From: a virus
Virus record (IMG/VR): IMGVR_UViG_3300011116_001087
Span: 1-34,855 of that record
Direction: 5' to 3' (one strand)
Length of the DNA stretch: 34,855 nt
Shown here: positions 1 to 34,855 of the stretch, in pieces
Layout: every line of letters starts with the position of its first letter
Position numbering within the stretch: position 1 is the first letter of the stretch
Position numbers and translations under genes: made by a program
The notes under the pieces: generated by a model
Seen by the model: only the letters and a program-made list of their open reading frames with translations
Database searches by the model: none
What the model was told of the DNA's origin: nothing

Positions 1-897
1 CTTACAGGTGCAGTAAACCTTGGCAGCACATTGTCTGCATCTGGTCAGATCTCAACAGCTAACAATCTTCGTGTACAAGGAACAACACAGCTTACAGGCG
101 CAGTAAACGTAGGTGGACAACTTACAGCTTCAAGTGGTTTGAACCTTACAGGAGCCTCAACCTTTGCTGCTGGTAGCAACTTTACCTTTGCCGGTAATGC
201 AATCCACACTGGTGGTCTTTCTGGATCATTACAGTATCTTTCGGATGGTGTAACACCATATCTTCTCGGTGGGCCAAACATTGTCTTGACCACACAGTCA
301 AACGGGCAGATTGCAATTACGGGTGCAGCAACAGCAAGTGCTGGCGCTGGTGGATTAAACACTCAAATCCAATACAACAACCTTGGTGCACTTGCTGGAT
401 TGGCCCAACTTACCTATACTGCTGGCGGTGGTCTTGTTATGACTGCATCGAATGCAAGTATAACAAATGCTGTGATTACAAACCTTACAGCATCAAATGT
501 TACAGCTTCTGGAAATGTTTTGATTGGCGGAAACCTAACAGTTGCTGGGGGTATTAACAGCGTTATTTCAACAACAGCAGCAACAACAACTCCGTTTGTA
601 ACTCTTCCAACAAACAAGAACTTCTATTACGTGACTGTTACAGCAAACAATCAAGGTGTAACAATCGCAGCCGCAGATCACGTTCTTGGACGCTCTTTCC
701 ACATTTATGGCTATGCAACAACAAACTTGAACAACATTGCGTTGTCTTCTGCGGTTGCTGGTACAATATTTATTAAAGCCTTTAACTCAACTGCCGGTGA
801 TTACACGCTTGACTTGTTCAAGATGCATTACCTTGTATTGGTTGATGCAACGGTCGGCGCTAATAAATGGGCAATATTCAAGAGCTCAGTACCATGA
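1..897 (+). CDS. Repetitive tail-fibre protein, C-terminal part (5' end outside window)
   Basis: The reading frame is open from the first base, so the gene begins upstream and only about 298 codons are seen. The N-terminal visible half is built of short Gly/Ala/Thr/Ser/Asn-rich units (pattern like LTGAVNVGG, LTASSGLNLTG) typical of beta-structured, trimeric phage fibre shafts. The last 100 residues lose the repeat and resemble a globular fibre tip (FYYVTVTANN, HIYGYATTN, WAIFKSSVP). Similar repeat language appears in the protein at 9957-12101. The next gene remnant follows after 76 bases. The role as a fibre or adhesin is inferred from repeat style and neighbours; no named family was recognised. 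A TTG at 31 is not needed as a start. Confidence 0.8.
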   Translation, partial: LTGAVNLGSTLSASGQISTANNLRVQGTTQLTGAVNVGGQLTASSGLNLTGASTFAAGSNFTFAGNAIHTGGLSGSLQYLSDGVTPYLLGGPNIVLTTQSNGQIAITGAATASAGAGGLNTQIQYNNLGALAGLAQLTYTAGGGLVMTASNASITNAVITNLTASNVTASGNVLIGGNLTVAGGINSVISTTAATTTPFVTLPTNKNFYYVTVTANNQGVTIAAADHVLGRSFHIYGYATTNLNNIALSSAVAGTIFIKAFNSTAGDYTLDLFKMHYLVLVDATVGANKWAIFKSSVP

Positions 898-973
898 TTT
901 ATTGCATGTGTATAGACTAAAAACAATAGGATTTATTTTTACTATATATCTTAAAATAACAGGATAATAAAAC

Positions 974-1136
974 ATGTCAAATTCAATAGACTTTCGTGCA
1001 GATCAAATACAGACAAAAAATCATTGTCAAAAATACGAGTCCCGGTCAATCAAAACTTCTCATCTATGGTATAGAAGCTGAAGGATTTCCAGTAAATGAA
1101 GGAGTTATCAATACCACTTACTTCTCCGCAACATGA
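974..1136 (+). pseudogene. Frameshifted remnant of a fibre N-terminal anchor domain
   Basis: An ATG at 974 with AGGA nine bases upstream begins MSNSIDFRADQIQT, which matches the starts of the genes at 1173 (MTNPVDFRARQVQV) and 6758 ([12 protein letters not shown]). At an A-run near 1015-1020 the frame breaks. After a +1 shift (or a two-base loss) the homology continues (IIVKN, then LLIYGIEAEGFPVNEG) to a stop at 1134-1136. In the paralogues this position encodes NKIIA. The piece covers only the first ~50 residues of the domain and has no shaft. It is best read as a decayed copy left by fibre-gene duplication. A translated short peptide or recoding on the A-run cannot be excluded. Confidence 0.75.
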
Positions 1137-1172
1137 TATTGGTTGTATAAGAGTTAGCAGAAAGAAGAATAT

Positions 1173-2444
1173 ATGACAAACCCAGTTGATTTCAGAGCAA
1201 GACAAGTACAAGTAAACAAGATCATCGCAAATGATCCAGATGGTCCAACAAACAAAATTCTAATTTATGGAAACACTGCGAACACAGATAACCATGGCGG
1301 TGTTAACTCGGGAGTATTTCCTCAATCTGCATCTATAGCTCTTGATACGTTCTTATATGTTTCTGGGGCTGTTAACTCAAAAACAGATTCAAAAGCTGGG
1401 ATTGCTGTATTTGGTGGGGATGTTGTTGTATCTGGATCTTTATATCAAGGCCGTGTAGATGTAAAAGGTGGTGCTTTCTCTCATGCAGAGGGTTATGGTA
1501 CTTTTGCAGAGGGCACTTTTTCTCACGCAGAAGGCACCTCTACAATTGCACATGGCGCTGCATCTCACGCAGAAGGAGAAAGTACAGTTGCTCATAATGC
1601 TGGCGCTCATTCTGAAGGAAAAGGAACTTTGGCTTATGGCTCTTATTCTCATACCGAAGGAGAAAAAACAAATGTTTTTTATAACAACTCAACACATCGA
1701 GGTTATGCTGCTCACGCTGAAGGAAAAGAAACATCAGCTTGTGGAGATGCTGCTCATGCAGAAGGATATCATACATCAGCTTCTGGAAGTTACTCTCATG
1801 CCGAAGGCATATACACCATAGCATTTGGCACGGGTTCTAATGCTAGCGGCTATGGAACAATAGCCTCTGGCGCTGTTGATGGTACAGCCTTGTCTTCAAC
1901 CTCTATCATACAAACTGCAACAGGAAGATTTAATGTCAGAAACAATACAACTTCTCTTTTTGTTGTTGGTAATGGTACTGGAGATCTCGATATAAGTAGA
2001 AAAGATCTTTTTAGTGTTGATAGCATTAACCAAGAAGGCATGGTTAAAATAAAAGGTGGATTGGCCTATCAAATAAAAGGTTATAATTACTATTCATCCC
2101 CATCATCCATACAATATACTCTAACATTAGAAGATTACTTGGTGATTGTAAACGTCACTGATGGTGGGCCATTTTCAGTTTATCTACCAGCATCTGCAAC
2201 AACTCCTCTTGGAACAACATATGTTATCCGAAGAATAGATGCCGGTTCTCTTAATACTGTTAACGTTCATCCAAATGGATCAGACGCAATAATAAGGTTT
2301 TCGGGTCCAGTCCTCCCACCTCTTTTTATAACAGGTGCTGGTGATACTGGTGGTTGTGTTACACTAACATATATTGGAAACTATTATGATAGTACTTTCG
2401 GCACCAATCCTACTTGGATGACAACTAGCGAACTGGATCTTTAA
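1173..2444 (+). CDS. Tail fibre/adhesin with YadA-head-like SHAEG repeats
   Basis: A 423-residue protein. Residues 1-65 form the anchor-like domain shared with 974 and 6758 (FRARQVQVNKIIA, ILIYG, DTFLYVSG). Residues ~100-235 carry about eight units of (S/A)H(A/S/T)EG spaced mostly 14 residues apart, with intervening T.A.G motifs. This is the pattern of left-handed beta-roll heads of trimeric autotransporter adhesins (YadA/Hia type), also known in phage fibres. The C-terminal ~130 residues (LEDYLVIVNVTDGGPF, LPASATTPLGTTYVIRRID) look like a capping or receptor-binding tip. The start is supported by AGAAAGAAG upstream. Trimerisation and receptor binding are inferred. Confidence 0.85.
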   Translation: MTNPVDFRARQVQVNKIIANDPDGPTNKILIYGNTANTDNHGGVNSGVFPQSASIALDTFLYVSGAVNSKTDSKAGIAVFGGDVVVSGSLYQGRVDVKGGAFSHAEGYGTFAEGTFSHAEGTSTIAHGAASHAEGESTVAHNAGAHSEGKGTLAYGSYSHTEGEKTNVFYNNSTHRGYAAHAEGKETSACGDAAHAEGYHTSASGSYSHAEGIYTIAFGTGSNASGYGTIASGAVDGTALSSTSIIQTATGRFNVRNNTTSLFVVGNGTGDLDISRKDLFSVDSINQEGMVKIKGGLAYQIKGYNYYSSPSSIQYTLTLEDYLVIVNVTDGGPFSVYLPASATTPLGTTYVIRRIDAGSLNTVNVHPNGSDAIIRFSGPVLPPLFITGAGDTGGCVTLTYIGNYYDSTFGTNPTWMTTSELDL

Positions 2445-2467
2445 AACAATCCCTTGAAACCTAAATT

Positions 2468-2494
2468 CTCATGAGTTACCTTATAGCTCATGAG
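2468..2494 (+). promoter_or_regulatory. Hairpin covering the prim-pol start codon
   Basis: Two copies of the self-palindromic octamer CTCATGAG (2468-2475 and 2487-2494) flank TTACCTTATAG. As RNA the arms pair over 11 positions (one G:U) around a five-base loop CCTTA at 2479-2483. The start codon of the downstream gene (2490-2492) lies in the 3' arm, and no clear Shine-Dalgarno sequence precedes it. This could lower translation or be a protein-binding site. As DNA it is also a 19-bp-spaced pair of operator-like palindromes. No T-run follows, so it is not a standard terminator. The structure is seen; the function is inferred. Confidence 0.5.
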
Positions 2495-3692
2495 CATCTC
2501 TTCCCCCGCCGAACAGTCCCTTAACCTTATCTCCAAAACCGTCTTCGATAATCAACTATATATTCTTCCACTATATTCCATCAGGGATGGCGGAACATGT
2601 TCCTGCGGTAAACCAGACTGCGCTTCTCCCGGCAAACATCCACTCTTCCGTTATAACTGGAAAATCGTTGCATCTAACAAACCGGAGAAAGTAACGGAAT
2701 GGTTATCCGCAAGCAAGAAGATGAACTATGGTCTTGCAACGGGACGTTATTCAAAAACAACCCAAAAGTACCTTGTTGTTATTGATGTGGATGCAAAAGA
2801 ACATCCAATCCTCCAAGAACTACCACAAACATTTTCTTATCGTACAGGAAGTGGTGGACACCATCTATGGTTCTGGAGTCAATATCCAATCAAGAACTCT
2901 GTATCACTTCTTGCAGACAAAGTAGATGTACGAGGTACAGATGGTTACGTTGTCATTCCTCCAAGCAACCATCTAAAAGGAAAATACGGTAGAATTAACA
3001 ATGTCGCTATCGCAGACTTGCCAAAAGAATATCTTTCAAAACTTTTGGCACAGAAAATAACTCAAGTCAAAAGTAAATCAAAACCTTTGACCAAAGGACC
3101 AACAGTTGCTTCTGTATGGGCAACAGAACCTGTCGCAAAGATCCGAGACATGCTTCAAACACAACTTGTACCAGAAGGTGTACGTAATGTGGTAATGCAC
3201 AGGTTGCTTTCTTCTGATCGTGCCCGTGGAGCTCTTAAAGGAGAACTATGTAAGAATGCAAAGACATATCTAAAACATTTCACAAAACCTCAAGAACTAA
3301 GCAATGAACTAGAAGTTATTGTTGAATCTGTGATGAAGTATCCAGCATATAACAACTCTCACGAAAAGGTAAACGAACTTTATGTTTCATGGTTAAAGAA
3401 GAATCGAAACGTTGAACTAAAACCAACCGAGATTAAATCTTTAACATCAACGGATTCGGCCTTCTTCGCTTTATTAAAGCCCGCAAATCCAAAAATGCAC
3501 CGTTGCTCGCTCCAACAAGTTCTTGACGCTAGAATGGCGTATATGCGTTCTATGGGCCTTGTTCATATTTCCAACTACAAAGTACAACTGCTAGCAAAGA
3601 AACTAACAGAACTAGGGTTCACACGTACACGTACAGCTAAAGGAAACTGGTGGAACGTAGACATGACTGCTATAGTTCCTGAAAACTCTTGA
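2490..3692 (+). CDS. Prim-pol type DNA primase/polymerase
   Basis: A 400-residue protein with an N-terminal bifunctional primase-polymerase (archaeo-eukaryotic primase fold) domain. Visible signatures are a zinc-like CSCGKPDCASPGKHP at residues 37-51, the catalytic metal-binding VIDVD (D99, D101), the SGGHH nucleotide-binding motif at 121-125, and VDVRG...GYVVIPPS at ~145-159. The C-terminal half lacks helicase motifs, so the gene is primase only; its end (KVQLLAKKLTELGF...GNWW) looks like a helical, winged-helix-like region. It likely primes replication together with the DnaB-type helicase encoded at 23837-25267. The start is the first in-frame ATG and sits in a hairpin. Confidence 0.9.
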   Translation: MSISSPAEQSLNLISKTVFDNQLYILPLYSIRDGGTCSCGKPDCASPGKHPLFRYNWKIVASNKPEKVTEWLSASKKMNYGLATGRYSKTTQKYLVVIDVDAKEHPILQELPQTFSYRTGSGGHHLWFWSQYPIKNSVSLLADKVDVRGTDGYVVIPPSNHLKGKYGRINNVAIADLPKEYLSKLLAQKITQVKSKSKPLTKGPTVASVWATEPVAKIRDMLQTQLVPEGVRNVVMHRLLSSDRARGALKGELCKNAKTYLKHFTKPQELSNELEVIVESVMKYPAYNNSHEKVNELYVSWLKKNRNVELKPTEIKSLTSTDSAFFALLKPANPKMHRCSLQQVLDARMAYMRSMGLVHISNYKVQLLAKKLTELGFTRTRTAKGNWWNVDMTAIVPENS

Positions 3693-3730
3693 AAACAAGA
3701 TAAAATAAAATCCTTTACTTATTCTTCCCC

Positions 3731-4834
3731 ATGATATATTCTCTGGGTATGACGACGACCTCCAAACTGAACTCGATTCTCGCTGGTCTTGGCAAGCTCA
3801 CTCGTTCCTGTAACGATGTGCGTCGCTGCTCCCGTTGTTTCCTTCCTCTCACCGATCCCGCTTCGTGGGAGCGTGGAATTGGCCCGATTTGTGCAAAGAA
3901 GGATACTCACCTCTTTGCCAAGACTATCCCTGCCAACTTCGCTATGGCTACGATCCACACTCTTAATGTGGAAGCTCATATGCTTCCGCAGACAATTCAA
4001 CCCGTCTGGACTGCTCTGACTGAGGTTTTGTTGGAGAAGGTGGAGCGTGCTAGCAGGGGCACGGCAATGAACCAGTTCCTTATCTCTGGCGAGGATTGCA
4101 GTCTAGTTGCCAAGGTGATCGACTTTATGTTGTCGTTTCCTATCGCTCCTACTCCCAAGCGTGACTTGATTCAAGTTGTGAAGCACCTTGGTTTTGTGGG
4201 TCTTGCTGGTGTTCTTTCTGGTGAGAGCTCGACGGGTGCTGCTGAGCTCAAGTTTGAGAATGGTAAGCTTTTCCTTATTGGATCTAGCAACAAGGCTGGA
4301 TTCAACGCTATGCGTGTGATTCCCGGTATTGTGGTTCCTCGCCGTCGAGGTGGTGGGCCTTATGAGGCTCCTGCTGCCCAGCATGAGAAGTTCATTGGTG
4401 CTGTGATGGAGTTTTGGCCTTGCTTTGATGGCAAGGTTGACGAGATCACGGAACAGTGCAAGGAGTGGATTGTGGCTAACCCTGTAAAGGTTGCACAGCA
4501 GGTTAGCAACCCCGGTATGCCGGAAGCCAAGATTGCTTATCGTTCTGCAACGAATGAGATTGTTGTGAGCTTCCAATGGATCAAGGAGATCACTCCTCGT
4601 ATTGTGGAAGAGATCAAGACGATTCCTTACAAGCAGCGCAGTTATGATCCTGCCACGAAGAGCTGGATTATTCAGGCTGATAATCGTCAACGTGTGGTTG
4701 ATCTCTTGTCTCCGCATTATTCGATCATGGAGTCGGAGAATGCGATGGTAACGGTTCCTTCGATTGGTGCTCCTCGGCAGGGTGGATATAATCGTCGCCC
4801 GTATTATCAAGGGTATCGTACCTTTTACCGCTAA
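3731..4834 (+). CDS. Protein with N-terminal DUF6011-like zinc finger and C-terminal HARP-like region
   Basis: A 367-residue protein. Residues ~33-55 (CSRCFLPLTDP, then RGIGPIC) match the short treble-clef-like DUF6011 finger, which often occurs in phage DNA-associated proteins. Residues ~286-330 (ITPRIVEEIKTIPYKQRSYDPATKSWII split around YDP..KSW) resemble the HARP module of SMARCAL1/HepA-related proteins, which binds DNA junctions. No helicase domain follows. The middle is unrecognised, and the C-terminus is Gly/Arg/Tyr-rich (GGYNRRPYYQGYR). Codon use (cgt, gtg, aag, ctt, gct) is unlike the flanking AT-rich genes. It sits just after prim-pol, so a role at replication forks or in repair is plausible. 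The start is uncertain: ATG at 3749 is the alternative, and neither has a good ribosome site. Confidence 0.7.
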   Translation: MIYSLGMTTTSKLNSILAGLGKLTRSCNDVRRCSRCFLPLTDPASWERGIGPICAKKDTHLFAKTIPANFAMATIHTLNVEAHMLPQTIQPVWTALTEVLLEKVERASRGTAMNQFLISGEDCSLVAKVIDFMLSFPIAPTPKRDLIQVVKHLGFVGLAGVLSGESSTGAAELKFENGKLFLIGSSNKAGFNAMRVIPGIVVPRRRGGGPYEAPAAQHEKFIGAVMEFWPCFDGKVDEITEQCKEWIVANPVKVAQQVSNPGMPEAKIAYRSATNEIVVSFQWIKEITPRIVEEIKTIPYKQRSYDPATKSWIIQADNRQRVVDLLSPHYSIMESENAMVTVPSIGAPRQGGYNRRPYYQGYRTFYR

Positions 4835-4964
4835 ACCTGTAGTTACTGTAGTTACAAAAAAAGGAAAGAAACATATAAAAATTCTAATCGTGCTTCTCGC
4901 AGTACCACTTGCCGTAGTTATCGGAGTGGTTCTCTTCTTCGCAGAATACAAAAACAAGGAGTAA
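4764..4964 (+). CDS. Small single-span membrane protein (start uncertain)
   Basis: The frame ends with a basic stretch (KKGKKHIK), one ~20-residue hydrophobic span (ILIVLLAVP...VVLFF) and a short polar tail AEYKNKE, a clear small membrane protein. No ATG is in frame. Possible starts are TTG 4764 or GTG 4767/4782, all inside the end of the upstream gene, so translation is probably coupled. The real N-terminus may be anywhere up to about 4840. The AAGGAG at its 3' end serves the next gene. The pairing with another membrane protein just downstream makes lysis or envelope functions possible, but nothing specific was recognised. Confidence 0.5.
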   Translation: MVLLGRVDIIVARIIKGIVPFTAKPVVTVVTKKGKKHIKILIVLLAVPLAVVIGVVLFFAEYKNKE

Positions 4965-4973
4965 TAAAAACAA

Positions 4974-5465
4974 ATGTCATCAATCAACACAAACAGTCTT
5001 CGTGAAACAGCTTTTAAGCATCGTCAAAGAGCAAAATCTTCAACACTACTAAGTCCGCTTGTTTGCGCCTTTGTGCTTGGAGCATCAGGTTTTTTTGTAA
5101 ATTCGTTTCATTGGTCAGAGCAAGCAATGCTCTTTGCCGTTGGTGCTCTTCTCGGTAGATTCCTTGGAAGTTTTACTTCCTTGGAATTGGAAGAGCGAGC
5201 AAACGCACTTATACTACTTGCAGATCTAGCTAATGCACTGGATGAACGTCTTCCTGCTTCTACCACACGAGAGACTCGTCCTGCCCCTGTGCCCGAAGCT
5301 GTTATCAAGGTAGAAATTCCCGCAGAACCAAACCTTCCAGTTATTCCATCTATTTCTGCACCAGCAGAGGTTACAGCAGCCCTTAAAGCTGGAAAAGCAA
5401 AAGGGAAGCCGACAAGACTTCCCCCAAAGCGTAAACCTAAAACTGAACCACCTGCTCAGGCTTGA
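4974..5465 (+). CDS. Two-span membrane protein with Pro/Lys-rich tail
   Basis: A 163-residue protein with a strong start (AAGGAG ten bases ahead of ATG). Residues ~25-44 and ~50-68 are hydrophobic spans separated by a short turn (NSFHWSEQ). After a charged helix (LELEERANALILLADLANALDERL), residues ~95-163 are rich in Pro, Ala, Lys and Arg (KPTRLPPKRKPKTEPP). Two tight spans plus a basic tail are holin-like in shape, but no family match was recognised. It ends ten bases inside the convergent gene at 5456-5707. Confidence 0.75.
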   Translation: MSSINTNSLRETAFKHRQRAKSSTLLSPLVCAFVLGASGFFVNSFHWSEQAMLFAVGALLGRFLGSFTSLELEERANALILLADLANALDERLPASTTRETRPAPVPEAVIKVEIPAEPNLPVIPSISAPAEVTAALKAGKAKGKPTRLPPKRKPKTEPPAQA

Positions 5466-5707
5466 GCGGGAGTCTTCTGCATCTCTTCTTTTAGTGTCTC
5501 AGCTTCATCAACAAGCTGATTGATGCTGTTATCAAAATACTCCTTATATTCTGGAGCAAGAACAACTTCTGATTCATCTTCTGTTGAAGTTACACGAACA
5601 AGACGTAGGTTATCTACGATGCTTGTTCCTGTAAGAAGTGCCATTTGAAGTAGCTTAGCTACTTGACCAATCAATTCATCGCTTAGTTTGTATGCTGGTT
5701 TAGACAT
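5456..5707 (-). CDS. Conserved-looking hypothetical phage protein, 83 aa
   Basis: Begins MSKPAYKLSDELIGQVAKLLQMALLTG in two parts: a short helix, then DNLRLVRV and a C-terminal acidic helix (DEAETLKEEMQ). AGGAGATTATC before the ATG is a good ribosome site and overlaps the end of dnaJ nine bases upstream, so both genes are probably one transcript. Proteins of this shape recur in phages, but I know no function. The 3' end overlaps the convergent plus-strand gene by ten bases. Confidence 0.8.
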   Translation of the reverse strand: MSKPAYKLSDELIGQVAKLLQMALLTGTSIVDNLRLVRVTSTEDESEVVLAPEYKEYFDNSINQLVDEAETLKEEMQKTPAQA

Positions 5708-5716
5708 GATAATCTC

Positions 5717-6673
5717 CTATGTGGGGTTGCTATATAGCTTAGCCATCTCTTCAACGATTGTTTTGTATTCGGGTGTTATCTCTGATGGAATATCTACACG
5801 GGGAATTAGGAACAAGTCTCCACGTTCTTTAGAAACGGGACCAGCGTATAATCCACGTTCTTTAATTTTAATCATTTGACCATTTTTGAGCGGTGGAAAC
5901 TTAACAGTTATTTCTTTACCTTCAATCATTTCAACAGGATAGCTTCCACCAAGAACAGCAACATGATATGGTATCAACACTTCTTTTAGGAGTCTACCAT
6001 CTGCACCGATTTGAATTCCTTCTGGTAAGTTTACTTGGATTGTTGTAACCAACATTCCTTCTGGGATTTGTGTTTGAACTTGTACGTTTGATATAACACC
6101 ACGGGGAATATTGACTCTTACTTCTTTTCTTTCCTCGTTATAACCTCTTCCAGAACAATCACTGCAAAGTCTGCTAACAACACCTGTTCCACTACAGGAT
6201 TGACAACCTGTGCCTTTACAGTCATCGCAGCGTTGTGCTCCAATGATACTTGTACCCCTACACTTCGCACATCGTTTTCTTAAACCAATTGTTACAAGGC
6301 GTTCTTGAGCTTGCAATGTTTCTGCGAGTGTTAGGTTGACAACAGCGGAGAAGCGAACTGTTCTTATTCCCGGCATTGGATTATTAAATCCAAACGGGTG
6401 ATTGTGGAAGTTACCAAAAAGATCATTGAACATATCTTCTGGTCGAATAAATGGACCTCGATTTGGTCTTTGACTTTCTTGATCGTATTGAGATCTTTTT
6501 TGTGGATCGCTTAATGTTTCATAAGCAGCATTTATTTCCTTGAATTTTTTTTCTGCTTCGGGGTTATCGGGGTTACGATCAGGATGATATTTTAGGGCAA
6601 GAGCTCGATAAGCCTTTTTTATTTCTTCTTGAGATGCGTCGTGAGATACTTCTAATGTTTTGTAAAAGTTCAT
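5717..6673 (-). CDS. dnaJ: DnaJ-family co-chaperone
   Basis: A 318-residue type I J-protein. The J domain (1-70) has HPD at 30-32. A Gly/Phe/Asn-rich linker (HNHPFGFNN) follows. The zinc domain has four CxxC motifs (C135/138, C149/152, C157/160, C170/173). The C-terminal substrate-binding region contains [11 protein letters not shown]-like and [11 protein letters not shown] stretches. The family stimulates Hsp70 ATPase; no phage DnaK is seen here, so it probably recruits host DnaK. It is somewhat shorter than the ~376-residue bacterial DnaJ. Its position between fibre genes hints at help in virion protein folding, which is inference. Confidence 0.95.
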
Positions 6674-6757
6674 GATATAGTAACCATTGTAAAAAGAGTC
6701 GATATATATGAATAGAATGTTGGCTGGACTATTGAAAAAGCCATAAGAAGCAAGATT

Positions 6758-8707
6758 ATGTCATTCGACTTTAGAGCCTCTCAAATTCGCACAAACAAAA
6801 TCATTGCAAGTGGCTCAACCGGGACAGGTGCATCTGTTCTTGTTTATGGAATTGAAAACGATGGCATCCCACCCAATGCTGGCAATATTGATAATAGCAA
6901 GTTTGATACAACGGGTATTGGCTCGGATACATTTTTTTATATTTCTGGTTCAGAAACCAAGAGAACTGTTCTTGGTGGCGGTTTAACTCTTTCTGGTACA
7001 ATTCAACCCCTTCAAGGTTTACCTATTGGTGACATTGGAATTTTGTCATATGCAAATGGATTGTTTGAAGATTGGACAGCAAACACAACTGTTACAACAG
7101 CAATCCATGAGATAAACGCTGTTTTAAAAGCTCTTGCTCCAACCAGACCCCCAAACCTGTCAACGATATCATCAAATGTTGCTGGTGTAACGGCCAAGTT
7201 AGTTGTTGATGGCACACATCCATTTAGCAGTTATACACCAATTCCAACGATAAATGTTGATGAAGTTTATAGTAATAATGGAAATATTATTGGTGTGATA
7301 GCTAGTGGTACAGATTTAACTGGGTATCTTGCAAGTAATGTTTCTCTTGGTCCCGGTGAACCTTATCCTTCTTATTTTGCCCGTGCTTTAAACAAAGGTA
7401 ATGTTGGAACACTTCGTTTATACTTGAATGATGTTGTTGTTCGAAGTATTGATTTAACAGATCCAAGTGCAGTCAATGATAATGGGACAGGTTTTGTTCT
7501 TTCTGAAGCTACCTCCGTGTTGTTTTCTACAACAGGTATTCCTTTCGATGGATTCAAATATCGTATAGGAACATGGCGAGTAGCTGCGGCAGATCAAGTA
7601 AATGGTTATAACACTTTAAAGGTCGAACATTATATTGATGCCTTGAATGTTTATACAACCAATACATTTGAGTGGTTTGTAGATGCTGGTGGTGCTGCTG
7701 TTGTTTATTCAAACGAACAGATTGCAGATTTAAACTTTACAAACACTCGTTATCTTTCTGGTGTAACATATTATACGGCTGGGACATTCACTTATTCAAT
7801 AAGAAGTTCAAACGTCTATGCAAGCAGTGTTTACAGCGTTAATCCGGTTACATTCAATACATCATATGGCCTACAATCGTTAAGTTCAGAAGCATTTCCG
7901 CCTTCTTTGGGTATTCACAAAACAGATTTAGATTATACAAAATATGCAGCTTTCCAAACTTCTGGAATTAGGATCATTGATGGTTCTGTAACGGTTAAAA
8001 CAGTTACACCAACAGTTTTTGCTGGTAACGTTCAAAGTTCTGGTGTTGCAATTAATAATCTTTTGATTGACAACGTTGCAGATACAACAACATATACAAA
8101 CGAAAACTTTAGTTCAGAAACATATCGTTTACCTTCAAACTCTGATTTTAGCAGTAGTAACTTAATGTCAGATATTTGGGATAGTTCTATATCTTTGGTT
8201 GGAGCGACTTCTGGTTATTCTGATGGTTTACAGGTAGGCGAAAGCAAACTATTTTTACCTTTTAGAGATTATACAGCGATTGCAAACGGCCCACCTGAGA
8301 ATGTAAATTATAGTGCTGGCCTTGGTTTAGCAGACAGAACATATTATCGTATGTTTATTGGAACAGACGCAGCAGCGAACTTTGTTTTACGTATAAACGG
8401 TTCTGGTGCCGTGATTGTTCATGTTGTGGATATATTTAGTGCAGCTAATCAAATGAAAGTGGAGTTCCGTGCTCCAACACAAACGGGTTGGTTATGTGCA
8501 TATGATGATTTTGTAGGCGGTCAATACGGAGATGGAGCAGGAGGCAGAGCAGCCTCATTTGGAGCAGGAAGGGCGTTAAACACAAACTGGGGATTAACTA
8601 TTGGTACGAAGAACATAGTAAATTCAAACTACAGGGTATATCTGAAGATAACCGTACCCTATAACTTTTCTGGCTACCTAACCAACATCTCACTTACGTT
8701 TACATGA
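6758..8707 (+). CDS. Large tail-fibre protein with shared N-terminal anchor
   Basis: A 649-residue protein. Residues 1-70 ([35 protein letters not shown]) are paralogous to the N-termini at 974 and 1173, pointing to a common attachment site on the virion. The rest is Ser/Thr/Asn/Tyr-rich beta-type sequence without a short repeat. It ends in [21 protein letters not shown], a typical fibre tip style. Near residues 585-600 a Gly-rich patch ([18 protein letters not shown]) stands out. TAAGAAG lies ahead of the ATG. It is followed after eight bases by the next structural gene, likely co-transcribed. No enzymatic domain was recognised. Confidence 0.85.
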
Positions 8708-8715
8708 TCTAACCA

Positions 8716-9759
8716 ATGGCCCTATCCGATGCAAACAAAGCCGCTTTAGCCTTTAAAAACACACAAGGAAAAGCGCATACAGCAAACAATAAAGAACTAG
8801 GAAACGAAGAAGAACAGTTTCGTTTTATCGTTGGTTCTGACACTGTTTGGCTTTCAGCAATTGGAGAGGCACCAGATAAAGATATAGTTGAACTTGTCGT
8901 TGGTGAACTTCGCCCAGACCCAACTTCTAACGGTCGTGCATTCTTCACTTATTATCCTGTTGATTATTCTGATCCTGCCAAAGCAGGACAAAGAATTTAT
9001 AACACGGTTCCTCATAGTTTTAGTAATGTTTACGAAGCTGTAATCAGAGCGGCAGATGGCACAAGAATCACGGAGTTCGATGCCCGTGATTGGGTTTATC
9101 AATATCAACCCGGTATATTCTTCCAACAAACTGCCAACGCTAATCCTGCCCCAGCCACAGCTACTGTATATGTTTATAAAGGCGAAACTCTTCAAAGCTT
9201 ATTACAATCTGGGAGTAGCTCGCTAGGTGGAGGTTCTCAGCAATGGGAAGTTATAACTCCTTCTAGTGGTTCTTCCCCAATATTTACGACAACGGCCTCT
9301 GTTGTTATTGCCGGTCCTACCTTTACACTTACCGGTTCTGGAACTGTTTTCAGCAACGAAGTTTTATCAAGTTATACAGTAGAGCCTTCAACAAAAGAAC
9401 TAACAATTACCGCTGTATATCCAATGACTTGTTCTATCTCTAATCATGGAACTGTTTTTACTCTTACCGTTCCAACAAATGGAAGATATTTGGATGCAGA
9501 CATAACCATTCTTGGTAAAACTCCAAACATGAATAAACGTGGCCATTTCAAGTATAACATCGTTGCTTATACTTCAGCTTCAGCGATGCAAGTAACGGAT
9601 GATATAACTGTTCTTCGTCCAGATATCAAAAATGATCATACTTGGGATTATAACTTAGAAGTAAGCGGAAATGATCTACTTTTTACAATAACCGGTTCCA
9701 ATCCTGCAACCAACGATTTTATCGATTGGTCCCTCCATGCTAACTTCCATTTTCTGTAA
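8716..9759 (+). CDS. Putative fibre-associated structural protein
   Basis: A 347-residue protein directly after the large fibre gene (eight-base gap, no clear Shine-Dalgarno, so translation may be coupled). The N-terminal half (FRFIVGSDTVWLSAIGEAPD, YYPVDYSDPAKAGQRIYNTV) looks globular. A Ser/Gly linker (~residues 165-190) leads to a beta-rich C-terminus (FTLTGSGTVFSNEVLSSY, ending SLHANFHFL). No family was recognised. Position and composition suggest a fibre, fibre adaptor or tip-associated protein. Confidence 0.7.
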   Translation: MALSDANKAALAFKNTQGKAHTANNKELGNEEEQFRFIVGSDTVWLSAIGEAPDKDIVELVVGELRPDPTSNGRAFFTYYPVDYSDPAKAGQRIYNTVPHSFSNVYEAVIRAADGTRITEFDARDWVYQYQPGIFFQQTANANPAPATATVYVYKGETLQSLLQSGSSSLGGGSQQWEVITPSSGSSPIFTTTASVVIAGPTFTLTGSGTVFSNEVLSSYTVEPSTKELTITAVYPMTCSISNHGTVFTLTVPTNGRYLDADITILGKTPNMNKRGHFKYNIVAYTSASAMQVTDDITVLRPDIKNDHTWDYNLEVSGNDLLFTITGSNPATNDFIDWSLHANFHFL

Positions 9760-9806
9760 ACTATAAAGAAAAAATTTACAAAACACTATAAAATAAGATG
9801 TTTTAG

Positions 9807-9833
9807 AAAAAACATGTTGTAAAATGTTTTTTT
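9807..9833 (+). terminator. AT-rich hairpin with T-run, possible weak terminator
   Basis: The arms AAAAAACAT (9807-9815) and ATGTTTTTT (9824-9832) pair around an eight-base loop, and the 3' arm runs into TTTTTTT. It lies 48 bases after the structural gene ending at 9759. The stem has only three non-A:T-run pairs, so termination would be weak. It may instead be part of a structured leader for the gene at 9957. Confidence 0.4.
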
Positions 9834-9850
9834 AGACAATATTTATAGAA

Positions 9851-9865
9851 TGACCATTATGGTCA
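9851..9865. promoter_or_regulatory. 15-bp palindrome, operator-like
   Basis: TGACCAT-T-ATGGTCA is a perfect inverted repeat with seven-base arms. It lies 92 bases ahead of the gene at 9957 in the longest non-coding gap. Nearby is a second small hairpin (AACAGA 9894-9899 with TCTGTT 9908-9913) followed by T-rich sequence. It could be a regulator-binding site or an RNA stem-loop; the sequence alone does not decide. Confidence 0.4.
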
Positions 9866-9956
9866 ACGTTTAGAAAACAAAAAAGTGAGTAATAACAGAT
9901 ACTGATTTCTGTTGAAAGTTTTTTTGTTGCCTAAACAATAGGAAGAGGAAAAGATC

Positions 9957-12101
9957 ATGGCAGTTATTAAGCGTTATGCACATATCAACCAAACATCAAA
10001 CGATTCGCAAAACAAGCTTGATGCAGCAGAAGCATACATCACAGGTTCGTTTACAGCAGCATCGAGCTCACACCTTGTTGGTGCAGCAACCCTCGACAGC
10101 ACACTTGCAGTAACAGGTCAAGCTGACTTCTCAAACAAGATTGTTGTTACCCAAGACATTTCTGGTAGCGCAAACCTGTATCTTGGCCAAGATGCACAAA
10201 TCGTTGGCAAAGTATACGTCGGTGGCGAAGCAGATATGCACGATGTGCTTCCAAATGCTGACCTAACTTATGACCTAGGTTCAGTAGCAAAACGTTGGGA
10301 CAACCTTTTCGTTGGCTCAATGCAAGCACTCACAGTATCGGCAGAAGTACTTTCAGCTTCAGTTGATGCTGATCTCAATGGCACACTCCATGTTGAAGGC
10401 GCTTCAACCTTCGTTGGTGCAGTAGCAGTAGCACAACTCACAGGTTCAGCAGGTGCAAAATTCACCGCTGGCGATCTCAAAGTTGAAGCTGGTCAAGTAT
10501 CAGCATCAAGCGATCTCAAAACCGGTGCAAACCTCGTTGTCGCACTAGATGCAGACATCAATGGCGCACTCGACGTAGCTCTCGCTTCAGACCTTCATGG
10601 TGCAGTAACAGCCCATAGCACATTAAACGTCCAAGGCGCAGCCGACCTCGACAGCACCCTCAACGTTGATGGTATTGCAGATTTCCAAGACGACGTAGTT
10701 GCTCATGCAGATCTCCTCGTCAGCGGCAATCTTGAAGTAAAACTTACAGCAGATGTCGCTGGTAACTTCTCAGTTGCAACCAACAAGTTTACAGTAGCAG
10801 CAACAAGCGGCGATACAGCAATTGCTGGCGATCTCATGATTTCTGGCGACCTCACCGTAATGGGTGATCGTATCGAAGCACAAGTTACACAACTTGTGGT
10901 TGAAGACGGCCTTATCACTCTTATGAGTGGCTCAACAAGCCGTTTGCTTTCAACCGGCGCTGGTATTGAAGTTGAAGTTGGTGGTGGTACCAAACCAGCT
11001 ATTACCTTTGAAAATACCGAAGACGCATGGCAAGCAAACCTCGACTGGATTCCATCCATCGACGTGACATACGACCTCGGTCAACCAGCAAAACGCTGGA
11101 ACGACCTTAACCTTGGTGGTGCAGCAAACATCGACGGCGCAGTAAACGCAGGTTCACTCGCAGTAGACGGTGCAGCAACCTTCGGCGCAAGCATCGCTGT
11201 AACTGGCTCAGGCTCATTCTCAGGTGCAGTAACAGCACAAACCCTCTCAGCTTCAGCAGCTATCTCAGGTGGAAGCCTCGAAATCGCTGGTGCAGCCGAC
11301 CTCAATGGTGGCCTCGACGTAGTTGGTGCAATCTCAGCATCAGCAGGCGTAACCGCTGCTTCGTTCGATGCAGACGGCGAAGCACACATCGGTAGCCTCC
11401 TAGTTGATGGCGCAGCAGCTATCTCTGGTGGCCTCGGCGTTGTAGGCGCAATCTCAGCATCAGCAGAAATCGAAGGTGCATCGCTAGCCGTAGACGGTCT
11501 AGTGGATGCAGGTTCGCTTCAAGTAAGCGGCTCTTCAGCACTTCATGCAGTAACAGCAACAACCATTTCAGCTTCAAGCACCCTTGAAGTTGGTGGCGCT
11601 GCTACATTTGCAGATGCAACCTTTAACGGCACAGCAACTTTCAATGGAACATTTGCTGTTCCCGGTACCGGTTCATTCGGTGCTCTCGTTGTTAAGGGTG
11701 TAGACCTCTCACCAATCTCAGCATCCTGCACAACAAACGCAGACGTACAACAACTCTTCAGCTTTAGCCTTGCTTCTGGCCAACTTCTCAAGCTGGAAGT
11801 TGAAGTGCTTGCTGGTGGCGCAGATATGGGTGACGTAGCAGTAGCTGGCTTCAAATACAGCATTATCTGCGGTCGTGACCCAATGCTCGGCAATGCAACA
11901 ACAGCAATCGAACTTGCCAAAGAAGTTCTTGGCGACTCAGGCGCAAAACTCGACATCGCCATCGACGACTCAACAGCAGGAACACTTCTTCTCAAAGCTG
12001 ATGGTCAACAAGTTGGTCATGACGTACATTGGTCAGCTCAAGTAGTCAAGAAGATGAAGATGGACATGATGACAGGCGCAGTCATCGAAGACCGCATCTG
12101 A
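9957..12101 (+). CDS. Long repetitive virion (fibre/shaft) protein
   Basis: A 714-residue protein with a strong ribosome site (GGAAGAGG) and a clear start. Most of the length is short repeating beta units of 12-14 residues (such as LDSTLNVDG, AAISGGLGVVGAISAS, SLAVDGAATFG) rich in Ala, Ser, Gly and Asp. Two copies of a YDLG..AKRW.(D/N)L motif occur at ~105-119 and ~372-386, a module often seen in phage fibre proteins. The last ~110 residues (VDLSPISASC...WSAQVVKKMKMDM) are a non-repetitive tip. Codons are strongly biased to gca, ctc, gac and atc compared with nearby genes, fitting high expression. A strong terminator follows. Confidence 0.85.
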   Translation: MAVIKRYAHINQTSNDSQNKLDAAEAYITGSFTAASSSHLVGAATLDSTLAVTGQADFSNKIVVTQDISGSANLYLGQDAQIVGKVYVGGEADMHDVLPNADLTYDLGSVAKRWDNLFVGSMQALTVSAEVLSASVDADLNGTLHVEGASTFVGAVAVAQLTGSAGAKFTAGDLKVEAGQVSASSDLKTGANLVVALDADINGALDVALASDLHGAVTAHSTLNVQGAADLDSTLNVDGIADFQDDVVAHADLLVSGNLEVKLTADVAGNFSVATNKFTVAATSGDTAIAGDLMISGDLTVMGDRIEAQVTQLVVEDGLITLMSGSTSRLLSTGAGIEVEVGGGTKPAITFENTEDAWQANLDWIPSIDVTYDLGQPAKRWNDLNLGGAANIDGAVNAGSLAVDGAATFGASIAVTGSGSFSGAVTAQTLSASAAISGGSLEIAGAADLNGGLDVVGAISASAGVTAASFDADGEAHIGSLLVDGAAAISGGLGVVGAISASAEIEGASLAVDGLVDAGSLQVSGSSALHAVTATTISASSTLEVGGAATFADATFNGTATFNGTFAVPGTGSFGALVVKGVDLSPISASCTTNADVQQLFSFSLASGQLLKLEVEVLAGGADMGDVAVAGFKYSIICGRDPMLGNATTAIELAKEVLGDSGAKLDIAIDDSTAGTLLLKADGQQVGHDVHWSAQVVKKMKMDMMTGAVIEDRI

Positions 12102-12141
12102 TTCTAACTTGATCAGAATAGCTGGGTAACACTAGCTAAGG

Positions 12142-12179
12142 AATCGGGGAGGTAGAAATACCTCCCCGATTTTATTTTA
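12142..12179 (+). terminator. Strong Rho-independent terminator
   Basis: A 13-bp perfect stem AATCGGGGAGGTA / TACCTCCCCGATT (12142-12154 and 12159-12171) with a GAAA tetraloop is followed by TTATTTTAT. It lies 40 bases after the long fibre gene and just before the stop of the convergent minus-strand gene. A smaller stem, TAGCT/AGCTA, sits immediately upstream. Confidence 0.92.
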
Positions 12180-12395
12180 TCCTCTGTGATAGTTTTCTTC
12201 AGCAAACTTTTGAAGGGCTATGACTATTTGGTGTAGATCTTCTAAAGCAAATCCTGTTTCATCATTACCCATTTTCTCAAACACTACTTCTGGACGATAA
12301 TGTTTGCTACGTTCTTTTGTGTTATACTCAACATATCGAGCTTTAAATACCCATGGTCCTCTTGTGCCGATCACTTTTTCATTTAGGATCTTCAT
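12177..12395 (-). CDS. Hypothetical protein, 72 aa
   Basis: A small mixed alpha/beta protein beginning MKILNEKVIGTRGPWVFKARYVEYN with a C-terminal helix (LEDLHQIVIALQKFAEEN). It follows the stop of the gene at 12397 by one base and ends the minus-strand run that begins at ClpP. The ribosome site is GAGGAG, within the end of the previous gene. No function was recognised; its size and layout fit early phage accessory genes. Confidence 0.75.
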   Translation of the reverse strand: MKILNEKVIGTRGPWVFKARYVEYNTKERSKHYRPEVVFEKMGNDETGFALEDLHQIVIALQKFAEENYHRG

Positions 12396-12396
12396 A

Positions 12397-12774
12397 TTAT
12401 TCCTCCTCAGTAATTGTCGTGCCTTTTAAGCAGATGGGGTGCTGTATGTGGCGTGATTGCTGGCCTAGTTGTTCTGAAGGTTGTTGTTTTATTTCTGCTA
12501 GCGAAGATCTAAGACCTAATAGCCCATATCCCATAAGATCTGAGTACGCATCAACTTTCTTTTCTTCTGTGTTTTCGTAAGATGTGGCAATCCGCATAAG
12601 CTTATCAAACACACGAACAATGCAAAGCATGTCTTTATATTGTTCTGGTTTAATGCCATCTGGATATAGCACTCTTAGGAAATCTCCAGCTTTATCAAAT
12701 GCAGAGCCATAAGCTTTTTCTTTCTCTGTAACCAAATCTGCGATTCCTTTTGCTAATTCTTGAAAACTTCTCAT
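12397..12774 (-). CDS. DUF1599/Nmad1-like protein
   Basis: A 125-residue protein from ATG 12774, chosen because GGAGGAG lies ten bases upstream and the ATGA overlaps the HNH gene stop; ATG 12795 would place that ribosome site inside the gene. The motifs EKEKAYGSAF (residues ~18-27), VRVFDKLMRIAT and YSDLMGYGLLG resemble the all-alpha DUF1599 / nucleotide-modification-associated domain 1 family found near phage nucleotide genes. The C-terminus is Gln-rich. Its N-terminus is paralogous to the 36-residue fragment at 13346-13456 on the far side of the HNH gene. A link to nucleotide metabolism is inference supported by the DHFR neighbour. Confidence 0.7.
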   Translation of the reverse strand: MRSFQELAKGIADLVTEKEKAYGSAFDKAGDFLRVLYPDGIKPEQYKDMLCIVRVFDKLMRIATSYENTEEKKVDAYSDLMGYGLLGLRSSLAEIKQQPSEQLGQQSRHIQHPICLKGTTITEEE

Positions 12775-13349
12775 AGATTTTGCTCCTCCATCCATTTTAC
12801 CAATTGTTTATGCTCTTCTAAAGTTCCATTGCTTTTTAAGGTATTTGCTCTTTTGGACATTACGATAATGTTTTCGGGTATGTATCCTAACGATGGTATG
12901 ATTTTGTCAAGGGTCGGAGAAGCATCATGTACTTTTCCATCACCCTGTATAAGTTTTAAACCTAATACTGGACAATACTCTGGAACTTTTATATCTTCTA
13001 TCGTTATCGTGAACGGCAACTTTTTTTCTTTAGCTCTTCTTTTTGCATGTTTCCAAAGATACTTTGCAGGATTTTGCAAAGAATCTTCTTTTACTTTTTT
13101 GCTTCGATTCTTTTTTACTTCAGGTTTCTCTCTGTACTCTTTAACTTTTTGCAAAACAACTTCTTTGTTTTGCTCGTAATAAGTTTTTGCATATTCTTGC
13201 CTCTTGCGTCTTTGTTCATCGTCATTATAACGATTTTTATGGTATTCTTTTTGACAAGCTTTACAAGTATTAGAGTATCCAGATTTCATGGTGTGGTTTT
13301 TTGAAAACTGGTCATTTGATTTTTCTATTTTGCATTTAACACAGATCAT
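12771..13349 (-). CDS. HNH-family endonuclease
   Basis: A 192-residue protein. An N-terminal zinc finger (CVKC at residues 3-6, CKAC at ~29-32, then a basic KEYHKNRY helix) is followed by a lysine-rich linker. The C-terminal nuclease-like part has CPVLGLKL, SPTLDKIIPSLGY, PENIIVMSKRAN and LK, the pattern of phage free-standing HNH homing enzymes. It starts in an ATGA overlap with a truncated gene fragment and ends in an ATGA overlap with the DUF1599-like gene. It therefore relies on translational coupling, since no ribosome site is seen before it. This is a likely mobile element. Confidence 0.85.
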   Translation of the reverse strand: MICVKCKIEKSNDQFSKNHTMKSGYSNTCKACQKEYHKNRYNDDEQRRKRQEYAKTYYEQNKEVVLQKVKEYREKPEVKKNRSKKVKEDSLQNPAKYLWKHAKRRAKEKKLPFTITIEDIKVPEYCPVLGLKLIQGDGKVHDASPTLDKIIPSLGYIPENIIVMSKRANTLKSNGTLEEHKQLVKWMEEQNL

Positions 13350-13456
13350 ATTGTTAAATATGATAGCTTTACAGAATAGAAAGCATAAGCTTTATTTTTT
13401 TCTTGAACGAGCTCACCAATACCTGTTGCAAGTTCTGTGAATGATTTTGTTGTCAT
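13346..13456 (-). pseudogene. Truncated N-terminus of a DUF1599-like gene, cut at the HNH insertion
   Basis: A 36-codon frame starting two bases after the DHFR stop. Its first 24 residues (MTTKSFTELATGIGELVQEK, then NKAY) align with the start of the gene at 12774 (MRSFQELAKGIADLVTEK, then EKAYG). Homology stops at the KAY codons, after which 12 unrelated residues lead to a stop that overlaps the HNH start. It is read as the first copy of a tandem duplication that lost its body when the HNH gene arrived. It may still be translated as a leader that couples to the HNH gene. Confidence 0.75.
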
Positions 13457-13458
13457 GT

Positions 13459-13995
13459 TTATAGTACCCTTTCATACTCTTCAATCGTATATCTTATACC
13501 TTTGTTTTCTGGTTTATCAAGGAGATATCCTTCTGGATCATAACATTCTGTTGTTTTCTCAATTTCCCAGAAGACTTCTTTCCATTGAGGGAAATAGGTA
13601 TCGCCTTCTACTTCACACTCCAGCGTTGTCAAGATCATACGATCTGCACGCTTCATAAATGCTTGGTATATTGTTGCTCCACCGATCACAAAGATCTCTG
13701 GGATTTTATTATCCAGACAAACCACCCTAGCGGCTTTTAGAGCCTGTTTAGGATCGGAACACACGATTACACCTTCTGGATATTTGGTGGCGCTATTGGA
13801 GCTTATAACAATGTTGAAACGATTTGGAAGTGGTTTACCGATTGACTCATAGGTTTTTCTTCCCATGAGAACAACGTTGCCTTGAGTGATGGATCGAAAG
13901 TTTTGGAGATCGGAAGGAAGACGCCATGGAAGGTTGTTGTTTTGACCTATGACTCCATTACGTGACCTAGCGGCGATGATTGTAATTTGACACAT
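13459..13995 (-). CDS. folA: Dihydrofolate reductase
   Basis: A 178-residue DHFR that reduces dihydrofolate with NADPH, recycling the folate consumed by the phage ThyA at 15217. Signatures are GVIGQNNNLPWRLPSDL (W24 and catalytic acidic D29), the NADPH-binding VVLMGRKTYESIG, NRFNIVISS and IFVIGGATIYQ. Length is normal for the bacterial family. It lies 42 bases after ClpP in the same direction. AAAGGG at its 3' end can serve the fragment that follows. Confidence 0.96.
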   Translation of the reverse strand: MCQITIIAARSRNGVIGQNNNLPWRLPSDLQNFRSITQGNVVLMGRKTYESIGKPLPNRFNIVISSNSATKYPEGVIVCSDPKQALKAARVVCLDNKIPEIFVIGGATIYQAFMKRADRMILTTLECEVEGDTYFPQWKEVFWEIEKTTECYDPEGYLLDKPENKGIRYTIEEYERVL

Positions 13996-14037
13996 GCATT
14001 GAGTATCTAAGATGCATATTGAAAAGAAAAAGAATAA

Positions 14038-14667
14038 TCAACCAAATGTTAGTTCGGCATCAAATGCAACTTTGACTTTTGGAATTCTGATGTGATTTAC
14101 CATGTTATGTTTTTTGCATTCATCTGCATCCAAGAACCAATCAGCGTGACCATGTTCATGAACAAGTTTTGAAAAGTAAGCTTCTGGCTTACCACAATTA
14201 TCTGCCATAACTTTGAAAATCAATTTGTTAAGACGATCAACTTCTTTAGCTTCGGCTTTGATTTCTTCAACTTTGCCCATTGCAAAAGAAGCAACATCGT
14301 GGATCATAACGGTTCCTGTTGGAGCCATATAACGATGACCTTCTGCGCCACAGGTAAGAAGAACAGCGCCGCAAGACATTGCTTTGCCCATGCAAATGGT
14401 TGCAACGGGTACAGTTGAAGAACGAATTACATCAACCATTTTAAGAAGAGAATATACTTCGCCGCCATATGAATCAACGACGATTGGAATGATTGATTGC
14501 CCCGTGCTTTGAGCATTAATCATTGCTTCTAGGAACTCCTTTGCTGCTTCTTCGTTAAACTTGTTAACGTAAATGATGTTGGGCGAACGATATTTTAGAG
14601 CGATCTCTCCAGCATCGTTTATTTCTGGTTTTGAAAACTGTGAGTTTTTAATTTGTATTTCAAACAT
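14038..14667 (-). CDS. clpP: ClpP-type serine protease
   Basis: A 209-residue ClpP-fold peptidase. The catalytic triad can be placed at S98 (GKAMSCGA), H123 (VMIHDVA) and D176 (HADWF). The VDSYGGEV motif (65-71) and a head-domain helix follow the family layout. No ClpX or ClpA partner is in the window. It may use host ATPases or act as a maturation or host-targeting protease. AAGGAG eleven bases before the ATG is a strong ribosome site. It leads the minus-strand run with DHFR and faces the divergent gene at 14752. Confidence 0.92.
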   Translation of the reverse strand: MFEIQIKNSQFSKPEINDAGEIALKYRSPNIIYVNKFNEEAAKEFLEAMINAQSTGQSIIPIVVDSYGGEVYSLLKMVDVIRSSTVPVATICMGKAMSCGAVLLTCGAEGHRYMAPTGTVMIHDVASFAMGKVEEIKAEAKEVDRLNKLIFKVMADNCGKPEAYFSKLVHEHGHADWFLDADECKKHNMVNHIRIPKVKVAFDAELTFG

Positions 14668-14699
14668 GTAGATGTTCTCCTTTTAGAAGGCAGTTTGTA

Positions 14700-14710
14700 T
14701 GTAGTCTACA
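14700..14710. promoter_or_regulatory. 11-bp palindrome between divergent genes
   Basis: TGTAG-T-CTACA lies in the 84-base gap between clpP (minus) and the gene at 14752 (plus). TATGAT-like sequence for the minus strand is adjacent. This is a possible operator, but the site is short and could be chance. Confidence 0.25.
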
Positions 14711-14751
14711 ATATCATACCAAAATGATAGATATAAAGCTATCTATAGAGT

Positions 14752-15216
14752 ATGCGAATTGTTAACACAATATCTCTCTATAGCATTCTTTTTGAGCAGC
14801 TTAGCAATGATGAAGTTGCAACAACTTCATCATCTGGTTCTAGCAGCAAAGAAGCTGAGTTAGTTGGAAGTGCAGTAAAAACTGCAATTCAACACGTTCA
14901 AAATGGTATGAAAGATGTATTAAAAACACAAAATAATATGAGACGTGATGTGCAAGCTGTAAAGGTTGCAGTTGGTGCGGGTAGCTCAGGAAAATCAGCA
15001 TCTGCTAATACGCCTACAATAACACCAAATACATCAGCACCGGGGCCAGGAAATAAATCACCAACAACTCCAAGCTCAAAAACTCCAACTGGTGCAAGTG
15101 CTGCCGTTGGTGCAAAACCATCTGGTACTACTCCAGAACCTATTGCAAACAAACCAGAAAAAACAGATGGCAAAAGCATTATAGACAAAATGAAAGATGT
15201 TTTAGGTCTTCCTTGA
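14752..15216 (+). CDS. Low-complexity protein with leader-like N-terminus
   Basis: A 154-residue protein. Its N-terminus (MRIVNTISLYSILFEQL) contains the same LYxxLFE pattern as the genes at 17165, 17945, 18618 and 19193. A helical segment (~32-75, AVKTAIQHVQNGMKDVLKTQ) is followed by a Pro/Thr/Ser/Gly/Ala-rich disordered tail (~78-135) and a short amphipathic C-terminus (IIDKMKDVLGLP). There is no clear ribosome site. It ends exactly where the convergent thyA ends. The function is unknown; an internal virion protein is one option. Confidence 0.75.
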   Translation: MRIVNTISLYSILFEQLSNDEVATTSSSGSSSKEAELVGSAVKTAIQHVQNGMKDVLKTQNNMRRDVQAVKVAVGAGSSGKSASANTPTITPNTSAPGPGNKSPTTPSSKTPTGASAAVGAKPSGTTPEPIANKPEKTDGKSIIDKMKDVLGLP

Positions 15217-16089
15217 TTAAACCGCTACTTTTCCCTTGATAGCTGGATGATGTTGATAGTTTTCTAGTTTGATATCTTCAAATGTAAAACTATCAATATC
15301 CTTTACCTCTGGATTTAGAACAAGTTTAGGCATCGGATATGGAGTGCGGCTCAACTGTTCTTTGAGCTGTTCTCGGTGATTCGAATAAACGTGAAGGTCA
15401 CCAAAAGTATGAACAAAATCACCTACTTGCAAATCACACACTTGTGCAATCATATGTGTAAGTAATGCATATGAAGCGATATTGAAGGGCATTCCTAAAA
15501 AGGAATCGCAACTTCTTTGATATAGCTGACAAGACAGCTTTCCATTTACCACATAGAACTGGAACATGGTATGACATGGAGCAAGAGCCATTTTTGGAAT
15601 ATCTCCAACGTTCCATGCAGATACAATAAGTCGTCGTGAATCTGGATTGGTTTTGATTTGCTGAATAACTTCTTTGATTTGATCAATCGATTTATTTTTG
15701 TAAGTGGGAATAAATCCAATCCCGTCTTTCATGTGAAGATCTGGACTTAGATCGGTAACTAGATTGGTCCAACTTCTCCATTGTTTACCATAAACAGGAC
15801 CAAGGTTTCCATCTTTATCTGCCCATTCATCCCAGATAGAAATACCGTTTTCTTTTAGCCACTTGATATTAGTGTTCCCTTGGAGGAACCATAGGAGTTC
15901 TCCAACAACAGATTTCCAGTGAACTCGTTTAGAAGTTAGGATAGGGAATCCTAGAGAAAGATCATAACGAACTTGTCTACCGAATACAGAGATTGTTCCT
16001 GTTCCGGTACGATCAGTCTTTTCTACACCATTTGTCAGAACGTCATTGATTAGATCGAAATATGTTTGGTCAACGTGATGATATGTCAT
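15217..16089 (-). CDS. thyA: Thymidylate synthase (ThyA type)
   Basis: A 290-residue enzyme that methylates dUMP to dTMP using methylene-tetrahydrofolate. The nucleophile is C172 in [12 protein letters not shown]. Other family blocks are [69 protein letters not shown] and HVYSNH. Length is normal. AAAGGATATTC precedes the ATG. It works with the phage DHFR, dUTPase, RNR and Tdk to feed dTTP. It is the last gene of a minus-strand run that starts at 16775. Confidence 0.97.
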
Positions 16090-16142
16090 GAATATCCTTT
16101 CTTGTGAATCTTGTGAAGGATATCATACAACTGAAAATATAA

Positions 16143-16427
16143 TCAACCCTTTTCGCCTTTTGTCCAAGAGATACCCATAGCTGGTGGATCTTTCAACGTA
16201 TCATGTTCTTTGCTACGATAATATCCACCTTTGTTGAGGTTTTTATTGATACGCTTGTTTAGTTTCTTATGATAGCTTGGGCTGTTATCGTCTTTAGCAT
16301 GGATAAAGGTATCTGAGCCAATACGTCTATTGCGTCCAGTATATTTGTATCCCATTTTCTTTAGGAGTTTAGTATTGAAGGCAGCTTCTTGAATGAGAAG
16401 AGCGATGAGTTCTTTTAGGTTATCCAT
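16143..16427 (-). CDS. Small basic hypothetical protein, 94 aa
   Basis: The N-terminus MDNLKELIALLIQEAAF is an amphipathic helix similar to the LK.II.E leaders at 20698, 31929 and 32327. The rest is rich in Lys, Arg, Asn and Tyr (KKLNKRINKNLNKGGYYRSKEHD), which suggests nucleic-acid contact or packaging with DNA. It lies 12 bases after the gene at 16440 and 53 bases before thyA. No family was recognised. Confidence 0.65.
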   Translation of the reverse strand: MDNLKELIALLIQEAAFNTKLLKKMGYKYTGRNRRIGSDTFIHAKDDNSPSYHKKLNKRINKNLNKGGYYRSKEHDTLKDPPAMGISWTKGEKG

Positions 16428-16439
16428 AAAGGATAACTA

Positions 16440-16775
16440 TTATGGTAAGATAGCTGTTCTTACTTTGATTATTTCATGGCGATAAATTGGATATTCCCAT
16501 TGTTTACCCCATTCAGGGATTCCAACAACTTCTAAATAAAACAACATGTTTGTATCGTCAACATAATGAGCTTTGATAAGTCCACGAACAACACGTTCAT
16601 TAACTGATTTTGAATCAATTCTGTTTGCAAGCTGTCCGATTGATCCTGGGTTTAATTCCAACACAACATATGTGCCAACGGGAAGCTTATCTAACTGTGA
16701 TACGTTTATCGTTTGTTCTTCTTTTATCGTTGACTTCTTTTGAAACAGTTTTTTGAATGAATCTATGATACGCAT
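16440..16775 (-). CDS. Hypothetical protein, 111 aa
   Basis: Begins MRIIDSFKKLFQKKST, a basic amphipathic helix, followed by a beta-rich region (GTYVVLELNPGSIG, MLFYLEVVG). AGGTATT lies just ahead of the ATG, and the 33-base gap to the divergent gene at 16809 must hold control signals for both. TATACT on the minus strand in that gap could be a -10 element. No function was recognised. Confidence 0.7.
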   Translation of the reverse strand: MRIIDSFKKLFQKKSTIKEEQTINVSQLDKLPVGTYVVLELNPGSIGQLANRIDSKSVNERVVRGLIKAHYVDDTNMLFYLEVVGIPEWGKQWEYPIYRHEIIKVRTAILP

Positions 16776-16808
16776 AATACCTAGTATAAAATCTACATAC
16801 CTATATGC

Positions 16809-17168
16809 ATGTACTTCCTCTCTACTATTGGTGATGTTCCATTAGCCTTGAAAGTCCTAGATAAATCACATCTTCGATCCAAGGGATTTATGGGATGGAA
16901 ACAAGCTCCTAATGATCATTATGGAATGTTATTTCATCACGACATAGAACATCCACAATCTTATTGGATGCATACCGTTCCTTTTGATCTTGATTGTCTT
17001 GGATTTGATAAGGACAACCGCCTTGTTGAGATCATGCCTTTATATGCCTTCTCCGAAGCCTCCAGAGGCTTTTCTGTGCCCGTGAAACATGTTGTTGAGG
17101 TAAGGGGTGGTTGGTGCAAACACCACGGCATAAAAGGCTTAGAAAGACTAATTATAAGGAAGCTATGA
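16809..17168 (+). CDS. DUF192-family protein
   Basis: A 119-residue protein matching DUF192: FMGWKQ...GMLFHHD, SYWMHTVPFDLDCLGFDKDNRLVEI and VKHVVEVRGGWCKHHGI correspond to the family's GLM / MLF / FWM-T-LD / Iv / VLE-G-G pattern. The biochemical role of DUF192 is unsettled; phage copies are common. It ends with ATGA overlapping the next start, so the two are co-translated. Confidence 0.85.
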   Translation: MYFLSTIGDVPLALKVLDKSHLRSKGFMGWKQAPNDHYGMLFHHDIEHPQSYWMHTVPFDLDCLGFDKDNRLVEIMPLYAFSEASRGFSVPVKHVVEVRGGWCKHHGIKGLERLIIRKL

Positions 17169-17935
17169 AACTATACCCAATCATATTCACAAACGAAGTT
17201 GCAAGGTCTGTAGCAGGGTCGCTTGAAAAAAATATAGCGGCAAAACTGATATACGACGATCTAGTTGTATTGTTTTCAACAAAAAGAATGGATAAAATTC
17301 TTTCGAACGCTTCAAAATCATCTTTGTATAAGTATAATTTTGAAGCATGGCGGCAACAGGTGATAAAAAGCTTATCAGACTCTGCGATTGTAGCAACTGT
17401 TTCTTTTGATAAAATATCTTCAAACTTATATACTGTTTCAACTTCTGCTGGCGTTTCTGGTTTTGGTCCTTTGGCCTACCAACTAGTAATGCAAAAAATA
17501 AAACCAACAAATGATTGGTTGAAAAGCGATGTTTCTGTTTCAACAACAGCTCATAATGTTTGGAACAAGATGTACCAACTCGCAGATTTATACGAGCGTA
17601 AATGGCTTGGTGATTTCAATCCTATATATATAAAAAATGCTTTGCGTACCCATGCTATAAGGGGCTACGATCCTTCTGTGCATGGAAAAACCGAAGCTGA
17701 AGTTGCTGCTTTTATAAATAAAAATTCACCAAATCCACAAGATGAAGATGTGTTTAAAAACTATGGCAACTTGTACGCATATCGTCTTAAGAATGATATC
17801 CCAGAGTACAAGACACTTTACGATAAAGGTGAAATATTTTTTGGTGGTTTAGACAGATATGATATATCTGAATCCGATATTAAACATATCTTTGAAAGAT
17901 CCACAACTAGTTTTTTTTCTCGTCGTTATAAATAG
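17165..17935 (+). CDS. MKLY-leader protein with GNAT-like core, copy 1
   Basis: A 256-residue protein. Start 17165 is chosen because AAGGAAG precedes it, it overlaps the DUF192 stop as ATGA, and MKLYPIIFTNE matches the paralogues. Around residue 98, GFGPLAYQLVMQKI, followed by a serine-valine stretch and HNVWNKMYQLADLYERKWLG (~130-150), aligns with the next gene (GWGPLLYQAAMKRI, KVWNKCYELKNLYNRKYIG). The G-x-GP-L-x-Y motif recalls the acetyl-CoA site of GNAT folds, but this is tentative. The C-terminus ends FFSRRYK. This may be a virion-packaged enzyme, by inference from the leader. Confidence 0.75.
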   Translation: MKLYPIIFTNEVARSVAGSLEKNIAAKLIYDDLVVLFSTKRMDKILSNASKSSLYKYNFEAWRQQVIKSLSDSAIVATVSFDKISSNLYTVSTSAGVSGFGPLAYQLVMQKIKPTNDWLKSDVSVSTTAHNVWNKMYQLADLYERKWLGDFNPIYIKNALRTHAIRGYDPSVHGKTEAEVAAFINKNSPNPQDEDVFKNYGNLYAYRLKNDIPEYKTLYDKGEIFFGGLDRYDISESDIKHIFERSTTSFFSRRYK

Positions 17936-17944
17936 GAGCAATCA

Positions 17945-18607
17945 ATGAAATTGTTTCCCCTGTTGTTTATAAATGAAGCTCAAGTGTTTGCAAGTCAAGC
18001 TTATCAGCAAGGCTATGCTTTGGTTGAAACAAACTTTGAATCGAAAATCACTTTGGTTTTTATAAACAAGAATCAAATGAAAGATGCATCTGGAAATTTG
18101 AAGCAAAGCGGTGACGGTATCGTTCAAGGTTATATATCGTTCATACCACCAGAAGAAGGTGACATCGCAGAAGTTCGTTCTTCAAGTGCTATAGAGGGTT
18201 GGGGTCCATTGCTTTATCAAGCTGCAATGAAAAGAATCGCACCAAACTGGTTGGCTAGTGATACCAACTTATCTATCGATGCAAATAAAGTGTGGAACAA
18301 ATGTTATGAGCTTAAAAACTTATATAATCGCAAATATATTGGCAATCTAAGCAGTGATAGATACGAATGTTGTGTTAGTGTTTTTAGTTCCATCCCAAGT
18401 GATGAAGATATGGAAACAGAGCAAGATTTTCTTAGATTCTTACAATCCCAGAACGTTTCACCAGAGAACACTGGTTGTTTCTGGGCTTATAAAAAGAAAA
18501 CGCATGAACCAGAAATTGACGTTTTATTTAGGGAAGGAAACATCCTACTTAAAACAGTAGGAAACGAACAAATTTTCGAATGGATTAACTCCTCAAATTT
18601 ACCATGA
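17945..18607 (+). CDS. MKLY-leader protein with GNAT-like core, copy 2
   Basis: A 220-residue paralogue of the preceding gene. MKLFPLLFINEAQVF is the leader. The shared core lies at ~84-125 (GWGPLLYQAAM, then KVWNKCYELKNLYNRKYIG), and the C-termini share a tyrosine-rich CFWAYKKK/NLYAYRLK stretch and a LFREGNILL/LYDKGEIFF match. TAGGAG lies ahead of the ATG, nine bases after the previous stop. The duplication is clear and diverged. The function is unknown; a GNAT-like fold is a suggestion only. Confidence 0.75.
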   Translation: MKLFPLLFINEAQVFASQAYQQGYALVETNFESKITLVFINKNQMKDASGNLKQSGDGIVQGYISFIPPEEGDIAEVRSSSAIEGWGPLLYQAAMKRIAPNWLASDTNLSIDANKVWNKCYELKNLYNRKYIGNLSSDRYECCVSVFSSIPSDEDMETEQDFLRFLQSQNVSPENTGCFWAYKKKTHEPEIDVLFREGNILLKTVGNEQIFEWINSSNLP

Positions 18608-18617
18608 AAAATAAATC

Positions 18618-18761
18618 ATGAAACTCTATCAGTTATTGTTTGAAGCTGCAAAATCTCCAGAAGACGCTATTGAATCCGATTTTAACATATCTTTGACAAA
18701 TCCACAAGTAGTTTTTTCTCTCGTCGTAACAAATAGGATCAATCAAGTTAAGCTGCTCTGA
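18618..18761 (+). pseudogene. Collapsed third copy of the MKLY-leader family
   Basis: A 47-codon frame. The start MKLYQLLFEAAKSPEDA is a full family leader. From about 18673 the DNA matches the last ~25 codons of the gene at 17165 plus its downstream spacer (17868-17947 against 18673-18750, including CCACAA.TAGTTTTTT and AAATAGGA.CAATCAA). A one-base loss puts it in another frame. It is therefore an N-terminus fused to a C-terminal end by internal deletion, with the following start codon also lost (CAATCAATG became CAATCAAGT). It could still encode a 47-residue peptide. Confidence 0.75.
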
Positions 18762-18770
18762 ATAATCTAA

Positions 18771-19148
18771 TCATTCAATATCTTTATCAATTTCTGGGGA
18801 AGCTGATTTAACTGGCTGTTCTGGACTATCTACATCTGGTTGATCTGCCCAGAGTCTTGCCATCCCACGATCTGTGGCTGCTTCGAACTCAAAAAGATTT
18901 TCCTGCATCTCTTTTAGAGCTAGGGCATCTGGGTTGTGAACTTTTGGAGAAGATGTTTTTACTTTCTTTCCAGCACGCTTTCTCCAGAAACCTTTTTCAA
19001 GCTTTGAACTAGATCCAATACCGGGAGCTCCAAGAGGTGCTGTATATCCAACAATTCCACCACCTCCAATAGCATTCTGTTCTTCTAGTTCTTCAAAAGC
19101 TGCTTCAGAAGTTTCTTCATTGAGATAATAAGACAAATTTGTTTTCAT
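18771..19148 (-). CDS. Hypothetical protein with Gly-rich motif, 125 aa
   Basis: Starts MKTNLSYYLNEETSE after AAGGTGAA. Residues ~25-45 hold QNAIGGGGIVGYTAPLGAPG, a glycine-rich motif that looks conserved in style. A basic patch (WRKRAGKKVK) and an acidic tail follow. It is divergent from the gene at 19193, with a T4-like late box between them, and ends beyond the collapsed copy at 18618. No family was recognised; a small virion or assembly protein is possible. Confidence 0.65.
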   Translation of the reverse strand: MKTNLSYYLNEETSEAAFEELEEQNAIGGGGIVGYTAPLGAPGIGSSSKLEKGFWRKRAGKKVKTSSPKVHNPDALALKEMQENLFEFEAATDRGMARLWADQPDVDSPEQPVKSASPEIDKDIE

Positions 19149-19159
19149 TTCACCTTACT

Positions 19160-19167
19160 TATAAATA
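19160..19167 (+). promoter_or_regulatory. T4-type late promoter box TATAAATA
   Basis: An exact TATAAATA octamer, the -10 element of T4 late promoters, sits 25 bases ahead of ATG 19193 in the correct orientation, which would leave a leader of about 20 bases. No -35 element is needed in that system. No phage late sigma gene is seen in this window, so the assignment rests on the exact match and position. Confidence 0.45.
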
Positions 19168-19192
19168 TTTAGGTTGAGAGGTTATAAGCACA

Positions 19193-20602
19193 ATGAAGTT
19201 ATACCATTTTTTATTTGAACAAGCTGCGACAGGAAATCCATACATTGGTGGATTTGAGATTAAAACAGCCGAAGAGTTTGCAAGAGAAGAATCATCACCA
19301 GATGAATTTACATCTACCAAAGCAGCACAATCATTAGCAGAAAAATACTCAGTTGGAAACTTGGTTGATTTTCTTTTTGAAGTATCAAAAGTAAACGTTC
19401 GCAAAGCCGTAGCTCCCCTTCCCGGTAGCCCAGACATGAAAGGTAGAAGAATCCCAACAGGTGATTTGAAAACCTTTATTGGCAACGTTGCAAAAGGAGA
19501 AACAACAGAGTTAGAAGATAAAACAACTCCTGCAATGCATTCAATCACAGCACAAAACTTGCTTATTCCTGTAACAACACTTGCAAGAAAGAAAGCAGAA
19601 CGTGATCAGGTTTTCAAAAAAGGAATCGAAGAAAAAGGTCTTAAAGTAGCCTCAGAAGAAGCTGTAAACAACCTAATCAAAAAGCTTACAGATTATAGCG
19701 ACCTAGAAATTCTTTCACAAAACGGTAAAATGAAAAAGAGTGGTTCTGAAGTTGGTATGTACTACAATTTCTCCCTACCAGCTCTTAGAGGTCTTGTTTA
19801 TGATGAGAAAGCATCAACCCCAGAAGAACCAGTCTTTTTGGAAGTAACAACATGCCCCGGCGCAGGTAAATGCATGTTGGGTTGCTTTGCCCGTGGTGGA
19901 AGCTTCGTTCAATACAACGCAGTTTCAGAAAGACAAACAAAAATTCTTAACTTCCTCTATAATCGCCCAATGGAACTCAAGCAAAAACTAATTGATGACA
20001 TTGGAATGTTGACAAACAAAAACAAAAAGAAAGGCATCAAGACTTCAATACGTTGGCATGACTCTGGAGATTTTATGTCCGAAGGTGTTACCAATCTTTA
20101 TTATGATGTAATGCGTCATTTTGAAAGTGAACCAATGGTTGACTTCTATGCTTATACCAAGAGCATTGAAATGATGAAAGCTCATGAAGAACAAGGTAAA
20201 GTCCCAAGCAACTTTACCCACAACTACTCATATGGTGCAACAGGTAAAGGCGAAAAAGCAATCGATCCAACCAAGGACAAGTTTTCTGAAATCGTACCAG
20301 AAAACGTTGTGCTTAGGTTTCTTGAACGTGTACCAGTAATTGATGAAAAAACTGGAGTAGCTAAAGTAGCTAAAGGTAAACCAGTTACCAAGTTTGCCAT
20401 AAAAGACGGCAAAGACGATGAAGTTAAAAATGCAGTCAAAGGATCAGACGTTTATAAAGAAAACGGACTACCACTTATTACAATACCAGAATACTTAGAA
20501 GGTGATTTTTCTAAACCAGCTAACGTTATTATTCTCCCCGGTGAACCAGATACCCCTGCAAACGACAAAAACATCATCGGCATTTATCTTATCGAACACT
20601 GA
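19193..20602 (+). CDS. GP88-like protein with MKLY leader
   Basis: A 469-residue protein. It begins MKLYHFLFEQAATG, the shared leader. The central region (~215-325) has TTCPGAGKCMLGCFARGG, SIRWHDSGDFMSE and VDFYAYTKS, which match the phage gene-product-88 family (Cys-rich start, RxHDSGDF, FYAYTK). The function of that family is unknown. The conserved cysteines could bind a metal or cluster. The N-terminal ~200 residues are charged and probably helical; the C-terminal part ends IIGIYLIEH. A late-type promoter lies upstream and a strong terminator downstream, so it can be a single-gene transcript. Confidence 0.8.
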   Translation: MKLYHFLFEQAATGNPYIGGFEIKTAEEFAREESSPDEFTSTKAAQSLAEKYSVGNLVDFLFEVSKVNVRKAVAPLPGSPDMKGRRIPTGDLKTFIGNVAKGETTELEDKTTPAMHSITAQNLLIPVTTLARKKAERDQVFKKGIEEKGLKVASEEAVNNLIKKLTDYSDLEILSQNGKMKKSGSEVGMYYNFSLPALRGLVYDEKASTPEEPVFLEVTTCPGAGKCMLGCFARGGSFVQYNAVSERQTKILNFLYNRPMELKQKLIDDIGMLTNKNKKKGIKTSIRWHDSGDFMSEGVTNLYYDVMRHFESEPMVDFYAYTKSIEMMKAHEEQGKVPSNFTHNYSYGATGKGEKAIDPTKDKFSEIVPENVVLRFLERVPVIDEKTGVAKVAKGKPVTKFAIKDGKDDEVKNAVKGSDVYKENGLPLITIPEYLEGDFSKPANVIILPGEPDTPANDKNIIGIYLIEH

Positions 20603-20632
20603 TTTATCTTAACTTATCTTAAGTGCAAACAG

Positions 20633-20662
20633 AAAAGGCTCCGCAAGGAGCCTTTTCTTTTT
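20633..20662 (+). terminator. Rho-independent terminator
   Basis: The ten-base stem AAAAGGCTCC / GGAGCCTTTT (20633-20642 and 20647-20656) has loop GCAA and is followed by CTTTTT. It ends the GP88-like transcript 30 bases after the stop. A tandem TTATCTTAA repeat lies just before it. Confidence 0.92.
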
Positions 20663-20697
20663 GATGAATTAACAGTAGTTATAGCACAGGTATAAAC

Positions 20698-21135
20698 ATG
20701 AAACAACAACTGAAGCTTATCATTAAACAAGTTATTGCAGAAGAACTTCAACAAGAAGGAAAAGGTTATTTAAGAGGCGCTGCTCTCGCAGGTCTTATGG
20801 CTCTTGGAGGAAGCAAACTTATGAGTAGTGCTTCTTCTGATAAAGGCGAAGTAACACAACAAAAAGCAGATTCCGTTCGTGATCTTGCAGACTTTGTTGA
20901 CAACACTCTTGGCCCTTCTCTTGATAGAGACTTTGCCGAAGAGTTTGAAAGACCTCAAAGACTTGTTACGCAAAAAGTTGCAGACATTAAAAATTTTAGT
21001 GGAGATGAAGAAGGTTTGTTTGAAGAGTTGAGACTCTTAGCTGTTAGACTCCGCAATGCTGGAGTTAGATCAAGCGATGTAGACGAATATATGTCAAGAT
21101 ATTTTCAACTAAAAGCATCAAGAACAAGACAATAA
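20698..21135 (+). CDS. Hypothetical protein with LK.IIK leader, 145 aa
   Basis: The N-terminus MKQQLKLIIKQVIAEELQQ is an amphipathic helix of the LK.II.E type also found at 31929 and 32327. A short hydrophobic Ala/Leu/Gly segment follows (~24-40, GYLRGAALAGLMALGG), then a charged helical body (DLADFVDNTLGPSL, EGLFEELRLLAVRLRNAG). It ends one base before the convergent nrdA stop. No family was recognised; a packaged or core protein is possible. Confidence 0.7.
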   Translation: MKQQLKLIIKQVIAEELQQEGKGYLRGAALAGLMALGGSKLMSSASSDKGEVTQQKADSVRDLADFVDNTLGPSLDRDFAEEFERPQRLVTQKVADIKNFSGDEEGLFEELRLLAVRLRNAGVRSSDVDEYMSRYFQLKASRTRQ

Positions 21136-21136
21136 A

Positions 21137-22858
21137 TCAACCTTCGCAAGCTTTGCATTCTGTAGATTCACGCTTGTACTCTCTGCTTCCACTATCCCCT
21201 CTAATAACAGAGCTTGTTCTGAGATAATACAAACTATTCAAACCTTCCTCATATGCCATCATATGAACTTGATGAATATACTTTGGATCTGCATTTTCTG
21301 GAAAAAACAAGTTCAATGATTGACCTTGATCAATCCAGCGTTGACGTTGACCAGCAAGCTTAACTAAGCTAAACTGATTCAACTCTCTCGCAGTCAAGAA
21401 TACTTCCTTCTCTTCTGCTGATAGGAAGTCTAGGTGTTGAACTGAACCATTCTCACGTTCAATGCTCTTCCAAACTTCATCTGTGTTCTTATCCATCTTC
21501 TCAAGAAGAGCAACAAGAGTTCTGTTCTTTTGAATAATGGTTCCCTTAGCACTTTTTTGAACGAACACGTTAGCTGCCCAAGGTTCAATGCTGGGAGAAA
21601 CATTGCCTGAAATAAGTGAGTTAGAAACGGTTGGTGCAAGCGCAATAAGGTGGGTATTACGTCTTCCAGAACCTTGACACCACTCTGGTTCACCATATTC
21701 TTTTGCAAGCTCTGTAGAGGCTTTTAGAGCGTTGCGTTGAAGGCCAGAAAACATCTGAGCATTAATTTGGAACGCTTCAAAAGAATCTACTGGAATCCTG
21801 TGTTCTTGAAGATATGTGTGGAAACCCATGGCCCCAAGTCCAATAGCTCTGCCCTTCTCTGCTGAACGAACAGCACGTTCAAACCCTGCAATCTTAGAAG
21901 CCTTGATAATAAACTCTGTAAGAATACCGTCAAGGAACCATGTAGCAAGATTTACTGCGTCTGTATCCTTCCATTCATCCCAACGAGCAAGGTTCATGGA
22001 TGAAAGACAACATACGAATGAATGGTCATCGTCTGTATGAAGGAAGATCTCAGTGCAGATATTAGAACCCTTTACATCAAGGTTTCTTTCTTTGTAGCAG
22101 CCTGGACGATTGCGTGCAACGTTATCTGTGAAGAAAAGATAAGGTTCGCCTGTTTCCATACGAGCCTTTAGAATCTCGCTCCACTTTTCTCTTGCTTCTT
22201 TATCTCCAGCTTTTGCCCGTGCAATGAAATCATCAGTAATGCAAATACCATGGTGAGTATTCAAGCATTGACGGTTTTGATCACCTTCTGGGCGACGCAT
22301 ACGAATAAATTGCCAGAAGTCTCCATGGTCTACAGGAAGATAAGCAGCAGAAGCCCCACGGCGTACACCACCTTGAGAAACCCCGATAGTGGTAGAGTCT
22401 TGAATCTTGATAAATGGAACAACGCCTTCTGATTTACCATTGCCACGAATGGTTGCTCCTTGTGGACGCACACCGTTCCAGTGAACGCCAACCCCACCAC
22501 CATTCTTAGTCATAGCTGCAAGCTCATGCATAGAGCTCATAATACCGTCAATAGAGTCTGGAACAGCAAGAGAGAAGCATGAGATAGGAAGACCTCTTGT
22601 TGTGCCTGTATTAGCTGCAACTGGAGAAGCAAGACCTAACCAATTGTTCCACATAAGATCAAAAAACTTTGGAGCAAGTTCCATCTTACCGAGGTGTCTA
22701 GCAGAAGAGTTAGAAACACGCTGCCACATTTGGCGAGGTGTTTCTCCTTGAAGGAGATATGTTCCACGAAGCATTCGATAGCTTTCTTCTGTAAGCCATT
22801 CTGGTGCATCGTTTTCTGTTTTTAGTTTTTCTAGTTCTTCTGCTGTAGACATACTCAT
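21137..22858 (-). CDS. nrdA: Ribonucleotide reductase class Ia large subunit
   Basis: A 573-residue enzyme reducing NDPs to dNDPs with NrdB. Active-site residues can be placed: C94 (PISCFSL), N266/C268/E270 (SNICTE) and C283 (VCCLSSMNL), with the tandem Tyr pair in SLYYLRT for radical transfer and a C-terminal redox pair C568/C571 (ECKACEG). It is much shorter than the ~760-residue E. coli protein. The start (TAEELEKLKTEN, then the substrate domain) shows no ATP-cone, so allosteric activity control is probably missing. The ATG overlaps the nrdB stop (ATGA), giving coupled translation. Confidence 0.96.
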   Translation of the reverse strand: MSMSTAEELEKLKTENDAPEWLTEESYRMLRGTYLLQGETPRQMWQRVSNSSARHLGKMELAPKFFDLMWNNWLGLASPVAANTGTTRGLPISCFSLAVPDSIDGIMSSMHELAAMTKNGGGVGVHWNGVRPQGATIRGNGKSEGVVPFIKIQDSTTIGVSQGGVRRGASAAYLPVDHGDFWQFIRMRRPEGDQNRQCLNTHHGICITDDFIARAKAGDKEAREKWSEILKARMETGEPYLFFTDNVARNRPGCYKERNLDVKGSNICTEIFLHTDDDHSFVCCLSSMNLARWDEWKDTDAVNLATWFLDGILTEFIIKASKIAGFERAVRSAEKGRAIGLGAMGFHTYLQEHRIPVDSFEAFQINAQMFSGLQRNALKASTELAKEYGEPEWCQGSGRRNTHLIALAPTVSNSLISGNVSPSIEPWAANVFVQKSAKGTIIQKNRTLVALLEKMDKNTDEVWKSIERENGSVQHLDFLSAEEKEVFLTARELNQFSLVKLAGQRQRWIDQGQSLNLFFPENADPKYIHQVHMMAYEEGLNSLYYLRTSSVIRGDSGSREYKRESTECKACEG

Positions 22859-23820
22859 TTACCTTCTTCCCAAATATTAGAGAAATCAACGTGACCCTTG
22901 GAGTAGCTTGTAACCTTTTGTGCGAAGAAGTCTGTGTGTTCAACCCCAGCAGTCATTAGGTCAAACCAAGCCATACGCTTGATAGCTTCTTGGTCAATAT
23001 TCTTCCAGTTTCTTTTTAGTCCAAGTTCACCAAGCTTAGTGTTTGCACGATAACGAATAAACTGCTTGATATCCTTGGCATCAATACCTTCTATCTTACA
23101 CCCTTGAAAAACTTTGTCAATGAAATCATCTTCAAGTTCAATAGTAACTCTTGCTGCTTCATAAATGCTTTTCTTTACTTCGTCTGTCCAAACTTCTGGA
23201 TATTCCTTGATAAACTCACGGAACAACCAACATCCTGCTTCGCTATGCAAAGATTCATCTCTGACTGACCATGAGATGATTTGCCCCACTCCCTTAAGTT
23301 TATTCCATCTGGAGAAGTTGAACAATATAGCGAAAGACGAGAACAGAGAAACTCCTTCTGTAAATCCAGAAAAGATAGCAAGAGAGCGGGCGATATCATG
23401 TTTATCATCACCTTTCACATCAAGCAAACGATCAATCTTTGCTTTGGCTGTTGGTTCTTGAAGAAACGCATCATATTCTGTTAGGCCAAGTGAATCATTT
23501 AGGTATGCATAACCGATAGTGTGTACGGTTTCCATGTTACCGAAGGCTGTACCCATCATAACGATTTCTGGGTGAGGAAACCATTTAGCAATCTTGGTTG
23601 TCCAGTAATCGTTTACAACAAGTTCGGTTTGAATAAAGCCTTTGAGAACCCCGCCAACAACTTGTTTTTCTTCTGGTGTTAGATGTTCTGCCCAATCTTG
23701 AATATCGGAAGCCATTTGAACTTCTGATGGTAGCCAATGTGCTTGTTGTTGCTTGAGCCAAAAATCATGTGCTTTATCATATAGAAACGGTTTATAGGTT
23801 ATACGTCCATCTAACAACAT
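22855..23820 (-). CDS. nrdB: Ribonucleotide reductase small (radical) subunit
   Basis: A 321-residue ferritin-like R2 protein. METVHTIGY supplies metal ligands E97 and H100 and the expected radical tyrosine Y104. SWSVRDESLHSEAG carries the later Glu/His ligands. The first ligand position appears to be a glutamate (E66 in FIQTEL) rather than the Asp of E. coli, a variation known in R2 lineages. The C-terminus VDFSNIWEEGK would dock on NrdA. AAGGCA precedes the ATG. It lies 16 bases after the helicase gene. Confidence 0.96.
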   Translation of the reverse strand: MLLDGRITYKPFLYDKAHDFWLKQQQAHWLPSEVQMASDIQDWAEHLTPEEKQVVGGVLKGFIQTELVVNDYWTTKIAKWFPHPEIVMMGTAFGNMETVHTIGYAYLNDSLGLTEYDAFLQEPTAKAKIDRLLDVKGDDKHDIARSLAIFSGFTEGVSLFSSFAILFNFSRWNKLKGVGQIISWSVRDESLHSEAGCWLFREFIKEYPEVWTDEVKKSIYEAARVTIELEDDFIDKVFQGCKIEGIDAKDIKQFIRYRANTKLGELGLKRNWKNIDQEAIKRMAWFDLMTAGVEHTDFFAQKVTSYSKGHVDFSNIWEEGK

Positions 23821-23836
23821 ATTAATGCCTTATCTT

Positions 23837-25267
23837 TCAGTGATTTGCGTTCAGCTTTGTAAGCTGAAATTTCTCTTTGCTCTTCTTGATTGCATCTCTA
23901 AAACTATTCAGTGTAGAATCTTGAAGTTTTTCACGTTCTTGATCCATTTCAACTTGTAGACCCTCTACTTCATCAGTAGACAAGATACGCATTTTGCTAC
24001 GAGCTGTGTCTACATGGACCTTGTATTGCAAACCGTCAATACCAAACCGGTTCTTGGCTACGAACAATGTACCAAGACCTGTTGCCTTTTGTGTGCTCAA
24101 ACGTTGTAGGCCAAGAACAAAGTCTGCTTCTGCTGCTTGGCCATATGATTCAGCCATGTTGGTAAGGTCTACAATATCACTCTTTGCACCATCCTTATTT
24201 GATTGCAAAGCGGTCCATACAGGGCAATCAAGCTCTTTAGCCATCTTACGAATTTCTTGAATCACATATTGCATCTCTAGCCGTGGCAATTCATAACGTT
24301 CTGTGCTGCGAATGATACCAGCATAATCGATCAATACAAGATCCGGTTTAACTCCCTTGTAGCTCATCTTCTCAATGTGAGCTTTAATTGTGTTGCAAGT
24401 AATGCTTCTTGCTGGGTATTCTTTGATGATAAGTCTGCCAAGCTGATCTTTGTGTGAATCAAAATATTCCTTAATCAAATCCTTTGCTTCGCTGCAATCA
24501 CTGGAATTGATTCCTGTTAGGTGAGAATCATAGCGAATGCCCACATAACGTTCATTAAGTTCCATCGTATAGTGATAAACGTTTTTGCCCTTCAATAGAG
24601 CTTGTGCTCCAAAGTGTGTGAGTAGGTGAGATTTACCTACACCAGAAGGAGCTACAACGATACCAATCTCTCCTGCTCCAAGTCCTCCAGCCATAACCTT
24701 TTTATCGTCTAGCTCAGGAATTCCTGTAGAGATTGGATGACGGAATGTTACTGAATAACGTGCATCAATATCGTTGTTATAATCATGACCGGGAGAAGAA
24801 GCCATACCCGCAGCAATAGCAGTCTTCATGATATCGATAACAGTTTCGTATTTGTCGGTAAGAATAATATCTACACTGTCAGACAACGCCTTCTTGAGCA
24901 TTTGTTGACGGCACCAAGTAAAAGCTTTTTCCTTTACCCATGGTAGATCATTTCCATTTTCATTCTTTACAACCTTTTGAAGAAACCCGTGGCATTGTTC
25001 ACGCAATACTAGATCTGTGTTGCTAGAAAGATCATCTTTAATAATTGTAAATAGAAGTTCATGGGTTGGGAACTCTTTGTAAGAGTTATAATAATTGATG
25101 TATTTTGAGGCAACGAGTTTTAGATACGCAGGTTCTAGGGCCTCATCGACGTTGAACACTTCAATAAACTGAGTTGCCCAGTTCCGATCAGTAAGAAGTG
25201 CTTGAAGCACCTTTTCTTGAAAGCTTTTGCCGAGATTGCCAAAGAAACCATGGTTGTTGGTTGACAT
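23837..25267 (-). CDS. DnaB/gp41-type replicative helicase
   Basis: A 476-residue RecA-fold hexameric helicase. Walker A is APSGVGKS (206-213), Walker B is PDLVLIDYAG with D314, followed by RLEMQYVIQEIRKMAKEL and a glutamine sensor in WTALQSNKD. The C-terminal motif FVAKNRFGIDG matches DnaB-family ends. The N-terminal ~170 residues are helical and probably bind primase. With the prim-pol gene at 2490 it would form the replisome core. The ribosome site is CTGGAG. It lies in the replication and nucleotide run between the exonuclease and nrdB. Confidence 0.92.
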   Translation of the reverse strand: MSTNNHGFFGNLGKSFQEKVLQALLTDRNWATQFIEVFNVDEALEPAYLKLVASKYINYYNSYKEFPTHELLFTIIKDDLSSNTDLVLREQCHGFLQKVVKNENGNDLPWVKEKAFTWCRQQMLKKALSDSVDIILTDKYETVIDIMKTAIAAGMASSPGHDYNNDIDARYSVTFRHPISTGIPELDDKKVMAGGLGAGEIGIVVAPSGVGKSHLLTHFGAQALLKGKNVYHYTMELNERYVGIRYDSHLTGINSSDCSEAKDLIKEYFDSHKDQLGRLIIKEYPARSITCNTIKAHIEKMSYKGVKPDLVLIDYAGIIRSTERYELPRLEMQYVIQEIRKMAKELDCPVWTALQSNKDGAKSDIVDLTNMAESYGQAAEADFVLGLQRLSTQKATGLGTLFVAKNRFGIDGLQYKVHVDTARSKMRILSTDEVEGLQVEMDQEREKLQDSTLNSFRDAIKKSKEKFQLTKLNANH

Positions 25268-25362
25268 ACTTGTTGTTCTCCAGTGAAAAATGTGACTAAC
25301 TTGTTTTTAGATCTTACTGTGGGGATATTCATTTTTAAAGAGGTTGCTTCGAGGTCACCTCC

Positions 25363-25395
25363 AAGGTTGGATAAGAGGTAAGTATAACCAACCTT
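25363..25395 (-). promoter_or_regulatory. Inverted repeat in the exonuclease-helicase gap
   Basis: AAGGTTGG (25363-25370) and CCAACCTT (25388-25395) form an eight-base stem around 17 bases in the 136-base gap ahead of the helicase gene. No T-run follows on the minus strand, so it is more likely a leader structure or binding site than a terminator. The gap may also hold an internal promoter, which I could not define. Confidence 0.35.
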
Positions 25396-25403
25396 TGAGA
25401 TCA

Positions 25404-26408
25404 CTAAGAATGTCTGACTAGTGTTTTTGCCACTGAAAACGCCAAATCAAGGTCTTGTGTCAACGGGATATCCGCTGCCATAAACGTTTTGATAAAATCC
25501 AACCGATTACAAACCGGTTTGAAATTTTCTAATTTGTAGTCCACCTTTGCAATCTGCGAAGCAGCTAAACATGATGTGTCCAAATACATCAGTTTCCAGT
25601 TGCGTTCAACTGTTGCTATCTCTCTTAGAATGTCTCCATAACATTTTGGAGGCTTCTTGGAGGCGCTAATAGCCCCAGCAGAGGCTTCTTTAATCCAAGA
25701 TAGGTCAAGGTCTATATCGGTTCTTGCAACGTCAGGAAAACGTCCTGCGACCGTTTTAAGACCTACCCCTGAAACCCCATCAAGATTATCTGAAGGATCA
25801 CCAGCAACTGCTCTTGCAAGGGTAATGTTTCTTGGTGATATACCAAACTTTTCAAGAATATACGCTTCATCAATCAAGATCTTTCTTGCTGGATCATAGA
25901 TCCTAATCGTTTTATCTTCCAACAATTGATAAAAGTCTTTATCGCTGCTAACCACAATTTTTGTTTGAGAACTATTCTGTAGTTTACGTTTAACAATATA
26001 AGCAATAATATCATCACATTCGGTATCTGGAACGTATACCTGACAAATTGGCAAGTTTCCAAGAGCCTTTGCAAGTAGTTGAAGTTGAAATACTTTGTTC
26101 TTTGCATCTGCGTTGGGTGTTACTCTTCCATCTGCACGATAAATTGTTTGCAAAGCTTTGTTTGTTGCACGATTCGCTTTGTACTCAGAAAAGATGTGTT
26201 TCCTTCTTGGTGATGGACCACCTTGTTCCCACACAACAATAACCTGATCTGGATGGAGAAGTGAGATTAAACTTCCGACTCCACGAATGAAGCCAACAAC
26301 TCCTCCAACAAGTTCTCCCGTAGAACTCATAGATTCATTGACCATAAAGTGTCGTAAAAAAAAATTTAAACCATCAATAACAATGATAGGTTTTTCAATC
26401 GTACTCAT
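25404..26408 (-). CDS. 5'-3' exonuclease (FEN/PIN fold)
   Basis: A 334-residue flap-nuclease-type protein. Acidic metal-site motifs are VIDGLNFFLRH (D12), the PDTECDDIIAY stretch, and VVSSDKDFYQLL. A helix-hairpin-helix with DPSDNLDGVSGVGLKTV (~208-225) follows. RRKHIFSEYKANR is the typical arch segment. The family removes RNA primers and flaps, as T4 RNase H does. It begins in an ATGA overlap with the upstream unknown gene. Confidence 0.92.
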   Translation of the reverse strand: MSTIEKPIIVIDGLNFFLRHFMVNESMSSTGELVGGVVGFIRGVGSLISLLHPDQVIVVWEQGGPSPRRKHIFSEYKANRATNKALQTIYRADGRVTPNADAKNKVFQLQLLAKALGNLPICQVYVPDTECDDIIAYIVKRKLQNSSQTKIVVSSDKDFYQLLEDKTIRIYDPARKILIDEAYILEKFGISPRNITLARAVAGDPSDNLDGVSGVGLKTVAGRFPDVARTDIDLDLSWIKEASAGAISASKKPPKCYGDILREIATVERNWKLMYLDTSCLAASQIAKVDYKLENFKPVCNRLDFIKTFMAADIPLTQDLDLAFSVAKTLVRHS

Positions 26409-26908
26409 ATTAGTTCTGCTTTTCTATTAACTCTATCTTCTGTTTCCAGTACCAAAAACCCGATTCTTCCATCTATCAAAAGAACCTTGGTGTATAGATT
26501 ATTGTATTTTCTATCCTTTGACCCATTAACACGACAAACCATAAATTCTCCAAGATGTACTCCAATTGGAGCACCTTGTTTGAATTCAATAAACTCATAC
26601 CCTCTCCATTCGTTCCAAGGATCTTGAATTAAACAGTTTGCAATGCCTTTTTCCTTGATCTCTGCTTGTAGATAAGTCCTAACCCATTCTGGTTTTTTAG
26701 AGTCGAGATAAAACATAGTACGAATTACAGGGCAATCAAAATTTGGAACAGGATAATGCCATCCATCTAGATTGAGTGTTGCAACCCGTGGTGCAGAAGT
26801 TTGCTTGTCCGAAGGTGAAGGATTGTTTTCAAGTTTAAAAGGCTCAACAGTCAACCCTTGAATCAAAATCCCAGGTTCAATGTTATGGATTATTTCTTTA
26901 ATCAACAT
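26405..26908 (-). CDS. Hypothetical protein in the replication run, 167 aa
   Basis: An unrecognised protein with a beta-rich look (GILIQGLTVEPFKL, YTKVLLIDGRIGFLVLETEDR) and an aromatic segment (DPWNEWRGYEFIEF). It starts five bases after the dut stop and overlaps the exonuclease start by four bases, so it is translated with both. Its tight location suggests a replication or recombination accessory role, but no motif proves it. Confidence 0.75.
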   Translation of the reverse strand: MLIKEIIHNIEPGILIQGLTVEPFKLENNPSPSDKQTSAPRVATLNLDGWHYPVPNFDCPVIRTMFYLDSKKPEWVRTYLQAEIKEKGIANCLIQDPWNEWRGYEFIEFKQGAPIGVHLGEFMVCRVNGSKDRKYNNLYTKVLLIDGRIGFLVLETEDRVNRKAELI

Positions 26909-26913
26909 GTCTA

Positions 26914-27396
26914 TCAGCGACCAGTGCTTCCAAATCCACCTTCGCCACGGTCTGTTTCTTCAACCGTATCCGTTTCTACAAACTTAACCTTGGTACATGG
27001 ACCATTCCCAATAATCATTTGAACGACCAACTGTGCGACACGTTCCCCTTGTTTAATATGATATGGCTCTTTACCCATATTGGCAAGAACAACGTTAATC
27101 TCCCCTCGGTAGTTCCTGTCAACTGTTCCCGTCACTGGGAACACAAGCTTCCTAGAAAGGCCAGAGCGTGAGCGAACATCAAGATAATATTGGTTGCCTT
27201 CGTTATCCATAAGCGGGCACCGTGCAAGTTGAAGTCCTGTACGAACCATTGAAACTGTTCCCGGTTCTAGTGTTTGATCTTCCACTGCATGTAGATCAAA
27301 ACCAGCATCACCTTGCTCATGAGCACATTTTGGAAGTTGTGCGTTTGGATGTACTTTTACAAAACTAAAAATGAAGTCATTACGAATATATGCCAT
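26914..27396 (-). CDS. dut: dUTPase
   Basis: A 160-residue trimeric dUTPase that hydrolyses dUTP to dUMP, feeding ThyA. The five family motifs are present: DAGFDLHA (30-37), RSRSGLSRK (75-83), TGTVDRNYRGEI (89-100), GERVAQLVV and the C-terminal RGEGGFGSTGR. Start 27396 is preferred over the upstream ATG at 27444 because AGGAG lies directly before it and the protein then has family length. It leads the run ending at nrdA. Confidence 0.96.
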   Translation of the reverse strand: MAYIRNDFIFSFVKVHPNAQLPKCAHEQGDAGFDLHAVEDQTLEPGTVSMVRTGLQLARCPLMDNEGNQYYLDVRSRSGLSRKLVFPVTGTVDRNYRGEINVVLANMGKEPYHIKQGERVAQLVVQMIIGNGPCTKVKFVETDTVEETDRGEGGFGSTGR

Positions 27397-27452
27397 GTGT
27401 GTCTCCTGTAGACATAAGATACCAGGACATAATCTACGAATCAAACAAATAG

Positions 27453-27480
27453 AAAAGGCCGGATACTTTCGTATCCGGCC
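27453..27480 (-). terminator. Rho-independent terminator after the MoxR gene
   Basis: On the minus strand the ten-base stem GGCCGGATAC / GTATCCGGCC (27457-27466 with 27471-27480, loop GAAA on that strand) is followed by TTTTCTATTT. It lies 24 bases past the MoxR stop and ahead of dut, separating two transcription units. Confidence 0.92.
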
Positions 27481-27504
27481 CTATTCAGTTATTATGGTTT
27501 AATA

Positions 27505-28788
27505 TCAAACCTTGCGAGTGCGAGCCTTAACGGGAACAGCGGGCTTTGCAGGAACGGGGGCAGGAGCAGGAGTCGCCTTCGGAGTACCGTGCGTGGACTC
27601 CACGAGGAGTTTCCTAATCTGCGGGTGAATAGGAATCAGATTCTCCATGACGTTCTGACCAAGACCCTTCCAACAAGTGAAACGAACCTCGGCAGGAGCC
27701 TCCTTGAAAAACTTAACAAACTCTTCACGCTCCGCAGGAGTCATGATGTGCTTCGCCAGATGATGATTCATCTTTGCCATAATATCTACAAACTTCGCAT
27801 TACGCTTTACATCATCCTTCGGCAGACGCTTCGAACAAGCATTCCAATCCATAAGAACATCAGCAGCAGAGATATCAGCGGCACGCTCCTTCATAAAGTT
27901 CCAAAACTTCGCCGCTCCCTCGGTGCCAACCATGCTCGCAGTCATGTGATAAAACACGGGATCATTGCACTGATCATACAGACCTGCTTGCTGGAGCTCC
28001 GCATCAAGGTTACCCCAAGCACGACGATCCGGCGTCTTCGTGTTCGGCTCAGCAAGACCTTTGTGCTCCAGAAGACGCTCGTTGCTGCGAATAAACTCCA
28101 CAAGGGCTTCGTGGCAGTTCGTAGCCGCCCAAGAAAGCCAATCCTGCACCGTAGGTTCAAGATCAACCACAGCATAACGGCTCAGAGCAGCAGGATCCAT
28201 CGGCTGAACGTCATACGCATCACCGACATTCACCGCAACCATCACACGAGAACCCTCATGGAGCAGGTTGCCATCAAAAGCCTTGCTATCCGCAAGCTGA
28301 AACGTAGCTTGCTCAACACCCTTAATTGCACGATTCAACTCGTCCAAGAAGAGGACGCAGGGGAACTCACAAGCCGTGAGAAGCCACTCAACCGCACGAA
28401 ACACCGTACCACCCCGATTACCCTCGAAAGGAATACCCGTGATATCACCCTCGGTCATCTGGGACAGACGACGCTCAACGACGGGAACGCCCATGTCATA
28501 ATGCCAGATGTTGCGGGGGCAACCATCATACTTTGCATTAGTAGCATTTGCCTTCCAAAAGGAAGCAACCATCTTGACAAAACCAGAATCCTTAGCGAGA
28601 GCAGCAGAAACCCGCTCACAGACACCGGGATCACGGTAAGCGTCATGGCGCAGATCACCAGCAATCTGATAAACAACCTGTGACTTTCCAATGCCGTGTC
28701 GGCCACGGAGCATGGTCGCCCGAGAGGACGAGAAACGGGTGAAAAGCTTCTTGGTGGTGGCGATATCGAGCGAGAGAGCGGAAGTCAT
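27505..28788 (-). CDS. MoxR-type AAA+ ATPase
   Basis: A 427-residue ATPase with Walker A GRHGIGKS (29-36), Walker B CVLFLDELNRA (D149, E150), and the MoxR-style DPAALSRYAVVDL region, including an AAA arginine. The C-terminal ~40 residues are Pro/Ala/Lys-rich (PAPAPVPAKPAVPVKARTRK). MoxR ATPases usually work as chaperones with VWA-domain partners; such a partner is encoded upstream at 29108. Codon use is GC-richer than in flanking genes. It has its own promoter, AAGGA ribosome site and terminator. Confidence 0.9.
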   Translation of the reverse strand: MTSALSLDIATTKKLFTRFSSSRATMLRGRHGIGKSQVVYQIAGDLRHDAYRDPGVCERVSAALAKDSGFVKMVASFWKANATNAKYDGCPRNIWHYDMGVPVVERRLSQMTEGDITGIPFEGNRGGTVFRAVEWLLTACEFPCVLFLDELNRAIKGVEQATFQLADSKAFDGNLLHEGSRVMVAVNVGDAYDVQPMDPAALSRYAVVDLEPTVQDWLSWAATNCHEALVEFIRSNERLLEHKGLAEPNTKTPDRRAWGNLDAELQQAGLYDQCNDPVFYHMTASMVGTEGAAKFWNFMKERAADISAADVLMDWNACSKRLPKDDVKRNAKFVDIMAKMNHHLAKHIMTPAEREEFVKFFKEAPAEVRFTCWKGLGQNVMENLIPIHPQIRKLLVESTHGTPKATPAPAPVPAKPAVPVKARTRKV

Positions 28789-28817
28789 GTTGTTGTTTCC
28801 TTAACCTTTCTAGAACT

Positions 28818-28846
28818 AGTATAGCAGGGTGGTTTGATATTCTAAA
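28818..28846 (-). promoter_or_regulatory. Sigma-70-like promoter for the MoxR gene
   Basis: On the minus strand TTTAGA (28841-28846), a 17-base spacer and TGC-TATACT (28818-28823) form a good host-type promoter with an extended -10. Predicted transcription would start about 20 bases ahead of the AAGGA ribosome site. This suggests early expression by host polymerase. Confidence 0.7.
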
Positions 28847-28879
28847 CCTTATTATTTTCTTTTTTCTTTTTCGGGAAAA

Positions 28880-29092
28880 CTAGGGACTTTCTGCGGTGAG
28901 CCAGTTCCAGCCGTTGAGTTCCTCTTCATTAGCAAGATCGTGAGCAAAGTCTACCGCAGCGTTACGATGGGCAGGACTACAAACCTCGCAAACAAAAGAA
29001 ACTGGAACATCGCTGATATACAGCATTGCACCGGAACGCATGATTCCGCATTTATCGCAACAACTCTTTTCGGGCCAATAATGACGAAACAT
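28880..29092 (-). CDS. Small zinc-binding protein, 70 aa
   Basis: Two CxxC pairs (CDKC at ~12-15 and CEVC at ~35-38) likely bind one zinc ion, followed by a short helix (AAVDFAHDLANEEEL) and a Trp-rich end. AAGGAGATAACC ahead of the ATG is an excellent ribosome site. It sits between the VWA gene (15 bases upstream) and the MoxR gene, so it is probably part of the same functional set. No named family was recognised. Confidence 0.8.
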   Translation of the reverse strand: MFRHYWPEKSCCDKCGIMRSGAMLYISDVPVSFVCEVCSPAHRNAAVDFAHDLANEEELNGWNWLTAESP

Positions 29093-29107
29093 TGGTTATC
29101 TCCTTTT

Positions 29108-30439
29108 TCACGCACGCTTCACGGTCTTGTCCTTAGCACCCATTTTCACAACCAAGTCACCGGGGCGAGCCGCAGACATATCTCCAGTTTCCGTAATAAT
29201 CCACATAACCTTGGTTCCCACAACGGCACCCATCTTAGGAGCATAACCGTCTGTCATAATAAGTACAGCACTGTACTTGCCTCGACGCTTAGGATCGTTC
29301 ACATAACGACGAACTGCATCAAAATCTGTACCACCGCAGCGAGTGCGCTGCCACTTGAAGTTTTGACCATTCTTGACACTCTGAAGACTCTTTTCGTCCA
29401 TCTCTGTATCAAAGTTAATCACATCAAGCTGACCTTCCTTGCTGGCAGCAAAAGCCTCTGCAAGAAACCGCTGAACATCGTCATCGCCAACAGACCCAGA
29501 CTGATCAATGGCACAGAGAACGTTGGCAACAGTGGTACGCTTCACACCGGGAAAAGCATAAGGCATACGCTTGTTAATACGCTTGACGGTGCTGTACCGA
29601 TCCATCGAACGAGTACGGCCAAGGAACATGCGAAGAATAGCCTTCCAATCAAGTTCATTCTTCAACATCGCCTCAAGAGTAGCAGCAATCTCTGAGGGAA
29701 TGGTGCCCCACTTAGCAGAACGTTGTGCATTCTTAACGCCAGCCTCAAGCATTTCCTTGGCGTTGTTCTTAAGAATGTCCTTTACCTCGTCAGGAACATC
29801 ACCAAAGCCACCGTGAGAATCAAGAGTCTCACCGTTCTCATTGCCGATCTGGAGTTCGTAATCCGCATCATCACCACTAGACTTGGACTCCGCATATTGC
29901 TTCAAACGATTAAAATAATAATCGGTACTCTCAAGCTTAGGGAAACCCTTGATAAGAGCAGCAAGTTGGGGGTCATCGGTCTTGGGGGCACGCCCCGGCA
30001 TAAGACAGAAATCGGGCAAACGAGACTCTCCGATAATACTATTAATCGCAAGATCAGCAGCAATGTTAAAAATCTTGGCATCACGCTTGTTAGCGGGAGC
30101 ACGCTCTGCAATATGCCCAAAAGCAATATGCAGAATTTCGTGAATAATCACACCAACCTTATGTGCATAAGGCAATGAACGCATGAAATCGGGATTATAA
30201 CCAAGGTGAATATTGGCTTCCTTATCGGAGGCAACGTAAGCGGTATCCACATTCCAGTTCTGAACCTTGGGAGTTCGCATAGAGATTTCGCTGGAGAAGG
30301 GCTCAGAGTGAAGCACTTGTACAAGAGCGGTATCAATACGGTACTCGTCAGGGTTCACGGCGGGATCGGGCTCATGGCGCACAGAATCCCGAATAGAAGA
30401 GTGAACCTTGTCGTTCTCGGTGCTGGTGTTGTTGCTCAT
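29108..30439 (-). CDS. Metallopeptidase-like/VWA-like protein (DUF2201 type)
   Basis: A 443-residue protein. The N-terminal part has a zinc metallopeptidase motif HEILH (100-104, in GVIIHEILHIAFGH) followed by a helical region. An acidic central linker follows. The C-terminal VWA-like domain has a MIDAS-type D312-x-S314-x-S316 (AIDQSGSVG), then GGTDFDAVRRYV and IMTDGYAP. This two-domain layout matches DUF2201 proteins, which are usually paired with MoxR ATPases, as here. Codon use is GC-richer than that of neighbours. The target is unknown. Confidence 0.88.
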   Translation of the reverse strand: MSNNTSTENDKVHSSIRDSVRHEPDPAVNPDEYRIDTALVQVLHSEPFSSEISMRTPKVQNWNVDTAYVASDKEANIHLGYNPDFMRSLPYAHKVGVIIHEILHIAFGHIAERAPANKRDAKIFNIAADLAINSIIGESRLPDFCLMPGRAPKTDDPQLAALIKGFPKLESTDYYFNRLKQYAESKSSGDDADYELQIGNENGETLDSHGGFGDVPDEVKDILKNNAKEMLEAGVKNAQRSAKWGTIPSEIAATLEAMLKNELDWKAILRMFLGRTRSMDRYSTVKRINKRMPYAFPGVKRTTVANVLCAIDQSGSVGDDDVQRFLAEAFAASKEGQLDVINFDTEMDEKSLQSVKNGQNFKWQRTRCGGTDFDAVRRYVNDPKRRGKYSAVLIMTDGYAPKMGAVVGTKVMWIITETGDMSAARPGDLVVKMGAKDKTVKRA

Positions 30440-30455
30440 ACCCCTACAATAAAAT

Positions 30456-30498
30456 ATCGACGAGAAAAAGTAAAGACATTATTTTTCTTCTCGTCGAT
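30456..30498 (-). promoter_or_regulatory. Long inverted repeat upstream of the VWA gene
   Basis: ATCGACGAGAA (30456-30466) and TTCTCGTCGAT (30488-30498) are perfect 11-base inverted arms with a 21-base AT-rich spacer, ending 17 bases ahead of the VWA start. It may be a paired operator or a stem-loop in the leader. The repeat is GC-richer than its surroundings, so chance is unlikely. Confidence 0.55.
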
Positions 30499-30567
30499 TT
30501 CTTTGTTTTTTAGGGTTTTTAGGATTTCAGCTAACGCTGACTGTTACAGACGCTTGGGTTTCTCCAC

Positions 30568-30603
30568 GTAGAACACCGGAAAAAAGGTGTCAAGGGGTTC
30601 TAC
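30568..30603 (+). promoter_or_regulatory. Leader hairpin before the membrane metallopeptidase gene
   Basis: GTAGAAC (30568-30574) pairs with GTTCTAC (30597-30603), and an alternative inner ACACC (30573-30577) / GGTGT (30586-30590) is available. The stem holds the only purine-rich ribosome site (AAGGGG, 30592-30597) ahead of the ATG at 30612. Folding would therefore cover it, suggesting translational control. Confidence 0.45.
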
Positions 30604-30611
30604 TTATTTTT

Positions 30612-31313
30612 ATGGACACATCAAAAGCACCCAATCTTTCCCCTGATATTTTAGATTATCTTTCCGACTACTACAAACTCCACGGTTTTGGTATGAATGT
30701 TATGTCAAAGAGTTCCTCAAAACTAATGAAAGCAATAGGGTGGTTGTTCGGAGTAACAAAAATATCACCAGATTTTATGGATCATTATATCACAACGATT
30801 GGAAACACTGTTTACGTTCCAGATCATTTACTTCGTGATCCTGACGAAAACCTGTTGCGTGTACTCGTACATGAAGGAGTACATATCTATGACTCAAACA
30901 AGCTAACAGGACCAGTTTTTAAGTTCCTTTATCTGTTTCCTCAATCCCTTGCCGTTTTTTCTTTATTGAGCTTTCTAGCTTTTTGGAAAATTGGATTTTT
31001 GTGGTGTTTGTTGTTTCTTTTAGGACTTGCACCTTTGCCTGCACCGGGACGTTATTATTTTGAACTAAGAGCATACCGTACCAGCGTTTTATTTGCACGT
31101 AAATGTGATTTTTGGAAAGATGAACAAATGGTTTCAATCTATGAATGGATTGAAAAACAAATGACAACAAGCCTTTACTATTGGACTTGGCCATTTCCAA
31201 ACATGGTAAGAAAACATTTAAAAGATGAAACTTGGATAGGTTCCGGTGTATACAAACCTATTTTTAACTGGGTTGTTATGCGGAATGTCAAGAAGAAATA
31301 TCGTAATCTTTGA
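30612..31313 (+). CDS. Membrane-bound zinc metallopeptidase-like protein
   Basis: A 233-residue protein with HEGVH at 87-91, a zincin HExxH motif, and a possible third ligand E151 in RYYFELRAYRT. Two hydrophobic spans (~103-123 and ~125-142) lie between these, so the active site would be at a membrane face. The C-terminus is basic and aromatic (YYWTWPFPNM, NVKKKYRNL). No named family was recognised. Host envelope or lysis roles are possible. An alternative is an inactive zincin. Confidence 0.75.
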   Translation: MDTSKAPNLSPDILDYLSDYYKLHGFGMNVMSKSSSKLMKAIGWLFGVTKISPDFMDHYITTIGNTVYVPDHLLRDPDENLLRVLVHEGVHIYDSNKLTGPVFKFLYLFPQSLAVFSLLSFLAFWKIGFLWCLLFLLGLAPLPAPGRYYFELRAYRTSVLFARKCDFWKDEQMVSIYEWIEKQMTTSLYYWTWPFPNMVRKHLKDETWIGSGVYKPIFNWVVMRNVKKKYRNL

Positions 31314-31390
31314 GAGAAAACTGTTTTAACAATCTTCTCTTCTTCTCTTCTTGGTTATCCTCCACAGTTGATTATATTTATTCTATAAAA

Positions 31391-31927
31391 ATGAAGAAAA
31401 CAACACCGACTCAATACAGTTTGTTAGCCAAGATAATCAATGAAGAAATTGACATGTTTCTTGATTTGATCAACGAACAAGGTATGCCTCCTGCTGGACC
31501 TCCAGCAACCCCGCCAGCAACCCCGCCAGCATCTCCAGAAGGCTCAGGAGAGGCAGGAAATAAAGAAGATGAAAAGGAACCCGCAAACGAGGGAGAAGAG
31601 CTTGCAAAAAGCTTGTCGGGTAAAACAGAGCGTGATATTCGCAAGACAATTCTTAGTTACTCTCAAAAGGGTGATAAGAGAGAGCTTGTTTCTGCGTTTT
31701 TAGAATTTTTTGAAGAGAACAAAAACGATCCAGATAAAGTTCCACCAAATCTAAAAAAAGTTGTTGATCAGTTAGAAAACGAAGGGTTTAAGTTGCCACA
31801 GCCCAAAGAACCAGAGGCAGAAGAACAAAGTCAACCGGCGCAAGTTTCTGAAGGTTCTGAACTACAAAAGAGTTTGCGAGAATATTTACACTATAGAAAA
31901 CTCTATATAAGAAGTGGTGGTAAGTAA
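31391..31927 (+). CDS. Charged, partly disordered protein, 178 aa
   Basis: Start 31391 is chosen as the first ATG; upstream in-frame codons offer only TTG and there is no ribosome site. A helical N-terminus (YSLLAKIINEEIDMFLDLINEQ in two parts) leads to a PPATPPATPPA repeat (~33-45), an acidic stretch and a helical middle (TERDIRKTILSYS, ELVSAFLEFFEEN). It is followed by two similarly small genes, all in one run. The leader and charge pattern resemble scaffold or internal virion proteins; this is inference. Confidence 0.65.
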   Translation: MKKTTPTQYSLLAKIINEEIDMFLDLINEQGMPPAGPPATPPATPPASPEGSGEAGNKEDEKEPANEGEELAKSLSGKTERDIRKTILSYSQKGDKRELVSAFLEFFEENKNDPDKVPPNLKKVVDQLENEGFKLPQPKEPEAEEQSQPAQVSEGSELQKSLREYLHYRKLYIRSGGK

Positions 31928-31928
31928 T

Positions 31929-32330
31929 ATGGCCTTAACAAAACAAAAACTAAAAAAAATCATAAAAGAATGTGCTTGTGAAGCAATGAAAGACATGGAA
32001 GGACCAGAAATGGGAATGTCTTCGCCAGCTTCTATAAAAGTTGTCAAACTTGGTCCAATGATGGATAATATGGGATCAGAAGATGTTCACGGTTTGTTTC
32101 CCGGCATGAGCCATCGAGATCATGAACAACATGGTGGTCGTGGTCAGGAACTGGGTATGGTTCGTGGAAATCTTCTTAGAATGGCAGACAAAGCTATGGA
32201 AATCCGTGATCTAGCTGATGCTATTGATGAAGATGATGAATGGGTTCGTGAAAAGGTTGCTATTGCAGCAGCTATGGTTGATTCAATTCACGGCTTTCTG
32301 AAATACAACAAGGATGATAAACAATCATGA
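31929..32330 (+). CDS. Small charged protein with LK.IIKE leader, 133 aa
   Basis: MALTKQKLKKIIKECACEAM is the leader-type amphipathic helix. A Met/Gly-rich region (GPEMGMSSPA, GPMMDNMGS) and a His-rich patch (HRDHEQHGG) follow, then a helical, acidic C-terminus (ADAIDEDDEWVREKVAIAAAM). It begins one base after the previous stop and overlaps the next start by ATGA. The function is unknown. Confidence 0.7.
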   Translation: MALTKQKLKKIIKECACEAMKDMEGPEMGMSSPASIKVVKLGPMMDNMGSEDVHGLFPGMSHRDHEQHGGRGQELGMVRGNLLRMADKAMEIRDLADAIDEDDEWVREKVAIAAAMVDSIHGFLKYNKDDKQS

Positions 32331-32704
32331 TTACTGAAGAAAAAATAAAACGTCTAGTTTCTCTTCTTGTTGAGCGTAAAATCCAAATGCTCAAAGAGGG
32401 ACACAAGATGCAAGCAATTCGTTCTTTGAGCATTCAAGCCCAACAAGCTGCTTTGAAGTTTGAAGAATCAATGCTTGATGCTTTGGAAATCACAGATCCA
32501 GACGAGCTATCTCCCGATGAACAACGCATTTATTCGCAAGCAATGAATGATATGCATTCAAAGATTATTGAAGCCGTTACTGAAGCTGCTGGAGTGGTTC
32601 AACACTTGCAAGGCAGAGTAAAAGAAAACGAAGCTGCTAAAAAAGCTAAACCAAAAGCTGCTGAAACAACAGGCACCGTCCAAAAAGATCTCCCAACCCT
32701 CTGA
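32327..32704 (+). CDS. Small helical protein with leader-like N-terminus, 125 aa
   Basis: Starts MITEEKIKRLVSLLVERKIQM, an amphipathic helix like the neighbouring leaders, then long helices (QAQQAALKFEESMLDALEI, HSKIIEAVTEAAGVVQHLQG) and a Lys/Ala-rich tail. This is typical of small scaffold, core or chaperone proteins. It is coupled to the previous gene by ATGA and ends 73 bases before the baseplate gene. Confidence 0.7.
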   Translation: MITEEKIKRLVSLLVERKIQMLKEGHKMQAIRSLSIQAQQAALKFEESMLDALEITDPDELSPDEQRIYSQAMNDMHSKIIEAVTEAAGVVQHLQGRVKENEAAKKAKPKAAETTGTVQKDLPTL

Positions 32705-32777
32705 ACATCTTCTATACAATCTGACATTCTCTAAGCAAATTAGGTATTCGTGTATCTAAAAACCTGGAGGATTGCAC

Positions 32778-33680
32778 ATGTCGATGACAGAAGAAGAGTC
32801 TAGAGAACTTAAAAACAGTATTTTTGCAGCTAAGGCAGCAGCCGAAGGTACACCTTTTGCTGGTATGCCAACAAACAACGTACAATCTGCTACACAAACC
32901 GCAAAGCGTGATTTTGGGTTTGAACTACCTGTAGCAACTGTTCCACTTCCCTCGGGTGGAAAAGTATATCCTGACGGCCCACTACACATGGCAGAATCAA
33001 TCGATATCAAAGCCATGACAGCCCGTGAAGAAGATATTCTCATGAACCGTACCCTTGTTAAGAAAGGCACAGTTATCACAGAACTAATCAAGAGCTGCGT
33101 CATGGATAAAAGCATTGATGTAAATTCAATGATTTCTGGTGATCGTAACGCACTCATGGTTGCAGTACGCATCACAGGTTACGGCGCAGATTATTCTCCA
33201 AAGATCACTTGCCCAGCTTGTGAAACTCAACAAGATTGGTCACTCAATCTTGAAGAACTTCCAATTCGTGAATTGGATCTAGAAAAACTTCACCAAGTTG
33301 CACCGGGACAAAATGCATTTGAACTAGCACTCCCTGTATCAAAAAAGATTGTTGTGTTCAAGTTCCTAACCGGCAAAGAAGAAGAACGTATTCTACAAGA
33401 TCTTGAAGCCAAAAAGAAAAAAGGCATTATTCAAGATAACCTCGTAACAACCAAGCTAATGAACAGCATCATCTCAATTGATGGCAGCACAGAACGTGGC
33501 TTCATTAATCAGTTCTGTCAATACATGCCAGCAAGAGATTCACTTGTGCTCCGTAAGGTAATGGATGAATCTGAACCAGGAATTGATATGACCGCAGATT
33601 TTACTTGTAATTCTTGTGGACATACGGAGGTGATCGCCGTTCCACTCGGCGCTAGCTTTTTTTGGCCTAACGCCAAATGA
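32778..33680 (+). CDS. T4 gp26-type baseplate protein
   Basis: A 300-residue protein. FELPVATVPLPSGGKVYPDGP, IDIKAMTAREEDILMNRTLVKKG and a C-terminal FFWP ending match the T4 baseplate family (PF12322). Two zinc-ribbon halves (CPACETQQ and CNSCGHTE) are visible, and YMPARDSLVL is another conserved block. GGAGG seven bases before ATG 32778 decides the start over the TTG at 32772. It is a structural or assembly part of the tail baseplate and indicates a contractile tail. A T-run at 33657-33663 near its end allows a shift into the next open frame. Confidence 0.88.
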   Translation: MSMTEEESRELKNSIFAAKAAAEGTPFAGMPTNNVQSATQTAKRDFGFELPVATVPLPSGGKVYPDGPLHMAESIDIKAMTAREEDILMNRTLVKKGTVITELIKSCVMDKSIDVNSMISGDRNALMVAVRITGYGADYSPKITCPACETQQDWSLNLEELPIRELDLEKLHQVAPGQNAFELALPVSKKIVVFKFLTGKEEERILQDLEAKKKKGIIQDNLVTTKLMNSIISIDGSTERGFINQFCQYMPARDSLVLRKVMDESEPGIDMTADFTCNSCGHTEVIAVPLGASFFWPNAK

Positions 33681-33732
33681 CATTGAAGACGTTTTACTGG
33701 AACCTTGGTTCCTGCTCCAGTATTACGTCGGA

Positions 33733-33936
33733 ATGGATACAGCAACGTATTATAACTTACCTGTAGCTTACAAGAAATGGCTTATTAATCGAGTTGTAAA
33801 GGAAATAAACAGAGCAAACGATCAAAAGGCTGATATTCCAAGTAAGGGAGCCCATCATAACCCTCCAGACGTTAGAGCAATGGCAGGTAAGTTCAAACAT
33901 TTTGGAGCTAACGCAAAAAACCAACGCTTTACCTAA
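33733..33936 (+). CDS. Small tail-assembly-like protein, possibly expressed by frameshift
   Basis: A 67-residue frame from the first ATG (YNLPVAYKKWLINRVVKEINRAN, charged C-terminus). The open frame extends upstream to at least 33664 with sensible sequence (LTPNDIEDVLLEPWFLLQYYVG) but no ATG, GTG or TTG before 33733. The product may therefore be a fusion made by +1 or -2 shifting on the T-run of the preceding gene (about 90 residues after the shift). Small proteins with a LPV..K.W pattern follow gp26-type genes in related phages as far as I recall, which is a weak comparison. Confidence 0.6.
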   Translation: MDTATYYNLPVAYKKWLINRVVKEINRANDQKADIPSKGAHHNPPDVRAMAGKFKHFGANAKNQRFT

Positions 33937-33969
33937 CAAAAATCCTTATATGTGACATACTTTCCTGTT

Positions 33970-34281
33970 ATGTCACAACCCTATTACATCTACACAGTTG
34001 GTATTCCTATTTCCGTCATCGGAGAACTTTATCAGTTCGATGGCGAACGTTCCCAGTTGGGTTCACTTGATCAGCCCCTTGGTCGATTTGTTTTAACTCG
34101 TCCATTGGTTCAAAACAACCCAATCACACAAGCAACACCGGGAAGTAGATTCAATAAGTTAATCGTTAGACAATATGACAGGTTTAACAACCTGTTAAAA
34201 ACGGTTGATTACAATGATGTGCGTGTGTTAAACTTGATTGATGGTCCCGACTTAATCTTGGAGTTCACATATAAACCATGA
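33970..34281 (+). CDS. Hypothetical small tail-region protein, 103 aa
   Basis: Start ATG 33970 is chosen over GTG 33952; neither has a clear ribosome site. The beta-rich sequence (YYIYTVGIPISVIGELYQF, FNKLIVRQYDRFNNLLKTVDY, LILEFTYKP) could be a small baseplate or structural component. It overlaps the Tdk start as ATGA. No family was recognised. Confidence 0.65.
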   Translation: MSQPYYIYTVGIPISVIGELYQFDGERSQLGSLDQPLGRFVLTRPLVQNNPITQATPGSRFNKLIVRQYDRFNNLLKTVDYNDVRVLNLIDGPDLILEFTYKP

Positions 34282-34855
34282 GCAAAAAAACAACAAACGG
34301 CATTCTAACGGTATACGCTGGACCGATGTATGCAGGAAAAACAACAGCACTGATCGCAGAACTAGAAGAAGGAATGGAGGAAAATCGTAAAATGTTGGTA
34401 ATCAAACCAACAATCGATAACAGATATTCAGACGAAGACATTGTATCACACGATGGAACTTCTCTTCAACAAACAACAGGTCATAAAGTTAGAAGACTTG
34501 GAGTTGGTGACTCTCTTTATGTTGTTGAGTTGGATGAAATTGATTTGCTATTAATCGATGAAGCACAGTTCTTTACAACCCTTTGTAAAGAGTCGGTACA
34601 TGAATATCTGTCTCGTGGGATTGATGTTGTAGCTGTAGGACTTGACATGGATAGCGATGGGCGTCCATTTGGTTCCATGCCGCATCTCTTAACGATTGCA
34701 AACAACGTTTATAAACTAACAGGAATTTGTTCTGTTTGTGGAGATGAAGCTACCCACACGTTCCGTAAACTTACGGCATCCTCTTCTAATCAAGTTCTTA
34801 TTGGTGGAAGTGAAACATATGAGCCACGTTGCTTGCAACACTGGCTTGAAGGTCA
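34278..34855 (+). CDS. tdk: Thymidine kinase (3' end outside window)
   Basis: About 192 codons of a type II thymidine kinase that phosphorylates deoxythymidine. GPMYAGKTT (15-23) is the P-loop, LLIDEAQFF the Walker-B-like acidic motif and GLDMDSDGRPFG the lasso region. CSVCGDEATHTFR supplies half of the structural zinc site, and CLQHW the beginning of the rest. Only the extreme C-terminus is missing. It salvages dT into dTMP, complementing the ThyA route. Confidence 0.95.
   Translation, partial: MSKKTTNGILTVYAGPMYAGKTTALIAELEEGMEENRKMLVIKPTIDNRYSDEDIVSHDGTSLQQTTGHKVRRLGVGDSLYVVELDEIDLLLIDEAQFFTTLCKESVHEYLSRGIDVVAVGLDMDSDGRPFGSMPHLLTIANNVYKLTGICSVCGDEATHTFRKLTASSSNQVLIGGSETYEPRCLQHWLEG

Follow-up and report, generated by a model that had tools for sequence, protein, structure and literature searches.

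The window, a virus-derived stretch of 34,855 nucleotides (IMGVR_UViG_3300011116_001087), carries on its plus strand five open reading frames (ORFs) with an N-terminal peptide of the MKLYxxLFE type (class A). The original prediction reported five nearly identical N-termini and all five are present, although at 14752 the motif occupies residues 8-15 of MRIVNTISLYSILFEQ and not the very start. This first ORF (14752-15216) encodes a 154-aa low-complexity protein whose leader corresponds to residues 1-15 (14752-14796) and ends in ...SLYSILFE, followed by Q. It is followed by a 256-aa GNAT-like protein (17165-17935; leader MKLYPIIFTNE, 17165-17197), a 220-aa paralog of the latter (17945-18607; leader MKLFPLLFINE, 17945-17977), a 47-aa remnant of a third GNAT-like paralog (18618-18761; leader MKLYQLLFE, 18618-18644) and a 469-aa GP88-domain protein (19193-20602; leader MKLYHFLFE, 19193-19219), in which Pfam PF17338 matched residues 188-370 (E 4.1e-28; 99.2 bits for a cut-off of 24.4). 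The Glu is residue 9 or 11 in four of these ORFs and residue 15 in 14752. On the minus strand, a 125-aa protein (18771-19148) starting MKTNLSYYLNEE bears the variant leader MKTNLSYYLNE (19148-19116), and a 145-aa protein (20698-21135, plus strand) has a leader, MKQQLKLIIKQVIAE (20698-20742), that looks like a second type, class B, detected in G007 (a record of 260 kb that shows synteny with the window). The sequence TATAAATA, which we take to be a T4 late-promoter-like motif, occurs on the plus strand 10 bases ahead of the start codon of 17945 (17927-17934) and in the intergenic space that separates the divergent ORFs 18771(-) and 19193(+) (19160-19167). A near-identity search of INPHARED with a 10-kb part of the window gave no match.

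Leaders were also seen in genes at corresponding positions in other records. The positional counterparts of 14752 are MKTVKLFQILFEADD (L008:6169-6540) and MMKTISLYSILFEADD (G007:309-668), to which no BLAST match of the 14752 ORF was found at 1e-4. The counterpart of 18771(-) in L008 (13231-13836, minus strand) starts MRNKLKDFLFEEEE and is similar by eye, without a BLAST match at 1e-4; MSKLKSIIYEDAA (G007:9110) and ...SLSSLLFKEAM (G005:149211) are likewise similar by eye.

The cargoes had been described as unrelated, which is true when 14752, GP88 and the GNAT-like family are compared with one another and fails for three of the five ORFs. The proteins 17165 and 17945 align over their full length with 28% identity, that is, the very homology for which the original prediction would have put the leader down to common ancestry, and 18618 is the remnant of a third member, which has an intact counterpart in L006 (3390-4199; 269 aa, MKLYQLLFEAAKSPEDAIES). 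The window thus contains three independent class-A carriers (14752, the GNAT-like array and GP88), together with 18771(-) and its variant. The ATG of 17165 sits within a longer TTG-started frame (17111) and is the likelier start, since it overlaps as ATGA the stop of a DUF192 gene (16809-17168, plus strand; PF02643, 9.7e-15). In G005:149528-150619, a GNAT-like body follows DUF192 within one ORF and bears no leader, and L008:8175-8975(-), GNAT-like by eye, is without a class-A leader. In the predicted fold of 17165, the one protein modelled, residues 1-13 have a pLDDT below 50 for a model mean of 81.8, which places the leader outside the folded domain as an apparently unstructured segment. The GNAT assignment is modest: the majority of the 50 structure chains listed are titled acetyl- or acyltransferases with a best Z of only 5.7, and 17165 gave no match at E 0.001 in a viral fold library and none in Pfam above cut-off. 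Protein 17945 had no match among the phage records searched.

Collecting leader carriers and comparing their bodies, as had been proposed, bore out the sharing: 57 leader ORFs were recovered in 13 of 14 viral records (window counted), distributed over 30 body clusters defined by single linkage at BLAST E 1e-3, two of them formed by 14752 together with its counterparts by position. This count derives from a second search pattern, different from the first one used below, after removal of G007:155862, judged spurious by eye; leaders in which three residues precede the Glu, such as G002:31804 MKLYQILYSLDE, escape this pattern. The carriers are uncultured giant relatives of phage T4, and G007 alone keeps 17 leader genes in a single record. 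Distinct Pfam families were found among the bodies, with ART-PolyVal (4e-19), NUDIX (1.7e-18 and 2.1e-17), legume lectin (3.5e-15) and DUF7178 (1.4e-31) accounting for the 5 of 30 leader ORFs of relatives over the curated cut-off; one of the five window ORFs passed it. A BLAST search of G007 with the GP88 protein of the window gave no match. None of the ten leader carriers compared with PHROGs received an 'internal head protein' label. The T4 late promoter was considered as a strong mark of leader genes and discarded, the enrichment of exact TATAAATA upstream being weak (3 of 57 leader genes vs 8 of 971 others).

With the first pattern, the motif was found in the first 20 residues of 4 window ORFs of at least 50 aa, where the internal rate predicts 0.16. 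The corresponding numbers were 19 vs 1.5 in G007, 9 vs 0.26 in G011, 7 vs 0.52 in G006, 2 vs 0.73 in G010 and 1 vs 1.75 in G005, a few hits not being leaders by eye and all records except the window, G001 and G002 having been picked for a leader match. A motif-free test, counting protein pairs without a body BLAST match whose N-terminal score reached at least 33, gave 91 N-terminal pairs in G007 vs 10 internal, 39 C-terminal and 14 shuffled ones, and 21/3/1/2 and 19/5/8/8 in G011 and G006, respectively. The 91 pairs comprise 31 class A-A, 21 B-B, 7 A-B by pattern (mostly class B by eye) and 32 others, at least 14 of which involve a small-protein family whose members are probably homologous. 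Class A-A pairs represent 17 of the 21 in G011 and 7 of the 19 in G006.

The leaders frequently end in a motif resembling a prohead protease site. L/I-x-E was present within residues 1-18 of 52 of the 57 leaders vs 322 of 1380 other ORFs, an excess partly imposed by the search pattern; the five leaders lacking it include 17165 (TNE), the one exception among the five in the window. Of the 13 leaders in which residues separate F/Y from the Glu, eight have L or I at P3 and five have T, a count made by hand that leaves out six FE[KQ]E rows. Among 39 gapless leaders, residue 4 was Y in 33, F in 5 and N in 1, and residue 7 was L in 30, I in 8 and M in 1, again partly imposed by the pattern. In T4 IPIII, targeting rests mainly on residues 4 and 7 and processing on residues 8 and 10, and exchanging the Glu for Asp hinders processing while targeting persists (PMC9026906). 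Read from the sequence, a Glu at 9-11 interrupts the roughly 10-residue hydrophobic core expected of a Sec signal peptide.

Prohead genes are present in the relatives. An S77 prohead protease and gp23 were detected in the same five of 20 records searched, G007 among them (2.7e-29 and 2.2e-64, respectively), and neither in the window nor in the 14 others, which are fragments. The S77 gene of G007 lies near gp22-like and gp23 genes, gp22 being named by position and resemblance, and in G012 the gene of a 185-aa leader protein has gp21 on one side and the gp22-like and gp23 genes on the other. The T4 gp23 propeptide is described as 65 residues long, with gp21 cutting after L/I-x-E (PMC9026906). 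The Glu at T4 residue 65 is invariant in six of six aligned gp23 sequences; the gp23 of G007 has L-x-E at this site (MLNE, as in G005; MLAE in G009), and P3 is V in Flavobacterium phage immuto and G012. G005 is S77-positive and partly syntenic, yet shares hardly any leader (one class-A ORF vs the 1.75 expected). An enrichment of [LI]xE inside gp22 was also sought and was not convincing (19 vs 15.8 expected in G007).

Taken together, these data suggest that MKLYxxLFE, with MKLYP[IL][IL][FY][LIT]NE, is probably a capsid-targeting propeptide of this phage lineage, cut by gp21 and borne by swappable proteins that would be packaged and probably injected. During head assembly, the leader would anchor proteins of unrelated families to the gp22 scaffold that forms the core of the prohead; gp21, a protease of the T4 type, would then cleave behind the Glu (..LFE, ..LNE or ..INE) as in gp23 maturation, and the cleaved cargo would remain in the head to be injected with the DNA. 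The targeting role originally proposed is thus best matched by a T4-type leader, given the dissimilar cargoes, the S77 and gp23 genes of the syntenic relative, the motif, the unfolded leader and the GP88 leaders that vary with lineage, while three of the five window ORFs share it by ancestry and 17165 departs from the L/I-x-E rule. The kind of cargo also argues for capsid targeting, since ART-PolyVal recalls Alt, an ADP-ribosyltransferase that T4 packages in its head (PMC9026906). In T4 the targeting sequence has been described on few proteins; here one leader marks 17 genes in one record. Should it indeed serve for packaging, sequence alone would reveal part of the head proteome of uncultured phages and probably their injected effectors, and a testable function at the onset of infection could be assigned to many hypothetical proteins.

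The leader resembles the capsid-targeting sequence of T4 IPI, IPII and IPIII, and the Alt propeptide, in being a short N-terminal peptide with an aromatic residue 4, a hydrophobic residue 7 and a gp21-type end. It differs in its sequence, in having the Glu at residue 9 or 11 where T4 has it at 10, in its larger number of carriers per genome (17 in G007) and in its cargo. T4 ipII and ipIII start MKTYQEFIAEA and ranked joint 5th when 299 T4 ORFs were scored with the leader profile, with alt.-1 11th, ipI 55th and alt (extra Met) 203rd. The top ORF (63557-63919), which scored far higher than ipII/ipIII, has to our knowledge no known head role. In phage P1, the N-terminal 30 residues of DarB suffice to route a reporter into the capsid; compared by description only, the Dar N-termini differ from the present leader, their authors reporting no BLAST consensus and no separate scaffold (PMC9024508). 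In SPN3US/phiKZ-type heads, propeptides are likewise cut by a T4-related prohead protease and gp53 and gp54 share N-termini, whereas the motif in SPN3US is A-x-E and six of eight N-terminal propeptides there have 111-254 residues (PMC5694885, PMC10052503). The Far-T4 phages are similarly uncultured T4 relatives, known by gp23, and the words 'prohead', 'internal' and 'leader' were not met in the text available for them (PMC4360716). Literal leader peptides were not found in print.

Among other explanations, the one that fares best is that the leader directs assembly into a different part of the virion (tail, baseplate or neck) or serves as a chaperone handle, though we hold it improbable. GP88 homologs of L003 and L004 lie by eye among structural-looking ORFs, that of L004 one ORF from a terminase-like ORF, no S77 was found in these two fragments, and the window has a structural-protein match (phrog_697, 9957-12101); however, the head core agrees better with cargo that resembles injected enzymes, with the L/I-x-E end and lack of structure of the leader, and with the leader gene that lies between gp21 and gp22/gp23. 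Common ancestry only, with tandem duplicates of one family whose bodies diverged, is quite unlikely. It draws on the family of 17165, 17945 and remnant 18618, whose cluster holds 13 of 58 hits (a second holds 8), and is disfavoured by the 30 body clusters, several belonging to distinct families (NUDIX, ART, lectin, GP88), and by GP88 of Streptomyces phage Gilgamesh and archaeal virus vir335, which has no such leader at its start. Slightly less credible still is processing by a ClpP/S14-type protease instead of gp21. A homolog (14038-14667, minus strand; PF00574 CLP_protease 3.2e-30; phrog_94 head maturation protease 5.2e-25) adjoins a leader gene and recurs in G002 and in G007, where the record end cuts it, but G007 has S77 near gp22-like and gp23 genes and its gp23 keeps a gp21-type site. 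Finally, conservation of the start region as RNA for translation or regulation is very hard to sustain: TATTTA within 60 bases upstream is commoner in leader genes (14 of 57 vs 97 of 971 others), but identical leader residues differ in codon in 1724 of 3365 comparisons where codon usage predicts 1960.5 (88% of random expectation), indicating that the leader is conserved as peptide, not DNA.

Returning to capsid targeting, leaders may be specific to each lineage. The window's GP88 matched four phage records, corresponding to two viruses present twice each, in both of which the protein begins without a leader, and GP88 leaders differ between lineages. The window's 5.8% in this comparison is biased because its own set (window, G007, G006 and G011) was partly picked for leaders; L003 and L004 were found via GP88, not leaders. 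The G007 leaders resembled the N-terminus of their own gp22 (MSTPLYQEALIEAKK; AUC 0.78) more than those of their own gp23 (0.66), T4 gp22 (0.56) or immuto gp22 (0.52), with an AUC of 0.68 for both G011 and G006 leaders against G007 gp22; p-values are not trustworthy here since leaders within one genome are not independent. The immuto leader MENFDLKKFLVEN scored 0.89 with its own gp22 vs 0.75 with that of G007, and T4 internal proteins showed no preference for their own (0.87, vs 0.90 for G007's and 0.96 for immuto's). It is conceivable, albeit doubtful, that lineage-specific labels are copied onto changing injected proteins and mimic the N-terminal helix of their own gp22, allowing co-assembly with the core and release by the same gp21 cut. 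Such labels, if real, would also provide a set of mutually orthogonal tags with which phage heads could be loaded with proteins.

Isolates were compared with the same test (N-terminal pairs scoring at least 33). The S77-bearing Mel-JY01 (16 vs controls of 9, 23 and 16) and RM378 (6 vs 11, 5 and 5) had no excess, and T4 itself had 17 pairs vs 10-13 in controls. A literature search found no virion proteomics for immuto; in PMC7077304, 'mass spectrometry' never appears and 'proteom' does so solely in the title of a cited reference. Immuto, which bears S77, has leaders of its own, MENFDLKKFLVEN in four proteins and the MKKSQLRQIIKEAL type in three, and 27 N-terminal pairs vs 8, 5 and 2, partly Sec-like signals. 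Sec-like MKKLFLLLPLL N-termini are prominent in immuto.

Thirty-two window ORFs of at least 70 aa have a BLAST match (29–98% identity) in G007, a related viral record of 260,466 bases, where the matches are collinear from about 244,697 to the record end and then from G007:1 to about 24,499. G007 encodes a Peptidase_S77 prohead protease (E 2.7e-29), the capsid protein gp23 (E 2.2e-64) and, between these two genes, a gp22-like ORF named from its position and resemblance. Neither the S77 protease nor gp23 was found in the window, an IMG/VR virus record of 34,855 bases, and its synteny with a record carrying both suggests that the window's phage is very probably T4-type and similar to G007 in size.

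The original prediction placed one leader (class A, MKLYxxLFE) on five unrelated window proteins. The five peptides are indeed present, at 14752, 17165, 17945, 18618 and 19193, but 17165 and 17945 are full-length paralogs and 18618 (window:18618-18761, 47 aa) is the remnant of a third, kept intact in the related record L006, so that only three independent class-A carriers are left. The decayed gene combines the leader with a tail like the end of 17165, and the L006 version is 269 aa long. Tandem sets of several such paralogs occur in relatives. A fourth carrier, 18771 (minus strand), has a variant leader, and its positional counterpart reads MRNKLKDFLFEEEE. By eye, the 18771-19148 (-) family, which includes G005:149211-149558 and L008:13231-13836 from two other records, has a short stretch in common with gp23 (AMALSTGGASLGASSQVVG in the G005 member; NLSLSTGGASLASSGQVAG in G007 gp23, just past the putative cleavage site). 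DUF192 and the GNAT-like body form one ORF in G005:149528-150619 and two genes overlapping by ATGA in the window.

A DNA pattern for MKLYxxLFE gave 77 sites in 71 viral-contig stretches. At 49 of the 77 sites an ORF of 58 aa or longer opens with the translated MKLYxxLFE; by their bodies these ORFs form 20 clusters, the largest of 22. Tiles of 14 records, the window included, contained 58 leader ORFs in 13 records, or 57 in 30 clusters once one was discarded. From the rate of the motif inside proteins, 1.5 N-terminal hits would be expected in G007 and 1.75 in G005; 19 were counted in G007 but 1 in G005. A motif-free test of G007 protein pairs with dissimilar bodies recovered 91 that share N-termini (score of at least 33); the controls gave 10 for internal segments, 39 for C-termini and 14 for shuffled sequences. 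Of the 91, 31 pair class A with class A and 21 class B with class B, while a probably homologous small-protein family accounts for at least 14. Class B follows M[RK][IL]TxxQLK[RQ][LI]IKEA, and one member, G007:190466, lies between gp21 and the gp22-like gene. Class-B-like leaders common to other G007 proteins are found at window:20698-21135 (MKQQLKLIIKQVIAEEL) and window:31929-32330 (MALTKQKLKKIIKECACEA). By these counts the leader is a general trait of this lineage.

The window's GP88 protein begins with MKLYHFLFEQ, and its homologs in G002, G005, L003 and L004 begin with MRDKSYRRFLFKEA, MTMKKKLRYLILNEGA, MKIIKLKSLLEN and MKRLLLKSLIAET, respectively; GP88 had no BLAST match in G007. N-termini of other proteins were scored against each GP88 leader (at least 24). 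Window-like N-termini accounted for 5.8% of the 535 from the window's own set, which was picked partly for its leaders; they came to 0 of 22 in L003/L004, 1.8% of the 55 from G012 and 0.4% of the 263 from G005. L003-like N-termini reached 22.7% of 22 in their own set versus 1.1% of 535 in the window's, and L004-like ones 13.6% (of 22) versus 2.8% (of 535), while G002-like and G005-like N-termini were near background in their own sets. GP88 of two unrelated viruses, Gilgamesh and vir335, is without leader. A 110-aa family beginning MKLYNLLFESKQ has, by eye, a homolog in the phage immuto that begins MRLLELLREAKEA. In these comparisons the leader follows the genome.

The cargo is varied. Five of 30 leader ORFs from relatives exceeded the curated Pfam cut-off (ART-PolyVal, NUDIX twice, legume lectin and DUF7178), as did GP88 among the five window leader ORFs. 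The predicted structure of 17165 is mostly confident over its body (mean pLDDT 81.8), with values below 50 at residues 1-13 and 252-256. Acetyl-/acyltransferases account for most of the 50 PDB matches listed, with Z of at most 5.7 among them, so that the GNAT-like assignment of the original prediction is plausible but unproven.

PMC9026906 describes N-terminal propeptides of 10–19 residues on T4 internal proteins, targeting of IPIII dependent on residues 4 and 7, processing dependent on residues 8 and 10, and gp21 cleavage after L/I-x-E. Among 39 gapless leaders, position 4 is Y in 33, F in 5 and N in 1, and position 7 is L, I or M, residues partly dictated by the search pattern. L/I-x-E occurs within the first 18 residues of 52/57 leaders versus 322/1380 other ORFs; five leaders, including 17165, have TNE instead. 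Conservation is at the peptide level, not DNA, and all members of the paralog family keep the Glu even though two residues ahead of it are present in some and absent in others (MLFE|A and IYLNE|A). The Glu at T4's residue 65 is kept in gp23 of six phages, the site reading MLNE in G007 and G005, MLAE in G009, IVAE in G012 and IVSE in immuto; many leaders also end in LNE. A capsid-targeting propeptide belonging to this lineage is the likeliest reading of the leader. Compared with known propeptides of this kind, its carriers are unusual in number and variety, and no description of it was found in the available text of the literature searched.

Against this reading, Mel-JY01 and RM378, two S77-bearing isolate phages, showed no excess N-terminus sharing and T4 only a slight one (17 vs 11, 13 and 10); large leader families are therefore a feature of some lineages. 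Also against it, some cargo relatives are without leader (L008:8175-8975 and the DUF192-GNAT ORF of G005), and a late-promoter-like sequence was only mildly enriched. In the cultured Flavobacterium phage immuto (NC_055915), four proteins (at 1803, 103806, 117631 and 118632), two of them directly upstream of the terminase gene, share a leader of the phage's own, M(E)NFDLKKFLVENxLT.

A small ORF at window:12771-13349 (-), with paired cysteines and HNH-like by eye, is possibly a recent insertion, since it had no match in G001, G002, G005, G006, G007 and G013. The thymidylate synthase frame measures 529 aa in L008 (6554-8143) versus 290 aa in the window (15217-16089), the L008 copy containing an in-frame insertion which looks like a mobile element.

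Follow-up and report, generated by a model that had tools for sequence, protein, structure and literature searches.

A probable +1 frameshift in the gp26-like tail assembly chaperone gene of a clade of environmental phages

In the G/GT system of phage lambda, two forms of a tail assembly chaperone are produced from one locus by frameshifting (Xu, Hendrix and Duda 2004; PMC5009743), and frameshifting in tail chaperones, +1 shifts included, is known (PMC5009743). A review describes G/GT frameshifting as conserved in the long-tailed phages "except T4". T4 has two separate and divergent genes, gp26 and gp51, which are said not to frameshift (PMC5009743, PMC10885494); PMC3004832 lists both proteins as chaperones for hub assembly. 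T4 gp26, the Pfam namesake of PF12322, and gp51 align with each other, which is consistent with T4 using two genes instead of a frameshift (PRFect paper, PMC10885494). A first-pass annotation of the DNA described here held that frameshifted chaperones were not known for this family. This is right in part only, because poly-T slippery sequences in T4-like TAC-N genes are cited as known in a 2025 paper (PMC12846349). In the open-licence literature, we found no report of a +1 class with its motif in the gp26 family, of a natural frame swap, or of GGAGG combined with a hairpin as described below, and as far as this literature was checked, a +1 class with a two-part upstream signal is new. Judging from comparisons of sequence, it is very probable that +1 frameshifting at YUU_UGG lets this locus yield both a short and a long form of a tail assembly chaperone of the lambda G/GT type.

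The gp26-like gene and its two reading frames

The window, by which we mean the whole stretch of DNA analysed, is an IMG/VR virus record of 34,855 bases that is classed as linear and is probably a fragment. The locus lies close to its 3' end (Table 1). The gp26-like gene, which likely starts at the ATG at 32778, preceded by GGAGG, belongs to PF12322 (T4_baseplate) in a profile search (E=3.6e-18, 66.5 bits, curated cut-off 24.5), and its protein also matches PHROG 150, baseplate hub (E=1e-21). The first-pass annotation had noticed seven T at the end of this gene (33657-33663), an anti-Shine-Dalgarno match 21 bases upstream of the T-run, and a downstream frame without an ATG until 33733, and all three were confirmed at these positions, as was its remark that a -1 shift is quickly blocked, in this case by TAA at 33668-33670. 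Because the window contains nine T-runs of at least seven bases, the T-run alone is not special; GGAGGTGATC is present once, and GGAGG-N15-30-TTYYTTTGGCCT, which combines the two elements, has a single match in the window, whereas 100 shuffles gave none.

Table 1. Features of the candidate frameshift locus, in window coordinates
Feature	Position	Strand	Basis
gp26-like gene, 0-frame short product, 300 aa	32778..33680	+	PF12322, PHROG 150, GGAGG ahead of ATG
Shine-Dalgarno-like element GGAGGTGATC	33626..33635	+	GGAGG 29 nt before P-site slip codon
Hairpin CGCCG-TTCCACT-CGGCG, from SD-like element to slip site	33635..33651	+	Synonymous randomisation, double changes (moderate support)
Putative slip site TTT TTT TGG; P-site TTT 33660-33662, A-site TGG 33663-33665	33657..33665	+	86/87 loci
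0-frame stop TGA, end of short product	33678..33680	+	Sequence
+1-frame extension, 90 aa plus stop TAA 33934-33936, to be reached solely via the shift	33664..33936	+	Homology in 84 loci, pN/pS
Predicted frameshift fusion, 385 aa (...ASFFGLTPNDIEDVLLEPWF...)	32778..33936	+	Inferred product; frame open throughout across the shift

In the mechanism that we propose, the majority of ribosomes would stop at the 0-frame TGA (33680) and release the short form, and a minority would slip +1 while UUU occupies the P site and UGG, a Trp codon, the A site. The tRNA-Phe would re-pair one base further on, again at UUU, and GGC would be read next, giving the 385-aa fusion. Both the slipping itself and its frequency are what we infer from the arrangement. 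The predicted +1 junction peptide, ...GASFFGLTPNDIEDVLLEPWF..., contains FFGL, whereas a -2 slip would give FFFGL.

Conservation of the slip site and of the extension

Searches with the window DNA or with the extension alone as query found no relatives, because the extension diverges fast, and the gp26-like protein was therefore used as the query instead; it recovered 51 phage records and 87 IMG/VR loci at 36-79% identity. The slip site was compared in a set of 87 non-identical loci from the wider clade of the window (the window, Mel-JY01, immuto, and 84 IMG/VR loci), which share kinship, so that binomial p-values overstate significance. In 86 of these 87 loci, (TTT or TTC)-(TTT or CTT)-TGG ends the gp26-like gene, with a second codon that finishes in T and an open +1 frame. 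The variants are TTT TTT TGG CCT (65 loci), TTT CTT TGG CCT (10), TTC TTT TGG CCT (9), TTT TTT TGG TCT (2), and TTT TTC TGG CCG (1), and TGG occupies the A-site position in all of them. Elsewhere in the same genes, TTT makes up 66% of the Phe codons and CTT 32% of the Leu codons. A scan of synonymous identity among sequence pairs below 70% identity ranked two codons of the gene highest, the slip codon (z 5.4) and the Pro codon that follows TGG (z 9.3); the latter reflects dual coding, because CCT gives Gly-Leu, nearly invariant in the +1 frame. Lesser peaks (z 2.1-3.3) fall on the Glu codons of the Shine-Dalgarno-like element and on the two codons preceding the second Phe codon. Two columns near the gene start, 47 and 62 (window residues 40 and 54), also score z 3.0 and 3.9, from few comparable pairs, and are unexplained.

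In only one locus, L055 (TTT TTC TGG), is the second Phe codon replaced by its synonym. Here +1 re-pairing is lost, and the extension lies in the -1 frame behind aaT TTT TTC, a canonical -1 heptamer; in other words, the coding frame has moved together with the slip site. In this natural frame swap (L055:3721-3771), a single case, GGAGG is kept and the best hairpin lies further from the slip site than elsewhere, at about 12 nt. A canonical -1 heptamer (X_XXY_YYZ) with an open -1 frame is absent in the window and present in L055, L010, and L012-L014.

The first-pass annotation had left the shift as either +1 or -2. A -2 ribosomal slip would enter the same frame with one extra residue, the run of seven T permits it in most loci, and phage Mu uses such a slip (PMC5009743). 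At TTC_TTT_TGG (9 loci), however, it would put tRNA-Phe on UCU, which excludes a simple -2 re-pairing there, whereas re-pairing on UUU in the +1 direction is possible in all the +1-frame variants; we therefore keep the +1 part of that proposal and regard the -2 part as very improbable. Slippage of RNA polymerase on the T-run could produce a fusion as well, seven T being present in the window and in most relatives. However, the T-run is just 3-4 bases long in 19 loci (TTTCTTTGG, TTCTTTTGG) that nevertheless retain the +1 frame, and the constraint on codon phase fits ribosomes, which makes a transcriptional origin very unlikely.

An extension of 58-119 residues follows directly after the slip site, in the +1 frame, in 86 of the 87 loci, and in 84 loci its homology begins at the first post-slip codon (GLT...). 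As in G/GT-type loci, the second ORF overlaps the first and continues in another frame without a start of its own. In 14 sequences from the nearest clades of the window, pN/pS between the slip site and the first ATG is 0.27 in the +1 frame (0.19 past the 0-frame stop), whereas the other frames give 1.0-2.4. Purifying selection acts on the extension right from the slip site, with pN/pS about 0.2, and the ATG at 33733 is an internal Met rather than a start. This ATG would nevertheless suit a reading of the small ORF as an ordinary separate gene, and public records, such as those of SP-15 and immuto, annotate it in that way. Against such a gene, no start codon is conserved (30 of 86 loci have no ATG, GTG, or TTG within the first 20 extension codons), homology and purifying selection begin upstream of any start, and the invariant slip codon would have no reason to exist, so that we give this reading hardly any credence. 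The first-pass annotation had named two results that would speak against a frameshift, namely a start of the small gene's own in relatives and a frame that is not conserved between 33664 and 33733; no conserved start was found, and over that stretch conservation is strong, with pN/pS in the other frames at or above 1.0. In the published genomes examined, the second ORF was missed or annotated as a separate hypothetical gene.

The gp26-like part and the extension were modelled separately. The predicted structure of the extension is a helical domain, for which a comparison with the PDB gave no convincing fold match. A weak resemblance of two extensions (L073:2656-2907 and L031:3848-4111) to the Pfam family DUF6760 falls short of the cut-off (E 0.004-0.007), and a search for DUF6760 that included control genomes gave no match. 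To the eye, the C-terminal part of T4 gp51 resembles the extension; hhalign does not bear this out (probability at most 1.5%), and we claim no homology.

The signal was seen again in more than 100 related viral sequences. A startless +1-frame ORF follows the gp26-like gene in LR756508, Mel-JY01, immuto, LIS04, SP-15, GXN1, BRock, and RM378, and a startless -1-frame ORF follows it in Munch, Atu_ph07, PA5oct, and PBECO4, all with T_TTT_TTC. The latter (L010, L012, L013, and L014) form a second clade, of large phages, with the -1 architecture and without the upstream GGAGG; in the records examined, their second ORF is unannotated or a separate hypothetical gene. A blind DNA pattern (GGAGG, 15-30 nt, slip site) found at least 79 loci in IMG/VR, and among the matches listed, 78 of 79 were gp26-like genes: 75 had the full geometry, three were cut by a contig end or lay just outside the thresholds, and one was a chance match. 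The contigs are partly shared with the 87-locus set, and the two sets are not independent. In a pattern scan across bacterial genomes, nearly all matches were due to chance; two of 83 had the geometry and one was real. This one (L266) combines the full signal with a homologous extension on a 3,119-bp contig that is assigned to a metagenome-assembled genome of an alphaproteobacterium, and is perhaps a phage contig binned with a host.

A Shine-Dalgarno-like element and a probable hairpin upstream of the slip site

GGAGG occurs within the 39 nt upstream of the slip site in 71 of the 87 loci, against 1.7% of segments of equal size elsewhere in these genes; the anti-Shine-Dalgarno match reported in the first-pass annotation is thus genuine, conserved, and not accidental. 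Where this stretch encodes a Glu-Val pair, its Glu codon is GAG in 77 of 78 cases (background 36%), and L003, L004, and L052, which do not have the pair, retain GGAGG at a different position. The conservation of GGAGG is well supported. Its distance to the P-site codon is 20 nt in 27 loci, 26 nt in 38, 29 nt in 12, and 24-43 nt in seven others, that is, 20-35 nt in nearly all loci. In published cases, a stimulatory Shine-Dalgarno sequence is spaced 3 nt from a +1 site and 9-14 nt from a -1 site (PMC5009743); the spacing here is outside these ranges and matches no known stimulator.

When the amino acids were held fixed and the codons redrawn from the same gene, the segment between GGAGG and the slip site was more stable than its randomised versions (mean z -1.5, s.e. 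0.13), whereas nine control segments from these genes lay between -0.23 and +0.23. For the groups with spacings of 20, 26, and 29 nt, the z values are -4.0, -1.2, and -2.1, with controls near 0, and after thinning -3.0, -1.1, and -1.8; the conservation of both GGAGG and the hairpin persists in 39 thinned representatives. Double changes affect two stem pairs in the clade of the window; outside it covariation is modest, and the register varies between clades. Selection for a hairpin between GGAGG and the slip site is moderately supported. In most loci, 4-8 nt separate the hairpin from the P-site codon. Downstream of the slip site, no stimulatory structure was detected (mean z -0.04 to -0.43).

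How might these elements act? GGAGG may pair with 16S rRNA and so stimulate the slip, and the hairpin may refold behind the ribosome and draw the mRNA back, an action that has been put forward for the 5' stem loop of T4 gene 60. It is quite possible, though slightly less likely than not, that two upstream parts together stimulate the +1 shift, namely the Shine-Dalgarno-like sequence at 20-35 nt and the hairpin between it and the slip codon, and that a large environmental clade of gp26-family phages uses this arrangement, which is not known to have been described for single-base frameshifts. Alternatively, the two elements could be unrelated to frameshifting, and could cause ribosome pausing that serves folding or help to keep ribosomes in place for restarting later. 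The spacing of GGAGG, unlike that of known frameshift stimulators, and the Shine-Dalgarno sequences that a review places near many gene ends (PMC5009743) fit such a role. However, no start codon lies at a usable distance in a consistent frame, the Shine-Dalgarno-like element stays close to the slip site and occupies another position in loci without the Glu-Val pair (L003, L004, and L052), and the hairpin signal is restricted to the segment between GGAGG and the slip site; we regard a role apart from frameshifting as possible but rather doubtful.

Tail-gene context and comparison with known systems

In immuto and SP-15, a sheath gene is followed in turn by a gene for a tube or completion protein, the gp26-like gene, the short ORF, and the tape measure gene; LIS04 has the same order from sheath to tape measure, with the short ORF unannotated, and the IMG/VR loci L026 and L089 agree with immuto and SP-15. 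In these five, the gene lies between tube and tape measure. The window departs from this order: the region after the chaperone (33952-34853) holds a 109-aa ORF and a thymidine kinase, and no tape measure follows. This arrangement is shared by the close clade of the window and points to a tail module that has been rearranged there. The model of the gp26-like protein (mean pLDDT 91.7) matches predicted baseplate hub proteins, and a Foldseek comparison with the HK97 chaperone 2ob9 gave a weak match (rank 8, E=4, probability 0.20, TM 0.46 by target length); the gp26-like profile had no match among solved structures. A function as tail assembly chaperone is indicated by the gene order, the two-form architecture, and the homology to T4 gp26, and the fusion would link the tape measure with the tube protein. 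Vladimirov and colleagues reportedly identified the T4-like tail assembly chaperones in 2022, under a title that is said to imply two genes in T4 instead of a frameshift, and PMC12846349 cites their work for the poly-T slippery sequences in these chaperones.

A frameshift joining the gp26-like gene to the downstream frame, as first proposed in the first-pass annotation, is strongly supported, and a tail assembly chaperone made by a +1 shift accords with the following observations: (i) the slip site is conserved, the +1 frame is coding from the first codon after it, and no start is conserved; (ii) frame and slip site were swapped together in L055; (iii) the relatives have a tail-gene context; and (iv) GGAGG and, with moderate support, the hairpin are under selection at the nucleotide level. 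The +1 and -1 forms within the gp26 family tie the two-gene arrangement of T4 to frameshifting relatives, and the order of events is testable. The conserved succession of GGAGG, hairpin, and slip site also offers a compact natural test of how distant anti-Shine-Dalgarno pairing and structure behind the ribosome bear on +1 slippage.

Lambda G/GT differs from the present locus in using a -1 slip in another protein family, whereas here the shift would be +1, the family is that of T4 gp26 (PF12322), and the signal elements lie upstream, not downstream. The chaperone of Pakpunavirus Adele and the Andersonviridae likewise has a poly-T slip site at the end of a short chaperone gene, but the shift there is -1 at GTTTTT, and the available portion of that paper describes no Shine-Dalgarno-hairpin element (PMC12846349). 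With the release factor 2 gene (prfB, CUU_UGA_C), the locus would share +1 re-pairing of a P-site YUU on UUU and an upstream Shine-Dalgarno-like stimulator. In prfB, however, the stop codon UGA is in the A site and the Shine-Dalgarno sequence is 3 nt away, whereas here the A site holds the sense codon UGG, TGG in 87 of 87 loci, the Shine-Dalgarno-like sequence lies far beyond 3 nt, at 20-35 nt, and no release-factor control is involved. Finally, the end of the hairpin 4-8 nt before the P-site codon invites comparison with T4 gene 60, where a stem loop likewise lies 5' of the shift codon and has been proposed to pull the mRNA 5'-wards; that system bypasses 50 nt, whereas the hairpin here would assist a shift of a single base.
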